From: Paenibacillus faecis
GTDB lineage: Bacteria; Bacillota; Bacilli; Paenibacillales; Paenibacillaceae
DNA length: 64,000 bases
Assembly (NCBI RefSeq): GCF_008084145.1
Contig: NZ_VSDO01000003.1
Coordinates: 558,001-622,000 of the forward strand
Direction: 5' to 3'
The notes under the pieces were generated by a model. It was not told where the DNA came from, made no database searches, and saw nothing but the letters and a program-made list of their open reading frames with translations. Positions 1 through 64,000 of the stretch are shown one piece after another; position 1 is the stretch's first letter, and each line of letters starts with the position of its first letter. Position numbers and translations under genes: made by a program.

Positions 1-1
1 C

Positions 2-190
2 GATCAGCAGTTTGTAGGTGAATTCTTCCCCCGGTTGACCACCGTCCGACAACCGGAGGCGCAAATGGGAAGCATCGGCGTCGATTTGCTGCTCCAGCTG
101 ATCAATGGGGAGGTGATGCCGGCTGCTGTAACGAAGCTCGCCCCTCAGTTTCTTGTACGCGAGTCCACGGCACCTGTAAGGCAAACCTAA
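2..190 (+). CDS. LacI/GalR-family transcriptional regulator, C-terminal fragment (partial)
   Basis: The reading frame is open from the left window edge to TAA at 188-190 and gives about 62 residues. It carries the ligand-domain end typical of LacI/GalR regulators: LTTVRQP, a helix beginning MGSIGVDLLLQLI, and a terminal LVRESTAP block. The DNA-binding half lies outside the window. The gene ends about 20 bp before the kinase gene and points the same way, so it probably heads or belongs to the sugar operon downstream and regulates it in response to a sugar (inference). The effector cannot be told from this fragment. Confidence 0.88.
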   Translation, partial: DQQFVGEFFPRLTTVRQPEAQMGSIGVDLLLQLINGEVMPAAVTKLAPQFLVRESTAPVRQT

Positions 191-212
191 ATATATAGGA
201 GTGAAACGAGTT

Positions 213-1196
213 GTGAGGTACTTTTTGGGCGTTGATGCAGGCGGAAGTAAAACCTACGCGGTTATTGCGGATGAACAAGGCGGCGTCATCGGTGTAGGTC
301 AAGGGGGAAACGGAAATCATCAAAAAAATCGGGAGCAGGCGGAGGCCAATCTTCATCGGGCCGTCACGGAAGCACTCAAAGCTTCGGGACTTACGCAGGA
401 ACAGATTGAGTTCGCCTGGTTCGGCCTTGCGGGAGCGGACAGGGAGTCCGACTTCCGGATTTTGCGGCCGATGATCCGGCGGCTCGGGCTGCCGCGAACC
501 GATATTTCCTGCGATACGTGGATCGCACTGCGGGCAGGCACGGAAAAGAGCTATGGCGTGGTCCTGATTTGCGGATCGGGCGTAAACTGTGCCGGTAAAA
601 ATCCGCAAGGAGAGACTTACCAATGCGGCGGGTTTGGCTACCGGTTTGGCGACTTCGGCGGAGGGTACGATTTGAGCGCCGAGGTGTTCCGCAGTGTGAT
701 GCGAGCGGATGATGGAAGAGAGAAGCCCACGGTTTTATCGGAACGCTTAACGAGTTTGCTGGGCTATTCCCATGTTTCCGAGCTTAGGGAGGATTACTTG
801 GACGATTTCAGAGACTTGCCTCCCCATATTGCGGAACTGCTGTTTCAAGCCGCGGAGGAAGGCGATGAGGTGGCTGCCGGTCTGTTGATCAAGCAGGGAG
901 ACGAACTTGGCCTTGCCGCCTCGGCGACGATCCGTCAACTGGGCATGGAAACCGGTACGTTTGACATCGTTCTTGCCGGCAGCCTGCTGACAAAAGGGGA
1001 TCGCTCCGGAATCATCCGGGAAGCCATTGAACGAATCGTGAAACGGATGGCTCCAAATTGCACTTTACGGGTTTTAACCCGGGAGCCGGTCATCGGTTCG
1101 GTCGTTCTGGCCATGGAAAACAGCGGGATGCAAGTAAACCGCGAGATGCTTGATCGCCTATCGCTGGCGGCAATGCCGCAAACCATAAAATGCTAG
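213..1196 (+). CDS. BadF/BadG/BcrA/BcrD-type sugar kinase (N-acetylglucosamine kinase-like)
   Basis: About 327 residues with an ASKHA-type ATPase fold. The N-terminus has the phosphate-1 motif LGVDAGGSKTYAVI, a middle block reads CGSGVNCAGKNPQG, and GGFGYRFGDFGGGYDLS follows; this order is characteristic of N-acetylglucosamine kinases of the BadF/BadG family, whose usual length is near 300. The frame opens with GTG at 201, but AGGAG at 197-201 sits about 11 bases ahead of the in-frame GTG at 213, so 213 is preferred. It lies between a LacI regulator and a GH4 phospho-glycosidase in a sugar ABC operon. The inference is that it phosphorylates the imported sugar in the cytoplasm to make the substrate for the GH4 enzyme. 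Substrate unproven. Confidence 0.8.
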   Translation: MRYFLGVDAGGSKTYAVIADEQGGVIGVGQGGNGNHQKNREQAEANLHRAVTEALKASGLTQEQIEFAWFGLAGADRESDFRILRPMIRRLGLPRTDISCDTWIALRAGTEKSYGVVLICGSGVNCAGKNPQGETYQCGGFGYRFGDFGGGYDLSAEVFRSVMRADDGREKPTVLSERLTSLLGYSHVSELREDYLDDFRDLPPHIAELLFQAAEEGDEVAAGLLIKQGDELGLAASATIRQLGMETGTFDIVLAGSLLTKGDRSGIIREAIERIVKRMAPNCTLRVLTREPVIGSVVLAMENSGMQVNREMLDRLSLAAMPQTIKC

Positions 1197-1239
1197 TCTT
1201 CATGAACCACAAATCGAATGAGTGAAGGAAGGGGCTATT

Positions 1240-2538
1240 TTGAAGGAAACACTGAAACTGGTTGTCGTCGGAGCGGGGTCTTCTTATACTCCGGAGCTTA
1301 TTGAAGGCGTTATCATGCATCACAAAGAGCTGCCGGTCGGCGAAATATGGCTGGTGGATATCGAAGAGGGAGTGGAAAAGCTGCACACGATTGCGGAGCT
1401 GAGCAAGCGTATGATTGCCCAATCCGGACTTCCGATTACCGTATGCGAGACCCTTGATCGCAGAAAGGCCATCGCCGGAGCGGACTTTGTCTGCACGCAA
1501 ATCCGGGTAGGTATGCTGGAAGCGCGAAAATGGGACGAATTGATTCCGCTGAAGTACAATGTCATCGGTCAGGAGACGACCGGACCCGGAGGCATGATGA
1601 AGGGCCTGAGAACAATTCCGGTGATCCTGGACATCTGCAGAGATATCGAGGAGCTTGCTCCGGACGCCTGGTTGTTGAACTTTACCAATCCGGCCGGCAT
1701 GGTTACCGAGGCCGTCCACAAATATGCCTCGGTAAAGAGCGTAGGCCTGTGCAACTCACCGATCGGTTTTCAAAAGTGGCTCTCCGAGTTTTTTGAGCTT
1801 CCGATCGAAAAGATCTATGCGGAATTTGTAGGGATTAATCATCTGCACTGGGTATCCGATGTGGTGATCGATGGGGTAAGCAGGCTGCAAGAGCTTATTG
1901 ATTATCCAAAAAGCTACAAGGCGAGCAATGTGCCGTTCGATGCCTGGGATCATCGCTTTTTGAATTCTTTGAAAGCGATACCATCCTATTATTTGAGCTA
2001 TTACTACATGACGGATGCAATGCTTGACGAACAGAAGGAAGCTGCGGCAACGACCGGATCGCGTGCTGAAGTGGTGAAGCAGGTGGAAGAAGAGCTGTTC
2101 GAGCTGTACCGGAACGTTGAGCTAAAGGAGAAACCGAAGCAGTTGGAGCAGCGCGGCGGCGCCTATTACTCTGAAGCGGCGGTGCTGCTGATGCGCTCCA
2201 TCTATAATGACTCGCGCGATATTCAGACGCTGAACGTAAGGAACGGCCGAACCATCGACTTTTTGCCCGAGGATGCCTCCATTGAAGTCAACTGTATCGT
2301 AACCAAACAAGGCCCGCTGCCGATCCCTCCGCAGAAAATTCCGGAATCCGTCAAAGGGCTGCTGGCGGCGGTGAAGCAATATGAGAGCTTGACGATCGAG
2401 GCGGCGGTGCATGGGGACCGGGACACTGCGCTGCAGGCGATGGTCCACCATCCGCTGGTGCCTTCCGTGACCGTAGCCGAACAACTCTTGGATGAAATGC
2501 TGGAGAAAAATAAACCGTATTTGCCCAAGTTTCATTAG
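1240..2538 (+). CDS. GH4 family NAD-dependent 6-phospho-glycosidase (6-phospho-beta-glucosidase-like)
   Basis: About 432 residues, the usual GH4 length. The N-terminal Rossmann motif is VVVGAGSSYTPELIEG for NAD binding. GQETTGPGGMMKGLRTIP and LLNFTNPAGMVTEA follow, as in LicH/BglT-type 6-phospho-beta-glucosidases. The divalent-metal ligands expected for the family are present: Cys171 in VGLCNSPIGF and His201 in GINHLHW. GH4 enzymes cleave glycosides by an oxidation-elimination route using NAD and a metal ion. The frame opens with GTG at 1222, but GGAAGGGG at 1227-1234 is ideally placed for TTG at 1240. It starts 43 bp after the kinase and stops 24 bp before the first permease, so it is in the same operon. 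GH4 normally follows a PTS; here an ABC transporter and a kinase take that place. Confidence 0.88.
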   Translation: MKETLKLVVVGAGSSYTPELIEGVIMHHKELPVGEIWLVDIEEGVEKLHTIAELSKRMIAQSGLPITVCETLDRRKAIAGADFVCTQIRVGMLEARKWDELIPLKYNVIGQETTGPGGMMKGLRTIPVILDICRDIEELAPDAWLLNFTNPAGMVTEAVHKYASVKSVGLCNSPIGFQKWLSEFFELPIEKIYAEFVGINHLHWVSDVVIDGVSRLQELIDYPKSYKASNVPFDAWDHRFLNSLKAIPSYYLSYYYMTDAMLDEQKEAAATTGSRAEVVKQVEEELFELYRNVELKEKPKQLEQRGGAYYSEAAVLLMRSIYNDSRDIQTLNVRNGRTIDFLPEDASIEVNCIVTKQGPLPIPPQKIPESVKGLLAAVKQYESLTIEAAVHGDRDTALQAMVHHPLVPSVTVAEQLLDEMLEKNKPYLPKFH

Positions 2539-2562
2539 ACTGTCCCAGAGGAGGGGAAACCG

Positions 2563-3489
2563 ATGAAGGCGGCTGCGAAGTCAAGTAAATGGAAGCAGTT
2601 AGGCAAACAATGGGATTTACAGTCCATGGTTTGGCCGGGCATCATCTTTGTCTTTATTTTCAGCTATATTCCGATGTATGGCGTGGTTATGGCGTTCCAG
2701 CAGTACGATATTTTCGCCGGAATCCTGAAGAGCCCTTGGGTTCAATTCATGAACTTCAAAATGTTCTTCCAAGCGCCGGAGTTTTGGAATGTGATGAGAA
2801 ATACGCTGGTGATTAGCCTGTTAAAGTTGATCATCTCCTTCCCGGCGCCGATTCTGCTTGCGCTGATGCTGAATGAAGTCGGGAACATGGCCTTTAAGCG
2901 TTTTATCCAGACCGTCAGCTACTTGCCTTATTTCCTGTCCTGGGTGATTGTATCCGGTTTTGTATTCTCGCTTCTGTCCGTGGATAACGGAACGGTGAAT
3001 TACTTGCTGGAGCGCTTCAACCTGATTCAGGAGCCGGTAAACTTTCTGGCGGTTCCGGAATACTTCTGGTCGATCCTGGTCAGCGTGAACGTGTGGAAGG
3101 AAGTCGGCTTTGCGAGCATCGTTTATCTTGCCGCCATCGCCGGCGTTGACCCGACCATGTATGAAGCCGCCTCCATAGACGGCGCAAGCCGATTCAAACA
3201 AATCTACTTAATCACGCTCCCCAGTATAGCGCCCATCATTATTATTTTCATGATTCTCGCCATCGGCAATCTCCTCAGCGCGGGCTTTGAAGACATTCTA
3301 CTGCTGGGCACCAATCCGATCCTGCGGGAATACTCCGATGTCATCGATACCTATGTTTATCGCGTCGGGATTTTGAATGCCCGATTCTCCTACGCGACAG
3401 CGGTGGGCCTATTTAAAGCCGTGATAAGTGTGATCTTGCTGGTGACAGCCAATAAGATCGCCCGCCGGGCCGATGTTAGTCTCTGGTAA
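2563..3489 (+). CDS. Carbohydrate ABC transporter permease, LplB type (CUT1)
   Basis: A 308-residue inner-membrane permease. Six hydrophobic segments are visible, the first around residues 20-45 (WPGIIFVFIFSYIPMYGVVMAF). The cytoplasmic EAA loop that contacts the ATPase appears near residue 205 as EAASIDGASRFKQIYLITLP. N-terminal wording and length match LplB-type permeases common in Paenibacillus, which pair with a YtcP-type partner. The ribosome site GAGGAGGGG lies just ahead of the ATG. It is followed by the second permease after 29 bp and forms the membrane channel with it. No ATPase gene is in the operon, so a shared MsmX-like ATPase encoded elsewhere probably energises it (inference). 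Confidence 0.93.
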   Translation: MKAAAKSSKWKQLGKQWDLQSMVWPGIIFVFIFSYIPMYGVVMAFQQYDIFAGILKSPWVQFMNFKMFFQAPEFWNVMRNTLVISLLKLIISFPAPILLALMLNEVGNMAFKRFIQTVSYLPYFLSWVIVSGFVFSLLSVDNGTVNYLLERFNLIQEPVNFLAVPEYFWSILVSVNVWKEVGFASIVYLAAIAGVDPTMYEAASIDGASRFKQIYLITLPSIAPIIIIFMILAIGNLLSAGFEDILLLGTNPILREYSDVIDTYVYRVGILNARFSYATAVGLFKAVISVILLVTANKIARRADVSLW

Positions 3490-3518
3490 GGGCTTCAACT
3501 TAAAGGGGGGAATGAAAA

Positions 3519-4409
3519 ATGAGACTAAGTCCGGGCGACAAAATCCTGCAGCGGACCATCTACATCCTGTTGACGTTGCTCGCGGTTATTATGCTTTATC
3601 CGTTCTGGAACTCGCTTGTGATTTCCTTCAACCAAGGGAGCGACACGGCGCTTGGCGGCGTAACCCTATGGCCAAGGGTCTTTACGTTCGAGAACTATTA
3701 CATCGTGTTCCAGGATAAGCGATTATTGAATTCCTTTTGGGTCACCATCCTTAGAACCTTGTGCGGCACGGTGTTGTCGGTCTTTTTCACGGCTCTCCTG
3801 GCCTATGGGATGTCCAAAAAAGCGTTGCTGTTCCGGAAGCACTACATGGTGTTCTTTATCGTAACCATGTTCTTTAGCGGCGGGTTGATTCCAACCTATA
3901 TGCTTATCCGTTCTCTCGGCATGCTCGACACGTTCTGGGTTCTGGTGATCCCCGGCATCATCAGCGTTTATAACATGATCGTCATTCGCACCTTTTTCGC
4001 GGCTCTGCCTGAAGGCCTGGAGGAATCGGCTAAAATCGACGGTTGCAGCAACTACGGCATTTTCTTTAAAATCGTCATTCCCGTCTCCGGCCCGGTACTG
4101 GCTACGATCGCTTTGTTCACGGCTGTGGGGCATTGGAACGACTGGTTTACGGGCGCGATCTACATCACCACGGATCACTTGCTTCCCATTCAGACGCTTC
4201 TGCGCCAAATTATGAACTCCAACATCATGACCGACATCGCCTCATCCAATGCCATCGCGCTGGATCATATGAACCGGAATCGGACGATTACGACAAAGTC
4301 GCTGACCATGGCCACGATGATGATCGCCACGATCCCGATTATTTTAACGTATCCCTTTCTTCAGAAGTATTTCGTCAAGGGGGTATTGATCGGCTCGTTG
4401 AAAGAATAG
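3519..4409 (+). CDS. Carbohydrate ABC transporter permease, YtcP/MalG type (CUT1)
   Basis: A 296-residue membrane protein with about six hydrophobic segments, beginning with IYILLTLLAVIMLYPFWNSL. The EAA loop reads EGLEESAKIDGCSNYGIFFK near residue 170 and is followed by an IVIPVSGPVLATIALF segment, as in MalG-like subunits. The C-terminus FLQKYFVKGVLIGSLKE is the usual end of YtcP-family permeases. AAGGGGGGAATG precedes the start. It completes the heterodimeric pore with the preceding permease; the binding protein follows 34 bp later. Confidence 0.93.
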   Translation: MRLSPGDKILQRTIYILLTLLAVIMLYPFWNSLVISFNQGSDTALGGVTLWPRVFTFENYYIVFQDKRLLNSFWVTILRTLCGTVLSVFFTALLAYGMSKKALLFRKHYMVFFIVTMFFSGGLIPTYMLIRSLGMLDTFWVLVIPGIISVYNMIVIRTFFAALPEGLEESAKIDGCSNYGIFFKIVIPVSGPVLATIALFTAVGHWNDWFTGAIYITTDHLLPIQTLLRQIMNSNIMTDIASSNAIALDHMNRNRTITTKSLTMATMMIATIPIILTYPFLQKYFVKGVLIGSLKE

Positions 4410-4443
4410 CAAGCTCCATATTCTATAGAAAGAAGGGGAACAA

Positions 4444-6087
4444 ATGCGCAAACGCATGAGATGGATATCGCTTCTGATGGTCTCTTTATTTGTTGTGCTG
4501 ACAGCTTGCGGCGGGGGAGGCAAGCCGGACGCATCGCAGGAAAATAACGGGGGAACACCCGATGCCCAGGCCGTCGATGACGGCAGCGGAATCAAGCCGG
4601 TGACCTTCAGCTTCTATGGGCATTACGACTGGCTTACGACAGCGCCTTGGGCCGAGAACGAAGCGACGAAGTGGATCCAGGAAAACCGCAAGGTGACCGT
4701 TGAGCCGATACAATCCGGAGGGGCCGCCGCGGAAAAGTTTAACACGATGATCGTCAGCAACGATCTGCCGGATGTCATTTTTACCGATCGGGGGGCAACG
4801 GTGGAACGACTTGCGAAAGCGGGAAAGCTCGTGGCGCTGGATGATTACTATGAGAAGTATCCGAATTTCAAGAAGTATGTCAAAGAGTCCACCCTGAATC
4901 TGCTTCGTTCCGAGGACGGAAAAATATATCAAATTCCAAACTGGTATACCTCGGGACAATTCGGCAACGGCGGCTGGATGGTCAATAAAGATATATATAA
5001 CGCGCTTGGCAGACCGGTGTTGGAAACCTTCGATGACTTATATCAATATTTATTGCAGGTCCGGGACAAATATCCGGATGTCGTGCCTCTCGAAGTCGGG
5101 GAGAAGGGGGCCGGACTTGAAATGATGTATGGCGGCTTCCGGGAGAATGCCACCAGCAAGTTCATTTCCCTCAAGGGATATCCGGAAGGCGACAAGCTGG
5201 TCTCCATCTATGATGATCCCGCTTTTAGCGAGATGATGCTATATATCAACAAACTGTTCCGCGAACGCCTGATTACGCAGGATGCGCTGCAGCAAACCCA
5301 GGACGCCGTCAAAGAAAAGGTGAACACCGGCCGGGTCGCGGTCATGATTGAATCCAACATCACCACCTATGGTGCGGAGGGGCACCGCGCGCTGACGGCG
5401 AGTAATCCGGATAGCGGTTATGAAATCATATGGCCGATTCATAAAGCCGGATTGGATAAAAACAAGGTGTTTGTAAGCGGTTTCGAAACGTTGGGTTGGA
5501 ACGTAAGTGTGATTACGACCAGCGCCAAAGACCCGGAAGCCATCTTCGCTTACTATGACTGGATCACCGGCCCGGAGGGGCAAAAGGTTCTGTTCTTCGG
5601 ACCGAAAGGCTTATACTGGGATGAAGAAGATGCGGACGGAGCGCCGATTCCGAACGAGAAGTACAAGTCGACGCCGGCCAACGAGCGTACGGAAACCATG
5701 AGAAAATTCGAGGACTTTAACTGGGCGGGAAATACGACATTTATCGATACGGCCAAAATGAGTCTGGAGGCTTCGCTTTCCGCGAATCAAAAATCCTGGG
5801 AGACGATAGCGCAGTCCACCGTAACCTGGAAAACCGCAATGGATATTACGGAATTTGTGAATACCGACCCGGTGCCGGATACGGAAATCGGCATCATTGC
5901 CCAAAATATTCATGATATCCATACCGTTGCTTTTGCCCAGATGGTCCATGCGAAATCGGATGCCGAAATGCTGTCGGCCCTGGAGACGGCCAAGAAGAAC
6001 ACCGCCAAAGCCGGGCTGGATAAGCTGCTCCAATTCAAGACCGAAAGATGGCAGGAGAACGTCAACAAAATCAAGGCGACTAAGTAA
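4444..6087 (+). CDS. Extracellular solute-binding lipoprotein of the sugar ABC transporter
   Basis: 547 residues beginning with a lipoprotein signal: basic MRKRMR, a hydrophobic core, and lipobox LTAC with Cys21, followed by a glycine-rich linker. The mature part has the type I/II periplasmic-binding architecture of LipO/YtcQ-family proteins, for example DLPDVIFTDRG near residue 100, and the length is typical (about 500-560). It would be tethered to the outer face of the membrane and deliver an oligosaccharide to the two permeases encoded immediately upstream. The ligand is unknown; the neighbouring GH4 enzyme and the secreted glycosidase-like protein suggest a small glucoside. The ribosome site AAGAAGGGGAAC is clear. 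Confidence 0.92.
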   Translation: MRKRMRWISLLMVSLFVVLTACGGGGKPDASQENNGGTPDAQAVDDGSGIKPVTFSFYGHYDWLTTAPWAENEATKWIQENRKVTVEPIQSGGAAAEKFNTMIVSNDLPDVIFTDRGATVERLAKAGKLVALDDYYEKYPNFKKYVKESTLNLLRSEDGKIYQIPNWYTSGQFGNGGWMVNKDIYNALGRPVLETFDDLYQYLLQVRDKYPDVVPLEVGEKGAGLEMMYGGFRENATSKFISLKGYPEGDKLVSIYDDPAFSEMMLYINKLFRERLITQDALQQTQDAVKEKVNTGRVAVMIESNITTYGAEGHRALTASNPDSGYEIIWPIHKAGLDKNKVFVSGFETLGWNVSVITTSAKDPEAIFAYYDWITGPEGQKVLFFGPKGLYWDEEDADGAPIPNEKYKSTPANERTETMRKFEDFNWAGNTTFIDTAKMSLEASLSANQKSWETIAQSTVTWKTAMDITEFVNTDPVPDTEIGIIAQNIHDIHTVAFAQMVHAKSDAEMLSALETAKKNTAKAGLDKLLQFKTERWQENVNKIKATK

Positions 6088-6133
6088 ATTCTTGTTGGAT
6101 GAAAAAAACACTATTTTTTAGGGAGGCAAGAAT

Positions 6134-7870
6134 ATGAGGGTTGCGCTAAGGGCGAGGTTCATGGCGGTGCTAAGTTTGGTATTGTCTTTTTCGGTAACAG
6201 GTACTTCGGGTTCGGTGTTGGCGGCGGCGGAGAGCCATCCGCCCTTTGAAACGGAAGTCATTGTAAGAACGGTGAACCAGTTTAAGAACAAGGCGGATGT
6301 GCTGAACTTCGTCGCGATGTCCAAACGCTACGGCGTCGATGTCATCAGTATGAACGTCAAGCAGGATGAAGATGACGAGGTGCCGTCCGGACGGGTATTC
6401 TATCGAAGCGACATCGCGCCCATAGCGCAGGGATACGAGAATTTCGACGCACTCCGGGAGGTCTTGACGGCGGCTCATGACGCCGGAATCCAGGTTCATG
6501 CCTGGATTCCGCAATTCCACGACCAGGAGGCCTTCCGGAAGCATGCGGAATGGCAGATGCAATCATTGGTGAACGGAGTCCAAACCCCATTTAAGGGCGC
6601 TAACGGCAACGAATACTTCGTGAACCCGCTTCATCATGAAGTACAGCAGTATGAGCGGTCCATTATCCGGGAAGTGATTGAGAATTATCCCGTTGACGGC
6701 GTAGTATTGGACTGGATCCGTTTCGACAATTACAACATGGACGTCAGCGATTACACGGTGGCGAAATATCAGGCGCAATTCGGCTATTCCCCGCTTGACA
6801 TCGACTTCGAGACGGATTCGCCTCAGCGAGAGCAGTGGAACGCATGGCGAACCGAACAAATCGGACAGTATGTAGGCGATATCCGTCAGGATATTTCCCA
6901 ATCCTCGAATCCGGATTTGCGGCTCGGCGTGTATATTTTGCCGCCGGAATTCAGGGAGGTCGGGCAAGACGTATCCAAGTTCAAGCAACATATCGATTTT
7001 GTCGCCCCTATGGCGTATTTTGACGACTGGGGTTTCAACAGCGATTGGGTCTACAGCACGGAATACGGCATACTCAAGGACACGAGTGACCGGATCAGCG
7101 GCCATCCCGTGGACATTGTGGCCACGCTGGATAATGACTGGACCGATGATGAATATCAGGAGGTCTATAAAGGCATCCGCGATAATTATCCGGGCGTGAA
7201 GCGCCTTTCCTTCTTTGCCTACGGGACTTGGCCCGAAGCCGAGCTGGCGAAAATCAACGAACGTACAACGTGGCCGACGCCCGACTGGACGCCTCCGGTC
7301 GAGCAGGATTATCCGGCTCAACTGCCGGCAGGCTGGAAGGCGAGAAATATCGGCTCGATGCCGGGGAATGCGGCATACCACTCCTCCAAAAAGCAATTTA
7401 CAATGAGCAGCCGCTCCACGGATATTTGGGGGAGAGCCGATCAACTGAACTTTGTGTATCAACCCGTTAAGGGCGACGCCGAGATGACCCTTCAGGTCCG
7501 GTCGATGGACCTTATGAGCGGTTGGGCCAAAGCCGGCATTATGATCCGGGAGTCGCTGGACGCCGATTCGAAGCACGCGGACATGATGCTTACCTCCGAG
7601 AACGGCGCAGCCTTCCAGTATCGCGTAGACACCAAGGGAATTACAGCCGACCGGACTGCGGATGCATCCACTCCAAGCTGGCTGAAGTTGAGCCGAAAAG
7701 GCAACACCTTTACCGGTTCGATTTCAACCGACGGGAAGAAGTGGCAAACGGTCGGAACCGTTAATATCTCTATGAGCCGCCAGGTTTATATCGGCATGGC
7801 GCTAAGCAACCCTGGAGATGATCCGGGAAGCAAAGCCGTGTTCGGAAATGTGAAGATCACTGCCCGATAG
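6134..7870 (+). CDS. Secreted glycoside-hydrolase-like protein (GHL10/DUF187 type) with C-terminal concanavalin-like domain
   Basis: 578 residues with a signal peptide (hydrophobic MAVLSLVLSFSVTGTSGSVLA, likely cut after LAAAE). Residues about 40-370 look like a TIM-barrel of the GHL10/DUF187 glycosyl-hydrolase-like group: ISMNVKQDEDDEVPSG early, then VHAWIPQF, VDGVVLDWIRFDNYN with acidic residues on a strand end, and DFVAPMAYFDDWG. Residues about 400-578 resemble a DUF1349/LamG-like beta-sandwich (AGIMIRESLDADSKHADMM). It is the last gene of the sugar operon, 46 bp after the binding protein, and is followed by a terminator. The inference is that it releases the sugar which the transporter imports. 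Substrate unknown; the barrel could also be a non-catalytic glycan-binding domain. Confidence 0.75.
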   Translation: MRVALRARFMAVLSLVLSFSVTGTSGSVLAAAESHPPFETEVIVRTVNQFKNKADVLNFVAMSKRYGVDVISMNVKQDEDDEVPSGRVFYRSDIAPIAQGYENFDALREVLTAAHDAGIQVHAWIPQFHDQEAFRKHAEWQMQSLVNGVQTPFKGANGNEYFVNPLHHEVQQYERSIIREVIENYPVDGVVLDWIRFDNYNMDVSDYTVAKYQAQFGYSPLDIDFETDSPQREQWNAWRTEQIGQYVGDIRQDISQSSNPDLRLGVYILPPEFREVGQDVSKFKQHIDFVAPMAYFDDWGFNSDWVYSTEYGILKDTSDRISGHPVDIVATLDNDWTDDEYQEVYKGIRDNYPGVKRLSFFAYGTWPEAELAKINERTTWPTPDWTPPVEQDYPAQLPAGWKARNIGSMPGNAAYHSSKKQFTMSSRSTDIWGRADQLNFVYQPVKGDAEMTLQVRSMDLMSGWAKAGIMIRESLDADSKHADMMLTSENGAAFQYRVDTKGITADRTADASTPSWLKLSRKGNTFTGSISTDGKKWQTVGTVNISMSRQVYIGMALSNPGDDPGSKAVFGNVKITAR

Positions 7871-7891
7871 AATTAGGATAGATGCGTTAAA

Positions 7892-7936
7892 AAGCCGCCC
7901 TCCGGTGGGTCATATAGACCCCTGGAGGGTGGCTTT
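7892..7936 (+). terminator. Rho-independent terminator of the sugar operon
   Basis: AGCCGCCCTCC pairs with GGAGGGTGGCT around a loop containing GGTCATATAGACC. The hairpin has A-rich and T-containing flanks and lies 22 bp after the last operon gene, between convergent genes. Confidence 0.85.
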
Positions 7937-7967
7937 AGTCAATCGGGGTAAATATGAAGCTCTTCGC

Positions 7968-8732
7968 TTACCGGCTTACGGTGTAGTTTTGTCCGTAGTT
8001 GTTATCCCAGTAAGTTTGTCCATTGACGGTGTAGGAAATCGCGTACTTGATTTGCGATACACTGGGAGCAATATGATCGACCGTAAAATGCCAAGCCTCG
8101 ACACTGTCGTCGGAGTTTGCCGGCATTGAAAAGGAGGCGTCGGCTTCTTTCGTGGTTGCCCAGTTATCGGTGGTATATTTGATTTTGACCTGTTTGCTGA
8201 AGCCTAAATTTTTGACATAAACGCCACCCAGAAAGGTGTCCTGGCTTATTTCATCGTAGGAGCGAAGGACGTTCGGTTTCCCGAGAATGGTGGAACTTTC
8301 CGTGTAGCGGCTGACGGAGTAATTATGACCGTTGTTATTGTCCCAGTACGTTTGCCCGTTGACCTCATACTTGATGGCGAACTGGATCGTTTCGGCATTG
8401 GCGAGCTCGGGATGCGTATTGTTCATGCTGTTCGTGGATATGGAAAAACCCCACTTTTCATGCCCTGCCTCGGCTGGCCCTTCATAGGAGGCGTCCGTAT
8501 CGTACCATGTTCCGTCTCCGGGAGTATAGTGAATCGTTACGTTTTTTTGAGGACTCAGATTGCTGACGTCCACTTTGCCGCTGAATCCTACATAGCCAAA
8601 CTTGTAAATATAGAGATTGGCCGAAATCAGTTGAACCGGCTGGTCACTTGCAAAAGCCGCTTGCGCAAACGTTAGCATAAACATCGCAACTAAACACAAC
8701 CCCGACACCAACTTCTTCACCTTACCGTACAT
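7968..8732 (-). CDS. Secreted protein with two tandem CBM21-type carbohydrate-binding domains
   Basis: 254 residues. A signal peptide ends near residue 28 (TFAQAAFA-S). The rest is two copies of a roughly 100-residue module. Each contains NVTIHYT or QVKIKYT, a W, a D-x-S-F/Y block, GHEKWGFSIS or VEAWHFTVD, and ends with NGQTYWDNN-x-G-NY-x-VSR. This pattern is the CBM21 family (starch/glycogen-binding and PP1 regulatory-subunit type). No catalytic domain is present, so it is a free secreted starch or glycogen binder (inference). The gene is convergent with the sugar operon and has AGGAGATGG ahead of ATG. A LacI-type palindrome lies about 130 bp upstream. Confidence 0.82.
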   Translation of the reverse strand: MYGKVKKLVSGLCLVAMFMLTFAQAAFASDQPVQLISANLYIYKFGYVGFSGKVDVSNLSPQKNVTIHYTPGDGTWYDTDASYEGPAEAGHEKWGFSISTNSMNNTHPELANAETIQFAIKYEVNGQTYWDNNNGHNYSVSRYTESSTILGKPNVLRSYDEISQDTFLGGVYVKNLGFSKQVKIKYTTDNWATTKEADASFSMPANSDDSVEAWHFTVDHIAPSVSQIKYAISYTVNGQTYWDNNYGQNYTVSR

Positions 8733-8998
8733 TTTCTACCATCTCCTATTTTTTGGATATGTTACACTAATAAAATAGCACAGAAAATTCCAAAAATAAA
8801 TACGTTTTTCAGAAATTTTCTGATTTTTTCAGAAAGAGTAAAATTTTAAATATACTTCACCGTGCAAACGTTTGTTTTTATTTAATTCTGTACGCTCTGC
8901 ATGAGTATAAACAGATAAACAGGTTTTTGGTAGAGCAAGAACGAACTAAGTGGTAGGCGGGATAGAATCATTTTTTTCTAGGAAAAGGAGTGCTCGAA
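8733..8998. other. AT-rich divergent intergenic region
   Basis: This region separates the divergently transcribed CBM21 and SDR genes. It is very AT-rich and contains short repeated TTTTTCAGAAA and TTTTCTGA segments at about 8808-8836 and the palindrome CAAACGTTTG. Promoters for both genes must lie here, but no hexamer pair can be called with confidence. Confidence 0.5.
8865..8874. promoter_or_regulatory. LacI/GalR-type operator candidate
   Basis: CAAACGTTTG is a perfect 10-bp palindrome with the central CG typical of LacI/GalR or CcpA-like sites (context GTGCAAACGTTTGTTT). It lies between the divergent CBM21 and SDR genes. Binding protein unproven. Confidence 0.45.
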
Positions 8999-9739
8999 AT
9001 GCTGAAACATAACAAGGTCATCGTAACGGGGGCGGCATCGGGAATCGGCAAAGAAATCGTCAAGCAGTGCTTGCAGGAAGGGGCGGCGGTCCTCGCTTGC
9101 GACATCAACGAGTCATCCCTGCAGCATTTAAAAGAGGCGGTCGATGAGCATGCACGAAATCGTCTGTATACCCATCAGCTGGATGTAAGCAAGTATGAAG
9201 AAGTCGCTAGATTCTTCGCCTATGTGGAAGAGGAGCACAGCGACGTAGATAGCCTGGTCAACAATGCGGGGATCTATTTGGCGAAAAGTATACTGGACTA
9301 TCAGGAACATGAAATTGACAAAGTCCTCGATATCAATGTGAAGGGGTACATTTATTTTTCCCAATTGTTCGGCAAAAAAATGATCCAAAGCCAGCGCAAA
9401 GGCGCCATCGTTAATATGTCTTCCGTATCCGGTATGGAAGGCAGTTCGGATGCCATCTACGGATTATCCAAAGCCGCCATTCTCGGCTTAACGAAAAGCT
9501 GCGCCATGAACTTCGCCCCCTACCTTCGAGTGAACGCGGTCGCTCCTACAATGGTTAGCACCCCCATGATGGAGACGATCCCCGATTGGAGAAAAAAAGA
9601 GTACCTAAGCCACCAGCTTATCGACACGCCCGTATTGCCGGAGGATGTGGCCGATACCGTAGTTTTCTTGTTGTCCGATAAATCCAAGCACTATACGGGG
9701 GCGACCTTCGACATCAACAATGGAGGATATTTAAGATAG
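8999..9739 (+). CDS. SDR family oxidoreductase
   Basis: 246 residues, the normal length of a classical short-chain dehydrogenase/reductase. The N-terminal cofactor motif is VTGAASGIGKEI (TGxxxGxG), the structural motif is NNAG (in VNNAGIYLAK), the catalytic Ser is in MSSVSG and the Tyr/Lys pair is in YGLSKAA. The C-terminal YTGATFDINNGGYLR is like the usual xDGG end. The frame is open from GTG 8990, but AAGGAG at 8985-8990 sits eight bases before ATG 8999, which is chosen. It is divergent from the CBM21 gene and monocistronic. An Asp at the end of the second strand (ACDINES) suggests preference for NAD. Substrate unknown. Confidence 0.9.
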   Translation: MLKHNKVIVTGAASGIGKEIVKQCLQEGAAVLACDINESSLQHLKEAVDEHARNRLYTHQLDVSKYEEVARFFAYVEEEHSDVDSLVNNAGIYLAKSILDYQEHEIDKVLDINVKGYIYFSQLFGKKMIQSQRKGAIVNMSSVSGMEGSSDAIYGLSKAAILGLTKSCAMNFAPYLRVNAVAPTMVSTPMMETIPDWRKKEYLSHQLIDTPVLPEDVADTVVFLLSDKSKHYTGATFDINNGGYLR

Positions 9740-9877
9740 GGGTAAAAAACAGGGCACGAAGTAGTAAGCTGCTTGAAACAGCTTTGCAATGATGTTGGTC
9801 CATCGCATCATCCTCCTCATATTCTTGTTTTTCTTCAACATAGTTGATTGGATGACAAGAACTTGAGCCGATAATTA

Positions 9878-9905
9878 AAAAAGCCCGCGGTTTACGCGGA
9901 CTTCA
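9878..9905 (+). terminator. Terminator after the SDR gene
   Basis: AAAAAAGCCCGCG pairs with CGCGGACTT across a short TTTA loop. It lies between the SDR gene and the long hairpin at 9909-9982. Confidence 0.45.
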
Positions 9906-9908
9906 TTC

Positions 9909-9982
9909 GGACAATGTTCATGACAACCGACAGTTTTTGTCGGATGTCATGAACTTGATCCCTTAAATGACAGAACATTGTC
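9909..9982. repeat. Nested long inverted repeat of about 74 bp
   Basis: The outer arms GACAATGTTC (9910-9919) and GAACATTGTC (9973-9982) are perfect inverses. Inside and partly overlapping, TTCATGACA-x-CCGACA (from 9917) pairs with TGTCGG-x-TGTCATGAA (ending 9953). The two stems share bases and are mutually exclusive in part. No gene is here. It could be a strong bidirectional terminator or the remnant end of a mobile element. Confidence 0.65.
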
Positions 9983-10046
9983 TCATTCCCCGACAACCTA
10001 TAATAGCAAGGATCCCGTTTTATTTCATAGTGGTATATCTTCCGAA

Positions 10047-10793
10047 CTAAATTTGTGCAGCTCCGCCATCCACGAACAATTCGGTCCCTGTGATATAACT
10101 ACTTTCATTGGAAGCTAGGAACATAACTGCTTTTGCAATTTCTTCAGATGTCCCCACTCTACCTAACGGCGTTGTAGACTTGGCATACTCCATAGCATTA
10201 TCGAGCTCAGCTCCGAATAATTCATCATAAGCCGGTGTAATAATCGTTCCAGGGCTAACCACATTAACACGAATTTGAGTTCCCTTTAAATCAAGAATCC
10301 AGTTGCGAATTAGTTGTCTGATTGCCGCTTTTGTAGCGCTGTAGATACTGAATGCCGGCATTCCCATTGAACCTGCCATAGACCCAGTCAGGATAATCGA
10401 ACCTACATTGTTCGGAAACAAGGGTAATGCCTTTTGAACTGTGAATATCGTTCCTTTTACATTAACATCGAAGGTTTTGTAATAATGCTCCTCCGTAATT
10501 TCATCCAACGGAAGAAATGACCCCACTCCAGCATTAGCAAAAAGAATGTCCAAATGACCTTTCTCTTGCTTCACTGCTTTATACAGCCGGTCCAAATCCG
10601 CCAGATTGGAAACGTCGCCTTGAATACCAGTTACATTATCTCCAATCAGCTTCACAGCCGCGTCAAGCTCACTTTGTCTGCGCCCCGTGATATAAACATG
10701 CGCCCCTTCTTTAGCAAACTGTTGTGCCGTTACAAGCCCAATACCGCTAGTGCCTCCTGTTACAACTGCCACTTTCCCATTAAACTTTCCCAT
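10047..10793 (-). CDS. SDR family oxidoreductase under HxlR control
   Basis: 248 residues of a classical SDR. The cofactor motif is [13 protein letters not shown], followed by Arg-Arg in ITGRRQSEL (favouring NADPH, inference). ANAGVG is the NAG motif, Ser is in LTGSMAGS, and Tyr-x3-Lys in YSATKAA. The C-terminus has [10 protein letters not shown]. It is transcribed away from the HxlR regulator gene, with 181 bp of AT-rich DNA between them. SDR-HxlR pairs of this kind often respond to electrophiles such as quinones or aldehydes (family knowledge), so a detoxifying reductase is likely. GC content is lower than in the flanking genes, which suggests transfer. Confidence 0.9.
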
Positions 10794-10923
10794 GTTATGA
10801 CTCTCCTTTTAAAGGTGCTTTAAGTATGTCTGTCCGTCGTTTTGTCATCAAACAACTGTTCAGTACATCTCATAACTGATATTATGTAATAAAAGTAACC
10901 ATAATATAAGTACCCACTTTTTT

Positions 10924-10936
10924 GTTACATAGTAAC
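10924..10936. promoter_or_regulatory. HxlR operator candidate
   Basis: GTTAC-ATA-GTAAC is a perfect inverted repeat lying 38 bp before the HxlR start codon and inside the shared divergent promoter region. Its position fits autoregulation and control of the divergent SDR. Short palindromes with GTAC/GTTAC arms are usual for HxlR proteins. Confidence 0.5.
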
Positions 10937-10974
10937 TAAAAAGTAATAATTGTAATTGAAGGGAGATATACAAC

Positions 10975-11325
10975 ATGAAAGTTTATTATTGTAACCTTGA
11001 AGTTACCCTGGAGGTAATTGGGGGGAAATGGAAAGGGCTAGTTTTATACTATTTGATGAAAGGTCCGAAACGAACGAGCGAGTTAAAGCAACTTGTGCAT
11101 GGTATCACTCAAAAAATGCTTATCCAAACCCTCAGAGAATTGGAAGCTGATGGACTTGTCAGCAGGAAAATGTTCAATCAGGTCCCTCCGAAGGTCGAAT
11201 ATTCGACCACAGAGCTTGGGCAATCGCTTGAGCCGATTCTAAGAGCGCTTTGTCAATGGGGTGACGGTTATGCGGATAAAACATTCGCTGAAGGAGAGTT
11301 TCAAATTCTTAATAATGAATTTTGA
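10975..11325 (+). CDS. HxlR-family winged-helix transcriptional regulator
   Basis: 116 residues, full length for HxlR/DUF24 regulators. The family signature begins with Cys6 in YYCNLEVTLEVIGGKWKG, followed by LKQLVHGITQKMLIQTLRELEADGLVSRKM (recognition helix) and the wing VEYSTTELGQSL. Cys6 corresponds to the redox-active N-terminal Cys of YodB-type regulators that sense quinones or thiol stress (family knowledge). Several others in the family keep this Cys without proven sensing. The ribosome site AAGGGAG precedes the ATG. It is divergent from the SDR at 10047-10793, which it probably represses. Confidence 0.92.
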   Translation: MKVYYCNLEVTLEVIGGKWKGLVLYYLMKGPKRTSELKQLVHGITQKMLIQTLRELEADGLVSRKMFNQVPPKVEYSTTELGQSLEPILRALCQWGDGYADKTFAEGEFQILNNEF

Positions 11326-11736
11326 TTATCCAACTAAGTCTGGAATGGATGAAATAAGTCAACAAAGCCGCTTTTGGATTGGTGTCGTGTCCGCATCCCA
11401 CGTGAAGTGTGGAGAGTTGGGAGGATTCGCCCAGCTCATTTTTACGGGGAGACTATCTCCATAGACGGCTATTTACTTTATGGGCTTTGTCATGAGAATA
11501 ATTTTTTCAAAACCAGTGAAGCCATGCGGCAATTAGTAAACCAAACAAACGAGGAGATACACTTTAACTTGTTTTTGGAGCAAATTAATTTTTCTACTTA
11601 CGGAGCCATCCATGGCTTTCTGACATCTGGCAAAAGAAAAAAAGAAAACCACCCTCCTTCTCTAAAAAGGCTGATGGTTTGGGTATTCGATAGAAAAACT
11701 CAAGATTGCCGCGCCTTCGGGTACTATGAGGTTTAG
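11326..11736. other. Non-genic stretch ending in a duplicated segment
   Basis: A 120-codon frame is open here on the plus strand (11374-11736), but it has no good ribosome site or recognisable domain. Its last 40 codons are derived from sequence that is non-coding downstream DNA of the helicase gene (compare 13841-13975). From 11606 (CCATCC) onward the sequence is a duplicate of 13841 onward with small changes. I treat it as intergenic, possibly with the relic of an older gene in 11374-11605. Confidence 0.55.
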
Positions 11737-11875
11737 AAATTACTTAGCACTCTACTCAACTCCGGGTTCCGGCAGTACAAATAACATCCCGGGAGATGGA
11801 ACGGCCAGGTTCAGGGCATTTCAAAAGTGCCCTGGGATGGTCACGTCTGCTACTTCACCGCTACTGTTAAGCGAA
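11737..11875 (-). pseudogene. Decayed duplicate of the 3' end of the DUF2075 helicase gene
   Basis: This segment aligns with the 3' end of the helicase gene at 13957-15828. CTCAACTCCGGGTTCCGG with the adjoining GCAGTACAA occurs here at 11756-11780 and again near 14010. After ACATCCCGGGAGAT (to about 11797) the similarity jumps to 14291-14370, sharing GAGATGGA-x-CGGCC, GGCATTT, GGGATGGT and ACTTCACCG. The copy has therefore lost about 245 bp between two GGAGAT sequences, and 20 bp or so earlier between two CAACT sequences. It has no open frame. Together with 11606-11736 it forms one arm of a duplication that brackets the AT-rich block 11.9-13.8 kb. Confidence 0.75.
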
Positions 11876-11897
11876 TGATTCAAATGGGTTTGTAATG

Positions 11898-12416
11898 CTA
11901 TTTGCTGGCTACCGCTTGTGTAAACATCTCAAAATGTTGATCTTCCGTATACTTATTGGTTATACGACCCTCGTAGCTGTAGGAAAGTCCATTGTGACGT
12001 GTATACATCAGTAAATTATCTTGAACTTGTGTATAAGATAGCTCAAGGTTATTTATGTTTTTACTTTGCATGTCATTTGCGTGTTCAACTTCAACTTTGC
12101 TTATGGATAATGTTAATACTTTTTCCCCATCATAAGGACCATAAAGTACTGAAACACTAGAATCAGTTTCTACATTCTCAATAAGTTTTCCTTTCTCATC
12201 CGTGTACGTAATAATAATTGTATTTCTAAGCCCTTCTTTCGTTTCTTTATCAAGGTTGAGCAATACTTCCTTTACTTCCAATCCCTTAATCACAGGTACT
12301 TCTACAGAATCCATATATTTTTTTATAGTGTCATTAGTTTTTGAAAGACTGCCTTCTGAAGAGCAGCCTAAAATCGTAAATAATAATAAAACAACAACCA
12401 TAATTTTTACTTTCAT
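11898..12416 (-). CDS. Small lipoprotein of unknown function
   Basis: 172 residues. The N-terminus MKVKIMVVVLLLFTILGCSS is a lipoprotein signal with lipobox ILGC, so Cys18 would be lipidated. The mature part is charged and soluble, about 150 residues, with no motif I recognise. AAGGAGG is well placed before the ATG. It is the last of three co-directional small exported-protein genes (13585 to 11898) that are markedly AT-rich against their neighbours. It may work with the DUF4367-like protein upstream as an envelope-associated complex, but this is only inference from position. Confidence 0.8.
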   Translation of the reverse strand: MKVKIMVVVLLLFTILGCSSEGSLSKTNDTIKKYMDSVEVPVIKGLEVKEVLLNLDKETKEGLRNTIIITYTDEKGKLIENVETDSSVSVLYGPYDGEKVLTLSISKVEVEHANDMQSKNINNLELSYTQVQDNLLMYTRHNGLSYSYEGRITNKYTEDQHFEMFTQAVASK

Positions 12417-12471
12417 GGATCCTCCTTATTAAGCAATATCAGGACCCTAAAAAGGCCCTGATAATCTGCTA

Positions 12472-13035
12472 CTATTTTATTGAATTTATAAAGCTCAAAA
12501 TTTGTGATTCATCAATTCCGTCCTTTGCAATAACAAAATGGCTCGCTCCATTTGAAAACCAATTATATACTTTTATTCCCTTCTCCTTGCTTTCTAAGAA
12601 CTGGCCTTGAACTCCATTAATTTCAATTTGTTGAACATTCTCGTCAATAAGTTCGATTTCCATTTCTTTAGTAGTATAATCTATCCATTTGGTAGCGTCA
12701 GACTGATCTCTATACCTTATAGTTACTTCTTTTACAGAGTCTTCATTAAGATTGCGAAGTGAATTATTAATTATTGCGGGTGGTTCATTATAGATAACGC
12801 TCTCTTGTTGAAAGTTATCAGGTAAAACTGTTGGCAGATGAAGATCAATATTATCCATTAGTATTTCTGCATTCTCTAGATCAACTATTTCCGCTGCTGT
12901 GGTAATAGCTTGGCCTTCTGTAATAGTATCTTGATTAGTATTAATATCAGGAGATGCTAAAGCTGTCCCAAATACTGCTGTAAGCAAAAGAACAGAAATG
13001 AGAGTAATTGAATAACGTTTAATATTCATTAACAT
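12472..13035 (-). CDS. Secreted protein with DUF4367-like C-terminal domain
   Basis: 187 residues. A signal peptide is present (hydrophobic core SITLISVLLLTAVFGTALA, probable cleavage near ALA-SPD). The C-terminal 100 residues resemble DUF4367/anti-sigma-type sensor domains: VTIRYRDQSDATKWIDYT, then IEINGVQGQFLESKEKGIKVYNWFSNGASHF, and a final helix ILSFINSIK. Unlike the ECF anti-sigma factors at 61867-62841, it has no cytoplasmic N-terminal part. It stands 55 bp upstream of the lipoprotein and 28 bp downstream of the next gene, so the three probably form an operon. Function unknown. Confidence 0.8.
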   Translation of the reverse strand: MLMNIKRYSITLISVLLLTAVFGTALASPDINTNQDTITEGQAITTAAEIVDLENAEILMDNIDLHLPTVLPDNFQQESVIYNEPPAIINNSLRNLNEDSVKEVTIRYRDQSDATKWIDYTTKEMEIELIDENVQQIEINGVQGQFLESKEKGIKVYNWFSNGASHFVIAKDGIDESQILSFINSIK

Positions 13036-13063
13036 TCACAACTCCTCTTGTTTAAAATTTTCA

Positions 13064-13585
13064 TTATCTGGTCGTATATGCATATCTATCATATCTAACA
13101 TTCATTTGAGCTCCATCAATACCTTTAGGGTCGGCGTAGACAGTCATTTCTGTATAAAGACTTCCCATATCAGCTGTATAGTCCATATTTACTGAAAGTT
13201 GAGTATCAATACTTTTAGTATACCAATCCAAGAATCTCTTTTCCTTTAGGTCTACTATTTTATAAACCCCAAATTGAGCGCCAGATGGTTTACTACTGCC
13301 ATTGCTTGTTTTGACATTGAAAAATCTTAGTGTAGAAGGTGTATCACTGTTTCCTTGTGCAGTTTCTGATCTCCAATAAGAATAAGCCAAATCATCAGTA
13401 TAACCTGTACCATTATTTGCAGTACCATAAGTACTCTTTTTAGAGTCAGGATAAAATATACCCTGTAAATCAGCATAAGCATTATTAACATATAATAAAG
13501 ATGAAATAAGTGCTGCAGAAAGTACCGCCAATACATAGGCAAGTATGTTCTTAAACTTCAGCTCATTCTTAATTTTAATCAACAT
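13064..13585 (-). CDS. Exported protein of unknown function
   Basis: 173 residues. An N-terminal basic and hydrophobic segment (ILAYVLAVLSAALISSLLYVNNAYA) is a signal peptide or anchor. The mature part is rich in Tyr, Ser, Thr and Gly with no Cys (YGTANNGTGYTDDLAYSYW, QLSVNMDYTADM) and ends YDRYAYTTR. I do not recognise a family. AAGGAGG precedes the ATG with good spacing. It is the first gene of the AT-rich three-gene group. Its composition suggests a beta-rich extracellular protein. Confidence 0.72.
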   Translation of the reverse strand: MLIKIKNELKFKNILAYVLAVLSAALISSLLYVNNAYADLQGIFYPDSKKSTYGTANNGTGYTDDLAYSYWRSETAQGNSDTPSTLRFFNVKTSNGSSKPSGAQFGVYKIVDLKEKRFLDWYTKSIDTQLSVNMDYTADMGSLYTEMTVYADPKGIDGAQMNVRYDRYAYTTR

Positions 13586-13956
13586 GTTTAAACCTCCTTA
13601 AAAAATTTGGCTTTATTTCCTTGGTACCAACAGCCCTCCTTGAATAATATTCTAAATAACACAAATATATTATAACATAGTAAATTAATGGTATTTGTCG
13701 AAAATGAGTGCTTTTTTTTAGTAGAAAAGAATCAATTATTCGACAAATTTTGTTTTTTTGAAAAACAACTTATATAGCCGCTCACCTGTTTTTTTAAACA
13801 AGCGAAGCCCTGCAATAAATAGCAATAACAAACAATTTAACCATCCACGGCTTTTGACATCTGGCAAAAGAAAACCACCCTCCTTCTCTAAAAGGCTGAT
13901 GGTTTGGGTATTCGGCAGAAAACAGCAAGATTGCCGCGCCTTCGGATACACAAGGT
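13586..13956. other. AT-rich intergenic region between the exported-protein genes and the helicase gene
   Basis: It holds a TATAAT-like box on the minus strand near 13667-13675 for the exported-protein operon and a perfect 10-bp inverted repeat ATTTGTCGAA/TTCGACAAAT (13693-13702 and 13739-13748). From 13841 on it carries the original of the segment duplicated at 11606-11736. No gene is supported. Confidence 0.55.
13866..13905 (-). terminator. Terminator of the MazG-helicase operon
   Basis: Read on the minus strand, AAACCATCAGCC pairs imperfectly with GGAGGGTGGTTT and is followed by TCTTTT. It lies about 50 bp past the helicase stop codon. A copy of it is present in the duplicated segment near 11637-11680. 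Confidence 0.5.
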
Positions 13957-15828
13957 TTAGAAGTTCTTTATCACTCTATTCAACTGTCCTTCCAAATACT
14001 CCCTCAACTCCGGGTTCCGGCAGTACAAGTAACATCCCTTCATCCCTCGGGAGATCAGCACCTTGTAGATGTTTTTGATCAGCTTGGTGAGCTCGGCGCT
14101 GTTGTTTTTCAGGCCTCTTTTGCCCATGGTGTCCTTGTACTCGTTGTAATCAGCGTAGAGTTCCATCTTCTCGGGATCGTATTTCAGATCGTTGCCGATG
14201 ATGACGCCGACGTAGTCGAATTCCAGGCCTTGCGAGGTGTGGACGCAGCCGATTTGCTCGACGCCGGCCTCGTGGATGGCCCAGGTGCTGGAGATGGAGC
14301 GGCCGTTCCAAGGCATTTGGAACCCGTGTTCCGGGATGGTGACATCCGCGACTTCACCGTTGCGGTTGCCTTCGGTGTCTTTGGTCCAATCCCAGGCGAA
14401 CCCGGCGAGCATCCGCGCTTTGTGTCCGGCTGCTACTTTCGCCTTGATCTCCTCATAAACGGCATTCGGTGTGTCGAACAACTTGAATTCAAAAGTGTCC
14501 CGGTCCCAACCGTTGAAGTTGGCCGTCGGGCGGATTTGCAGCACGTGATCGATCCAGTTGATGAAGCCTTCGGCTCCCGAGCAGCGGAACTGGGCCGACA
14601 GCGTATATTCGTGAATCTCCGAGCCGCAAACTCCCGCAATCCGCTTGATTTCGGCTACGGAGCCGATGTCGTCCGGCCGAATCCGCTGAAAATCATCGAT
14701 GAAAAAAACGTTGACCTTCGAAGCCTTGATAATATCTTCAATTTGATTGACGCCACGGTACTGGTAGGCCCCTTTTCCTTTCAAGCGATGGGCTTCATCG
14801 ACAACCAGGACGTCATAGAAATTTTCCGGGGTATCGACAAATTGGCCGGAACCCGCGAACAATCCGCGCACTCTAGCTTTGTCCTTCGGCTGCTGCTTCG
14901 CCAACGTCTCCACCATGACGGTTCGGAAGGAGGCGTTCGGGGCGATAAACTTGGCGTTCAGCTTCTGCTTCAGCAACCCGCCCAGCGCGTTCATGGAGAT
15001 GACGGATTTTCCGGTGCCCGGCCCGCCTTTGATAATGATCGTTTTCTTACGATCCGTATCCTTCGTCAAACTGATAATCGTCTCGTAAGCCACCTTCTGC
15101 TCATCCAACAGAATAAACTCGGCGTTTCCTTTGAACAGACCGTCCACGTGGTCGATCAGTTTTTTGGACGGACGGATTTTTCCGTTTTCGATGAGATAAA
15201 GCAGATTGATGCCGTTTCCTTTACCTACGTGTCTGTGCAAAAACTCCTGCAGCTTCGCCGTATCGTCCGCCATAAAAAGCGGCGCTTCCCGGATGATGTC
15301 TTGATAGCGTTCGCTCTTTAACGGGTCCGGCTCCGGTACGCGGTAGTTGTGCAAATAAGCGCAGGAGTAACTCTTAAGATCGCTGTTATGAACCGCCTCG
15401 TTCATCTCGTCCAGGAATTGGCGATAGGACCACGCTTGGTAAGACGGATGCGGGATTTCCCGCTGCCTGCCGTTGATATAAGCGACGACGATGTCCTCCC
15501 GATCGGTTGCCCGGGCCGCGTCCCACTGCTTCAACTCCACGATCACAAAATTATCCCGGCCCTCCATGTCCTGCCCCGCCACGATGAAATCGATCCGCTT
15601 GCTGGTCGCCGGGATGTTGTATTCGATCATAATGCCGCAATCGTCGGCAATGTTGGAGTTTCGGATCACACGTTCCATAAATTGCATGGAATTGTTCCAC
15701 GCTCTTTTTTCGCCGGGACTGGGTTTCATCCCCATCTTATTGATAAATGCCTTCTCGATTTCCACGGTAATCTGGTTGTTGTCCACCGTTTCCCGAAACT
15801 TCAAAGCATTACTGCTATAAATAATCAT
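13957..15828 (-). CDS. DUF2075 (Schlafen group 3) helicase with N-terminal PD-(D/E)XK nuclease-like domain
   Basis: 623 residues. Residues about 50-200 look like a PD-(D/E)XK nuclease fold, with the core RIDFIVAG and a strand NFVIVELKQWD (D...E-x-K). Residues about 250-620 are a superfamily 1-type helicase of the DUF2075/Schlafen group 3 family: Walker A IIKGGPGTGKS, Walker B VLVVDEAH, FIDDFQ, FRCSGAEG, and HTSQGLEFDYVGVIIG near the C-terminus. It is probably a cytoplasmic nucleic-acid translocase-nuclease. It starts 13 bp after the MazG-like gene with AGGAG ahead of ATG, so the two are an operon. Many relatives sit in defence or accessory loci, hence a phage-defence role is possible but unproven. 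Its 3' end has a decayed copy at 11737-11875. Confidence 0.87.
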   Translation of the reverse strand: MIIYSSNALKFRETVDNNQITVEIEKAFINKMGMKPSPGEKRAWNNSMQFMERVIRNSNIADDCGIMIEYNIPATSKRIDFIVAGQDMEGRDNFVIVELKQWDAARATDREDIVVAYINGRQREIPHPSYQAWSYRQFLDEMNEAVHNSDLKSYSCAYLHNYRVPEPDPLKSERYQDIIREAPLFMADDTAKLQEFLHRHVGKGNGINLLYLIENGKIRPSKKLIDHVDGLFKGNAEFILLDEQKVAYETIISLTKDTDRKKTIIIKGGPGTGKSVISMNALGGLLKQKLNAKFIAPNASFRTVMVETLAKQQPKDKARVRGLFAGSGQFVDTPENFYDVLVVDEAHRLKGKGAYQYRGVNQIEDIIKASKVNVFFIDDFQRIRPDDIGSVAEIKRIAGVCGSEIHEYTLSAQFRCSGAEGFINWIDHVLQIRPTANFNGWDRDTFEFKLFDTPNAVYEEIKAKVAAGHKARMLAGFAWDWTKDTEGNRNGEVADVTIPEHGFQMPWNGRSISSTWAIHEAGVEQIGCVHTSQGLEFDYVGVIIGNDLKYDPEKMELYADYNEYKDTMGKRGLKNNSAELTKLIKNIYKVLISRGMKGCYLYCRNPELREYLEGQLNRVIKNF

Positions 15829-15841
15829 GCTGCCAGCACTC

Positions 15842-16174
15842 CTATAGCTCGGTGTATTTAGTCATTTTTCCGAAGGCCTTGTCCACTGGATACTTGGCGC
15901 CATTCCGCCGCATTTTGTTCCGAATGATCTCCTCGATATTGAGGTCCAGCGCGTCGGCCAAATAAACCGCGTAGATCAGCACGTCGGCCAGTTCGTCGGC
16001 AATTTCCTGCTTTTTCTGCGTCACACCCTCTTCGGATGATTTCCACTGAAAATTCTCCAGCAGCTCGGAGGCCTCCAGACTTAGCGAGATCGCCAAATCC
16101 TTCGGATTATGAAATTGCCCCCAGTTCCGCTCTTCCCGAAAAGCGAGCAGCATCTTGATCAGCTCTTCATTCAT
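15842..16174 (-). CDS. MazG-like nucleotide pyrophosphohydrolase
   Basis: 110 residues, the size of single-domain MazG/RS21-C6-type all-alpha NTP pyrophosphatases. The metal-binding pattern is present: LEASELLE and, about 20 residues later, EIADELADVLIYAVYLAD (E-x2-E-x12-E-x2-D form). Such enzymes hydrolyse (d)NTPs to monophosphate and pyrophosphate in the cytoplasm. The C-terminus NKMRRNGAKYPVDKAFG is typical of the subfamily. It is the first gene of a two-gene operon with the helicase. A nucleotide-pool enzyme coupled to a nuclease-helicase could act on phage or damaged DNA metabolism (inference). Confidence 0.9.
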   Translation of the reverse strand: MNEELIKMLLAFREERNWGQFHNPKDLAISLSLEASELLENFQWKSSEEGVTQKKQEIADELADVLIYAVYLADALDLNIEEIIRNKMRRNGAKYPVDKAFGKMTKYTEL

Positions 16175-16646
16175 GTTCGTGCTCCTATCATTCCGTAATA
16201 GAGTTTGAGCCGTGCTCGTCCCACGCTAAAAAGAGACGGTCCTCCCCCTTGATTCGGGGCCCGCCTCTTGTCGTTTCTTGATGTGGCCATGCTTTGGCCC
16301 CTGGTTAAATATGCCTACTCCCAACTTATTACGGAACGCGGGATTCGTCAAATCGACCAATGCCACCGACCACAGATTCTTTTAAAAGGATCCCCCCACT
16401 CCTCAAATCTCCATAGACTCGCACATAAAAACCATAGAATTACCCCTTTATTTGGCATTAATTCCTGTTTATGATCTCCTTGCGATCCATATCAACCGTA
16501 TGAAAAGGAGGAATGCGGACAAATATGACACCGCTTACATTTTTTTGCCGACAACACCTTAATCGTCAGGAGTAACGGGCTCCACGGACCTGCCGCCAGA
16601 TGTAAAGAACTCGAGGAAACCTTAATATGAAGGGAGATTGAAACTC
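16175..16646. other. Intergenic region upstream of the MazG operon and the GH87-like gene
   Basis: It contains an imperfect hairpin AAGAGACGGTCC/GGCCCGCCTCTT at 16231-16269, which looks like an orphan terminator. A tiny frame at 16525-16572 follows an AAAAGGAGG at 16503-16511, but the spacing is poor and I do not call it. The promoters of the divergent MazG and glucanase genes lie here. Nothing else is supported. Confidence 0.5.
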
Positions 16647-19600
16647 GTGAAAAGCCAAAGACGCGTCGCCGCCTGGATTTGCCTGCTGTCCCTGATCGCA
16701 GGAACGTTCTTCGCCCCCCTCGGATTTCCCTATCCTGCCCATGCCGCGGGAGGGCCGAATCTGGCCGCGGGGAAAACGGCGACGGCCTCCGGCCATGCCG
16801 ATGTTTATGTTGTTTCCAACGTGACGGACGGTAACCCCGAGACGTATTGGGAGAGCACCAATCATGCCTTCCCGCAGTGGGTTCAGGTCGACCTCGGCAG
16901 CGCGGCTCAGATCGACCAAGTCGTACTGAAGCTGCCTTCCGGCTGGGAGAGCCGGTCGCAGACCTTGTCCGTGCAAGGGAGCGCGGACGGCTCGAGCTTC
17001 TCGGACCTCAAAGCCCCGGCCAGCTATACGTTCGATCCGAACGCCGGGAATAAAGTGTCGATCGGCTTTGCCGCAGCCAGCGCTCGTTATGTGAGAATCC
17101 ACGTGACGGCCAATACCGCCTGGCCGGCCGCGCAAGTTTCCGAGCTGGAAGTCTACGGGAACGGCAGCGGCGCCGATAACGAGCCGCCGACCGCTCCGGC
17201 AAACCTGGCCTATACGCAGCCCACCCCGGATACGATCCGCCTCACCTGGGACGCGGCGACCGATAATGTCGGCGTCGCCGGATACGACATTTACGCGAAT
17301 AACCAGCTTCGCGGGAACGTAGATGGATCGACGCTTCAGTATACCGACCCGCAACCGGCCGAAGCAACGGTAACGTATTACGTTGTCGCCAAGGACGCCG
17401 CGGGTAACGCCTCCCAGCCAAGCCAGACCGTCACCCGGACCGGCTCGGGCGGCGACAACGGGACCAACCTGGCCCTCGGCAAGCCGATGACGGCCTCCTC
17501 TTCGACGTTCACCTATGTGGCGGCCAATGCCAACGATAACGATACGAGCACTTATTGGGAAGGAAACGGCCATCCGAGCACCCTCACCGTGGATCTCGGA
17601 GCCAATGCCGACATCACGGCGGTCGTCCTTAAGCTGAATCCGGCCAGCGAATGGGCCACGCGGACGCAGACGATCCAGGTGCTCGGGCACGACCAAAATT
17701 CCACGACATTTGCGAATCTGGTCTCCCCTGCTTCCTATACATTCAACCCGGCTTTGCAAAATACGGTGACGATTCCCGTGAACGCTACGGTGAGCCGCGT
17801 ACAGCTCCGGTTTACGGCCAACTCCGGGGCGCCCGGCGGCCAAGTGGCCGAGTTCCAGGTCATCGGTACAACGGCCCCCAATCCCGACTTGACGGTCACG
17901 AATATTTCCTGGTCGCCGGCTTCCCCGGACGAATCCCACGCCGTTACGCTTAACGCCACCGTCCGGAATAGCGGCTCCGTGGCCTCTACCGCGACGAGCG
18001 TGAATTTCTACCTGGGAGACGCTCGCATCGGGACCGCTTCCGTAGGCGCGCTAGCCGCCAATACCGCGGCGGAGGTCTCCGCGACCCTAGATCCGAAAGA
18101 GGCCGGCTCCTATGCCGTAACCGCCAAAGTGGATGAAGACAATAAAGTCATTGAGAGCAACGAGGCAAACAACAGCTACACTCATCCTTCCCCATTGGTC
18201 ATCGGCCAGGTTCAAAGCTCCGACTTGATCGGAACGGCCTCGTGGACGCCAAGCAATCCCAGCGCGGGCGATACCGTAACCTTCACCGTGAACCTCAAAA
18301 ACCAGGGAACGATCGCTTCCGCCGACGGAGACCACGACATAACGGTTGTGCTGAAAAACGCGGCGGGCTCCACCATTAAATCGTTTACCGGATCCCACAA
18401 CGGCGTTTTGGCGGCGGGAGCGTCGGCCAACGTCACCGTCGGGACGTGGACGGCCGCCAACGGCAGCTACACGGTAACGACGACAGTCGCAGCCGATGCG
18501 AACGAAGTGGTCGCCAAGCGGGCCAACAACGTCAGCACGTCCAGCTTGTATTCCGGGCGGGGCGCCAACATGCCGTTCACCATCCTCGAAGCCGAAGCCC
18601 CGGGGAACGGCACCAACGGGACGAAGCTGGCTCCGAACTTTACGCCGGGCGATTTTGCCGGTGAGGCTTCCGGACGCTCCGCCGTCTATCTGGACGCCGC
18701 CGGAGAATACGTGGAGTTCACGCTGACCTCGCCGGCCAACGCGTTCGTTCTCCGCAACGCCGTGGCCGAGAATACCACCGGTACGGTCAGCATTTACGCG
18801 AACGGCGTAGATAAAGGCAACTTTACCGTGACCTCCAAGTTTTCCTACGTATACGCGACACCTTCGACGCTCGGGCGGCTCGGCTATGACAATTCGGGCT
18901 CCAAGGCCTACTGGCTCTACGAGGATTCGCAGCTGCTGCTGGATCAAGTCTATCCGGCGGGGACCAAAATCCGCATTCAAAAAGATGCCGGAGACGTTCC
19001 CTGGATCTATGTGGATATGATCGAGACCGAAAACGTCGCACCGCCCGCCGCGAATCCGGACCCGGGCAAATATGTCCAGGTTTCGGCCGCCAAATCCATC
19101 GAGCAGGCGCTGAACGAGTTCCGGCAAGATCCGGCCAAGAAGGGGATTTTCATCCCGGCCGGCGAATGGACCCTCCCGTCCAAAATATACCTGTACGGCC
19201 GGGCAACCGAGATCATCGGCGCGGGGCCTTGGCATACCCGACTCGTCGCCCCGAAAGACCAGACGAACACCGATGTCGGATTTAATATCGGCTCCGGCGC
19301 GAACGGTTCAACCATCAAGGATCTGTCCGCCTGGGGCAACTATATCTACCGGCAAGACGGACCCGGCAAGTTCATTGACGGAAACGGCATGCAGAACGTC
19401 ACCATCGAGAACGTCTGGGCCGAACATTTTGTCTGCCTCTATTGGGGAGTGAACTCTTCGCACAATACGTTCAAAAACAACCGGATCAAAAACATGTTTG
19501 CGGACGGCATAAACATGACCAACGGCTCCTCCTACAACATCATCGACAACAACTATGCCCGGGGAACCGGCGACGATTCGTTCGCGTTGTTCAGCGCCAT

Positions 19601-20234
19601 TGATTCGGGCGGCTCCTATAACGTCGGCAACAAGTATACCAACCTCACCGCCACCAATGTCAGACGGGCAGCCGCCTTCGCGGTCTACGGCGGACAAAAC
19701 AACCTGTTCCAGAATCTGTATGGCGCGGATACTCTGACTTATCCGGGCGTCACCATCAGCAGCTTGAGCTTCGGCTACAATACGCTCGGTTTCGGCGACC
19801 AGGATACCGTCATCGATGGCGTCACACTGGATCGCACGGGCGGCGATTTCTGGACCAGTGTCGGCGGCGACGACAAAATCAACGACTACCAGAATTTCGG
19901 GGCCATCTGGTTCCACGGCGGCGACAGGGACTTCAAGAACGTTCTGGTGAAGAACGTCGACATCAATAACCCGGTGTACTTCGGACTGATGTTCCAGTCC
20001 AAGTCTCCGGAGAACCTTCCGATGCAAAATGTCCGCCTGGAGAACATCACGATTAACAACCCGACCCGCTACGGCATTAAACTCGTCGTTAAAGCGGAGG
20101 ACGGCCAAGGCCCGGTTGTCGGCGAAGCGAGCTTTACCAACGTGAAAGTGAACAATCCGGGCATCAGGGCCATCTACGGCGAGGACCGTTCTCCGAATTT
20201 CAACGTTATTCGGGTATCGGGGAATAACTGGTAA
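16647..20234 (+). CDS. Secreted multidomain GH87-like alpha-1,3-glucanase (mycodextranase type)
   Basis: About 1195 residues. A signal peptide ends near AHAAG. In order I see an F5/8-type-C (discoidin) domain (about 38-170), a fibronectin III domain (175-265), a second F5/8 domain (270-410), two CARDB-like repeats (LTVTNISWSPASPDESHAV and IGTASWTPSNPSAGDTV), a CBM6-like domain (about 645-800), and a right-handed beta-helix to the end. In the helix, ADGINM is followed 23 residues later by GTGDD. Asp953, Asp976 and Asp977 reproduce the spacing of the three catalytic Asp I recall for GH87 glucanase Agl-FH1. The frame opens with TTG 16638, but AGGGAG at 16631-16636 better suits GTG 16647. It is exported and probably degrades alpha-1,3-glucan of fungal walls or biofilms. 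A pectate-lyase-like activity is the alternative. Confidence 0.8.
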   Translation: MKSQRRVAAWICLLSLIAGTFFAPLGFPYPAHAAGGPNLAAGKTATASGHADVYVVSNVTDGNPETYWESTNHAFPQWVQVDLGSAAQIDQVVLKLPSGWESRSQTLSVQGSADGSSFSDLKAPASYTFDPNAGNKVSIGFAAASARYVRIHVTANTAWPAAQVSELEVYGNGSGADNEPPTAPANLAYTQPTPDTIRLTWDAATDNVGVAGYDIYANNQLRGNVDGSTLQYTDPQPAEATVTYYVVAKDAAGNASQPSQTVTRTGSGGDNGTNLALGKPMTASSSTFTYVAANANDNDTSTYWEGNGHPSTLTVDLGANADITAVVLKLNPASEWATRTQTIQVLGHDQNSTTFANLVSPASYTFNPALQNTVTIPVNATVSRVQLRFTANSGAPGGQVAEFQVIGTTAPNPDLTVTNISWSPASPDESHAVTLNATVRNSGSVASTATSVNFYLGDARIGTASVGALAANTAAEVSATLDPKEAGSYAVTAKVDEDNKVIESNEANNSYTHPSPLVIGQVQSSDLIGTASWTPSNPSAGDTVTFTVNLKNQGTIASADGDHDITVVLKNAAGSTIKSFTGSHNGVLAAGASANVTVGTWTAANGSYTVTTTVAADANEVVAKRANNVSTSSLYSGRGANMPFTILEAEAPGNGTNGTKLAPNFTPGDFAGEASGRSAVYLDAAGEYVEFTLTSPANAFVLRNAVAENTTGTVSIYANGVDKGNFTVTSKFSYVYATPSTLGRLGYDNSGSKAYWLYEDSQLLLDQVYPAGTKIRIQKDAGDVPWIYVDMIETENVAPPAANPDPGKYVQVSAAKSIEQALNEFRQDPAKKGIFIPAGEWTLPSKIYLYGRATEIIGAGPWHTRLVAPKDQTNTDVGFNIGSGANGSTIKDLSAWGNYIYRQDGPGKFIDGNGMQNVTIENVWAEHFVCLYWGVNSSHNTFKNNRIKNMFADGINMTNGSSYNIIDNNYARGTGDDSFALFSAIDSGGSYNVGNKYTNLTATNVRRAAAFAVYGGQNNLFQNLYGADTLTYPGVTISSLSFGYNTLGFGDQDTVIDGVTLDRTGGDFWTSVGGDDKINDYQNFGAIWFHGGDRDFKNVLVKNVDINNPVYFGLMFQSKSPENLPMQNVRLENITINNPTRYGIKLVVKAEDGQGPVVGEASFTNVKVNNPGIRAIYGEDRSPNFNVIRVSGNNW

Positions 20235-20257
20235 CCCCTGAAATTTCAGCGGCTTAA

Positions 20258-20313
20258 GGAAGGAATGAGCGGTGCAAGAGGGTATCCTCGCGGGTCGCCA
20301 TTCCTTCTTTTCT
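20258..20313 (+). terminator. Terminator after the GH87-like gene
   Basis: GAAGGAATGAGCG pairs with CGCCATTCCTTC, with an inner AGAGG/CCTC stem, and is followed by TTTTCT. It lies about 25 bp after the stop codon. Confidence 0.8.
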
Positions 20314-20342
20314 ATACTCTATATTTATTTCTACCTAAGAAT

Positions 20343-20348
20343 TATAAT
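20343..20348 (+). promoter_or_regulatory. Possible -10 box for the ubiquitin-SLH gene
   Basis: TATAAT lies about 45 bp before the GTG start, in an AT-rich stretch just after the preceding terminator. No convincing -35 hexamer accompanies it. The terminator upstream implies that the gene has its own promoter. Confidence 0.35.
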
Positions 20349-20393
20349 TGAGCATATTACCAAATTATTCTATGGGTAGAGAGGGGAACTTTC

Positions 20394-22961
20394 GTGAGGA
20401 AGCTGGTTGCTTCATTGGCGGTTACGCTTGTTGTCGCGCTGCTTTTTCAGCAGCAGGTGTTTGCCATGGCCATTTACGTTAAGACTTTGACCGGCAAGAC
20501 CATAACCCTGGATGTGGAGCCTTCGGACTCCATAGAAATGGTGAAGCAGCAAATATCCGATAAAGAGGGCATTCCCGTCGACCAGCAGCGGCTGATTTTT
20601 GCCGGGAAGCAGTTGGAGGATGGCCGTACCCTGTCGGACTATAACATTCAAAAGGACTCCACACTGCATCTGGTACTGCGAATCCGCAACGATGCGTCCT
20701 TGAAAAGCCTCGCCATCCATCCGGGAATCCTGGACCCTGTGTTTGTTCCGGCGGTGGAAGCGTACCGGGCCAACGTCCCGTACGATATCCCGTCCATTTC
20801 GGTCTCCGCCGACGCGGCGGATGACACGGCCTCGATCCAAATCAACGGCGGGGCGGACAATCCGGCGGACGTGCCGCTTCAGGTCGGGGATAATTCCGTG
20901 ACGATCACGGTAACCGCGGCGGACAATACCGCGAAAGCCTACACCGTGACGGTAACCAGAGCAGCCCCCGTGCCGATTGACAGTTTAGCCGTGGCGGGCA
21001 CGTCGGCGACCACGGTCGCGTTAAGCTGGGCGGCGGTACCGGGAGCTTCCGGTATGGCGGTCGAGCAGTCCCTTGCAGGGCGGAACGATTGGGCGGCGGC
21101 AACGACGACACCGGCTCCTCTAGCGGCGGATGCGACATCCGCGACGGTGACGGACCTCAGCCCGGATACGGCGTATGACTTCCGGCTGGTCGTCACGGGC
21201 GGCGCCAACGAGGGCCGGTCCAATATCGTCAGCGTTAAGACCGCCGCGCCGGACGTCGACGCGGAGACACCGGCGGTCGTTTCGCAGCCGCTGGACCAGA
21301 CGCTGCGCCTGGGCGCTTCCGCCCGGCCTTTAAGCGTCACCGCCCTCGTATATGACGGCGGAACCCTTAGCTACCAGTGGTACCGGGGCGACAAGAACGA
21401 GACGGCCGGCGGAACCGCGATTGAGGGAGCGGCCGGTTCGTCGTATACGCCGCCGGATAAGACGGTCGGCACCACATACTATTATGCGGTGATTACGAAC
21501 ATGAACCCGGGCGTGACCGGCGTTCAAACCGCATCAGCCACAAGCTCGGCGGCCAAGGTGACGATTCTCCCGGCCACACCGCCGGGCGGTCATGACGGCG
21601 ACGGATCGTCAGGAGGCGGTTCCGGCGGTTCAGTCGTGTTATCCCCACAGACTCCGATAAAACCGGAAGATCCGGCGAAACCGAAGGCCGAGTTCACGTT
21701 TAAAATCAACGGCCAAAGCGCCGATATCGGGTCCGTCTCGCTCACGGAGGTCAATGGGCGTAAGATCGCCAAGGCCGTGTTGGATTCCGGCAAACTGCGT
21801 GAACGACTGGCGGTTGGGGAACAAGCCTCCGCTTCCGTGGCCGTAACGATCACGGTCAATGAAGATGCGGATGCGGTGATCGGCGAAATCAACGGTCAGT
21901 TGGCCGATTTTTTGCAGAAGAAGCAGGCCGTTTTGACGGTGGAGTCCCCCCAAGCGGCATTCACGCTGCCGGTGCGGGAAATCAATCTCGACGGTCTATT
22001 GCGGCAAATGACATCGTCCAGACAGAACCCGACCATGCAGGACCTGGAGATTCAAGTTGAAGTCGCCAAGTCCCCTGCCGATACGACACGATCGTCGGAA
22101 CAGGCGGCAGCGCGTCATGATTCGGAACTGGTTTCGCCTCCCCTGGATTTTGCGGTCCGGGGCGTCCATAAACAAACCGTTGTCGACATCCGGGAATTCG
22201 GTACTTACCTGACCTGGGACATCCCGCTCCCGGGCGGTGAGACGCCTAAGACGACAACCGGCGTGATGCTTGGCTCCGACGGAACGGCCCGCCCCATCGC
22301 GACACGCTTTATGGAGGCGGGGGGCCAAACTTACGCCAGACTGTCGGGCATGGCCACCGACACCTACGCATTGACCCGCCGGCAGCCGGCCGGATTCAGC
22401 GATACGACGCATCATTGGGCCAAGGGAGCCATCGAAAACCTGAGTTCGCGGCTGATCCTTACAGGTGGCGAGTCCGGGCTGTTCCGGCCCAACGACCAGA
22501 TCAGCCGCGCCGAGTTTGCGGTCATGCTCACGCGGGCGTTGGGGCTTCCGCTCAAGGAAGGTACCTCCCTGTTTTCGGATATAAACACGAGCGATGGGTA
22601 CTACAGCGAGGTCAATACGGCGGCGGCCTTCGGCCTGATCGGCGGCTTCGAAGACGGCTCGTTCCGCCCGGCCGACAAGATCACGCGCGAGCAAGCTATG
22701 ACCATGATCGCACAGGCGATGAAGCTGACCGGCCTGGCGGACCGACTTCCCGGTCAATCCGGCGAGCATTCTGCGGCGCTGAGCGCGTTCCCCGATGCCG
22801 CGAACGTGTCCTCTTGGGCGCTTAGCGGCATCCGGGACAGCTTGGCGGCGGGGCTGATCACAGGCCGTGCTGATGGCAGATTGGCGCCGCAGAGCTCTGT
22901 GACCCGAGCCGAGGTCGCCATCATTGTCGAGCGCCTGCTGCAAAAATCAGGACTGATTTAA
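20394..22961 (+). CDS. SLH-anchored surface protein with an N-terminal ubiquitin domain
   Basis: 855 residues. Residues 1-24 form a signal peptide ending VFA, so cleavage would leave Met25 as the new N-terminus. Residues 25-98 are a ubiquitin fold: [23 protein letters not shown] and [20 protein letters not shown] are read directly. By eye 63 of 76 positions match human ubiquitin. Lys6, 11, 27, 33, 48 and 63 and the Leu8-Ile44-Val70 patch are kept; Lys29 is Gln and the terminal Gly-Gly is Asn-Asp, so it cannot be conjugated by the normal route. Then follow a cadherin-like beta-sandwich (about 100-185), a fibronectin III (190-285), an Ig-like domain (290-395), a glycine-rich linker, a Paenibacillus-type beta domain, and three SLH repeats (from about 668), which bind pyruvylated wall polymers. 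GTG start with AGAGGGGAA ahead. The role is unknown: host mimicry, protease decoy or structural reuse. Confidence 0.93.
20466..20687 (+). other. Ubiquitin-coding segment inside the SLH protein gene
   Basis: These bases encode ubiquitin positions Met1 to Arg74, in frame with the signal peptide on one side and the beta-sandwich domains on the other. The differences from human ubiquitin are at positions 2, 4, 16, 22, 25, 28, 29, 31, 38, 64 and 73, mostly conservative (for example E16D, T22S, E64D, L73I), plus 75-76. Base composition is not visibly different from the rest of the gene, which argues against very recent insertion. Confidence 0.93.
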
Positions 22962-22970
22962 TTCATCATG

Positions 22971-22995
22971 GGGCTAACCGTTTATCGGTAGCCCT
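22971..22995 (+). terminator. Terminator after the ubiquitin-SLH gene
   Basis: GGGCTAACCG pairs with CGGTAGCCC around TTTAT, followed by TTTATC. It lies 9 bp past the stop codon. Confidence 0.8.
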
Positions 22996-23150
22996 TTATC
23001 ACTTCTTGCGGGGAGAATTACCTGGAAAAGTTCGTTTATTTGTCGTGGTCGGGTAAGCGTGGCCGAACCTGGGCTGAATTAGCAGTGGAACAGGCTATCG
23101 ATAGGCTCTGTTGGGCTATGGTTGACCATGGCTGGGCCCAGGCAATAGAT

Positions 23151-23338
23151 TTAACGGGAAAACCTCCCGTTAAATAACGCGCAAATGGCCGGGGGCGAGG
23201 ATTACCTGGAAAAAGTCCCGCTAATTTGCCGCAATCGGGCCCGATCGGCCAGAATAGGCTGAATTAGCGGGAGAAAATCCAGCTAATTGGGCGAGACCCT
23301 ACCCATGGGGCAAAATTAACGGGAGGAAATCCTGTTAA
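23151..23338. repeat. 188-bp four-palindrome intergenic element, copy 1
   Basis: Four 23-bp quasi-palindromes of the form TTAnCnGGA-5-TCCnGnTAA start at 23151, 23202, 23264 and 23316, giving spacings 51, 62 and 52. The first and last are approximate inverses of each other, and so are the middle two, so the whole element has dyad symmetry. It is part of the 552-bp tandem array. Confidence 0.88.
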
Positions 23339-23542
23339 TTTGGAAGGACGATACAGAAGGACGACGGGACTGGACAATATTGGCAGCGCACTCAGAAGAT
23401 CGAGGCACTCGGGTGAAGGATTAGTTAGTTGAGTAATATGATCTGCCTGCGGTGTTTAGTTACGGTAGAAGATAGAGGCAAGTTTGAGCTTGGACAGTGT
23501 TTGTCTCGGCGAGGTCCTGGGCCTAACTTTGGGGTCGGACAC

Positions 23543-23669
23543 GGCCATGATTGGGCCATGATTGGGCCATGGTTGGGCCATGGTTGGGCCATGATTGGCC
23601 ATAGTTGGCCATAGTTGGCATGGTTGGCCCCACTTGGGCCATGGTCGGCCATGGTTGCCATGATTGGCC
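23543..23669. repeat. GGCCATG short tandem repeats, block 1
   Basis: About ten runs of GGCCATGRTTGG/GGCCATAGTTGG follow one another with 10-12-bp periods. Apparent open frames here (reading NHGPIMAQSWP-like) are repeat artefacts. Confidence 0.85.
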
Positions 23670-23702
23670 AGAGGTGAGCCCTGCTGAGCCCAGGCAACGG
23701 AT

Positions 23703-23890
23703 TTAACGGGAAAACCTCCCGTTAAATGACGCGCAAATGGCCAGGAGCGAAAATTACCTGGAAAAAGTCCCGCTAATTTGCCGCAATCGGGCCGGATCGG
23801 CCAAACTAGGCTGAATTAGCGGGAGAAAATCCAGCTAATTGGGTGAGACCCTACCCATGGGGCAAAATTAACGGGAGGAAATCCCGTTAA
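23703..23890. repeat. 188-bp four-palindrome intergenic element, copy 2
   Basis: Same layout and length as copy 1. The first unit has arms TTAACGGGA/TCCCGTTAA around AAACC, and the last has TTAACGGGA/TCCCGTTAA around GGAAA. It is nearly identical to copies 1 and 3 because of the tandem duplication. Confidence 0.88.
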
Positions 23891-24094
23891 TTTGGAAGGA
23901 CGATGCGAGAGGACGACGGGACTGGGCAGTATGGGCAGCGCACTCAGAAGATTGAGGCACTCGGGTGAAGGATTAGTTAGTTGAGTAATATGATCTGCCT
24001 GCGGTGTTTAGTTACGGTAGAAGATAGAGGCAAGTTTGAGCTTGGACAGTGTTTGTCTCGGCGAGGGCCTGGGCCTAACCTTGGGGTCGGACAC

Positions 24095-24222
24095 GGCCAT
24101 GATTGGGCCATGGTTGGGTCATGATTGGGCCATGATTGGGCCATGATTGGGCCATAGTTGGCCATAGTTGGCATGGTTGGCCCCACTTGGGCCATGGTCG
24201 GCCATAGTTGCCATGATTGGCC
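24095..24222. repeat. GGCCATG short tandem repeats, block 2
   Basis: This is the second-unit counterpart of the block at 23543, with the GGCCATGATTG motif repeated and a few changed repeat numbers, so the short repeats have varied since the 552-bp duplication. Confidence 0.85.
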
Positions 24223-24255
24223 AGAGGTGGGCCCTGCTGAGCCCAGGCAACGGAT

Positions 24256-24443
24256 TTAACGGGAAAACCTCCCGTTAAATGACGCGCAAATGGCCAGGAG
24301 CGAAAATTACCTGGAAAAAGTCCCGCTAATTTGCCGCAATAGGGTCGAATCGGCCAAAAATGGCTGAATTAGCGGGAGAAAATCCAGCTAATTGGGCGAG
24401 TCCACACCCATAGGGCCAAATTAACGGGAGGAAATCCCGTTAA
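24256..24443. repeat. 188-bp four-palindrome intergenic element, copy 3
   Basis: It starts TTAACGGGA and ends TCCCGTTAA, with length exactly 188 bp like copies 1 and 2. After it the array breaks off near 24515. Confidence 0.88.
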
Positions 24444-24704
24444 TTTGGAAGGACGATGCCGAAAGGACGACGGGACTGGACAACATGGGCAGCGCACTCA
24501 GAAGATCAAGGCACTCAAGGGCCCCCCGTTAATGCCCGGGGTTTTCCCGTTATCCCAACGTTCCGCCCCCCCTCTTCCCCTGCAAAACTGATCCAAAATG
24601 CGCATGACAACTCGTACCGCTTCCCTTAAACTATGAAGTACAAATTGCACACATTTTCCAGTCTCCCTAGCTTACTCACCCCCACTTCTAAAGGAGGAAT
24701 GAAC

Positions 24705-27011
24705 TTGTACAATCCCCGCAAACCCAAGCGCATCCTGATCCTGGGCATTCTTGCGGCAAGCCTGACCGCCCTGCCCTTTTCGGCGGCGGCCGCCGAAGGA
24801 ACCGCCAATCCCACTGTGGAGCTCCGAATTATGGAGACCACCGATCTGCACGTGAACATGGTCAATTATGATTATTTTGCGGATAAGCCTACGGACGAAT
24901 ACGGTTTGGCTAAGACGGCAACGTTGATCAAGCAGGCCCGCACCGAGGCCAAAAACAGTCTGCTCATCGACAACGGCGACCTGATCCAGGGCAACCCGCT
25001 GGGCGATTACGTCGCCACGGTAGAAACGTTGAAAGAAGGCGAAACGCATCCCGTCTTCAAGGCGATGAACCTGTTGGATTACGATGCCGGCAACTTGGGG
25101 AACCACGAGTTCAACTATGGTCTCGATTTTCTGGAGCAATCGCTTGAAGGCTCGGATTTCCCTTACGTGAACGCCAATGTCTACATAGACGACAAAGACG
25201 GGAACCCGGCCAACGACAAAAATGCCTTCACCCCGTACCTGATTCTGGACAAGGAAGTCACCGACAACAGCGGGGCCAAGCATAAACTCAAGGTCGGAAT
25301 CATCGGCTTCGTGCCGCCGCAAATTATGGTGTGGGACAAAGCGAAGCTCGAGGGCAAGGTCGTTGCCAAAGATATTGTGGAGACGGCGGAGAAATTCGTT
25401 CCTCAGATGAAAAAAGAGGGCGCCGACCTGATCATCGCGGTTCCGCATTCGGGCTTTGAAGACATCCCGCAAACCCCGCTAATGGAGAACTCGGTCCTCT
25501 ACCTCAGCAAGGTCAAAGATATCGACGCCATTTTATTCGGGCATGCGCACAAGGTGTTCCCGGATGCTTCCTTTGAGGGTAAGCCCGGCGTTGACCTGAC
25601 CAAGGGCACCATTAACGGCGTGCCCGCCGTGGAGCCCGGATATTGGGGAAATAACCTGGGGATTATCGACATAACCCTGGAGCAAAAAGACGGCAAGTGG
25701 ACGGTGAAAAACTCCGCCGCTGCCGTGAAACCGATCTTCGACAGCGCGAAAAAGCTCCCTTTGGTCGAGGCGGACCAAAGCATCTGGAACGCGGTGAAGA
25801 AAGAGCATGAGGCCACGCTGGAATATGTTCGGGGACCGGTCGGCAAAACGACCGCGCCGATCAACAGCTGGTTTGCCCTGATCCAGGACGATCCGTCCAT
25901 TCAAATTGTGACGAACGCGCAAAAATGGTACGTGGAGCAGCATCTGCAAGGCACCGAATACGAAGGACTTCCCGTTCTTTCCGCGGGGGCCCCGTTTAAA
26001 GCGGGCGGACGCCAAGGCCCGAACTATTACACGGATATTCCGGCCGGCAGCATCGCCATCAAGAACGTCGCCGACCTCTACCTGTACTCCAACACGGTTA
26101 ACGCCGTGCTGGTCACGGGAGCCGAGCTGAAGGAATGGCTGGAATGGTCGGCAGGACAGTTTAATCGGATCGATCCCGCCGGCACACAAGAACAGGCTTT
26201 GGTCAACTACGACTTCCCGACCTATAACTTCGATGTCATCGATGGCGTCACTTATCAGATTGATGTGACACAGCCCGCCAAATACGACGCCAAGGGCGGA
26301 CTGCTGAACGAGAAGGCCAGCCGGATCGTGAATCTGTCCTACGAGGGCAAACCGATTGATCCGGCGCAAAAATTCGTCGTGGCGAGCAACAACTACCGCG
26401 CCTCGTCCAGCAAGTTCGCCAATCCGGACGGCAAACGGATCATTCTCGCTTCGCCGGATGAAAACCGGCAGGTCGTCATCGACTATATCCGCTCGAACGG
26501 CACGATCAACCCGAGCGCCGACGGCAACTGGTCGCTGGCGCCCTTCGGCAGCGCGAACGTGACGTTCGCCACTTCGCCGGCGGCCAAAGACGCTATGGCC
26601 GGTAACGCGTCGCTCGCCGCCAAGCAGAACGAGTTGACGTACCTCGAAACGACCGAGGACGGCTACGCCAAGTTCAAGCTGAGCGTGACGGCCGACGGCA
26701 GCAAGCCGGTGGCCCAGCCGGCGTCGCCGGCGACTCCGCAGCCGAACCCGGCAGAGACGCCGGTGACGACGCCGGAGCAGCCCGCTCCGGAAGCCGCGAA
26801 AGCGGAACCGGCCGCTCCGGCGAACAACCCGGCTCCGACCCAGCCGCCGGGGGCGGCCAAAGAAACGGTCTACGTCGTTAAAAAAGGCGACAACCTGTAC
26901 CGGATCGCCCTCGACCACAACACGACGTGGCGGGAGTTGGCCAAGTACAACAAGTTGGCCAACCCGAAGCTCATCCGTGTCGGGCAGCATATCCTCATTC
27001 CGGCCAAATAA
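24705..27011 (+). CDS. Secreted 2',3'-cyclic-nucleotide phosphodiesterase/3'-nucleotidase with C-terminal LysM domain
   Basis: About 768 residues. A signal peptide (ILILGILAASLTALPFSAAAA) is followed by a calcineurin-like phosphoesterase domain: TTDLHVNM (D-x-H), IDNGDLIQGNP (GD), GNHEFNYG (GNHE), VPHSGFE and FGHAHKVFP (GHxH), all metal ligands. A 5'-nucleotidase C-terminal domain follows (about 370-620, with VLSAGAPFKAGGR). A Pro/Ala-rich linker and a LysM repeat (VYVVKKGDNLYRIALDHNTTWRELAKYN) end the protein and should hold it on peptidoglycan. It is CpdB/YfkN-like and would recycle nucleotides outside the membrane. The frame is open from ATG 24633, but AAAGGAGG at 24690-24697 stands seven bases before TTG 24705; ATG 24699 is too close to it. 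Confidence 0.92.
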   Translation: MYNPRKPKRILILGILAASLTALPFSAAAAEGTANPTVELRIMETTDLHVNMVNYDYFADKPTDEYGLAKTATLIKQARTEAKNSLLIDNGDLIQGNPLGDYVATVETLKEGETHPVFKAMNLLDYDAGNLGNHEFNYGLDFLEQSLEGSDFPYVNANVYIDDKDGNPANDKNAFTPYLILDKEVTDNSGAKHKLKVGIIGFVPPQIMVWDKAKLEGKVVAKDIVETAEKFVPQMKKEGADLIIAVPHSGFEDIPQTPLMENSVLYLSKVKDIDAILFGHAHKVFPDASFEGKPGVDLTKGTINGVPAVEPGYWGNNLGIIDITLEQKDGKWTVKNSAAAVKPIFDSAKKLPLVEADQSIWNAVKKEHEATLEYVRGPVGKTTAPINSWFALIQDDPSIQIVTNAQKWYVEQHLQGTEYEGLPVLSAGAPFKAGGRQGPNYYTDIPAGSIAIKNVADLYLYSNTVNAVLVTGAELKEWLEWSAGQFNRIDPAGTQEQALVNYDFPTYNFDVIDGVTYQIDVTQPAKYDAKGGLLNEKASRIVNLSYEGKPIDPAQKFVVASNNYRASSSKFANPDGKRIILASPDENRQVVIDYIRSNGTINPSADGNWSLAPFGSANVTFATSPAAKDAMAGNASLAAKQNELTYLETTEDGYAKFKLSVTADGSKPVAQPASPATPQPNPAETPVTTPEQPAPEAAKAEPAAPANNPAPTQPPGAAKETVYVVKKGDNLYRIALDHNTTWRELAKYNKLANPKLIRVGQHILIPAK

Positions 27012-27029
27012 CAAAGGCCGGAACTAACG

Positions 27030-27067
27030 AACCCTGGCGCAGCCAAGCAGCTGCGCCAGGGTTATTT
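27030..27067 (+). terminator. Terminator after the nucleotidase gene
   Basis: AACCCTGGCGCAGC and GCTGCGCCAGGGTT form a perfect 14-bp stem with a CAAGCA loop, followed by ATTTT. Confidence 0.93.
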
Positions 27068-27183
27068 TCGCTTGGTCCGACCTCTCCCCCAACACCTCAG
27101 GGCGTTTAAGATTCACTTAAGGTTAGCGGCGTATTTTTAGGGAACACATCACTTACATTACAACCGGGGAGGATTAAGTCCAA

Positions 27184-28092
27184 ATGATAACATCCAACGG
27201 AGCAGGCAAAGAAACCAGAAAAAAAAGCATCACGTATTTTAAATTCGGCTTGGATCTCATCATGGCGCTGACGTTTGTGCTATTTTTTAACAAGCAGGTT
27301 CTCGGGGGACTTACGTTTCATGAAATGGCGGGGATCGGTTTTGCCGCGGCCTTTCTTCTCCATATGGGACTCAATTGGAGATGGATCGTCAGGGTGACGT
27401 CGAAGTTGTTCGACCGCAAGCTGCCGCTGAAGACCAAGTTCAGTTACTTGTTGAATCTCGTGCTGTTGTTGTCCATGACCTTTGTAATCATCTGCGGGCT
27501 TTTTATTTCCAGGGTCGTCTTTCCCGCGCTTCGCGTCGGCAACGAGCCATGGTTCAAAGTCGCGCACATGTCCGTCGCCTACTTGGTGCTGATCCTCGTC
27601 GCGGTGCATATCGGCTTGCACTGGAAATGGGTCGTGGGCGTCTTCCAGCAAATCGTCCGCTACCGTATGAAAAAGCCCTTCCCCGCCATGGCCGCAAAGC
27701 TAGCCGCGGCCGCGCTGCTGGTGTTCGGCTGCTATCAAATCTATACCTCGAACTTCGCCATGCATTTGCGGGGTGTTGCCCAGGTAGCCGGCTTCTCCAC
27801 CCCGTCGGTGCACGCGGGCGGACGGGACGGCGGACGGCCGGAAGGATTCGGGACGGCCGCTTCCATGCAAAGTAAGGGGGAACACGGCGGGTTCGACCGA
27901 GCCGGCCGCGAAGGCGGATTCGAGGGTAGAGGCGGAGGCGCCGGGCCGAACGTTTTTGGCGTCGTCGGTGAATACCTCGGTATCATGTCTGTGTTTATTA
28001 TCATCGTTTACTACCTGGATCAATGGCTTCTAAAGCGGAACGCCGCAAGGAAGAAGCAGCGCCTCCAAAAAGCGGGCCCGGCCGGTGCGTAA
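27184..28092 (+). CDS. DUF4405 (cytochrome b-like) membrane protein
   Basis: 302 residues with about five to six membrane segments. Paired His residues lie in helices (AAAFLLHMGLNW, VAHMSVAYLV, VAVHIGLHWKWV), as in DUF4405 proteins, which resemble b-type cytochrome subunits and may bind haem (family knowledge). A long loop rich in Gly, Arg and Glu (about 205-265: GGRDGGRPEGFG, EGRGGGAGPN) precedes the last helix and is probably outside the membrane. GGGGAGGATTAAG precedes the ATG. It is monocistronic. Partner proteins are not evident in the neighbourhood; redox function is inferred only. Confidence 0.85.
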   Translation: MITSNGAGKETRKKSITYFKFGLDLIMALTFVLFFNKQVLGGLTFHEMAGIGFAAAFLLHMGLNWRWIVRVTSKLFDRKLPLKTKFSYLLNLVLLLSMTFVIICGLFISRVVFPALRVGNEPWFKVAHMSVAYLVLILVAVHIGLHWKWVVGVFQQIVRYRMKKPFPAMAAKLAAAALLVFGCYQIYTSNFAMHLRGVAQVAGFSTPSVHAGGRDGGRPEGFGTAASMQSKGEHGGFDRAGREGGFEGRGGGAGPNVFGVVGEYLGIMSVFIIIVYYLDQWLLKRNAARKKQRLQKAGPAGA

Positions 28093-28161
28093 CGGATGCA
28101 GAAGAAAGTACAAGATCCATGCGCGGCCACCAGTTCATGGTCAGATCACGGATCCCCTAAC

Positions 28162-29295
28162 CTAACCCTTCAAGATCCCGCCCAGATAGCCCGACAGCGC
28201 CTCGGCGGCCTTGGCATGCGCCCGTTTCCCCGGGTGCGTGCGGGCGCCGACGGTTTCGTCTGTCGTGTCGGGCAACTGGAACACGGAAACCCGGCGGTCT
28301 CCCGTAGCCCGGATATACGCATCCACCGCCCGGTAAATGGACGGCATCAACGGAAGCCCCAGCATCCCGTAGACCCAGACGATGTGGGCGTGCTTGTTAT
28401 TTTTCCGCAGCTTTCCAAGAAAGCTCTCCACCGCCCGCTCGAAAGCGCGCAAATCCTCCTCGTTGTACGTCCCGTCCTCATTCAAACGCTGCTTATGCGC
28501 TTCTCCCGTAACCGGGTCTCCCCATGCCGGATTATTAAAGGCCCCGGCATCGTTCGTCCCCAGATTCACGACCACCGCGTCCGGCTGCCAGGACGCAAAT
28601 TCATGTTTCCGAAAAGCACCCAGCGCTTCGTTCCTGGCCCCCGTCAGAAGTCCGCAGACCTGCTCGTAGTAAGCCGGAATCACGTTTCGGGGGTTGTTGT
28701 CCCAACTGGTGAGCACGCCCCAGCCGCTCTGGGAGATCACGCGGTATTCCGCGTTCAGCGCCTCCGCGGTCATGTACGTGTAATTGTCCACGGCGCTGAA
28801 CCACATCGGAATCCAGTCCTCCTCCGTCCGGGCCCCAACCGCTCCCTCGCCGGATGTAATGCTGTCGCCGATAAACTCGATCTTGACCGGCTTGTCTTCC
28901 ACAGGCGCAAAGGTCCCGTCGAACTTCACCGCGTGAATCCGTAAAGAGCAGCCCGGGTCCCCGTTCATGGCCTGGACGTCTTTGACGACCCGGACATTTT
29001 TGACCCTGTCGGGGTTCATCCCCCTAAAAAGGCAAACCCAATATCGTCCCTTGGTCAGCATCTGCCTGCTCACAGCCGCGGAGTTGATCAGCACGGTGAT
29101 CCAGGACTCGTACTGATCATAATCCGCTTCCACCTCGATCCAAAGCTCGGACCCCTTGGCGTTGAGTTCTATGCCGCTGCCCGTCCAGAACAGTGTCAAG
29201 GGCGCAAGGTCTCCGGTGGTCCGTCCATGAACCTTCAAATGCGCGATTTCCGACAACGCGTACGGCTTCAACTTTTTCTGGTCCTGATCCTTCAA
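28162..29295 (-). CDS. SGNH/GDSL hydrolase, carbohydrate esterase family 2-like
   Basis: About 377 residues. The N-terminal 130 residues form a jelly-roll-like region (TLFWTGSGIELNAKGSELWIE). An SGNH esterase follows: block I IEFIGDSITSGEG with the nucleophile Ser, block III VVVNLGTNDAG, and the C-terminal catalytic His in ARTHPGKRAHAKAAEAL. This two-domain order is that of CE2 acetyl-xylan/glucomannan esterases. There is no signal peptide, so it may be cytoplasmic. The frame starts at ATG 29310, directly at the stop of the upstream gene (TGAATG). GGAGGAG at the beginning of that frame is better placed for TTG 29295. It is co-transcribed with the O-antigen-ligase-like gene. Confidence 0.87.
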   Translation of the reverse strand: MKDQDQKKLKPYALSEIAHLKVHGRTTGDLAPLTLFWTGSGIELNAKGSELWIEVEADYDQYESWITVLINSAAVSRQMLTKGRYWVCLFRGMNPDRVKNVRVVKDVQAMNGDPGCSLRIHAVKFDGTFAPVEDKPVKIEFIGDSITSGEGAVGARTEEDWIPMWFSAVDNYTYMTAEALNAEYRVISQSGWGVLTSWDNNPRNVIPAYYEQVCGLLTGARNEALGAFRKHEFASWQPDAVVVNLGTNDAGAFNNPAWGDPVTGEAHKQRLNEDGTYNEEDLRAFERAVESFLGKLRKNNKHAHIVWVYGMLGLPLMPSIYRAVDAYIRATGDRRVSVFQLPDTTDETVGARTHPGKRAHAKAAEALSGYLGGILKG

Positions 29296-29310
29296 ACTCG
29301 TCTCCTCCAT

Positions 29311-30738
29311 TCAAATTCTCGGAATTGATGATTTCGCTTTATCCTGCGTTTCCGCGGCCATTCGAATCGTTAAAAAGCAATACAGGAGCATACTCATAGA
29401 CGGAGCGCCTAAAATAAAGGGGTTGAATTGGGAAGCGACGATGATGGCCACCACCAGATAAAGCGCCCCGGCCGCCTCCGCCGCTTTGTTCTTGACAAAC
29501 CATACGATAAAGATGAAGAAGGCCGCCCAGCCCGCAACGCCCACTACCCCGATTTGAAGCAGCAGGGAAGGCAGCAGCATTTCATATAAATAAGGTTGCT
29601 CCATGGAGCTCCTCAACAAATTTTCCGTGTAGCTCCCATAACCGAATCCGATCCAGGGACTTTCCCGCCATTGCTCCAACAAAGCCCGGGTTTGCACCAA
29701 ACGGGTGTCATTGGCCCTTTTCGCTCCCTCCAGTTCGTCGGTAAATCGCAGTTCCTCATTGACGCCCTCCTGAATGCGGATATCCCCCTCCTTAATGGCG
29801 CTGGTACTGTTCACCGCGAAGGTGTTCTGGATTCTGGTGAATAGATAGTTGTCCAGCAGAGTGGCATTCAGGATATAGCCGCTAACCACGGCTAAACTTA
29901 GGCAGACGACCAACTTTTTATAGTGAATCCGGCCCTTCATTCGGTTGCGGAAATAAAACAGTAACAGAAATAAAAATCCGAATAACAATCCCATCCACAG
30001 CGATTTGGTCAAAGTCAGAAACAGCGCCGTGAGGCCGAGCAGATAAAATAGGCATGTCCTCGGGGTCAATTTGCTCTTATGCGTAAAATAAAAGATCATC
30101 AGCAAATACAAGGACGTTGGATAAATGATCCTGAAATAATTCATCGGATACATGACCGGCGGGCGTTCGGAATGCCCCAGCGTTAAGGAACGGAGCGTTT
30201 CGAAAAAATGAATGGCGAACGTAGCGTCGCCGTAGATTTTTTCACCCGTGTACAAAAAGATGTGCAGCAGAGCCAATCCGGCGAGACAGAACTTGATCAG
30301 GGGCTCGGCCCGATGCAATCGGATGTACCCGATTCTCATCAGAATCAGCAGCGGAAAGTACAGCAGCAGCAAGGTTGTCGATTTGACCTGTTGCACCGCC
30401 ATTTCGACGCCGTACCCGGAAAAGGCCGGAATGATAAAGACCCAAATGGCATTGAACAATAAGAATAAAGCGAGCACGAGGTCAAAAGGATTCAACATCC
30501 CCCACATCGGCGCTTCGCCGTCTCCATGGACCCAAGTTAATTTCTTTGTTGCCGCAGCATGAACGAGCATCCCGCAAAGCGCCGCGAGAAATAAAGCATA
30601 GGTCAGCACCCGGACCGGAATTTCCCCGACCAGCAGCAGTTTCCCGTTATAGCCCAAAATAAGCTCGCCGATAAATAGAGTGGTGATGACGGTTAGCAAC
30701 AACCGCGGCATTTTTTTCAATAGATGCGATCTGCCCAT
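29311..30738 (-). CDS. O-antigen ligase/polymerase-like (Wzy/WaaL type) membrane protein
   Basis: About 475 residues with around 11-12 hydrophobic segments. A long soluble loop is seen near residues 310-385, ending in the family-like block WRESPWIGFGYGSYTENLL, which is the usual WaaL/Wzy signature (W..sP..G.G.gs). Such proteins polymerise or transfer undecaprenyl-linked glycans on the outer face of the membrane. The frame opens with TTG 30756, but GGAGG at 30748-30753 (read on the minus strand) is spaced for ATG 30738. The stop codon touches the next gene, so translation is probably coupled with the esterase, which may trim acetyl groups of the same glycan (inference). Confidence 0.8.
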   Translation of the reverse strand: MGRSHLLKKMPRLLLTVITTLFIGELILGYNGKLLLVGEIPVRVLTYALFLAALCGMLVHAAATKKLTWVHGDGEAPMWGMLNPFDLVLALFLLFNAIWVFIIPAFSGYGVEMAVQQVKSTTLLLLYFPLLILMRIGYIRLHRAEPLIKFCLAGLALLHIFLYTGEKIYGDATFAIHFFETLRSLTLGHSERPPVMYPMNYFRIIYPTSLYLLMIFYFTHKSKLTPRTCLFYLLGLTALFLTLTKSLWMGLLFGFLFLLLFYFRNRMKGRIHYKKLVVCLSLAVVSGYILNATLLDNYLFTRIQNTFAVNSTSAIKEGDIRIQEGVNEELRFTDELEGAKRANDTRLVQTRALLEQWRESPWIGFGYGSYTENLLRSSMEQPYLYEMLLPSLLLQIGVVGVAGWAAFFIFIVWFVKNKAAEAAGALYLVVAIIVASQFNPFILGAPSMSMLLYCFLTIRMAAETQDKAKSSIPRI

Positions 30739-30971
30739 GGTGATCAATGCCTCCAATGTAAGTCCAAGCGGACTGATCTGAGTTGTCTGAATTGAGACCT
30801 CCCCTTATTCTAGCAATTTAGGTACCGCCGCACTATGGGGGTAAATTCCAGGAATTTAACCGATGTGGGTGAAATCCCCTTTTTTCCGAAACTCTATTCT
30901 ATACATATCCGTCTATATTAATAGACTCTCTATTTCGACGTAGTCCCACAACATAAAAAGGGGTGCACGCT

Positions 30972-31964
30972 ATGAAAAAATGGATGGCTGCGAGCGTTGT
31001 TTTGGCCCTGCTGGCTGCAGGGGGCACGAACGTTCACGCAGCGGCACAGCAGGCTTCGCCGCAACTGGTAATCAAAGGAACCCCGGTCAAGTCGGACGCG
31101 GCGCCTGTAATAAAATCGGGACGCGTGCTTGTCCCGATTCGGGTGGTGACGGAAATGCTCGGCGGGAAGGTGACCTGGAACACGCCCGAGCAGACCGTTT
31201 CCCTCCGGAAGTGGACGGACACGATTCAACTGACGCTCGACAAACAGACGGCGGTCATCAACCGCCCCGGCGAAAGCAAGCCGGAAACCCGGCAGCTTGA
31301 GGCCCCAGCCAGGCTGGTGAACGGCCGGATCTATGTACCGCTGCGGTTCGTGTCGGAAGCGTTCGGCTACCCGGTGGATTGGGACGGGACGACCGCCCGT
31401 GTAAAATCACCGCTCAGCATGAAGGAACAGGAAATCCTGGCCTCCGGTTCGCTGGAGGATGCCCGGCAGCTGGTGAAGAAACAGCTGCTGTCCGGAACGG
31501 TGCACTACAAGCATGAGGCGTTAGTTTACAGCTATGAAAGCGAGTATCGGGAGACGACCTTCCTGTTTCCGGAAGGGGAGGCGCTTCGCGGCTATATGAT
31601 CCAGGGAGACACCATCATGCGGTTTGAGTTCAAGGAAGATTTCCCCCTGGCGGTTTGGCAGGCCCGCGTCAAGGAAGGCGATAAGACGACCTCGGTCCTC
31701 CAGGGGCATTGGACAAAAGCCATAGGCGAAAATCCTTCGATCAAAAAAGCCTTCTTCACCTACACCTCCGGCGGCTGGGGAGACAGCTTCAACGAGGAGA
31801 CCGGCTGGATCGATCCGCAAGGCGAATATTCGCAGCTTGGCTACAAACGCCTGGTCGGCGGAGAGGTGGAAATGTCCCACGGGACGATCGCCTACGCGCA
31901 GACCCATGAGAAGCGGCAGGAGACCGTCAAGTTCAATAAGACGGGCGGCGCGGGCAAACCTTGA
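30972..31964 (+). CDS. Secreted protein with copper-amine-oxidase-N-type repeats
   Basis: About 330 residues. A signal peptide (KKWMAASVVLALLAAGGTNVHA) is followed by two copies of the domain misleadingly named copper amine oxidase N-terminal: VLVPIRVVTEMLGGKVTWN and IYVPLRFVSEAFGYPVDWDG, typical of Paenibacillus cell-surface proteins. The C-terminal 180 residues have no motif I know (TSVLQGHWTKAIGENPSIKKAF). ATG 30972 has AAAAGGGG ahead and is preferred to GTG 30963. It is convergent with the phosphoketolase gene. Function unknown; the repeats probably aid wall or polymer association. Confidence 0.85.
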   Translation: MKKWMAASVVLALLAAGGTNVHAAAQQASPQLVIKGTPVKSDAAPVIKSGRVLVPIRVVTEMLGGKVTWNTPEQTVSLRKWTDTIQLTLDKQTAVINRPGESKPETRQLEAPARLVNGRIYVPLRFVSEAFGYPVDWDGTTARVKSPLSMKEQEILASGSLEDARQLVKKQLLSGTVHYKHEALVYSYESEYRETTFLFPEGEALRGYMIQGDTIMRFEFKEDFPLAVWQARVKEGDKTTSVLQGHWTKAIGENPSIKKAFFTYTSGGWGDSFNEETGWIDPQGEYSQLGYKRLVGGEVEMSHGTIAYAQTHEKRQETVKFNKTGGAGKP

Positions 31965-32013
31965 CGGGAATGCGGCAAACAAGCCCGCGCGGCGCACGCT
32001 CCGCCTGCCATAT

Positions 32014-32061
32014 AAAAAGTGCCCTGTCCGATACGTTATCGGAATCGGGGCACTTTTATTT
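32014..32061. terminator. Bidirectional terminator between convergent genes
   Basis: AAAAGTGCCC pairs with GGGGCACTTTT, with an inner TCCGATACG/CGGAATCGG stem, and has A and T tracts on either side. It serves both the plus-strand gene ending at 31964 and the phosphoketolase gene. Confidence 0.88.
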
Positions 32062-32067
32062 TTCAGC

Positions 32068-34452
32068 TTACTTTAACGCCTTCCAAACCCAATTCTCCAC
32101 CTCCGGCAGATCGAAGCCTTCCTCCCGGATATACTCGTGATGTTTCTTCAGCATGGCGTCCATCTCCTCGACGATCGCGGCGTATTCGCCGGCGTCGGGC
32201 AGATTCAGCACGGCTTCCTTCACCAGGTCGAAGCGGTCCATCTGGTTCAGCACGCGCATATCGAACGGGGTTGTGATGTCGCCGTTTTCGCGGTAGCCGT
32301 GCACGTGCAGGTTATGGTTGCGGCGTTCAAAGAACAGGTCTTTGATCAAGCCTTCGTAACCGTGGAAGGCGAAGACGACCGGTTTATCCTGCGTAAAATA
32401 GCGGTCGAATTCGTCGTCGGACAAGCCGCGCGGGTCCAGCTTCCGGCTTCTGAGCTTCAGCAGGTCGACCACGTTGATGTAGCGGATTTTCAGCTCCGGC
32501 AGCTTCTCATGCAGAATCGAGATCGCCGCCAGGCTTTCGATCGTCGGCTCGGTGCCGGCGGAAGCGAAGACGATATCCGGCTCCCCGCCTTGATCCGTGC
32601 TGGCCCAGTCGATCACCTTCAAGCCTTTCCCCACCAGCTCCTGCGCCTCTTCCGCCGTAAACCATTGCGGACGCGGGTGCTTGGACGAGACGATCAGGTT
32701 GATCTTCTGGCGGTCGTTCAGCACCGTGTCGAACACGGCCAGCAACGTATTGGCGTCCGCCGGCAGATACTCCCGGATGAATTCCGGCTTCTTGTCGGCC
32801 AGATGGCCCAGCAACCCCGGATCCTGGTGCGTGTAGCCGTTATGATCCTGCTGGAACACCGTCGACGTGGCCACAACATTGAGCGAAGGAATGTCCGCGC
32901 GCCAGCCTTGATCGGTCGCCTTGCGCAGCCATTTGAAATGCTGGGTCAGCATCGAATCGACCACCCGCAGGAACGCTTCATAGCTGGCGAAGAACCCGTG
33001 GCGGCCCGTCAGGACGTAACCTTCGAGCAAGCCTTCAGCCTGATGCTCGGACAGCTGGGAATCGATAACGCGGCCGTAAGGCGCCAGGAACTCGTCGTTC
33101 GGTTCTTTGATGGCGTCCAGCCATTGGCGTTTGGTGACCTCGAACACCGGGCCCAACCGGTTGGACATCGTTTCATCGGGCCCGAAGATGCGGAAGTTCC
33201 GGTTCTCCTCGTTGATCCGCACCACTTCGGCGATGTACTTGCCCAGCACGGCCATATCCTGCGCAATTACTTTGCCCGGAACGGAGTTATCCAGCGCATA
33301 GTTGCGGAAATCCGGCAAGCGCAGGTCTTTCACGAGTTTGCCGGCATCGGTGACCGGATTTCTGCCCATCCGCCGGTCGCCCTTCGGCAGGATTTCGGCG
33401 ATCTCGGCTTTCAAGCGCCCGTTTGCGTCGAACAACTCTTCGGGACGGTAGCTGTTCATCCACTCCAGCAAAGCCGGGGCATGCTGCATGTTCTTTTGAT
33501 CCGCCGGAATCGGAACCTGGTGAGCGCGGAAGGAGTCTTCGTTCGGCACGCCTGCCCATTCCTTCGGCCCCGTCCAGCCTTTAGGGCTGCGGAACACCAG
33601 CATCGGCCAGGCCGGACGGGCGGGATCGTTGTTTTTGCGCGCATGGCTCTGAATGCTATGAATCCGCTCAATGATCGCGTCCAGCACGAGGGCCATTTCC
33701 TTATGCATCCGCGCGGGGTCTTCCCCTTCGACAAAGAAAGGCTCCCAGCCCATGCCCTTAAAATAGGCCGTAATCTCCTCTTTCGATTGACGGGAGAGAA
33801 TCGTCGGGTTGCTGATTTTGAAGCCGTTCAGATGCAGGATCGGCAGCACCGCGCCATCCGTAATCGGATTGATGAACCGGTTGGAGAACCACGAAGCGGC
33901 CAGAGGTCCGGTTTCCGCCTCGCCATCGCCCACCACGACCGCGGAAATCAAATCCGGGTTATCCAAAATCGCGCCGACGCCGTGGGAAAGCGAATACCCC
34001 AGTTCGCCGCCTTCATGGATCGATCCCGGCGTCTCCGGAGCCGCATGGGAAGCTACGCCGCCCGGGAACGAAAATTGCTTGTACAGCTTTTTCAAGCCGG
34101 GGATATCCTGCGTGATTTCGGGATAAATTTCCGTATAGCTGCCATCAAGGTACGAATTGGACACCATGACCTGGCCTCCATGGCCCGGGCCTTCGATGTA
34201 GAACATGTTGAGATCGTATTTCGTGATGATCCGGTTTAAGTGCGCGTAGATGAAGTTCTGCCCGGGGATAGTTCCCCAGTGCCCGATCGGTTTAAGCTTC
34301 ACGTCCGAAGCTTTCAACGGTTCCCTTAACAGCGGATTATCCTTCAAATACAGTTGCCCGACGGAAATAAAGTTCGCGGCGCGCCAATAAGCGTCCAGCT
34401 TCTCCAGATACGTTTTTGACGAGTAGTCCAGTTGTGCGATGGGTACTCCCAT
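32068..34452 (-). CDS. xfp: Xylulose-5-phosphate/fructose-6-phosphate phosphoketolase
   Basis: About 794 residues, the length of bacterial phosphoketolases. It is thiamine-diphosphate dependent: [18 protein letters not shown] and YIEGPGHGG near the N-terminus, then [15 protein letters not shown] and [13 protein letters not shown] (the GDG...N metal/ThDP motif), and [17 protein letters not shown]. It splits xylulose-5-phosphate (and often fructose-6-phosphate) into acetyl phosphate and a triose or tetrose phosphate in the cytoplasm. The frame opens with GTG 34461, but AGGAG at 34462-34466 (minus strand) fits ATG 34452. Upstream lies a Rex-like operator, so expression probably follows the NADH/NAD ratio. 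No ackA or pta gene is adjacent. Confidence 0.96.
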
Positions 34453-34483
34453 GTCATTCACTCCTATCTCTTTGTTCGTTCAT

Positions 34484-34501
34484 TTGTGAAACATTTCACC
34501 T
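34484..34501. promoter_or_regulatory. Rex-type redox operator upstream of xfp
   Basis: TTGTGAA-ACAT-TTCACCT matches the Rex consensus TTGTGAA-n4-TTCACAA at all but the last two bases. It lies 32-49 bp upstream of the xfp start codon. A further TTGTGAAAA half-site occurs near 34548. Confidence 0.6.
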
Positions 34502-34670
34502 ATGTATCTATCATAACGACTTTTTTGAAAAATGATACGGTCCAATTTTGTGAAAAGATGAACATGCTATGAATTTTGGTTGAACCAAAGCCGATCATAA
34601 CTGCCGCCCAATAGGTGGTTTGCTCTAAGGCTATAAGCCTTTATTACCGGCTCGCGTCTAAAGGCGCTAG

Positions 34671-34724
34671 CTTTCACTGCTTTCACTGCTTTCACTGCTT
34701 TCACTGCTTTCACTGCCTTCACTA
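34671..34724. repeat. 9-bp tandem repeat, six copies
   Basis: Five perfect CTTTCACTG units and one imperfect unit (CCTTCACTA) follow head to tail. This looks like a slippage-prone microsatellite; there are no spacers, so it is not CRISPR. Confidence 0.9.
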
Positions 34725-34899
34725 CGTTCAAGCTAATATGCCGCTGCCGCTTTTGCCTATCCCTGAAGGGGTTCGATTATTACTCGTACTCCGTCAGACA
34801 AACCTTGATAACATAGAATTCCTGCATATGTGCCACTAGCGTTGCGTTAACCCGAAGGGTCTAATGGCCGTAATCGCCTCCCCTAGAAGCCGGGCGGTG

Positions 34900-35105
34900 G
34901 ATAAGGGCTTTTTGAGGCGTTATTTTGTCGAATTCGTCCCTTCGATGAGAAATAGCGGTCATTTGGGGCCTTATTTTAGGGAAAAGCGGGTCGAAAAACG
35001 ATTTTTGGAATCGCACCAGAGAAATAAGGCCCTTTTTAGCCGCTATTTTCCCCGAAAAAGCGAATTTGGGCGAAATAGCAGCCCAAAACGCCGCTATTAT
35101 AACGG
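34900..35105. repeat. Second four-part inverted repeat element (about 200 bp)
   Basis: AAATAGCGGTCATTT with GGGGCCTTATTT (34950-34976) is an imperfect inverse of AAATAAGGCCC with TTTTTAGCCGCTATTT (35022-35048). The outer GGGCTTTTTGAGGCGTTATTTT (from 34906) is a weaker inverse of the GAAATAGCAGCCC segment with AAAACGCCGCTATTAT near 35072-35100. The layout A-B-B'-A' recalls the 188-bp element, but the sequence is different. Confidence 0.6.
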
Positions 35106-35274
35106 GCGGCAAGTGAGATTGCGGGGTCGGCAACACCATATCAGGTTTAATGCAACGCCAGTGCGCATCTGCAGGAATTTTCGACGAAACCGGCTCGTTT
35201 CTCTAAAATCGCTGGAAATTCCTGCAGATTTGCATCTTTTTCCGCATCCCCTCGGAGATCGGCCTAAATACCTG

Positions 35275-35282
35275 CAGATTTG
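35275..35282. repeat. Target site duplication, left copy
   Basis: CAGATTTG, identical to 36865-36872 across the IS66 element. Confidence 0.93.
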
Positions 35283-35296
35283 GTTACTACTTAGGA

Positions 35297-35327
35297 CTTC
35301 CTGCTTAAGTGCGGGAAGTTTTTTTTT
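35297..35327 (+). terminator. Terminator inside the IS upstream of the transposase
   Basis: CTTCCTGC pairs with GCGGGAAG around TTAAGT and is followed by a run of nine T. It would block read-through from outside promoters into the transposase gene. Confidence 0.7.
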
Positions 35328-35398
35328 CTATAAAAAAGGGTTTATAACTCTTTTGTCAAAAAGGTAAGTTAATCCAATTCATGAGAGGAGCGTCACCC

Positions 35399-36844
35399 AT
35401 GCATCTATCCCCTGAACAAGTCCATGCCATATGCAAGGGCGACCCCGAAATTATCACTGCCTTCAACGCTTTGCTGCAGGTGATCGATCAGCAGGCCAAA
35501 CGTATTGTAGAGTTGGAACAACGCGTTCAGGAACTTGAACGTCAACTCGGTCAAAATAGCAACAATAGCAGCAAGCCGCCTTCTAGCGATGGGTTCCGTA
35601 AAACCAACAATCTCCGGCAATCCGGTGGAAAAAAAGGGGCACCCAAAGGCCATCCCGGGCAGACACTGCGTATGGTGGCACAACCGGATGAAATCCAGAT
35701 TCATCCGCATGCGATCTGCACTTTCTGCCATACGTCTCTGGCAGACATCCCTGCTCAAGGGTATGAAGCCCGGCAAGTCTTCGATCTGCCTCCTGTCAAA
35801 TGGAGCGTCACCGAACATCGGGCCGAAACGAAGTGCTGTCCGTCCTGCAGGACCACAAGTACAGCTGCTTTTCCTGAGCGAGTAAAGGCCCCTGTGCAGT
35901 ACGGTGATACGCTACGGGCTTGGACCAGCTATTTGAGTGTCTACCAATTGCTGCCTTTGGAACGCATTGCTCAGCTTTTCGAAGATTTGACAGATCACGG
36001 TCCGAGTGAGGCTACGCTGCTCTCGCACCTCCAGCAGATGTATACCTCCTTAACTACGCCTGAGCAACAAATCCAACAGCACCTGCTCCGGAGCCCGCTC
36101 ATCCATGCGGATGAGACCGGGTTTCGCGTTAACGGAAGCGGGGTCTGGATGCATACGGCGAGCAATGGCAACTTCACACACCTCACCGTTCACAGTAGCC
36201 GCGGTACCCAAGGAATGGCGGCCGGAGGGATCCTGCCCGCCTATAAAGGTACGGTTGTCCATGATTGCTATGGTCCGTACTTCAACCCAAAGTCGTTTTC
36301 GTTCCGCCACGTTCTGTGCAATGCGCATCTCCTTCGGGAATGTCAGGGCATTACCGAGAACGATAATCACCAATGGTCGGGGGAAATGAAAACATTGCTG
36401 CAAGAAAGTTGGAGCCTGGTGTGCGCCTCCCGCGAATCCGGCAAGCCTCTCCCGGAACTGGTGGTCCAGGAAATCGAGCAGCACTATGACGATATTCTTT
36501 TTCGTGGCAGAGAAGAATGGAGTAAGAACGTCGTTGCCAGGAAAAAGGGCGTACGCGGCAGACAAGCCAAAGGTAAGGCCGGGAATTTAGCAGAGCGGTT
36601 TGAGAAATGGAAATCTGCTATCCTCGCCTTTCTTCGAGATGCCCACGTACCGTTTGACAATAACCAAGCCGAGCGAGATATTCGTATGGTCAAGGTGAAG
36701 ACTAAAATTTCTGGAGCATTCCGCACCGAAGCCGGCGCAGAACATTTCGCCCGTATTCGCGGAGTCATCTCTACCCTCCTCAAACAAAAACGCCCTATCC
36801 TGGAATCGCTCTCTTCCGCTCTTCAGGGCCGTCTCCAATTCTAA
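35399..36844 (+). CDS. tnpC: IS66-family transposase (TnpC)
   Basis: About 481 residues. An N-terminal leucine-rich coiled coil (IVELEQRVQELERQL) is followed by the Ser/Asn-rich NSNNSSKPPSSDG block and a Cys-pair zinc-binding motif (CTFCHTSL ... CCPSC). The DDE catalytic core is intact: Asp in IHADETGFRV, Asp in VVHDCYGPYF, Glu in NNQAERDIRM, and the family C-terminus HFARIRGVISTLLKQ. The frame starts at ATG 35381, but AGAGGAG at 35384-35390 is placed for ATG 35399. It catalyses cut-and-paste-type movement with an 8-bp duplication. Confidence 0.96.
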   Translation: MHLSPEQVHAICKGDPEIITAFNALLQVIDQQAKRIVELEQRVQELERQLGQNSNNSSKPPSSDGFRKTNNLRQSGGKKGAPKGHPGQTLRMVAQPDEIQIHPHAICTFCHTSLADIPAQGYEARQVFDLPPVKWSVTEHRAETKCCPSCRTTSTAAFPERVKAPVQYGDTLRAWTSYLSVYQLLPLERIAQLFEDLTDHGPSEATLLSHLQQMYTSLTTPEQQIQQHLLRSPLIHADETGFRVNGSGVWMHTASNGNFTHLTVHSSRGTQGMAAGGILPAYKGTVVHDCYGPYFNPKSFSFRHVLCNAHLLRECQGITENDNHQWSGEMKTLLQESWSLVCASRESGKPLPELVVQEIEQHYDDILFRGREEWSKNVVARKKGVRGRQAKGKAGNLAERFEKWKSAILAFLRDAHVPFDNNQAERDIRMVKVKTKISGAFRTEAGAEHFARIRGVISTLLKQKRPILESLSSALQGRLQF

Positions 36845-36864
36845 ACTGCTACCTAAGTAGTAAC

Positions 36865-36872
36865 CAGATTTG
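36865..36872. repeat. Target site duplication, right copy
   Basis: CAGATTTG, identical to 35275-35282. Confidence 0.93.
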
Positions 36873-36974
36873 CATCTTTTTGGAGTTGGAAGCTTGGAAG
36901 CACTCTAGGCACCTCTTTGTAGGTGACATATCACTTCGACTAGCCATTAAGCCACCTTTTCCTTTCGTCATACA

Positions 36975-37008
36975 AAAAAATAAGACCGAAACCGAGTTTC
37001 AGCCTTAT
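36975..37008 (-). terminator. Terminator of the GntR regulator gene
   Basis: On the minus strand ATAAGGCTGAAAC pairs with GTTTCGGTCTTAT and is followed by seven T. It begins at the stop codon. Confidence 0.85.
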
Positions 37009-37730
37009 CGTTGCACCGATACAAATGTATTGAATTTCATATATTTGTAGTGGAATCGCATATGGGAAAATTCAAACGGCGTGCCGTTGTCGAGAAAAAA
37101 GACCCCTTCCATGATACCGACGGGTTCGTGTTCCCGCAAGTTCAGCAGTTCCCGGTCTTCCGGCTGGGAAGGCTCCGCGAAAATCGATAGAAAGGACTTG
37201 GTTACGGCCATATTGTGCGCTTCTTCCAAGTAGTTGAAGATCGAGCCTTCGATAATCGTCTGATTCAAATTTTGCACGATTTTGATCGGAATGTAGCCGG
37301 TCTCGATCATAAACGGCTCCTCATCGAACAGGCGCAGGCGAACGATTTTATATACAAAATCATGCGGCTCCAGAAACAAATCGCGCTGCAACTCCTCCGT
37401 TGGCGAGACCACTTCGAAGCTCAGCACTTTGACTTTCGGCTTTTTTCCGTCCATCTGAAAATTGTCCGTCACGCCCAGATTCGAACCTTCGTAATTAAAA
37501 ATCGACTCGTTCTTGAGATACAGCGGATTGATGAAGGTCCCGGAACCGCGCTTCTTAAAAATAATCCCGTCGCTCTCCATCTTCGCCAGCGCCCGTTTCA
37601 CGGAACTGCGGCTCACCCGGTACGTCTCGCTAAGACTCCGCTCGTCCGGTAATCTCAGGTCCGCGTACCTGCCTGCGTGGATGTTCTTTTTCAGGTCATC
37701 GATTAATTGCTTATAGATCAATGGTGGCAT
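37005..37730 (-). CDS. GntR-family (HutC/UTRA) transcriptional regulator
   Basis: 241 residues. The N-terminal winged helix shows YKQLIDDLKKNIHAGRY, LPDERSLSETYRVSRSSVKRALAKMESDGIIFKKRGSGTFI, which is the GntR signature. Residues about 80-240 form a UTRA ligand domain (VYKIVRLRLFDEEPFMIETGYIPI, HMRFHYKYMKF). GAGAGGAGC precedes the ATG. It is flanked by the IS66 element and a convergent-free gap, and no obvious target operon is adjacent, so its effector (often a sugar phosphate or amino-sugar) cannot be inferred. Confidence 0.92.
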   Translation of the reverse strand: MPPLIYKQLIDDLKKNIHAGRYADLRLPDERSLSETYRVSRSSVKRALAKMESDGIIFKKRGSGTFINPLYLKNESIFNYEGSNLGVTDNFQMDGKKPKVKVLSFEVVSPTEELQRDLFLEPHDFVYKIVRLRLFDEEPFMIETGYIPIKIVQNLNQTIIEGSIFNYLEEAHNMAVTKSFLSIFAEPSQPEDRELLNLREHEPVGIMEGVFFLDNGTPFEFSHMRFHYKYMKFNTFVSVQR

Positions 37731-37774
37731 GCTCCTCTCCTTTTCAAGGATACTTCATTAGTTCGGTCAGGAAG

Positions 37775-37804
37775 AAAAACAAACCCGCCCGAATCGGGGC
37801 GGGC
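37775..37804 (-). terminator. Terminator of the TPR-SMI1 gene
   Basis: On the minus strand GCCCGCCCCGATTCGGGCGG folds on itself and is followed by GTTTGTTTTTC. It is 12 bp past the stop codon. Confidence 0.82.
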
Positions 37805-37815
37805 CTGGAGAAACC

Positions 37816-38793
37816 CTACATCGTCCGCTCTTCCTTCAATCCGCGGATAAAGCTCTCGAAATCGGGGGCGAGCCGGGTGATGCGGTTGTCCTCTTTTTTA
37901 TCCACATGAACCACTTCGGGTTCGCGGTCATTTCCGGATTCCCGGTAATCCAGCATTACCACTTCATACGCGGAAGGGCAGTCACAAATGACAACTCCGA
38001 TTTCGGGATATCCCCCTTGCTCGATCAGCGTCCGGCTGCCCGCTTCGCCGCACAGCGAGTGCTTCTTCGTCCGGCCGATGCCCAGAATCCCCGAGATTTC
38101 GATCGCATCCCTGCCGGCACCGGATTCGGTCGGGTCCACCGGGAAAAATCGCTGGCGGGGAACGCCTCCGTTATGCTGTTTCATCATCTCCACGTAGAAG
38201 GCCGGCAGGCGGAAGACCAGCTCTTCCTCCACGGAAGACACCAGTTCGTCCGTCGGCGGCTCGGACACATACTTCTCCAGCGCCTCCGCGCTGTCATCCC
38301 AGAAGCCCGTCGTGTCGATGTCGGCGGCGTCCGGCCGCCCAGCGGCCGCTCGGGCCTCCTCGCTAAACCGGCGCTCCTGCGATCCAGATCCATCCGGCTC
38401 GCCCCCCGGTTCCTCCCCGGGTTCTCCCGCCGACGCGCCCTCGGCAAGCTTGTCCCGGATCCAGCCGAGGAATTCCTGCGTATCCTCATCGCCGGGGTCC
38501 AGCCGGTCCGCAGATTCGAAGGCTCCCAAAGCCTCCTCATACCGCTCCAAATAGTAATAGGCCAGCCCGATGCGGTAATGCCACAGCGGGTCCTCTTGCC
38601 CCTCCTCCGCAACCGTCAAAAACTGATCCACCGCCTCGTCATACCGCTCAAGGTTGTTCAGCGCCCGGCCCAAATGGCTGACCAGGGTGTAGTCTCGTTC
38701 CTCCGTCGGTACCTCCATAATGGCATCGACAATCTTCTCGAACTCGTCCTCTTCGTGCCACGCCTCCAATTGGGCGATCAACTCTTCATGCAT
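37816..38793 (-). CDS. TPR-repeat protein with C-terminal SMI1/KNR4 (SUKH) domain
   Basis: 325 residues. Residues about 30-120 have tetratricopeptide-like repeats (LVSHLGRALNNLERYDEAVDQF, WHYRIGLAYYYLERYEEALGAF, ADRLDPGDEDTQEFLGWI). A low-complexity Gly/Glu/Pro/Asp linker (about 118-160) precedes an SMI1/KNR4 fold: EEELVFRLPAFYVEMMKQHNGGVPRQRFF and IGVVICDCPSAYEVVMLDYRE. SUKH proteins are frequent immunity proteins against polymorphic toxins, but this TPR-containing form is also common as a lone housekeeping-type gene. No toxin gene is next to it. Cytoplasmic. Confidence 0.85.
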   Translation of the reverse strand: MHEELIAQLEAWHEEDEFEKIVDAIMEVPTEERDYTLVSHLGRALNNLERYDEAVDQFLTVAEEGQEDPLWHYRIGLAYYYLERYEEALGAFESADRLDPGDEDTQEFLGWIRDKLAEGASAGEPGEEPGGEPDGSGSQERRFSEEARAAAGRPDAADIDTTGFWDDSAEALEKYVSEPPTDELVSSVEEELVFRLPAFYVEMMKQHNGGVPRQRFFPVDPTESGAGRDAIEISGILGIGRTKKHSLCGEAGSRTLIEQGGYPEIGVVICDCPSAYEVVMLDYRESGNDREPEVVHVDKKEDNRITRLAPDFESFIRGLKEERTM

Positions 38794-38918
38794 TCCCGTT
38801 GCCTCCGTTTCTTCGTTTTAAGTAAATAGCCATACAGTCTGAACTAAACATCCTTCATCAACATCCAACATTGCAGATATCTAACGCCTCCGTAGGGGGC
38901 ACACACTTCACTGCTATA

Positions 38919-39106
38919 TTAACTGGAAAATCTCCCGTTAATATACCGCCTTTGACCCTTGGATCGGATTTAACTGGAAAAAATCCATCTATTTCGCGAT
39001 CCCATTGCCGGTATACGCCATTTCAGACAAATTAGCGGGAGGTTTTCCAACTAATGCGCCTCTGCAGCCGCTTAGGCGCCAAATTAACGTGAGGAATTCC
39101 CGTTAT
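38919..39106. repeat. 188-bp four-palindrome intergenic element, copy 4
   Basis: It begins TTAACTGGA-AAATC-TCCCGTTAA and ends TTAACGTGA-GGAAT-TCCCGTTAT. Middle units TTAACTGGA and TTAGCGGGA (with TCCAACTAA) keep the layout. The length is exactly 188 bp. It lies between two minus-strand genes, and no gene is seen in the 403-bp gap. Confidence 0.85.
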
Positions 39107-39196
39107 TTCAATTAAACCTTTGGCGTTGAGCAAGAGTGTGATCAGAACACTTCCCGTCGATGTCTTTTATGCTAATCAACAGCTCAGCCTTTATGG

Positions 39197-40261
39197 CTAA
39201 TTCTTCTCATCCAACTCCTCTTTCCATTGATCCATATCATAAATGATTTTGAATCTGTTCACAGGGGCGGCATTTTCCTCCAGAGGAGCGTATCCCCCTA
39301 TTCTCATGGAAAGATCCATTACTTGCGGGTGATGGTGCAATTCCTCCAAATGATCCATTATGGCGGATAGTCTGGCTTTCAACGCCAGTTTCCGGGTATC
39401 CCCACCGTTGTTAAGGGTTGAAAGTTCCTCCGCGTCCAACCAAGGATTTTCCTCCAAAAAAGCTGTGCCGCAGGTTAATTCCATCTCCATCACCGGCTCG
39501 AATATCCGCCAATCCGCCTTCTTTAAAGCCGCCACAAGCGACCCTCGGGCTCCCGCAATATAATAATAGTCGCGGAAAAAGCACATCCTGCAATACGTCT
39601 TCATGACTTCAATCCCGCAGTCCGGCAGCGGATATCCCATCGCTACCCCCTCGGTTTGGAGCCTTAAGGCATAGCATTCCAACGATTTCAGGAACAGCCG
39701 GTATCCGAGTTCCAAGCCTTCTTCATCATCCTTATGACAGCAATAACTTACGATCTCTTCATCGGTCACTTTAAATCCGAAGGCATATCCCGCGCCGATC
39801 TCCCGCGGTTTCAGCTCGATCTCCACGCTCGCGTACAAGTCGTTAAGGCTGGTCACTCTGGATGTACCGCCACCAAGCGTCTTATGTATATCCCCGGTGA
39901 ATTCCCTGTACAAGATGCGGGGATCCTTGAGGCTCAGCTTCACACCTTGTCCCTTCATAAAGTCACGGATTCGCTGGAGATGCAAATAGTCATTTCCAAT
40001 AAAAACGATGTCGGTGTACTTCCTTGCCCCATCTTCCGGGAGGTCGAAATGAGCGCCGATCACGACGTCCTTGTCGTGTTCCCAAAGGCGTTTTATGCTG
40101 TCAAGGATCCCGTCCCGTTGTTCGATACTTTGCGGAAATGACAGGGCAGCGCCCAGGTACTTCATGTTCAGATCCGGCAGCAGGCGCCTTTGCTCGTCCA
40201 AATAGGCCGCCGCTCTTTCAAATTGAACCTTGCGTGAATTCCCGCTCAATCCTCGTTCCAT
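39197..40261 (-). CDS. EF-G-like protein lacking the GTPase domain (domains III-V only)
   Basis: 354 residues. There is no G1 P-loop or other GTPase motif. The sequence parallels the second half of translation elongation factor G and Tet(M)-type proteins. A domain III-like stretch (IVFIGNDYLHLQRIRDFM, DPRILYREFTGD) is followed by a domain IV-like stretch (NDLYASVEIELKPREIGAGY, then GVAMGYPLPDCGIEV) and a domain V-like beginning (ALKKADWRIFEPVMEMEL). The last 100 residues are divergent. The resemblance was judged by eye. If right, it could bind the ribosomal A-site region without GTP hydrolysis, or be a repurposed relic. Seven Cys (for example YCCH, YCRMCFF) are unusual. Monocistronic; AGGAGAGG precedes the ATG. 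Confidence 0.62.
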   Translation of the reverse strand: MERGLSGNSRKVQFERAAAYLDEQRRLLPDLNMKYLGAALSFPQSIEQRDGILDSIKRLWEHDKDVVIGAHFDLPEDGARKYTDIVFIGNDYLHLQRIRDFMKGQGVKLSLKDPRILYREFTGDIHKTLGGGTSRVTSLNDLYASVEIELKPREIGAGYAFGFKVTDEEIVSYCCHKDDEEGLELGYRLFLKSLECYALRLQTEGVAMGYPLPDCGIEVMKTYCRMCFFRDYYYIAGARGSLVAALKKADWRIFEPVMEMELTCGTAFLEENPWLDAEELSTLNNGGDTRKLALKARLSAIMDHLEELHHHPQVMDLSMRIGGYAPLEENAAPVNRFKIIYDMDQWKEELDEKN

Positions 40262-43348
<3,087 letters not shown>

Positions 43349-43389
43349 GCTTTTTCCAAAACTCATACAATCGAAAGGATGATGTAAGG

Positions 43390-46300
43390 ATGACGCATTG
43401 GACAAGGTGCAGGAAACCTGCTTCGATCCTGATGACCGTGGTTTTATTCTTTTCCGTTGCAACGACCGGCGTGTTTGGGTTCGGAACGGCTCGGGTTCAG
43501 GCCCAGGAACCGGCTCCCGAACAGACTGAGGCGGCGCTGCAGGCGGCTTCCCCGGAGGAAACGCGGTTTCTCCAGCTGTACAATCAGTTGAAGGATCCGG
43601 ATAACGGGTATTTTTCGCCCGAAGGCATCCCCTACCATTCCGTGGAAACGCTGATGAGCGAAGCTCCCGATTACGGGCATATGACGACCTCGGAGGCTTA
43701 CAGCTACTGGCTGTGGCTCGAGGTGCTGTACGGGCATTATACGGGCGATTGGAGCAAGCTGGAAGCGGCCTGGGATAATATGGAGAAATATATTATTCCG
43801 GTCAATGAGGGCGACGGCAAAGAGGAGCAGCCGACGATGAGTTACTACAATCCGAACAGCCCGGCGACGTACGCGGCGGAGTATTCGCAGCCGGACCGGT
43901 ACCCCAGCCAGCTCAGCGGCCAATACGCGGCGGCAGAGATCCGCTGGACGCCGAGCTCAAGGCCACATATGGAAACAACCAGACTTACCTGATGCATTGG
44001 CTTCTGGACGTGGACAACTGGTACGGATTCGGCAATCTGCTGAACCCCAGCCATACCGCCACCTACGTGAACACGTTCCAACGCGGGGAGCAGGAATCGG
44101 TGTGGGAAGCCATTCCCCATCCTTCGCAGGACGACAAGTCCTTCGGCAAACCCGGCGAGGGCTTCATGACCCTGTTCACCAAGGAGAATCAAGCTCCGGC
44201 GGCGCAATGGCGTTACACCAACGCGACCGACGCCGATGCGCGGGCCGTTCAGGCCATGTATTGGGCGAAGGAGCTCGGCTACGACAATGAGGTTTATTTG
44301 AATAAAGCCGAGAAAATGGGCGATTACCTCCGCTACGGCATGTACGATAAGTACTTTCAGCAAATCGGCAGCGCGGCGGACGGAAGTCCGGCGGCGGGCA
44401 CCGGCAAGAACGCCAGCCACTATCTCATGGCCTGGTATACGGCCTGGGGCGGCGGTCTCGGGCAGTCGGGCAATTGGGCTTGGCGGATCGGGGCCAGCCA
44501 CGCGCACCAAGGATACCAGAACGTGGTGGCTGCCTACGCCCTCTCCGATCCGGACGGCGGGCTGATCCCCGACTCCCCGACAGCCGGGCAGGACTGGGAT
44601 ACCTCGCTGAAGCGGCAGCTGGAATTCTATACCTGGCTGCAATCCGCCGAAGGAGCGATCGCCGGGGGCGCGACGAACAGCTGGGATGGCGCGTACAAAG
44701 CGTATCCGGCGGGAACGAGCACGTTCTACGGTATGGCTTATGACGATGCCCCGGTTTATCATGACCCGCCTTCGAATAACTGGTTCGGCATGCAAGCCTG
44801 GCCGGTGGAACGGATCGCGGAATTGTACTATATCCTGGCCTCGAAGGGGGACACTTCGTCCGAAAACTTCCGCATGGCCAAACAAGTGGTGACCAAGTGG
44901 GTCGACTGGTCGATGGATTATGTATTTGTGGATCAAAAGCCGGTAACCGACGCGGACGGGTACTACCTGGACGAGCAAGGAAACCGCGTGCTCGGCGGAC
45001 AGAATCCGCAAATCGCCACGGTTTCGTCGCCCGGCGACTTCTGGATTCCGAGCAACCTCGAATGGCAGGGCCAGCCGGATACGTGGAACGGCTTCGGCAA
45101 TTACACAGGCAACCCCGGCCTTCACGCCGTAACCAAAAACCCCGGACAAGATACCGGCGTCCTGGGCAGCTATATTAAAGCGTTGACCTTCTTCGCGGCG
45201 GCCACCAAGGCGGAGAACGGCAGCTATACGCCGCTTGGCGGAGAAGCCGAGCAACTGGCCAAATCGCTGCTCGACACGGCTTGGGGGCACAACGACGGCG
45301 TAGGCATTACGAAGCCGGAAGCGCGCGCCGATTACTACCGCTACTTTACGAAGGAAATCTATTTCCCGGCGGGCTGGAGCGGCAAGAGCGGCCAAGGCAA
45401 CACGATCCCGGGAACGAACACGGTTCCTTCCGATCCTGCGAAAGGCGGCAACGGCGTTTACGCCAGTTATTCCGATGTCCGTCCGAACATTAAGAACGAT
45501 CCCGCCTGGTCCTACCTGGAAGACAAATACAACACGTCCTGGAACCCGCAAACGCAGAAGTGGGAGAACGGCGCGCCCGAGTTCACTTACCATCGCTTCT
45601 GGGCCCAGGTCGATATGGCCACGGCCTACGCCGAATACGACCGCTTGATCAACGGCGGCGGTGGCGGCCCGGTCGAGCCGGTAGCCCCCAAAGCTCCCGG
45701 GAATTTGAAAGCGGTTGCCGGGGATGCGCAAGTCTCGTTGACGTGGAGCAAATCTAGCGGCGCCGACAGCTACACCGTGAAGCGGGCGGAAACCAGCGGC
45801 GGCCCTTACACCGACGTTGCCACGATCTCCGAGACGTCCTATGTGGACCTTGATGTCGTCAATGACACGACGTACTACTATGTGGTCGGCGCCGCCAATG
45901 AAGCCGGCAGCAGTCCCGATTCCGTCGAGGTCAGCGCCAAGCCGACAGCCAAGCCGACGCCGGTGGAAGGCGACCTCAAGCTGCAGTACCGCACGAATGA
46001 CACGAATCCCGACGACAACCAGATTCGGGCGCAGTTCCGAATCGTCAACACCGGCGAAGAAAGCGTGGCGCTCAGCGATGTGAAGCTGCGGTATTATTTC
46101 ACGGTCGACGGCGACCAAGCCCAGCAGTTCCACTGCGACTATGCAGTCATCGGCAGCGGCAAGGTCACCGGCACCTTCGTGAAACTGAATGAAAGCAAAG
46201 ACGGCGCGGACTATTACCTGGAGGTCGGCTTCACATCCGATGCGGGAACGCTGGCGCCGGGTGCGGACACCGGCGATATCCAGGTACGCTTCAACAAAGC

Positions 46301-46424
46301 CGATTGGTCCAACTACAGCGAAGCGGATGATTTCTCATATGATGGAACCAAAACCGCTTATGCGGATTGGGAGCGCGTTCCGCTGTATTTGAACGGCGGC
46401 CTGGTTTGGGGGCTTGAGCCTTAA
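43390..46424 (+). pseudogene. GH48 reducing-end cellobiohydrolase with fibronectin III and CBM3, interrupted by one frameshift
   Basis: The first frame (43390-43992) has a signal peptide ([20 protein letters not shown]) and the GH48 start: [20 protein letters not shown] and [18 protein letters not shown] with the catalytic acid Glu102. It ends wrongly after [13 protein letters not shown]. In the second frame the expected continuation [20 protein letters not shown] leads into MHWLLDVDNWYGFGN and runs to 46424. A single G appears to be missing near 43931-43934 (GCGGCGGCAGAG). The rest is full length: catalytic domain, fibronectin III (APGNLKAVAGDAQVSLTWS) and CBM3 (LKLQYRTNDTNPDDNQ). The reading frame is otherwise clean, so this is either a sequencing error or a very recent mutation. 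It follows the GH9 gene by 41 bp; the two enzymes act together on crystalline cellulose. Confidence 0.9.
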
Positions 46425-46437
46425 GCCGCCGCTTACG

Positions 46438-46483
46438 GAAAAAGCAAGAGGGTCATCCGTCGGGATGACCCTCTTTGCTTTTT
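46438..46483. terminator. Bidirectional terminator of the cellulase operon
   Basis: AAAAAGCAAGAGGGTCATCC pairs with GGGATGACCCTC and the following TTTGCTTTTT around GTC. It is shared with the convergent lipoprotein gene. Confidence 0.93.
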
Positions 46484-46501
46484 AATAAACCATGCTGCTT
46501 G

Positions 46502-47641
46502 CTACGGAGCTGATTCCGTTAACTTTGTCAATTCAAAGATCAGCTCATTGGCCATCCGTTTATTCAACCGATACGTTTCGAACCTTCCGGCTTTGGCGGA
46601 TAAGGTCTTGATCGTTTGGATCTGCGTCTCGGTCGGGGGCTGCCGCTCGATCAGGCCCTCGTAATTTTGATAAGCGACTTTCAGCGCCGTTTCCGGAGAC
46701 AGCAGATCGATCGTTTCATATAACGCTTTCGCCGCTTGTTCCGTCGTCAAGCCAAATCCGGCATCGGTCGACAGCATGAAGCGGTCGGGGTATTTTTCCA
46801 TCAGCGGCACGAAGTCCTCCAATTTGTTGGTGCTCTCGGGATTATAGGCCGTAAACCCGGCAAAAAAATCAATATACAAGTTCGGATGCTTGTTTAATAG
46901 CGGTTCGATATTTTCCGGAGGGTTATATGCGTTGGCATGTCCGAAGATGATGGCGGTATCCGGATGCTGATCCAGGGCTTCCTCCAGACGGGTGATCGGC
47001 TCGCCGTTCGGCGGGTCGATATGCAGCAGAATCGGCACTTGGTATCGGGCCGCCAAATCATATATCTTCGGGAAATTCCCGTCGTTCGGATGCTCCGCCT
47101 TCCAGGCCACCCGGGAGACCGTTTGCGAATAAGTCGAAGCGGCGGCCACCTCCCCGATGTTCAAATAGCCCTGTTCCAGGTTTTGCTTAACGATGGACAC
47201 CCCCTCCTCTTCATAGATCGGAAATCCCGCAAAGGAAGGGTATACGCTCGAAGGCGCTTGCTGATATTGCTGCCAGGCCAGTTTATCCGTTTGCTGGGCG
47301 CTCGGCTCCGATATATTTCCGAATAACACGAGGCGGTCGATGCCGTATTCCCCCCACTTCCCGATCGCTCCCGGGTCGGAGGCATCGTGATTATGAATGT
47401 CGATGACCGTAAGATCCTGATAGATTTCGTACAGATCTTTATTCGAGTCCTTGTTTTGGTTTTTCCTCAGGCTTTCTATGAAAGCCCCCTCCTCCTTGGG
47501 GGTATATTCGGTCAATGGTTCGACCCTGACCTCGGTCCCCTTCTTGTTCCCCGTAGTCTCCTCTGATGACGTGCATCCCGAGAATAGGACAGCAGCGAGA
47601 GTTAGCGCACATAGGGCAAAACAACGCACCGTTTGAGGCAT
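46502..47641 (-). CDS. Lipoprotein of the amidohydrolase (metal-dependent hydrolase) superfamily
   Basis: About 379 residues. The N-terminus has a lipoprotein signal with lipobox FSGC (Cys22). The mature part is a TIM-barrel amidohydrolase: VIDIHNHDAS (H-x-H metal ligands), VPILLHIDPPNGEP, IIFGHANAYNPPENIEPLL (conserved His) and FMLSTDAGFG (terminal Asp). These four blocks are the metal-centre pattern of the amidohydrolase 2 group. It would work on the outer membrane face; substrate unknown. The frame extends to 47758, but GGAGG precedes ATG 47641. A perfect cre-type sequence lies about 90 bp upstream, suggesting catabolite control like that expected for the neighbouring cellulases. Confidence 0.87.
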   Translation of the reverse strand: MPQTVRCFALCALTLAAVLFSGCTSSEETTGNKKGTEVRVEPLTEYTPKEEGAFIESLRKNQNKDSNKDLYEIYQDLTVIDIHNHDASDPGAIGKWGEYGIDRLVLFGNISEPSAQQTDKLAWQQYQQAPSSVYPSFAGFPIYEEEGVSIVKQNLEQGYLNIGEVAAASTYSQTVSRVAWKAEHPNDGNFPKIYDLAARYQVPILLHIDPPNGEPITRLEEALDQHPDTAIIFGHANAYNPPENIEPLLNKHPNLYIDFFAGFTAYNPESTNKLEDFVPLMEKYPDRFMLSTDAGFGLTTEQAAKALYETIDLLSPETALKVAYQNYEGLIERQPPTETQIQTIKTLSAKAGRFETYRLNKRMANELIFELTKLTESAP

Positions 47642-47732
47642 AGGCGTTCCTCCGTCTGGATTTTTTTTTGGATCACATAAAGAATGGGGTAGTCTGTCTG
47701 ATATGCATAATTCGTGAAATTTTCGTCTCCAT

Positions 47733-47748
47733 TTGGAAGCGCTATCAA
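47733..47748. promoter_or_regulatory. Catabolite-responsive element (cre) candidate
   Basis: TTGGAAGCGCTATCAA fits the Gram-positive cre consensus WTGNAARCGNWWWCAW at every position. It lies 92-107 bp upstream of the amidohydrolase lipoprotein start. CcpA binding is inferred. Confidence 0.55.
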
Positions 47749-47915
47749 ATCCTATCAAAAATATATCTCATGGAGCCGCGAATTTCCACCTAAATTTGGA
47801 AGTATGCCCTGAAATGACCTCCAAGGTGGAAGCTCGCTATTTGAGCAGACGGTAATGCCTCATCGGCCAACCTTGTTTTTGTAGATATAATGTCCCACCC
47901 TCGGAGTCTATACCA

Positions 47916-48103
47916 TTAACGGGAAAATCTCCTGTTAATATACCGTTCTTGGCTTTTCGAGCAGATTTAGCTGGAAAAGTTCCATCTATTTCGCGGCCCT
48001 ATTGCCGCAATACACCATTTTAGGCGAATTAACGGGAGGTTTTCCAGCTAATTCGCCCTTGCAGCCGCATACGTACCAAATTAACGGGAAGTATTCCCTT
48101 TAA
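47916..48103. repeat. 188-bp four-palindrome intergenic element, copy 5
   Basis: First unit TTAACGGGA-AAATC-TCCTGTTAA, last unit TTAACGGGA-AGTAT-TCCCTTTAA, total 188 bp. It occupies the middle of the 585-bp gap between the amidohydrolase start and the NAD operon end; no gene is present there. Confidence 0.85.
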
Positions 48104-48153
48104 TTCAAACCAAACATTTAGTTGTAGATCAAAAGTGCGAGAAGAGTACGGTA

Positions 48154-48186
48154 CAAAAAAAGGAGAAATCGCCGAACGATTTCTCC
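48154..48186 (-). terminator. Terminator of the NAD/ADP-ribose operon
   Basis: GGAGAAATCG and CGATTTCTCC pair around CCGAA; on the minus strand the stem is followed by seven T. It is about 40 bp after the last operon gene. Confidence 0.88.
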
Positions 48187-48226
48187 CTCCTACAACATGA
48201 GCATCCCCGCTATCGGGCAGCCTTAG

Positions 48227-49048
48227 TTAGAACGTATTTTCAAAAGCCGTGATGCAGGCCCCGCCCTTCGAACGGTCCAAGACCGAGAAGCGGATTTCCG
48301 CAAACAATGTCCCAAAGCCCTCGTCATCCAAAAGCTCCCGCCACCATCTCGCCACCTTCACCGGATCGTTCCGGAATACGCCGCAGCCGTAAGCGCCCAG
48401 GATCAGGTTCCGGTCGCCCTTATGGGCGAAGATCGCCAAGGCCAGCCGCATCCGGTCTTTCATAACGCGCTCCGCCTCCAACGGGTCCTCCCCTTTGAGC
48501 AGTACCTGCCCGTAGTTCACGGCGGGCAGCGTCAATACCGACGCCGTGACCGGCCGCTCGATCAGCTCGAACCTCGGGTCGCGGAAAAACACCACATCCG
48601 GCGAGTAGATGGCATGATCGGTATACATCATGGTACCGCAGGCCCGATTGGCCTTATAGTAGCCTTCGTTGCGCAGCTGCGTTTCGTATAGACCGCTGGA
48701 AGCGGCCAGGCTCTCCTCCTGGGCCATCGCACCGTTCAGGAAGCCGCCCCCGGGATTTTTGGCGCTGGCGAAGTTCAGCACGCCAACTTGCTCCTTCCCG
48801 GCTTCCGCAAAGTCCAAGATCGCCTTCACCGTCGCCTCGTTGGCGACGGAACATGCGGCGGCCTGCGGCAGCCTCGTCAGCCCGGCGCTTGCCCGCACCA
48901 GCTCCGCCCCCCGTTCGGGGGTGATCAGCTCGCTGTTCTCCTCCGAATCCTTCTGCGCCGCGGCAAAATCCACCCGGCGCCCCTCATATTCATAGAACCC
49001 TTGCCGCTGAATCCGCAAGGTATCCTCGGCAATTCCTTTACGTTTCAT
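48227..49048 (-). CDS. Bacterial-type poly(ADP-ribose) glycohydrolase-like protein (DUF2263/TIGR02452)
   Basis: 273 residues, the length of TIGR02452 proteins. The PARG signature is present: NPGGGFLNGAMAQEESLAASS, i.e. GGG then QEE with the catalytic Glu pair. The macrodomain-like end has LGAYGCGVFRNDP. Such enzymes hydrolyse ribosyl-ribose bonds of ADP-ribose polymers (established for bacterial-type PARGs). It is the last gene of a five-gene operon; its ATG lies 11 bp inside the preceding NADAR gene, so translation is coupled. In this operon it would return ADP-ribose to the Nudix/NAD cycle (inference). Confidence 0.9.
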   Translation of the reverse strand: MKRKGIAEDTLRIQRQGFYEYEGRRVDFAAAQKDSEENSELITPERGAELVRASAGLTRLPQAAACSVANEATVKAILDFAEAGKEQVGVLNFASAKNPGGGFLNGAMAQEESLAASSGLYETQLRNEGYYKANRACGTMMYTDHAIYSPDVVFFRDPRFELIERPVTASVLTLPAVNYGQVLLKGEDPLEAERVMKDRMRLALAIFAHKGDRNLILGAYGCGVFRNDPVKVARWWRELLDDEGFGTLFAEIRFSVLDRSKGGACITAFENTF

Positions 49049-49610
49049 CTCCGTTCCCTTCTTTCAATAATAATTCGTCACGCGCTTCGGTCAGCGCAAA
49101 GCCCAGCAGATTCCGCCCCCGCCATTTCACCGGGTTCTCCGCGTCCGGGTTTGATTGTCCCATCCCGATCCCCCAAATGCGGTCCCGCGGACTGGCCTCG
49201 ACCAGAATGCGGTTTTTCGTCGCTTTGAGGTAATCGCCGAGCTCAGGATTTTGCGAAAATTTGGCCAAGCTGCCTCTTTTCACTATGCCGTAGCACGCGC
49301 TGTCCCAAATCTCCTTGTCAAAGTTGCGGACCGCTCGCCCGTAAGCCTTCATCTCCTTCGGATGCTTGGCCCCCAGGATCGCCTCCAGCATCTCGCCGTC
49401 CCCGAACAGCCGGGCTTTCTCGGCCATCATAAACTGCTCGGCACAGGAATACTTCGTGCCCTCCACCTCAAACGGGCACATCCACCATTGGCTGAAGCAG
49501 CTCTTGTCGACGCCTCCATTCTTCGGCGGGGTATGGCCCCAAAAGAATACAAACTTGAACGTTTTCCCTGCGTTATAGGCTTGTCTTAATTCCTCGATAT
49601 TGTAAATCAT
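49038..49610 (-). CDS. NADAR-family (YbiA-like) ADP-ribose-processing enzyme
   Basis: 190 residues. The family landmarks are FWGHTPPKNGGVDKSCFSQWW (F-x-G near the N-terminus), TKYSCAEQFMMAEKARLFGD, HPKEMKAYGRAVRNFD, and the C-terminal IWGIGMG...W.G.NLLGFAL. YbiA/RibX-type NADAR proteins cleave N-glycosidic bonds; recent work assigns some of them removal of ADP-ribose from guanine bases. Cytoplasmic. The ATG overlaps the Nudix stop (ATGA), and its 3' end overlaps the PARG gene, so it is tightly coupled with both. A role in riboflavin metabolism is an alternative, but the neighbours point to ADP-ribose. Confidence 0.9.
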   Translation of the reverse strand: MIYNIEELRQAYNAGKTFKFVFFWGHTPPKNGGVDKSCFSQWWMCPFEVEGTKYSCAEQFMMAEKARLFGDGEMLEAILGAKHPKEMKAYGRAVRNFDKEIWDSACYGIVKRGSLAKFSQNPELGDYLKATKNRILVEASPRDRIWGIGMGQSNPDAENPVKWRGRNLLGFALTEARDELLLKEGNGDET

Positions 49611-50503
49611 CGGTATCCCTCCAAATTCCTCCGATACAAGCGGGAGGGCCGGTGCCCCGCATTTTCGGTATAATGGTCCGTTTCCGTCACAAGATCCGCG
49701 ACCTTCCGGCGGAAAGCGGCTTTTAGCAGCTCTCTATCCAAAATGACCTCGTACACCTGCTGGAGCTCCGTCAAAGTGAACAGCTGGGGCATTAAATGCA
49801 GAGCGATGTCGGTGTAATTCACCTTTCCGCGCAGCCGCTCGATGGCGCAGGCAATGATTTTGGCATGGTCAAAAGCCAAACCGTCGTTGGCAACAATCGC
49901 ATAAGCCGTCCCGGCCGAAGTCGGCCTGGCCGTCACCGTTCTCGCCACGACGGCCGTAAGCTCCTCTTCTTCGGCGCTCAGCTTAAGCTCGTACTCCAGC
50001 GTCTTCACGTATCCGCCCTCTTCAAGCAGTTCCTTCCGTTCCCGCAGCAGCCGGTAGGTTACCTTGAACCAGGCGGCCTCGGCCGCATCGTCCCCCGCCT
50101 TAAGCTGGAACTGGTCGCTATTGATCAGGGCCATATAACTGCAGCTCATCACCCAGGTGCGGGGGTCCCGCCCGATATCGCTAAAGGTATACAGCTGCTC
50201 CAAATACACGTCATCCAGGCCGGTCTCCTCGCGCAGCTCGCGCGCGGCGGCCTGCTCCGTCGTCTCGTTCGGGCGGACGAAGCCGCCCGGCAAGGCCCAT
50301 TTGCCCAGGAAGGGGTGCCCTCCCCGGCGAATGAGCAGCATGCGCAGTTCCTTCTCCGGAAGCTTGCGGTAGCTGTCCGCCTGCGCGTCCGTCACGGTAA
50401 AAATCACCATGTCCGCCGCCACCGACGGGCGCTCAAAGTCCCCAGCCCGGTACTGCTCCAAAAACTCGCGTTCCGTCAGTCCGTCGCGATCCTTCAAATC
50501 CAT
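49607..50503 (-). CDS. nrtR: NrtR-type Nudix regulator/hydrolase of NAD metabolism
   Basis: About 298 residues. The N-terminal half is a Nudix domain with the box GGFVRPNETTEQAAARELREETGL (G-x5-E-x7-REUxEE form), so ADP-ribose hydrolysis may be retained. The C-terminal half is the winged helix specific to NrtR: LAFDHAKIIACAIERLRGK, LMPQLFTLTELQQVYEVILD, FRRKV and RPSRLYR. NrtR proteins repress NAD-synthesis genes and respond to ADP-ribose or related nucleotides. It is the third gene of the operon it probably controls. The frame opens with GTG 50524; ATG 50503 has AAGGAG twelve bases ahead, so the start is uncertain between them. Confidence 0.9.
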   Translation of the reverse strand: MDLKDRDGLTEREFLEQYRAGDFERPSVAADMVIFTVTDAQADSYRKLPEKELRMLLIRRGGHPFLGKWALPGGFVRPNETTEQAAARELREETGLDDVYLEQLYTFSDIGRDPRTWVMSCSYMALINSDQFQLKAGDDAAEAAWFKVTYRLLRERKELLEEGGYVKTLEYELKLSAEEEELTAVVARTVTARPTSAGTAYAIVANDGLAFDHAKIIACAIERLRGKVNYTDIALHLMPQLFTLTELQQVYEVILDRELLKAAFRRKVADLVTETDHYTENAGHRPSRLYRRNLEGYR

Positions 50504-50537
50504 CGGTCCCGCTCGCTCCTTCACTCTTTTTCCATGA

Positions 50538-51548
50538 TCAGTTCAGCAATTCCCCAAAGTAGTTGCCGTAGGGCTGGAACTTCGCCAGCACCTCGTCGAC
50601 CTTGCGCATCCGCTCCTCCAGGCTTCCCTGCAGCGGAATGTAGGGGATCCGGCGCTCTTTCAAATCGGCGATAATCTGCTTGTGAAAAACATGCCGCTTC
50701 TGATCCCCGCTGCGATCCCAGGTGTCGTCGTACGGAATGTCGTCTTCGCACAGGAAGAACAAATCGTAGCGCTGCGCGTTTTCGAGCGCGATCCGGGTCA
50801 ACAGCTCCGGTGCCCGGCCGTGGTAATCGAGCGCGAACATGTACGTCGTAATTGCATTGGTGTCGACGAAAAGATACCGGTTCGCCTCCAGCACAGCCCG
50901 CTCCTCCCGCTCGATATGCCCGACCGCGATTTCATTGAACGCCTCGAAGCCGATTCGGCGGTCCACCTGATGCTCGGTCCAATAGTCGCGGCCGTATTCG
51001 CTCGCGAAGGTCGTATGGTACCGCCGCGCCAGCGCCTCGGTGATCGTCGATTTGCCGGTCGACATCGCCCCCACGAAAACCACCTTCGTAATTAGGTCCC
51101 GGTACACGACATCACTTACGAATTCCCGGTACTTGTAAGGGTCCGAACGCACCATCGTCGCCGAGACCGGGACCCGTTCGCGCGCTTCGTCCACCCGCCG
51201 GTCCACCGCGCCCAAAGCGACGCTCATGTGCTCGCCGTAGAACTCGCTCGAGTAAAAGTGCGTTACCTGCTCGCCCTTCAGCAGGCCCAGAATATACTGC
51301 TCCTCCCGGATTTCGTGTTCCCGGTCGTCGGAGTAGCCGTCCGGGCCGTCCCAAGCTTCGATCACCCGCACGGCCGGGTAAAGCCGGCGTATCCAGTTCG
51401 CCCGGATATGAAGCGGGATCGGCGTGACGGTCGTCTCATAGATCACGACGATCAGTTCGTCGACTTCTTGCAGCGCGGTTTCGATCATATATTGGTGCCC
51501 TTTATGCAGCGGGGCGAATTTCCCCAGCGTCAATCCCAGCGTTTTCAT
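50538..51548 (-). CDS. nadR: NadR-type bifunctional NMN adenylyltransferase/nicotinamide riboside kinase
   Basis: About 336 residues. The N-terminal nucleotidyltransferase carries LTLGKFAPLHKGHQYMI (GxFxPxHxGH), and VPVSATMVRSDPYKY supplies the second (ISxTxxR-like) motif. The C-terminal kinase has a P-loop VFVGAMSTGKSTITEAL and the acidic FVDTNAITT. This is the two-domain core of NadR without the HTH repressor part of the enterobacterial protein. It turns imported nicotinamide riboside into NMN and then NAD. The frame is open from 51620, but MKTLGLTLGKFAP at 51548 is the natural start; it overlaps the pnuC stop by 4 bp. Confidence 0.94.
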   Translation of the reverse strand: MKTLGLTLGKFAPLHKGHQYMIETALQEVDELIVVIYETTVTPIPLHIRANWIRRLYPAVRVIEAWDGPDGYSDDREHEIREEQYILGLLKGEQVTHFYSSEFYGEHMSVALGAVDRRVDEARERVPVSATMVRSDPYKYREFVSDVVYRDLITKVVFVGAMSTGKSTITEALARRYHTTFASEYGRDYWTEHQVDRRIGFEAFNEIAVGHIEREERAVLEANRYLFVDTNAITTYMFALDYHGRAPELLTRIALENAQRYDLFFLCEDDIPYDDTWDRSGDQKRHVFHKQIIADLKERRIPYIPLQGSLEERMRKVDEVLAKFQPYGNYFGELLN

Positions 51549-52222
51549 GCCAGCGCCTCCTTGGCCCCTTTGTTCCAGTTGTAATAGCCGTATCCCGCAT
51601 TGATCAGATAGGCGCTCCACATAACGATCATCAGCAGACCGTCCGGGCTGCCTTCAACCATCCGAATCACCCACAGCAGCACCGTGAACATATTGAGTAC
51701 AATGTAGACCACCCATTGCTCTTTGAATCTTCTGACCATCAATAGCGTCGCCACAATGGACAGCACCGTCGTAATCGCATCGATATAAGGCGAGTTCTGT
51801 CCGGGGATGAACGAGAGCCCAAGGCCCAACAGCAGACAGCCCGCCACAGAAACCACACCGACCCCCAGCAAACCTTGGGGCTTCATCTGACGCATGGCCA
51901 GCTTGCCGCCCTGGCGGTTGTTCTTCCACATGTAAAAGCCGACGACATTCATGGGGACAAAAAACAGCAGGTTCAGCATAACCTCCCCGAAGAGCCCGTT
52001 GGCATAGGACAAGTAGGCGTAGCCGACCGTGTTATACATGCCGAACACATAACTCATCAGACTCCCCTTGGCCGCGAGCACCACGCATAGCACGCCCGTA
52101 ACAAACACCGTAAACCCGAACAAGGAGTCCTTGGATATTACCGTGAATCCTATAGCAATGGAGGTAAACACTACCAGCCACACGATTTCGAACAAGTTCC
52201 AGTTCCCCGTAAGTTTCTTCAA
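51545..52222 (-). CDS. pnuC: PnuC-type nicotinamide riboside transporter
   Basis: About 225 residues with seven or so hydrophobic segments. The PnuC family blocks are WNLFEIVWLVVFT, VFGMYNTVGYAYLSYANGLFGE, LLFFVPMNVVGFYMWKNN, QWVVYIVLNMFTVLLWV and a final YLINAGYGYYNWNK. PnuC carries nicotinamide riboside across the membrane by facilitated diffusion, trapped by the kinase of NadR encoded next. The frame opens with GTG 52252, but GAGGAG seven bases before TTG 52222 favours the latter. First gene of the operon. A palindrome and repeated TTGTTACT sequences lie 50-90 bp upstream. Confidence 0.94.
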   Translation of the reverse strand: MKKLTGNWNLFEIVWLVVFTSIAIGFTVISKDSLFGFTVFVTGVLCVVLAAKGSLMSYVFGMYNTVGYAYLSYANGLFGEVMLNLLFFVPMNVVGFYMWKNNRQGGKLAMRQMKPQGLLGVGVVSVAGCLLLGLGLSFIPGQNSPYIDAITTVLSIVATLLMVRRFKEQWVVYIVLNMFTVLLWVIRMVEGSPDGLLMIVMWSAYLINAGYGYYNWNKGAKEALA

Positions 52223-52270
52223 CTTGCATCTCCTCAGCTTTCTTCCGCTCACGCTTGGAGCGAACTCAAA

Positions 52271-52310
52271 TTGTTACTTAGTATAAAATTGATAATAACA
52301 ATTTGTTACT
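52271..52310. promoter_or_regulatory. NrtR operator candidates in the pnuC promoter
   Basis: TTGTTACT occurs at 52271-52278 and 52303-52310, 32 bp apart (about three helical turns). The second copy is part of the perfect palindrome TAACAA-T-TTGTTA (52296-52308). The location just upstream of pnuC, in an operon encoding NrtR, suggests autoregulation. The region also is AT-rich enough to hold the promoter. Confidence 0.5.
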
Positions 52311-52419
52311 ATCAAAGATAACAGAAGAACCCGCGGATGGCAAGTAAAATTTTCCTTTCCGGGTGACGAGAGGGCCTGGGAGGACCGGCAGAAGCAGCGG
52401 CTGGTATGACTTTGGGTAA

Positions 52420-52505
52420 GTGAGATGTGGTTGTGTGGGATGTGTGTATCTGGGATGTGTTATGTGGGCTGTGCTATGTCGGCTGTGCTATGTGGGATGT
52501 ATGAT
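52420..52505. repeat. Short GT-rich tandem repeats
   Basis: Degenerate repeats around TATGTGGGCTGTGC/TATGTCGGCTGTGC/TATGTGGGATGTAT (14-bp period) adjoin the following 188-bp element. No gene is supported. Confidence 0.65.
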
Positions 52506-52515
52506 CCGCGCCGAA

Positions 52516-52704
52516 TTAGCGGGAAAATCTCCAGGTAATTTTGCTCCAAAAGCGTACAGGCCGCGATTACCTGGAAAACCTCCCGTTAACCAAGCTTCCT
52601 GGGGGGTCATTATCGTGGATCAGGCCGAATTAACGGGAGAATATCCCGGTAATTCGGTCCTTTTAAGCTAAACAGGCAAAATTAGCGGGAGAAACTCCCG
52701 TTAA
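52516..52704. repeat. Four-palindrome intergenic element, copy 6 (189 bp)
   Basis: First unit TTAGCGGGA-AAATC-TCCAGGTAA, last unit TTAGCGGGA-GAAAC-TCCCGTTAA, with middle units TTACCTGGA/TCCCGTTAA and TTAACGGGA/TCCCGGTAA. One base longer than the other copies. It lies between the pnuC operon promoter and the kinase gene end. Confidence 0.83.
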
Positions 52705-52800
52705 TGATGATGAGGGTTAGCGGAAAATCCCCGCGATCACATGCAATTGCCCATCCGAAATCGGGGGATGACAATGCGACGTCTGCTTTTCTTTTTCAGG

Positions 52801-53493
52801 CTAGAGGGTTCGGACTTCCGTCCCTTGAAGCGATCCGCGGTACGCAAGCTCTGTTCGCTCCATCGTATCGTGAATCTGGCGAATGATGTCATCCAGCGAT
52901 GCTGGATCGTTCACATCGTATTCCTCGATATTCAGCCGAAGTACGGGACAGGCGGTAAAACCGTCGATCCACTCGGCGTACCGGGCATGCATCCGCTCCC
53001 AGTACGCGCGTTCCGTGCGAATTTCCATGTCGCGGCCGCGCTCCTGGATCCGGGATAAGATGGCAGGCAGGCTGCCTTCCAAATAAATCATTACGTCCGG
53101 ATGCGGAAAATAAGGCGTCATCACCATCGCCTCAAACAGGCTGGTATACGTCTGATAGTCCGTGGCCGACATCGTGCCTTGATCGGCGTGCATTTTGGCG
53201 AAGATCCCGGTATCCTCGTAGATGGAACGATCCTGGATGAACCCGCCGCCGGCTTCCACGATCGCTTTCTGTTCCTTAAACCGCTCAGCCAGGAAATAAA
53301 TTTGCAAATGGAAGCTCCAGCGCTCAAAGTCCGCATAAAACTTTTCCAAATAGGGGTTATGATCGACCTTCTCCATCGAAGTCTTGAATCCCAGCCGCCC
53401 GGCAAGCGCCGTAGTCAGCGTCGATTTGCCCACTCCGACCGTGCCCGCGACGGTAATCAGCGCATCGTCCGGTATTCCGTAGTTATTCATCAT
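52801..53493 (-). CDS. Deoxynucleoside kinase (dAK/dGK family)
   Basis: About 230 residues. The P-loop is ITVAGTVGVGKSTLTTAL, the DRS motif occurs in GGGFIQDRSIYEDTGIFA, and the lid arginines in SRIQERGRDMEIR match the bacterial deoxyadenosine/deoxyguanosine kinase family. It phosphorylates deoxynucleosides for dNTP salvage in the cytoplasm. AAGGAG stands ahead of GTG 53496 and ATG 53493; ATG is preferred. It is probably monocistronic. Confidence 0.93.
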   Translation of the reverse strand: MMNNYGIPDDALITVAGTVGVGKSTLTTALAGRLGFKTSMEKVDHNPYLEKFYADFERWSFHLQIYFLAERFKEQKAIVEAGGGFIQDRSIYEDTGIFAKMHADQGTMSATDYQTYTSLFEAMVMTPYFPHPDVMIYLEGSLPAILSRIQERGRDMEIRTERAYWERMHARYAEWIDGFTACPVLRLNIEEYDVNDPASLDDIIRQIHDTMERTELAYRGSLQGTEVRTL

Positions 53494-53575
53494 CACATTA
53501 AACTCCTTTACACCTTGTACCCTTCATAAGTGAAAAATTATAACGTTCCTGCCCGCTTTTTACAATCGGAAAATT

Positions 53576-54322
53576 TCATGTTCGATCCTGGATGACATAT
53601 CCTTCCTCCGGTTGGAAGGCGACGAAACCGGCCATCTCTTTCTCCCGGAAGTGAATGGGTTGTCCGGCTCCCATGAGCAGGATGTTTCTTTTATCGGCCG
53701 CTCCCGTTTGCGGCAGTTCAAAACAGCAAGTATAGGGAAAAACGGCCCGTAACGTGGTATGCACGGCACGAATGAGGGTATCGCCTCCCCCGCGGCCAAA
53801 CAGATTCATCAAGAGGGCCCCCCGCTCGTTCAGCTTGTTCCTGCACAGCCGAAAAAAAGGCTGCGAAAGCAGGTGAAGCGGCGTATCCTTCTCCGTAAAC
53901 GCGTCGAGCACCACGAAATCATAGGCGAGATTCGGCTCCCTTACCAGCAAACACCGTCCATCGCCAACATCCACATTATCCGGGGAATATCCGAAATAAC
54001 GGCGGCTGACCTCTTTTACCCGCGGGTCGATCTCCGCCACCTTCACCCGTTTATCGTAAAGCCGGGCAGGAAGGGTCCCGATGCCGAGCCCGATGATATA
54101 AGCGTCGTTGAAATCCGGTATATGGGATTCCATGAGATGAAGCAAGGCCCTTGGATATTCAAAAACAATGCGGCTCGGGCGATCGATATCCATAATCCCT
54201 TGAGCGGCTCCGTCCGAAAAAGCCAGTACCCGGAAATTTCCGCGTTCCCCCTCGTAACGGGAGGTCTCATAAACCACCAGCCTGCCTCCCTCTTCGTCCC
54301 GATCCTCGTATAGTACCCTCAT
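53576..54322 (-). CDS. Spermidine-synthase-like methyltransferase-fold protein
   Basis: 248 residues. The Rossmann fold shows IIGLGIGTLPARLYDKRVKVAEIDPRV (SAM-binding motif I with acidic end of strand 2), VDVGDGR and YDFVVLDAFTEKDTPLHLL, as in spermidine-synthase-like proteins. The family's N-terminal beta domain is short here, and the polyamine-binding residues cannot be confirmed. It may therefore be an uncharacterised member rather than a true spermidine synthase. No speD or other polyamine gene is nearby. Confidence 0.82.
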   Translation of the reverse strand: MRVLYEDRDEEGGRLVVYETSRYEGERGNFRVLAFSDGAAQGIMDIDRPSRIVFEYPRALLHLMESHIPDFNDAYIIGLGIGTLPARLYDKRVKVAEIDPRVKEVSRRYFGYSPDNVDVGDGRCLLVREPNLAYDFVVLDAFTEKDTPLHLLSQPFFRLCRNKLNERGALLMNLFGRGGGDTLIRAVHTTLRAVFPYTCCFELPQTGAADKRNILLMGAGQPIHFREKEMAGFVAFQPEEGYVIQDRT

Positions 54323-54360
54323 CCGTCCTGCTCCCTTTTATAGTATGCTCTAGGCTGTGG

Positions 54361-55035
54361 TTACCCGAAGATCCCTTCGATCTCCTCCCGCTGCCGGGCC
54401 GAAATCCCGGTTTCGCTTAGGACAATGACGGCATCGGCCTTCCGCCAGACGAGCAGTTCGCCGTTCGTATCCCAACTGACGATATCTTCGGGAAAGTCAT
54501 CTATCTTTTTCAACCCCATCCGCCGAACCAATTCCCCGTACTTCGTCTGATCCACGATGTCGTAACAGCCCTTGTGGTAGAAATCCAATTCATATTTAAA
54601 AACGCTCTTCCATTTTCCGGTGTTCACCTGTTCCAGCATCGCCAAGTTTTCGATATGGGTCTCGAAACGATGGCATTTGATATCGTACCCTTCGTAATAT
54701 CTTCCCTGCTCGTCGATCGTAAAGGTCTCTTGGTATAAAGTATCCGCACACTCCAAGTGCCGGACGACGATGTCGTCTTCCGGCTCCATGACGATCAGCC
54801 CCGTCTCGCACTCAAAGGCGCCTCGGCAAGGGGGCTTATGAAGAATCCCAAAGACGATGGGTTCCAGGTAAGCATAGTATGTAAAGCCGCCAAAATTCTT
54901 TTGAAATTCGATCAATGCATTAGTAGGTGCTATCCCCGCAGCCTCGAACGCTTGAACGATGTCTTTCTCCTCCCGAACGGAATCCTTCCATTTGGAGTGA
55001 TCCAGAAATCGCCGCGCTCTATTGGATAATTTCAC
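54361..55035 (-). CDS. Hypothetical protein, possibly SUKH-like
   Basis: About 224 residues, soluble and without signal peptide. The segment APTNALIEFQKNFGGFTYYAY recalls the N-terminal part of SMI1/KNR4 proteins (helix then GG), and the order of strands afterwards (CETGLIVMEPEDDIVV, WKSVFKYELDFYHKG) does not contradict it. The resemblance is weak. The frame opens with ATG-like codons at 55089, but GGTGGAGAC directly before GTG 55035 gives the better start. No toxin gene is adjacent. Confidence 0.7.
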   Translation of the reverse strand: MKLSNRARRFLDHSKWKDSVREEKDIVQAFEAAGIAPTNALIEFQKNFGGFTYYAYLEPIVFGILHKPPCRGAFECETGLIVMEPEDDIVVRHLECADTLYQETFTIDEQGRYYEGYDIKCHRFETHIENLAMLEQVNTGKWKSVFKYELDFYHKGCYDIVDQTKYGELVRRMGLKKIDDFPEDIVSWDTNGELLVWRKADAVIVLSETGISARQREEIEGIFG

Positions 55036-55102
55036 GTCTCCACCCCCGCACAAATTCCGGCCGCCTCTCGGGCCACCCGCCACTCTCATGGCGAAATCGG
55101 CA

Positions 55103-55144
55103 AACTAAAACGCCCTTTCGCCAGCCAACAGCTAGTTTTTAGTA
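55103..55144. terminator. Hairpin upstream of the SUKH-like gene
   Basis: ACTAAAACG and CTAGTTTTTAGT form an imperfect inverted pair around GCCCTTTCGCCAGCC. It ends in a T-rich tract on the plus strand, with no plus-strand gene in front, so its role is unclear. Confidence 0.35.
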
Positions 55145-55210
55145 TAACAGAGTATGGGCTATTTGCTGGATCGATGCTTTTTAGGCAAATCCGGACCGTA
55201 AAACGGCGTA

Positions 55211-55249
55211 AGAGCGCTACCTGATTCAGGTTAGCGCCCTTAACTTTTT
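55211..55249 (+). terminator. Orphan terminator hairpin
   Basis: GCGCTACCTGA pairs with the inverse TCAGGTTAGCGC and is followed by TTAACTTTTTC. No gene lies upstream on this strand. It could end a small untranslated transcript. Confidence 0.55.
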
Positions 55250-55417
55250 CCGGAGAAGAATATTTGCGATAACTGAGCAAATAGGTTCCTGGTTGCTGTC
55301 TCCGCCCCAACTATAGGCCGAAGGGGTTACCCTTTTCGGATTACGCCCCCAGCATGGCGACAAAGGCAAATGCTCTTATTGCTTTTTTGAATGCTGTTGT
55401 GTCGGCATCCGCACACA

Positions 55418-55605
55418 TTAACGGGAAAACCTCCCGTTAATATCCCTCTTTCGGCCCTTGGATCGAATTTAGCTGGAAAAGCTCCATCTATTTCGCGGCT
55501 CAACTGCCAATATACTCAATTTCAGGCGGATTAACGGGAGGTTTTCCAGCTAATTCGCCTCTATAACCGCATCGGCACTAAATTAAAGGGAGGAATTCCC
55601 TTTAA
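55418..55605. repeat. 188-bp four-palindrome intergenic element, copy 7
   Basis: Units begin at 55418, 55469, 55531 and 55583 (spacings 51, 62, 52, the same as copy 1). The first is TTAACGGGA-AAACC-TCCCGTTAA, the last TTAAAGGGA-GGAAT-TCCCTTTAA. Base changes in one arm of the first and last units are matched in the other arm, so the palindromes are maintained. It lies in a 677-bp gap with no gene. Confidence 0.88.
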
Positions 55606-55712
55606 TCTCAACCAGAGAATTAACTGTGGGCAAAATGGTGAAAAGCACCATTCACACGGCTGTCCACTAGGCAAATCAATAGTTCAACCTATCTGGCTCC
55701 TGTAACCCCGGA

Positions 55713-56126
55713 CTATTGGAGGTATTGCTTTATTCTCCCGATCGCTTGTTCTCCGGCCTGCCGCCACCGGTTTTCATGTTCAATCCGGTCGTCCGGATCG
55801 ACGGGGGCTTGAAACTGGTTCAATCCGAAGGCCGTAAACGGGCCTAACTCGCCGTTCTCATCGAGTCCTGTATGCACGATATGCTTGATCAGAAACGGAC
55901 GCCCAAACTCCAACAAAGCGTCGTCCCGATCCAGCTTCCCTTCCACAACCCGTGCCGGCAGGCGCAAGTACACCGTGGTTCCTTCGTTCATGTGCAGAAT
56001 GGAATCGAAAAATCCGGCGTAATATTCCCAGCTTCCGCAAAAATGAAATCCCTGCTTCTCAAAATCCCCGCACACATCGCCATAATAAGCGCGCATTCCC
56101 TCAATCTCCGACGGGATATTTAACAT
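55713..56126 (-). CDS. YugN-like family protein
   Basis: 137 residues. The order IPSEIEGM, GFHFCGSWEYYAGFFDSIL, a strand TTVYLRLPARVVEGKLD, FGRPFLIKHIVHTGLD and LNQFQAPVDPDD is that of the YugN-like family of small cytoplasmic Bacillus proteins of unknown function. It lies downstream of an unrelated SDR gene on the same strand and seems to be monocistronic. Confidence 0.85.
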   Translation of the reverse strand: MLNIPSEIEGMRAYYGDVCGDFEKQGFHFCGSWEYYAGFFDSILHMNEGTTVYLRLPARVVEGKLDRDDALLEFGRPFLIKHIVHTGLDENGELGPFTAFGLNQFQAPVDPDDRIEHENRWRQAGEQAIGRIKQYLQ

Positions 56127-56180
56127 CCTGGCTTCCTCCCTACTTGATATAAATAGACTTATCCTAAGGGATTGCCATGA

Positions 56181-56942
56181 TCAGCCGGTTTCATTCGCGG
56201 AAAGGCGCAGGGAAACACGATCGAATAAATGCGGACTCATTCCGATGAGGCCTTCCTGTTGTTCGAACATTTCACCAAGGCAACTGCTCATCCATATAGT
56301 AAAACCCGCCGTCTTCGCCCCTTCCTCCGCGGAAAGCTCCGCCTTTTCTCCGCCCATTCGGGTTTTGACCAAACCGGGGTGCACCGAATTGACCTTGAGA
56401 TTCGTTCCCTTGGTCTTTTGCGCCCAATAAGCCGTCAGCATGTTTAAGGCCGCTTTGGAGGCCGAGTACGCCGGCGTCGCGATCCGCTGCGCCAGTTCAT
56501 TGGACAGCTGGAACTGAATGGAGCCCAGGGCGCTGCTTTGGTTGACAATCCGTCCCGCATCGCTTTTTAACAACAGCGGCAGCAGAGCTTCCGTAATAAA
56601 GAAAGGCGCGAACGTATTCACTTCAAAAGTATCCCGAAAGGCGTCCCCCTCGTAGCCGGAGTTCTCCGCCCAGATCCCCGCGTTGTTAACCAAAATATCC
56701 AAGCGTCCGTAGGTTTCTTGGATGAATTGAGCGATCTCCGCGATATGTTCGGCATTCGTCACCTCCAGCTCCACTCCGAGCGCCTGAAGCCCTTCCCTCC
56801 GCAGTTCTCCCGCCGCTTCCTCCGCCGCTGCTTTGGTGCGTGCCGCAACCAATACGGTAACGCCCTGCTTCGCCAGTTGTCTGGCTACCTCATACCCGAT
56901 TCCTTTGCTTGCGCCGGTGACTAAAGCAATTTTGTTCTCCAT
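56181..56942 (-). CDS. SDR family oxidoreductase in the TetR locus
   Basis: 253 residues of a classical SDR: VTGASKGIGYEVA cofactor motif, ARTK after strand 2 (suggesting NADPH), NNAGIWAEN, Ser in NQSSALGS, and Tyr-x3-Lys in YSASKAALN. The C-terminal end is longer and lacks the usual xDGG. Such forms resemble carbonyl reductases (family comparison). It lies downstream of the TetR gene on the same strand, and two TetR-type palindromes (57030-57081) sit in its promoter, so it is the likely target of that regulator. Confidence 0.9.
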   Translation of the reverse strand: MENKIALVTGASKGIGYEVARQLAKQGVTVLVAARTKAAAEEAAGELRREGLQALGVELEVTNAEHIAEIAQFIQETYGRLDILVNNAGIWAENSGYEGDAFRDTFEVNTFAPFFITEALLPLLLKSDAGRIVNQSSALGSIQFQLSNELAQRIATPAYSASKAALNMLTAYWAQKTKGTNLKVNSVHPGLVKTRMGGEKAELSAEEGAKTAGFTIWMSSCLGEMFEQQEGLIGMSPHLFDRVSLRLSANETG

Positions 56943-57029
56943 GATTCATTTCCTCCTTAGTGTGTGGACCTCTTTTAGGTTGTGGATGGCGAAAGGCGGC
57001 AGATAATGAAAATGTCTCCTTTTTATTTT

Positions 57030-57044
57030 GAGAATGAATGTTCT
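57030..57044. promoter_or_regulatory. TetR operator candidate 1 (SDR promoter)
   Basis: GAGAATGAATGTTCT is a near-palindrome sharing GAGAA and TTCT arms with the sites at 57068 and 57721. It lies about 90 bp upstream of the SDR start. Confidence 0.5.
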
Positions 57045-57067
57045 AGAATGTCCGTGGACAGCTTTTG

Positions 57068-57081
57068 AGAACGGTCGTTCT
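57068..57081. promoter_or_regulatory. TetR operator candidate 2 (SDR promoter)
   Basis: AGAACG-GT-CGTTCT is a perfect palindrome (context TTGAGAACGGTCGTTCTAA) between the TetR stop codon and the SDR gene. Confidence 0.6.
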
Positions 57082-57098
57082 AAATTTACGAAAAAAAA

Positions 57099-57686
57099 TT
57101 AGTCCGCCGCTTTCTCTAGTATATGCATCGACAATTTGGCAATCCGCCGCAGCTTCGCCTTGTCGACTGAAGTCCGGGCCATGACTCTCAAGCCCGTTAA
57201 AGCGTTATGCAGAACCTCAGCCAACGCCTTGGCATCGTGCCGCTTCGTAAACTCGCCGTTCCGCTGCCCCCATGCGATGATTTCTTCCAGCAGCCGCTCC
57301 ACCTTGGCAAAAGCCTCTTTCGCCTTAGCGTCGACATCCGCATCCCGGATCCCCAGTTCAACGGCCGAATTGACAAGCATACAGCCGGGGGGCGTGTCTT
57401 CCTCGCCGTTAATCATAAAATCAAAGACAAATTCGACTGCTTCGAGCGCCGTATTGGACTGCTTGGCTCCCGCTGCCAATCTGGTGCTGATCCGGTCTTC
57501 AAATCGGTCCATCGCTTTAAGGAACAAGGTGCGTTTGTCGGTAAAGGTATCGTAAAGGCTTCTGCGATGAATCCCCATGCACTCGACAAGGTCATTCATG
57601 GAAGTCTTCTCGTAGCCCTGCTCCCAGAACAGCTTCATGGCCTTCTCCAAAACCGCGTTCTCTTCGAATTCTTTGCTCCTGGCCAT
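57099..57686 (-). CDS. TetR/AcrR-family transcriptional regulator
   Basis: About 195 residues. The N-terminal HTH is VLEKAMKLFWEQGYEKTSMNDLVECMGIHRRSLYDTFTDKRTLFLKAM. The C-terminal part resembles the YxaF/LmrA-type ligand domain (GCMLVNSAVELGIRD). It probably represses itself and the SDR gene downstream: matching palindromes occur in front of both. The frame begins with TTG 57692; AGGAGGG is eight bases ahead of ATG 57686, which is preferred. The inducer is unknown. Confidence 0.93.
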   Translation of the reverse strand: MARSKEFEENAVLEKAMKLFWEQGYEKTSMNDLVECMGIHRRSLYDTFTDKRTLFLKAMDRFEDRISTRLAAGAKQSNTALEAVEFVFDFMINGEEDTPPGCMLVNSAVELGIRDADVDAKAKEAFAKVERLLEEIIAWGQRNGEFTKRHDAKALAEVLHNALTGLRVMARTSVDKAKLRRIAKLSMHILEKAAD

Positions 57687-57720
57687 TTTCAATTCCCTCC
57701 TGAAACGATCTTAGCATAAT

Positions 57721-57760
57721 GAGAATGATCAGTAAAGAATTATTTTTACCGATCGTTCTC
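57721..57760. promoter_or_regulatory. TetR operator pair upstream of its own gene
   Basis: GAGAATGATC (57721-57730) and GATCGTTCTC (57751-57760) are inverse half-sites, each resembling the AGAACG/CGTTCT arms of the site at 57068. They lie 35-75 bp before the TetR start, fitting autoregulation. Confidence 0.5.
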
Positions 57761-57786
57761 AAATCATAATCACTTGCTTCCATCAC

Positions 57787-57814
57787 GCAAAAAGAGCCTG
57801 ATCGCATCAGGCTC
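57787..57814 (-). terminator. Terminator of the Ycf46-type operon
   Basis: GAGCCTGAT and ATCAGGCTC pair around CGC; on the minus strand the stem is followed by TTTTT. It lies 23 bp after the last gene. Confidence 0.9.
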
Positions 57815-57836
57815 CCATCAAATTCTCATCCTATCT

Positions 57837-58046
57837 CTAGGATTTCAGAATATTATTCTGCTGCTGAAGCTCGACCTCTTCTTCCACCTCATAATACTCC
57901 CGGGTATACTCCGCTTTCAAAGCCTCCGCCTTCAGCAGGTTCTCCAGAAGCGGGATCACGTCCGTGCATTTTTGCCCCTTGATTCCCAGCGTTTCCGCCT
58001 TGACGGTGCCGTCCGGGAAAATACGAATCTGGATTTTTTCCGGCAC
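57837..58046 (-). CDS. DUF2997 family small protein
   Basis: 69 residues. The DUF2997 core is plain: IQIRIFPDGTVKAETLGIKG, then CTDVIPLLENLLKAEALKAEY, ending in a Glu/Gln-rich helix. DUF2997 proteins accompany Ycf35/DUF1257 and Ycf46 genes in cyanobacteria (established gene neighbourhood). GTG start with AAGGGGGGAG ahead. It is the last gene of the operon, 12 bp after the AAA ATPase. Function unknown; its core is echoed in the C-terminus of the radical SAM protein encoded first in the operon. Confidence 0.88.
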   Translation of the reverse strand: MPEKIQIRIFPDGTVKAETLGIKGQKCTDVIPLLENLLKAEALKAEYTREYYEVEEEVELQQQNNILKS

Positions 58047-58058
58047 TAAACTCCCCCC

Positions 58059-59732
58059 TTAGAAATCGATCGCGCGGCCTCCGCGGTTCAGGCGGACATC
58101 GTCATGCCCCTTGTCGCCGAACAGGCGGCCTGCTCCGGAAGACTTGCCGTCGTAGCCTTCGCGGTCCTCCCGTGGGGTGGCCGTCACAGCCCGGACGTTA
58201 GCCCAGTCCCGCAGCGCCCGGATTTGCTCCGCCAGGGTGACCGACAGCGAAACGGTGTTGGCGATGGCTTTGTGGAAGTCCTCCAGGCGAATGGACCGGT
58301 TTTCCGCAAAAGCCTCAAACAGCGCGTCGACGATCAACTGTTCGATTTCGGCTCCCGCAAACCCCTCGGTTTTCTCCACCAGATCCTCCAACACCTCGTC
58401 GGTCAACTGGAACTCGCCAAGCACTTCAGGATCCTGGATGCGCTTGTGGAAATGAACTCTGAGGATTTCCTTCCGCTCCCGTTTGGTCGGCAGGTCCACA
58501 AAAAAGATTTCGTCAAACCGGCCTTTCCGCATCATCTCCGGCGGCAGCTCGGAGATATTGTTCGCGGTCGCCACGACGAAGACCGGCTTGGTTTTCTCCT
58601 GCATCCAGGTCAGGAATTGCCCGAAAACCCGGGCGGACGTGCCGCTGTCTCCGCTGCTCGTAATGCCGCTGAAGCCTTTTTCAATCTCGTCGACCCAAAG
58701 GATACACGGAGAAATCGCCTCCGCCGTTTTGATCGCTTTGCGCATGTTGCTTTCGCTGCCGCCCACGATGCCCGTGAAGATCCGGGCCATGTCCAGGCGC
58801 AGCAGCGGAAGCTGCCACAAGGAGCTGATCGACTTGCTGATCATGCTCTTACCGCAGCCAGGAACTCCCGTGATGAGCACTCCCTTTGGTGCGGGCAGTC
58901 CATACTTTTTGGCCGAATCGAGCCACGATTTATTGCGCTTGGACAGCCAGCGTTTAAGGTTTTCGAGCCCGCCGATATCCTCCATCTTCAGGCTGCTTCG
59001 GACAAACTCCAAGATGCTGGTCTTTTTAACAATCTGCTCCTTCTCCTCCAGAATGACCTCCACGTCCTGGGCGTCCAGCTTGCCGTCTTCCACCATCGCC
59101 CTCGCAAACGCGTTTTCCGCCTCGGACAGAGTCAGACCCAGCGCCGCCTGGGCTAGCCGCTCCTTATCCTCCTCGCCCAGCTCGATCTGGATTCTCCCGC
59201 TCTGCTCGTTGATCGCAATCATCTGTTCGAGCACCGCCTTGATCTCTTCGAAGCTCGGCAGCTCAAAGTCCACAATGGTCACGTCTTTCTGGAGATCTTC
59301 CGGAAGCACTAACGCCGATGACGTAAAAATCACATTGATGGGATGCGCGCTCTGTTTGATCAGAATCAGCATATCCCTTAATTTGCGGATGACCTGAAGA
59401 TCAGCCGCCCGCCCTTGCCCGCCGAAAAACACGTGGAAATCCTGCAGGACGACAATGCAGGGCTTGTCGTATTTTTCGATGAACTCGAGCGCTTTCAGGG
59501 GCTGCTTGCTGTCCCCCTTTGGCTGGTGGTTCCCGTCGACAATTCCGGTCGTCATCCGCCAAGTCAGCACCTCACGGGGGGTTTTGATTAATCCGGCGTC
59601 CTGCGCCACGGAACGGATAAGCGACAGAATGCGGTCTTCTTCCCAAGTCTGGATGTACAAATAAGGAAACCGCGCTTTCAGCAGGTTGGCTAACAAAGTC
59701 TTTGTTCGTTGCTGATCATGGACTACGTTCAT
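58059..59732 (-). CDS. Ycf46-like AAA+ ATPase
   Basis: 557 residues. The N-terminal 250 residues form a degenerate AAA-like domain with no Walker A ([31 protein letters not shown]), as in Ycf46. The second half is an active AAA+ module of the FtsH/Cdc48 clade: Walker [19 protein letters not shown], Walker [15 protein letters not shown], sensor 1 VVATANN, and arginine-finger region [19 protein letters not shown]. It probably remodels a protein substrate in the cytoplasm using ATP. Neighbours are DUF2997, an HhH membrane protein, a Ycf35-like protein and a radical SAM enzyme, all on one strand with gaps of 20 bp or less. Confidence 0.9.
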
Positions 59733-59750
59733 GTTGACCCTTCTCTCCCT

Positions 59751-60497
59751 TTAAAAATCAACTTTTCTTCCGGAAATCGGCGGCGCTTGTTTAAGCTGCT
59801 GCTGTGAGAACATCACCAACGGCTCAATGGCGTGGTTAGGTTGCCGGGTAATCCCCATCACGGATATAAAATGGTCGAATGATTCAAAGCCGCCGACTTC
59901 CTGGCGCTTCGTGACGATTTTCTTAGCCAAAATGATACCGATCTGCGGAATAGCCGCAAGCTCCGCTTCAGTCGCCGCGTTGATATCGATTCGTCCCGCC
60001 GTGGGTGTCGAGTCCTGGAGCGGGGGAGCGACCGGCTGCCCGTCCGCCTCGTCCCGCCAACTCTCCCGGGCGGGTATTTGCAGCTGGGGAGGCCGCTTCA
60101 TCCCCGAACCTCCTCCGCCGGCATTCAGCCGCGTTTCGGCCTCCTGTCTAAGCTTGGCGATCCGTTCCTGTTCGCGGGCTCCTTGCCCGTCCATATAGAC
60201 ATCCAGTTGAATCAAAAAGGCGGGCCTTACCATAAAAGCGTGAATTACAGGAATCACCCAAAGGACGATCGCCATATACGCGCCGAAGTCCATTCCCATG
60301 GCGGTGACGGTAAAGGCCGCGATGAACCAGGCCAGATATCCAAAACCGTACAGGCGCCAACGTTGATTTTTCACTCTGAACCCGATGTACAAAAAAGAGA
60401 TAAAGCTTGTGATTCCGAAGGGGGCCAAGGTTAACAAAATCCACCAGCTGTTGATGATCTCCCAGGACATCCCGCGGTTAGTATACGTTTTTGCCAT
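59751..60497 (-). CDS. Membrane protein with C-terminal helix-hairpin-helix (ComEA-type) domain
   Basis: 248 residues. Residues 10-100 have three hydrophobic segments (WWILLTLAPFGITSFISFLYIGF, YLAWFIAAFTVTAMGM, YMAIVLWVIPVIHAFMV). A charged stretch EQERIAKLRQEAETRLN and a Gly/Pro-rich linker follow. The end carries an HhH pair: IDINAATEAELAAIPQIG with ILAKKIVTKRQEVGGFESFDHF, as in ComEA and helix-hairpin-helix DNA-binding proteins. The HhH part would be cytoplasmic if the charged helix follows the positive-inside rule. It is encoded 18 bp before the AAA ATPase. It may anchor the complex to the membrane (inference). Confidence 0.85.
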   Translation of the reverse strand: MAKTYTNRGMSWEIINSWWILLTLAPFGITSFISFLYIGFRVKNQRWRLYGFGYLAWFIAAFTVTAMGMDFGAYMAIVLWVIPVIHAFMVRPAFLIQLDVYMDGQGAREQERIAKLRQEAETRLNAGGGGSGMKRPPQLQIPARESWRDEADGQPVAPPLQDSTPTAGRIDINAATEAELAAIPQIGIILAKKIVTKRQEVGGFESFDHFISVMGITRQPNHAIEPLVMFSQQQLKQAPPISGRKVDF

Positions 60498-60508
60498 GCC
60501 TTCACCTT

Positions 60509-60961
60509 CTATCCGTTCAATATGTACGTCACTTGAATGGAGTTATCCTCAAGTACTTCTTCTGTTTCCAGAATGAGCCCCTGCTCCTTGGCCTTTTCGA
60601 TCAAGCTAGTGTATACGCTCTGTTGAAGGTAGTGCTGGTAGGACAATTCCACCTTCTCCACCCAATCGGCAAAAGCCTCCCGATCCGCGGACTCCGGCAA
60701 AATCAGATCGTAGCCGCCCTCTTCGTTCACGATAAAAGTGGCTTCGCGCTCGCCGCCAAAAGTAATGGAATCGGCGGATTCCGCTTTGCGCAGGGAACAG
60801 CTCCAATCGTTCAGCGCCTGCTCCAAGAGCGCCTCGTCCTTCATTCGGGTGGGGAGAATCGTATAGCGTTGCCCCCCGTGCTGCAGCTGGTTGGAAATTC
60901 CTTCGGCGATCTCCTTGGTTAAAGCGATAGCCAGGGGGATCAAAACTACTTCAATGCTCAT
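60509..60961 (-). CDS. Ycf35/DUF1257-like protein
   Basis: 150 residues. The middle and C-terminal parts follow the DUF1257/Ycf35 order: a central YDLILPESADREAFADWVEKVELSYQHYL, a long helix SVYTSLIEKAKEQGL, and final strands LETEEVLEDNSIQVTYIL. The resemblance is by pattern, not by exact residues, so the call is tentative; the neighbours (Ycf46, DUF2997) support it strongly. The start codon overlaps the radical SAM stop by 4 bp (ATGA), so the two are translationally coupled. Cytoplasmic. Confidence 0.68.
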   Translation of the reverse strand: MSIEVVLIPLAIALTKEIAEGISNQLQHGGQRYTILPTRMKDEALLEQALNDWSCSLRKAESADSITFGGEREATFIVNEEGGYDLILPESADREAFADWVEKVELSYQHYLQQSVYTSLIEKAKEQGLILETEEVLEDNSIQVTYILNG

Positions 60962-61620
60962 GCGTTGGCCTCCTTGCGCCCGTATCCCAACCGCAGCAGC
61001 AGCTCGATGTCCGCCGTTTGCGCCATGCCGTTCGCGGTAATCGTCCCGTCGGGATGGAGCCGAATCTCCAGTTTATTCGGGATCTTGGGCAGCTGTTTCT
61101 CCAAGTGTTTGTACCTCTCCGTCAAAAAACGATATTGCTGGTTTCTCGAACCGACCCAAGGGCGGCTTAAATCATGTTGACTTTTTATGTAGGGGCCGTC
61201 GATCAGCAGGTCGGTCTCGCCCAGTAAGCGCTGCCATCCGGCGTCTTCGGCCTTTTTGATATGTTCGTAAGGGTAGCCCGAGAACGTCACGACCGACAAG
61301 TCCAGTTCCCGTCTTATACGGCCGGCTAAACGGCTCAATGCCTCCGCCTGGCTGAAAGGCTCTCCGCCCAGAAACGTGACGCCCTCCAGCTCAGGGGCGC
61401 GCTCCAGGGTGGAGCGGATATCCTGGAAGAGGTCCTCCAATGCATAAATTTTTCCGCCGTCCATATCCCAGGTATGGGGATTAAAACAGCCCTCGCAGCG
61501 GATCGGACAGCCCTGGACCCAAATGACGTAGCGCAATCCCGGCCCTTCGACCTTCGTTTGCTCGACGATCCTCGAAACCCGGACGAAATCCATCCCTTCA
61601 CCTGCCTTGTCATTGCTCAT
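60958..61620 (-). CDS. Radical SAM protein, NrdG/activase-like, with a DUF2997-like C-terminal tail
   Basis: 220 residues. The radical SAM Cys motif reads GCPIRCEGCFNPHTW (C-x3-C-x2-C), with VTFLGGEPFSQAEAL (GGEP) and a following VVTFSGYPYEHI strand, like anaerobic ribonucleotide reductase or pyruvate formate-lyase activating enzymes. No nrdD or pflB gene is nearby, so another target is likely. The last 35 residues (LEIRLHPDGTITANGMAQT then DIELLLRLG) read like the DUF2997 core. First gene of the operon. The start could be ATG 61620 or ATG 61593 (MDFVRVSRIV); both have modest ribosome sites. It would use a 4Fe-4S cluster and SAM to modify a protein or peptide partner. Confidence 0.85.
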   Translation of the reverse strand: MSNDKAGEGMDFVRVSRIVEQTKVEGPGLRYVIWVQGCPIRCEGCFNPHTWDMDGGKIYALEDLFQDIRSTLERAPELEGVTFLGGEPFSQAEALSRLAGRIRRELDLSVVTFSGYPYEHIKKAEDAGWQRLLGETDLLIDGPYIKSQHDLSRPWVGSRNQQYRFLTERYKHLEKQLPKIPNKLEIRLHPDGTITANGMAQTADIELLLRLGYGRKEANA

Positions 61621-61802
61621 AGGACCCTAAAAACGAGCAAGCTGAATAATATGGCATAATTTTACTACACGCCCCCAGTCCCAGCAATGGACCTAAAAGG
61701 CTATAATACGGCGGTTTATCCCGATTTCGGCCCCGCCGCCCAAGGACGAAAGACCCTCCTGGCGGAGGAGCGATCAGTTGGGCAAACCGGAAATAATACC
61801 GA

Positions 61803-61837
61803 AGGGCCGACCGAAAGAAAAATTCGGTCGGCCCTGT
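61803..61837 (-). terminator. Terminator of the anti-sigma gene
   Basis: AGGGCCGACCGAA and TTCGGTCGGCCCT form a perfect 13-bp stem around AGAAAAA. It lies 30 bp past the stop codon of the minus-strand gene, and also beyond the promoter region of the radical SAM operon. Confidence 0.8.
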
Positions 61838-61866
61838 ATCGACGGTCCCTCTTCAGCCCCACGCCT

Positions 61867-62841
61867 TTACTTTAGATAAGCTAGAGCCAGATCGATCAGC
61901 TCTTGTTTGCTCAAGTGACCGCCGACATCCTCGATATGGTACCAGATATAAAACTTGCTGTCCGGAATGGGGTAAATAAAACTGATTCCTTTCCCCGTTG
62001 CGATCTCTCTGCTTGTTTCTTTGCCGGGGACGGCCGTATACTCGCCGTACAACAGCTCCGTGCCGTCGACGTTCAGCTTTTCTTTCTTCACACCCTCGCT
62101 CCCCGCAGAGCTCTGCTGAACAACCGTTTTCTCATCGGATTTGGTCGCCTGCACCAGCAGTTGCTTGCCGCCATGCTCGTAAACGCTGAACAAGCTCCAA
62201 TGATCGCCGGACACCCGGAGCGGCTGCATGGCGTAGCCCTTCCCCGATTCGGTTGCCTGCTTCTCCAGTTGGTCCGTCAGCTTGCTCCGCTCCTCGTCGG
62301 ACAGCTCGTCAGGGAGGTAGGTGACGCGGGCGCTTTCAAACTTGTACTTTTGCCCCGCTACGGTATCCATAAGCTGAATAGGCTGCCCTTTTAACTGTTC
62401 ACGCAGTGTAGAGAGCGTCTTAAAATGCAAAGGCGCTCTTTCGATATCTATTTTGCGGTCAGGGTTTCCTTCCGCGATATAGAACGCCGCTGCTTCCCCT
62501 TCCTTCAAAAGCCGATCAGCCAATTGGCCGCTTTTAAGGGAACGCAGTTGATTTTCCAGCGTGTTCCCGTCCCGGTCGGCGGGGTCGATCTGCTTCTCCT
62601 CGTAAACAATATCACCGTGATGATTCGTCAACGAGTACAGATGAACCGCGGCGAAGGCCGAAGATACGGTTAACAGCATGCCGACCAGCACGAATACACT
62701 AACCCTGTAATTCAATGTACCTCTCCCTTTTTCCGCTTTGGACTCCAACAGCTTCTTCATTACAGGCCGGGTCAGGTCCGTTTCCGGCAGCCGCGCGTTA
62801 TGGAAGAGTTGTCTGAGATCCCGGTCGTTGTCTCGATTCAC
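61867..62841 (-). CDS. DUF4367-containing anti-sigma factor
   Basis: 324 residues. A cytoplasmic N-terminus (NDRDLRQLFHNARLPETDLTRPVMKKLL) is followed by one membrane segment (about 46-66, VSVFVLVGMLLTVSSAFAAV) and an extracytoplasmic part. It ends in a DUF4367-type domain (YKFESARVTYLPDEL, IWYHIEDVGGHLSKQELIDLALAYLK). The start overlaps the sigma factor gene by 44 bp, so it is co-translated with it. It should hold the sigma factor at the membrane until an envelope signal is sensed (family knowledge). The extracytoplasmic domain is closely repeated in the partial gene at 63444-64000. Confidence 0.9.
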   Translation of the reverse strand: MNRDNDRDLRQLFHNARLPETDLTRPVMKKLLESKAEKGRGTLNYRVSVFVLVGMLLTVSSAFAAVHLYSLTNHHGDIVYEEKQIDPADRDGNTLENQLRSLKSGQLADRLLKEGEAAAFYIAEGNPDRKIDIERAPLHFKTLSTLREQLKGQPIQLMDTVAGQKYKFESARVTYLPDELSDEERSKLTDQLEKQATESGKGYAMQPLRVSGDHWSLFSVYEHGGKQLLVQATKSDEKTVVQQSSAGSEGVKKEKLNVDGTELLYGEYTAVPGKETSREIATGKGISFIYPIPDSKFYIWYHIEDVGGHLSKQELIDLALAYLK

Positions 62842-63391
62842 CGCTGCTCGCTCCCTTCATTTGGATATAGTACTTGCGGAATTTGGCGGCAGTTCTTTCA
62901 TACTTTTTGCGTAAACCGGTACTGCTGCGCTGCAAAATCAACCCGATCTCCTCATAGGTTTTATCCTCCACGCAGCGAAGAATCAGCAAACTGCGCTCCT
63001 CCGCCGACAACCTGGACATGGCCCGGAGCACCCGCTCATCGAAATAGGCGGCTTCGATCCGCTGATCGATCGGCTTGTGATCCTCATCCGAACGGTATAG
63101 AAACGGAAGGTACCTTGCCAATTTGCGCTTGCGCAAAACGTCCAGGCAATGATTGGAGGCTATCGTATAAATCCATGCCTCAAAAGGCTTTTCCGGACGG
63201 TATGTCCGCAGATGCCGGAAAGCCTTAAGGAACACCTCCTGCACGCAATCCTCGGCTTCGGCATGGTTTCCTAACATATGGTAGCAGTAGTGGAGGATCT
63301 GCCTCTGATATCTCTGCATAATCTTTTCAAACTGACGGGTATCCCCGTTCAAAATTTCACCGATGATGAAGCGAAGCTCCGTATCATCCAC
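62798..63391 (-). CDS. ECF-type RNA polymerase sigma factor
   Basis: About 197 residues. Region 2 reads FEKIMQRYQRQILHYCYHMLGNHAEAEDCVQEVFLKAF and AWIYTIASNHCLDVLRKRK. Region 4 reads LSAEERSLLILRCVEDKTYEEIGLILQRSSTGLRKKYERTAAKFRK. There is no region 1 or 3, as expected for ECF sigma factors. The frame opens upstream at 63433; GTG 63391 with AAAGGGGTGAGG before it is preferred. It overlaps the anti-sigma gene. It probably autoregulates the pair in response to envelope conditions; target genes unknown. Confidence 0.94.
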   Translation of the reverse strand: MDDTELRFIIGEILNGDTRQFEKIMQRYQRQILHYCYHMLGNHAEAEDCVQEVFLKAFRHLRTYRPEKPFEAWIYTIASNHCLDVLRKRKLARYLPFLYRSDEDHKPIDQRIEAAYFDERVLRAMSRLSAEERSLLILRCVEDKTYEEIGLILQRSSTGLRKKYERTAAKFRKYYIQMKGASSGESRQRPGSQTTLP

Positions 63392-63443
63392 ATCCTCACC
63401 CCTTTCTAATCTGCACTTCGGACGAGGAATCAAAGGTGCGGCA

Positions 63444-64000
63444 TTACTTCAAATACGCTTTGGCCACGTCGATAAGGTCCTGCTTGCTTAAATTTCCGCC
63501 GACATCCTCTATATGGTATTGAATATGAAACTCACTGTCCGGAATACTGTACACAAAGGTGATCCCTTTCCCCTTGCTGATTTCCCTGCTTTTTTCTTTG
63601 CCGGGCTCGCTCTTATATTCGGTGTACAACAGCTCCGCTCCGTTGACTTTCAGTTTTTCCGTCTTCACTCCGTCTTCTTGGGAAGGGCTCCGAAGGATCA
63701 CCGTTTTTCCATCGGATTTGATGGCCTGAACCAGCAACTGGTTACTGCCATGTTTGTAAGTGCTGAACAGGTTCCAATGGTTGCCGGACAGCTGCAGCGG
63801 ATGCATTGCGTAACCTTTGCCCGATTCGCCGGCTTGCCGCTCCAATTGGTCTGTCAGGTTGGCCAGCTCCTCATCGGACAACGTAAGAGGGTCATACGTA
63901 AGGCTGGCGTTCTCGAACTTATACTTCTTCACTGTATCCAAAATTTTAACATGCTGCCCCTTTAACTGTTCGCGCAGTTTGGAGGATGCCGTAAAACTCA
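63444..64000 (-). CDS. DUF4367-type protein, paralogue of the anti-sigma factor (partial, cut by window edge)
   Basis: The frame is open through the right edge; about 185 residues are visible, beginning FTASSKLREQLKGQHVKIL. It parallels the extracytoplasmic part of the anti-sigma factor at 61867-62841 almost line for line (KLREQLKGQ against TLREQLKGQ, YKFENASLTYDP against YKFESARVTYLP, and the same YHIEDVGG end). Its N-terminus lies outside the window. It is on the same strand and ends 53 bp before the sigma gene, so it is probably in the same operon and arose by tandem duplication. Confidence 0.85.
   Translation of the reverse strand, partial: SFTASSKLREQLKGQHVKILDTVKKYKFENASLTYDPLTLSDEELANLTDQLERQAGESGKGYAMHPLQLSGNHWNLFSTYKHGSNQLLVQAIKSDGKTVILRSPSQEDGVKTEKLKVNGAELLYTEYKSEPGKEKSREISKGKGITFVYSIPDSEFHIQYHIEDVGGNLSKQDLIDVAKAYLK

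What the first reader, a model, noticed from the sequence alone, without database searches (positions are those of the whole stretch)
20394..22961. Secreted, SLH-anchored bacterial protein displaying a near-authentic eukaryotic ubiquitin
The sequence shows a signal peptide ending VFA directly before ubiquitin Met1. It is followed by 74 residues of which 63 of the 76 ubiquitin positions match the human protein (counted by eye; only conservative changes and loss of Gly75-Gly76), then beta-sandwich domains and three SLH repeats. Six of seven ubiquitin lysines and the Leu8-Ile44-Val70 patch are kept. Without Gly-Gly it cannot be activated by E1, and no E1, E2, E3 or deubiquitinase gene lies nearby. 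A cell-surface ubiquitin could bind ubiquitin-recognising host or protist proteins, or act as a decoy. Bacteroides fragilis secretes a free ubiquitin, but I know of no described S-layer-anchored fusion. This is the best candidate for an undescribed system in the window.
Basis: partly seen in the sequence, partly recalled or inferred. Interest (0 to 1): 0.96.

Follow-up and report, generated by a model that had tools for sequence, protein, structure and literature searches.

The report
Ubiquitin displayed on bacterial cell surfaces
A bacterium of the Paenibacillus family codes for an exported, wall-anchored protein whose outer end is a nearly authentic copy of ubiquitin, the tag protein of complex cells, and similar genes with other surface anchors are scattered through other bacterial groups.

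Summary
The ORF at 20394-22961 encodes a signal peptide, then ubiquitin starting exactly at Met1 (63 of 74 residues as in human), cadherin-like and fn3-like domains, and three SLH repeats. It is not an artefact: two congeneric genomes hold full-length orthologues (about 51% identical; ubiquitin 74%). I counted 73 signal-peptide-plus-ubiquitin genes, 20 of them in named strains of five phyla, with unrelated modules behind the ubiquitin: autotransporter barrels, SLH, dockerin, T9SS tails, IPTL-CTERM, or nothing. In 11 of 12 disjoint pairs of related genes the ubiquitin changes more slowly than the rest. Gly75-Gly76 is absent in 67 of 73, and no E2 was found in 27 carrier genomes (no positive control). 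Best reading: a non-conjugable ubiquitin shown on the cell surface as a non-covalent ligand for a protein of another organism. The partner is unknown. The Ile44 patch is not specially conserved across the class, which weakens the simple 'eukaryotic receptor' version. The closest precedent is BfUbb, a secreted toxin of Bacteroides fragilis. No anchored version was found in the open-licence papers searched.

The parts
20394..22961 (+). gene for the surface protein, 855 aa, GTG start
   Evidence: orthologues L086, L087
20380..20386 (+). AGAGGGG, ribosome-binding-site-like, 7 bases before the GTG
   Evidence: read
20394..20465 (+). signal peptide, 24 aa, ends VFA
   Evidence: my hydrophobic-stretch heuristic; no SignalP run
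20466..20687 (+). ubiquitin residues 1-74, no Gly75-Gly76
20700..20960 (+). cadherin-like beta-sandwich domain (residues 103-189)
   Evidence: PF12733, 69.6 bits
20985..21242 (+). fn3-like domain (residues 198-283), below Pfam cut-offs
   Evidence: PF00041 22.5 bits and PF16656 24.1 bits
22395..22958 (+). three SLH repeats (roughly residues 668-855; outer limits by eye), wall anchor
   Evidence: PF00395 in three stretches, 127 bits, best 727-768
22970..22995 (+). terminator-like hairpin just after the stop codon
   Evidence: -15.5 kcal/mol, z -4.4; the simple terminator scan did not list it
20256..20310 (+). hairpin followed by a T-rich stretch between the upstream gene and this gene; with the one above it suggests a one-gene transcript
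   Evidence: -28.8 kcal/mol, z -2.8; not listed

Best explanation
The protein is exported by Sec, cut by signal peptidase exactly before Met1 and held on the cell wall by its SLH repeats, so that a native-like folded ubiquitin stands free at the outer end of a beta-domain stalk. Lacking Gly-Gly it cannot be conjugated, nor cut off by deubiquitinases (established knowledge of ubiquitin). It works as a non-covalent protein ligand, that is a bait, decoy or adhesin tip, for a protein of another organism, more likely a eukaryotic neighbour (fungus, protist or plant) than another bacterium. It is one of a scattered, cross-phylum class in which the same signal-peptide-plus-ubiquitin head is joined to the surface anchor that the lineage uses. 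Shown from sequence: the architecture, the class, stronger purifying selection on ubiquitin, the loss of the conjugation tail. Inferred: actual surface exposure and the ligand role. Guess: which partner.
For: Same head in 73 genes; Met1 in 73 of 73 and a signal-peptidase-like -3/-1 pair in 67 of 73. Of 70 scanned, at E <= 0.01: autotransporter barrel 19, SLH 12, dockerin 7, T9SS tail 3, IPTL-CTERM 3 (overlaps not checked). Ubiquitin dN below that of the rest in 11 of 12 disjoint related pairs, 15 of all 16 pairs computed. In the autotransporter cluster 32 of 33 listed pairs are 83-97% identical in ubiquitin and 23-45% in the rest. In the window's orthologues ubiquitin is the most conserved part: 74% against 43-47% cadherin-like, 56-63% fn3-like, 52% SLH. 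Conservation drops after the fold ends: R72 0.84, L73 0.52, R74 0.48, G75 0.29, G76 0.12. Ubiquitin GC3 follows locus GC, r = 0.88, n = 73, rows not independent. E2 in 0 of 27 carrier genomes, no positive control. In 17 sequences (window plus 16 from HMM searches) the exposed loop 60-66 is nearly fixed: N60 16, Q62 17, K63 16, E64 15, S65 16, T66 17 of 17.
Against: No partner was identified; in 72 loci with 559 neighbour ORFs no neighbour family is shared by more than 5 loci, and the one shared by 5 lies inside the autotransporter cluster. The Ile44 patch changes more per site than other surface in 11 partly overlapping bacterial pairs: 0.336 against 0.221. One pair (L100-L102) has faster ubiquitin than rest. 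Some bacterial ubiquitin domains are not at the N-terminus: G007 (L004/L088), where L8, I44, H68, V70 and the loop Q62-E64 are all replaced, L121, and two Pseudoalteromonas plasmid proteins at 50-54% identity. Six of 73 keep Gly75-Gly76. Surface exposure is judged from domain content alone. The 80 loci were the best of 236, so conservation in the set of 73 is inflated.
Confidence: 0.55

Rival explanations
1. It is a contact-dependent weapon against related bacteria, an anchored version of BfUbb: the displayed ubiquitin binds an envelope protein of a competitor, such as a peptidyl-prolyl isomerase, and stops its growth.
For: BfUbb is a signal-peptide ubiquitin without Gly-Gly whose synthetic 76-aa form inhibits other B. 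fragilis strains (13 of 40) and seems to need no immunity gene. A later paper, seen only as one citing sentence, ties sensitivity to Tyr119 of a peptidyl-prolyl isomerase. Dyella (L026, L032) and L082 encode a bare secreted ubiquitin like BfUbb. No neighbour that could be a shared immunity gene recurs across the class.
Against: Bovine ubiquitin (identical to human), which these proteins resemble more than BfUbb does, had no activity on the BfUbb-sensitive strains. Most members carry more behind the ubiquitin and many an anchor, so are not freely released. Bacterial antagonists tend to diversify (recalled), while these stay close to eukaryotic ubiquitin.
Confidence: 0.2
2. Ubiquitin is only a very stable, protease-resistant, quickly folding cap at the free end of surface proteins, kept for its fold and not for binding.
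For: Core residues are the best conserved class (0.902). The Ile44 patch is not special. The downstream parts are often unrelated, as expected of a generic cap. The fold ends where conservation ends.
Against: Exposed residues that the fold does not need (Q62, K63, S65, N60, K33; judged from recalled ubiquitin-like proteins) are nearly fixed. Overall identity is far higher than the fold requires (recalled). Three members carry nothing behind the ubiquitin to cap (L026, L032, L082).
Confidence: 0.2
3. Assembly artefact, contamination or recent one-off transfer from a eukaryote.
For: Some MAG contigs do look eukaryotic (no signal peptide, intact Gly-Gly, tandem ubiquitins: for example L024, L025, L040).
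Against: Bacterial signal peptide and SLH in one frame, two congeneric orthologues with different neighbours, GC3 near that of the rest of the gene (window 0.67 ubiquitin, 0.74 rest), 19 named strains plus one plasmid record.
Confidence: 0.02

Closest known systems
BfUbb of Bacteroides fragilis (PMC3352274, PMC5705921)
   Same: Signal peptide cut exactly before ubiquitin Met1, no Gly-Gly, sporadic among strains, presumed transfer from a eukaryote or its virus.
   Different: BfUbb is a free 76-residue protein, 63% identical to human, with a C-terminal Cys. The window protein is 85% identical to human over 74 residues and is one end of an 855-residue SLH-anchored protein without that Cys.
SLH-domain surface proteins (PF00395)
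   Same: Signal peptide, beta-sandwich stalk, three C-terminal SLH repeats.
   Different: The N-terminal head is ubiquitin.
Secreted ubiquitin effectors of plant-parasitic nematodes (as described in the discussion of PMC5705921)
   Same: Signal peptide plus ubiquitin, secreted towards another organism.
   Different: [quoted passage not shown] here no Gly-Gly and a wall anchor.
Extracellular ubiquitin of mammals (review PMC10892293, passages)
   Same: Ubiquitin reported to act outside cells; residues 1-74 are said to bind CXCR4 without activating it.
   Different: Released host protein; its CXCR4 action is contested; antimicrobial at micromolar doses. Not a bacterial surface protein.

Membership tests
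Ubiquitin proper (PF00240) | ubiquitin sequence and beta-grasp fold | tested here: met
   63 of 74 identical to human; 100 bits; TM 0.99 to 1ubq
Ubiquitin proper (PF00240) | C-terminal Gly-Gly for activation and conjugation | tested here: not met
   residues 72-78 read RIRNDAS; the protein continues 757 residues after residue 74
Ubiquitin proper (PF00240) | conjugation enzymes in the same cell | tested here: inconclusive
   E2 model matched 0 of 27 carrier genomes, but no control genome rang; E1, E3 and deubiquitinases not searched
Secreted bacterial ubiquitin (BfUbb type) | signal peptide abutting Met1 | tested here: met
   (own heuristic, no SignalP)
Secreted bacterial ubiquitin (BfUbb type) | no Gly-Gly | tested here: met
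Secreted bacterial ubiquitin (BfUbb type) | free single-domain product ending in Cys | tested here: not met
   855 aa with SLH repeats, ends KSGLI
Secreted bacterial ubiquitin (BfUbb type) | inhibits related strains | not testable with these tools
   -
SLH surface protein | signal peptide and three SLH repeats | tested here: met
SLH surface protein | binding to a wall polymer | not testable with these tools
Rad23 shuttle protein (NCBIfam TIGR00601) | score over the curated cut-off | tested here: not met
   47.2 bits against 207.3, residues 25-238

The most novel reading that the evidence does not exclude
Surface-displayed ubiquitin is an unrecognised, cross-phylum class of bacterial extracellular ligands: bacteria have placed a non-conjugable eukaryotic ubiquitin on their outer surface, each lineage with its own anchor, to engage ubiquitin-binding proteins of fungi, protists or plants. 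Ubiquitin would then serve as an inter-kingdom recognition signal outside cells, read partly through the N60-T66 loop and not through Ile44 alone.
Probability: 0.35. Interest if true: 0.96.

Novelty: new variant of a known kind. Interest (0 to 1): 0.88.

Why it matters
Ubiquitin is taught as the intracellular hallmark of eukaryotes, and in the papers searched I met one secreted bacterial copy, BfUbb. Here near-authentic ubiquitin is coded behind signal peptides and in front of unrelated surface modules in named strains of Bacillota, Pseudomonadota, Actinomycetota, Planctomycetota and Bacteroidota, and in MAGs of others, under strong purifying selection while the conjugation tail decays. If display is confirmed, ubiquitin has a second, extracellular and non-covalent career in bacteria, and there are many tractable strains in which to look for the partner.

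Tried and rejected
Phylogeny of the ubiquitin domain: 90 rows, 72 columns, 2 of 86 inner branches starred, eukaryotic rows interspersed. One or many acquisitions cannot be told.

A conserved partner gene: 72 loci, 559 neighbour ORFs, some loci cut by contig ends; the only family shared by 5 loci lies inside the autotransporter cluster, with no Pfam match for the one member scanned and no PDB match for the five-member profile. None of 27 other window ORFs was found beside the orthologues in L086 (13 kb) and L087 (9 kb), so the neighbourhoods differ.

Phage or virus origin: no match in 50,697 phage records; 6 loci in IMG/VR, of which two (L110, L113) show a signal-peptide-like stretch before ubiquitin. 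Not pursued.

Ile44 patch as the conserved face: tested and not supported for the class. The classes of core and patch residues used there are recalled, not computed from a structure.

Full-length fold: ubiquitin (block means 81-93) and most of the SLH part (block means 51-89, last block 33) were modelled; the rest was poor; mean pLDDT 51 with 5 sequences. The middle stays unassigned.

Rfam 19500-25500: nothing at gathering scores.

Rows dropped: A1 holds 70 of the 73 signal-peptide rows (L007, L057_1 and L070 left out by me). Seven of 73 have under 60 residues behind the ubiquitin and were not compared. Of 20 genomes with strong matches, leaving out the window's genome and the chosen centres, 17 have signal peptide plus ubiquitin; not L004 and L121 (internal) nor L129 (no signal peptide, frame leaves the ubiquitin match). 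One search used 16 of those 17 (L117, whose frame ends at residue 68, left out) plus the window. Weak matches G084, G123, G284, G685 and G1095 were not counted as ubiquitin.

Full report
What is there. The ORF at 20394-22961 on the + strand encodes a 24-residue signal peptide, ubiquitin residues 1-74 starting exactly after the likely cut site, a cadherin-like domain, an fn3-like domain below Pfam's cut-off, an unassigned middle and three SLH repeats. Against human ubiquitin there are 11 differences in 74 residues. The model of the domain superposes on 1ubq with TM 0.99. A ribosome-binding-site-like stretch lies 7 bases before the GTG, and hairpins on both sides suggest a one-gene transcript, although the simple terminator scan did not list them. 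PF00240 matches once in the genome. The family of the genome is Paenibacillaceae: two members of its family group have their match at the same contig and bases as Cohnella sp. OV330 and Saccharibacillus sacchari DSM 19268.

Not an artefact. Two of the 39 other genomes searched in the genus hold full-length orthologues, about 51% identical over 859 columns; a third (G007) holds a diverged ubiquitin inside a BspA-repeat, cadherin-like and SLH protein. None of 27 other window ORFs is found near the two orthologues, so the gene does not travel with its present neighbours. Third-position GC of the ubiquitin part follows the GC of its locus across 73 genes, r = 0.88 (rows not independent), so synonymous sites have taken on host composition.

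A cross-phylum class. A scan of genome contigs gave 236 relatives, of which the best 80 were kept. With one plasmid record and genomes from HMM searches I counted 73 genes, the window's included, in which a hydrophobic signal peptide, called by my own heuristic, is followed by ubiquitin at Met1. Residue -1 is A, G or S in 71 of 73 and the -3/-1 pair is of signal-peptidase type, by my definition, in 67 of 73. Gly75-Gly76 is kept in 6 of 73. Of 20 loci whose titles name a strain (MAGs, single cells and uncultured entries set aside), 19 have the signal peptide: 11 Pseudomonadota, 4 Bacillota, 2 Actinomycetota, 1 Planctomycetota, 1 Bacteroidota; the one without is Cellulomonas algicola (L058). Ruminococcus albus 7 adds one on a plasmid. 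What follows the ubiquitin differs: 37 groups by BLAST among the 73, seven of them single proteins with under 60 residues to compare. Of 70 scanned, 19 match the autotransporter barrel, 12 SLH, 7 dockerin, 3 the T9SS tail and 3 IPTL-CTERM at E <= 0.01; NCBIfam agrees on the last two. Three (L026, L032, L082) are bare secreted ubiquitins, two of which end in Gly-Gly.

How common. PF00240 at E <= 0.001: genus 4 of 40 and family 8 of 197, both counting the window's genome; Bacillota 5 of 398, counting it, two strong; phylum of Dyella 2 of 398, one being the chosen centre and the other weak; family of Ruminococcus albus 8, 9 of 197 with the centre and one weak; phylum of Carboxylicivirga 4 of 296 with the centre; phylum of Conexibacter 2 of 296 with the centre. 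It is rare and scattered.

Selection. In 12 disjoint pairs with alignable remainders the ubiquitin has lower dN than the rest in 11; the exception is L100-L102; dS is saturated or undefined in several. In a 10-member autotransporter cluster, 32 of 33 listed pairs are 23-45% identical outside ubiquitin and 83-97% inside it; the other is the near-identical pair L017-L020. The members are labelled Pseudomonadota, Verrucomicrobiota, Chlorobiota and Cyanobacteriota, mostly MAGs, and L017's cyanobacterial label is doubtful because it is 93% identical to a Methylophilaceae contig. Many of these alignments start within 13 residues of the ubiquitin, so the fusion is ancestral in those. In the window's orthologues the ubiquitin is the best kept part. 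Conservation falls off after residue 72: what is kept is the folded domain, not the conjugation tail. No E2 was found in 27 carrier genomes, without a positive control.

Which surface. The set of 73 is inflated because one search kept the best 80 of 236, so I also used 17 sequences (window plus 16 from HMM searches). There the core is 0.902 like human, the D58 face 0.859, the F4 face 0.835, the Ile44 patch 0.788, other surface 0.776, the Ile36 patch 0.676. In the exposed loop N60, Q62, K63, E64, S65, T66 are kept in 15-17 of 17; the internal ubiquitin of G007, not in that set, has lost Q62-E64. In 11 partly overlapping bacterial pairs the Ile44 patch changes more per site than other surface. 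Within the window trio it is kept apart from R72K in L087. The residue classes are recalled.

Mechanism. Display on the surface is inferred from the anchors; that it is the shared purpose is inferred from unrelated anchors behind the same head. Conservation of exposed residues, with free synonymous turnover and loss of Gly-Gly, points to a non-covalent binding role. A eukaryotic partner is my first choice because the sequence stays near the eukaryotic one, because several named carriers live with plants, marine animals or rumen protozoa (recalled), and because the gene next door here is an alpha-1,3-glucanase, an enzyme against a polymer of fungal walls among others (recalled). BfUbb shows that a secreted bacterial ubiquitin can be a toxin for bacteria, with a peptidyl-prolyl isomerase involved (one sentence in PMC12396204; the Nature Microbiology paper itself was not seen). 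Bovine ubiquitin was inactive there. Mammalian extracellular ubiquitin is reported to bind CXCR4, which some contest, and to be antimicrobial at micromolar doses (passages of PMC10892293).

Literature. Searches, over open-licence PMC papers only, listed no paper that I recognised as describing an anchored bacterial ubiquitin; the listings were capped. PMC5705921 was read in abstract, discussion and one results section; PMC3352274, PMC4378268, PMC11354881, PMC3482391, PMC1949818, PMC12396204, PMC12853789 and PMC10892293 in passages only.

Noticed in passing
window 16638-20234: Upstream neighbour is an alpha-1,3-glucanase with a signal-peptide-like start, two F5/8C and two CARDB stretches.
   Followed up: partly
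window about 23020-24560: Non-coding stretch with long near-identical units repeated about every 550 bases, two of them with an array of GGCCATGATTG-like 10-11-mers; no Rfam match.
   Followed up: no
L078:4747-5748, L030:4765-5754, L017:200-1186, L020:3609-4595, L035:7207-8202: A family of about 330 aa beside the ubiquitin-autotransporter gene in 5 loci; no Pfam match for the one member scanned and no PDB match for the five-member profile; its LINHS stretch recalls SET-domain methyltransferases (recalled, untested).
   Followed up: partly
L033:5293-6684, L055:5286-6684, L080:197-1572: Actinomycetota-labelled MAG contigs with two tandem genes of ubiquitin plus a ~150-aa part ending in FTG, no signal peptide called, no Pfam match for that part in the three proteins scanned.
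   Followed up: no
L109, L112: IMG/VR contigs coding for tandem, diverged ubiquitins joined by short Gly-rich linkers.
   Followed up: no
L088:5325-9236: Congeneric BspA-repeat SLH protein with an internal ubiquitin whose Ile44 patch is replaced.
   Followed up: partly
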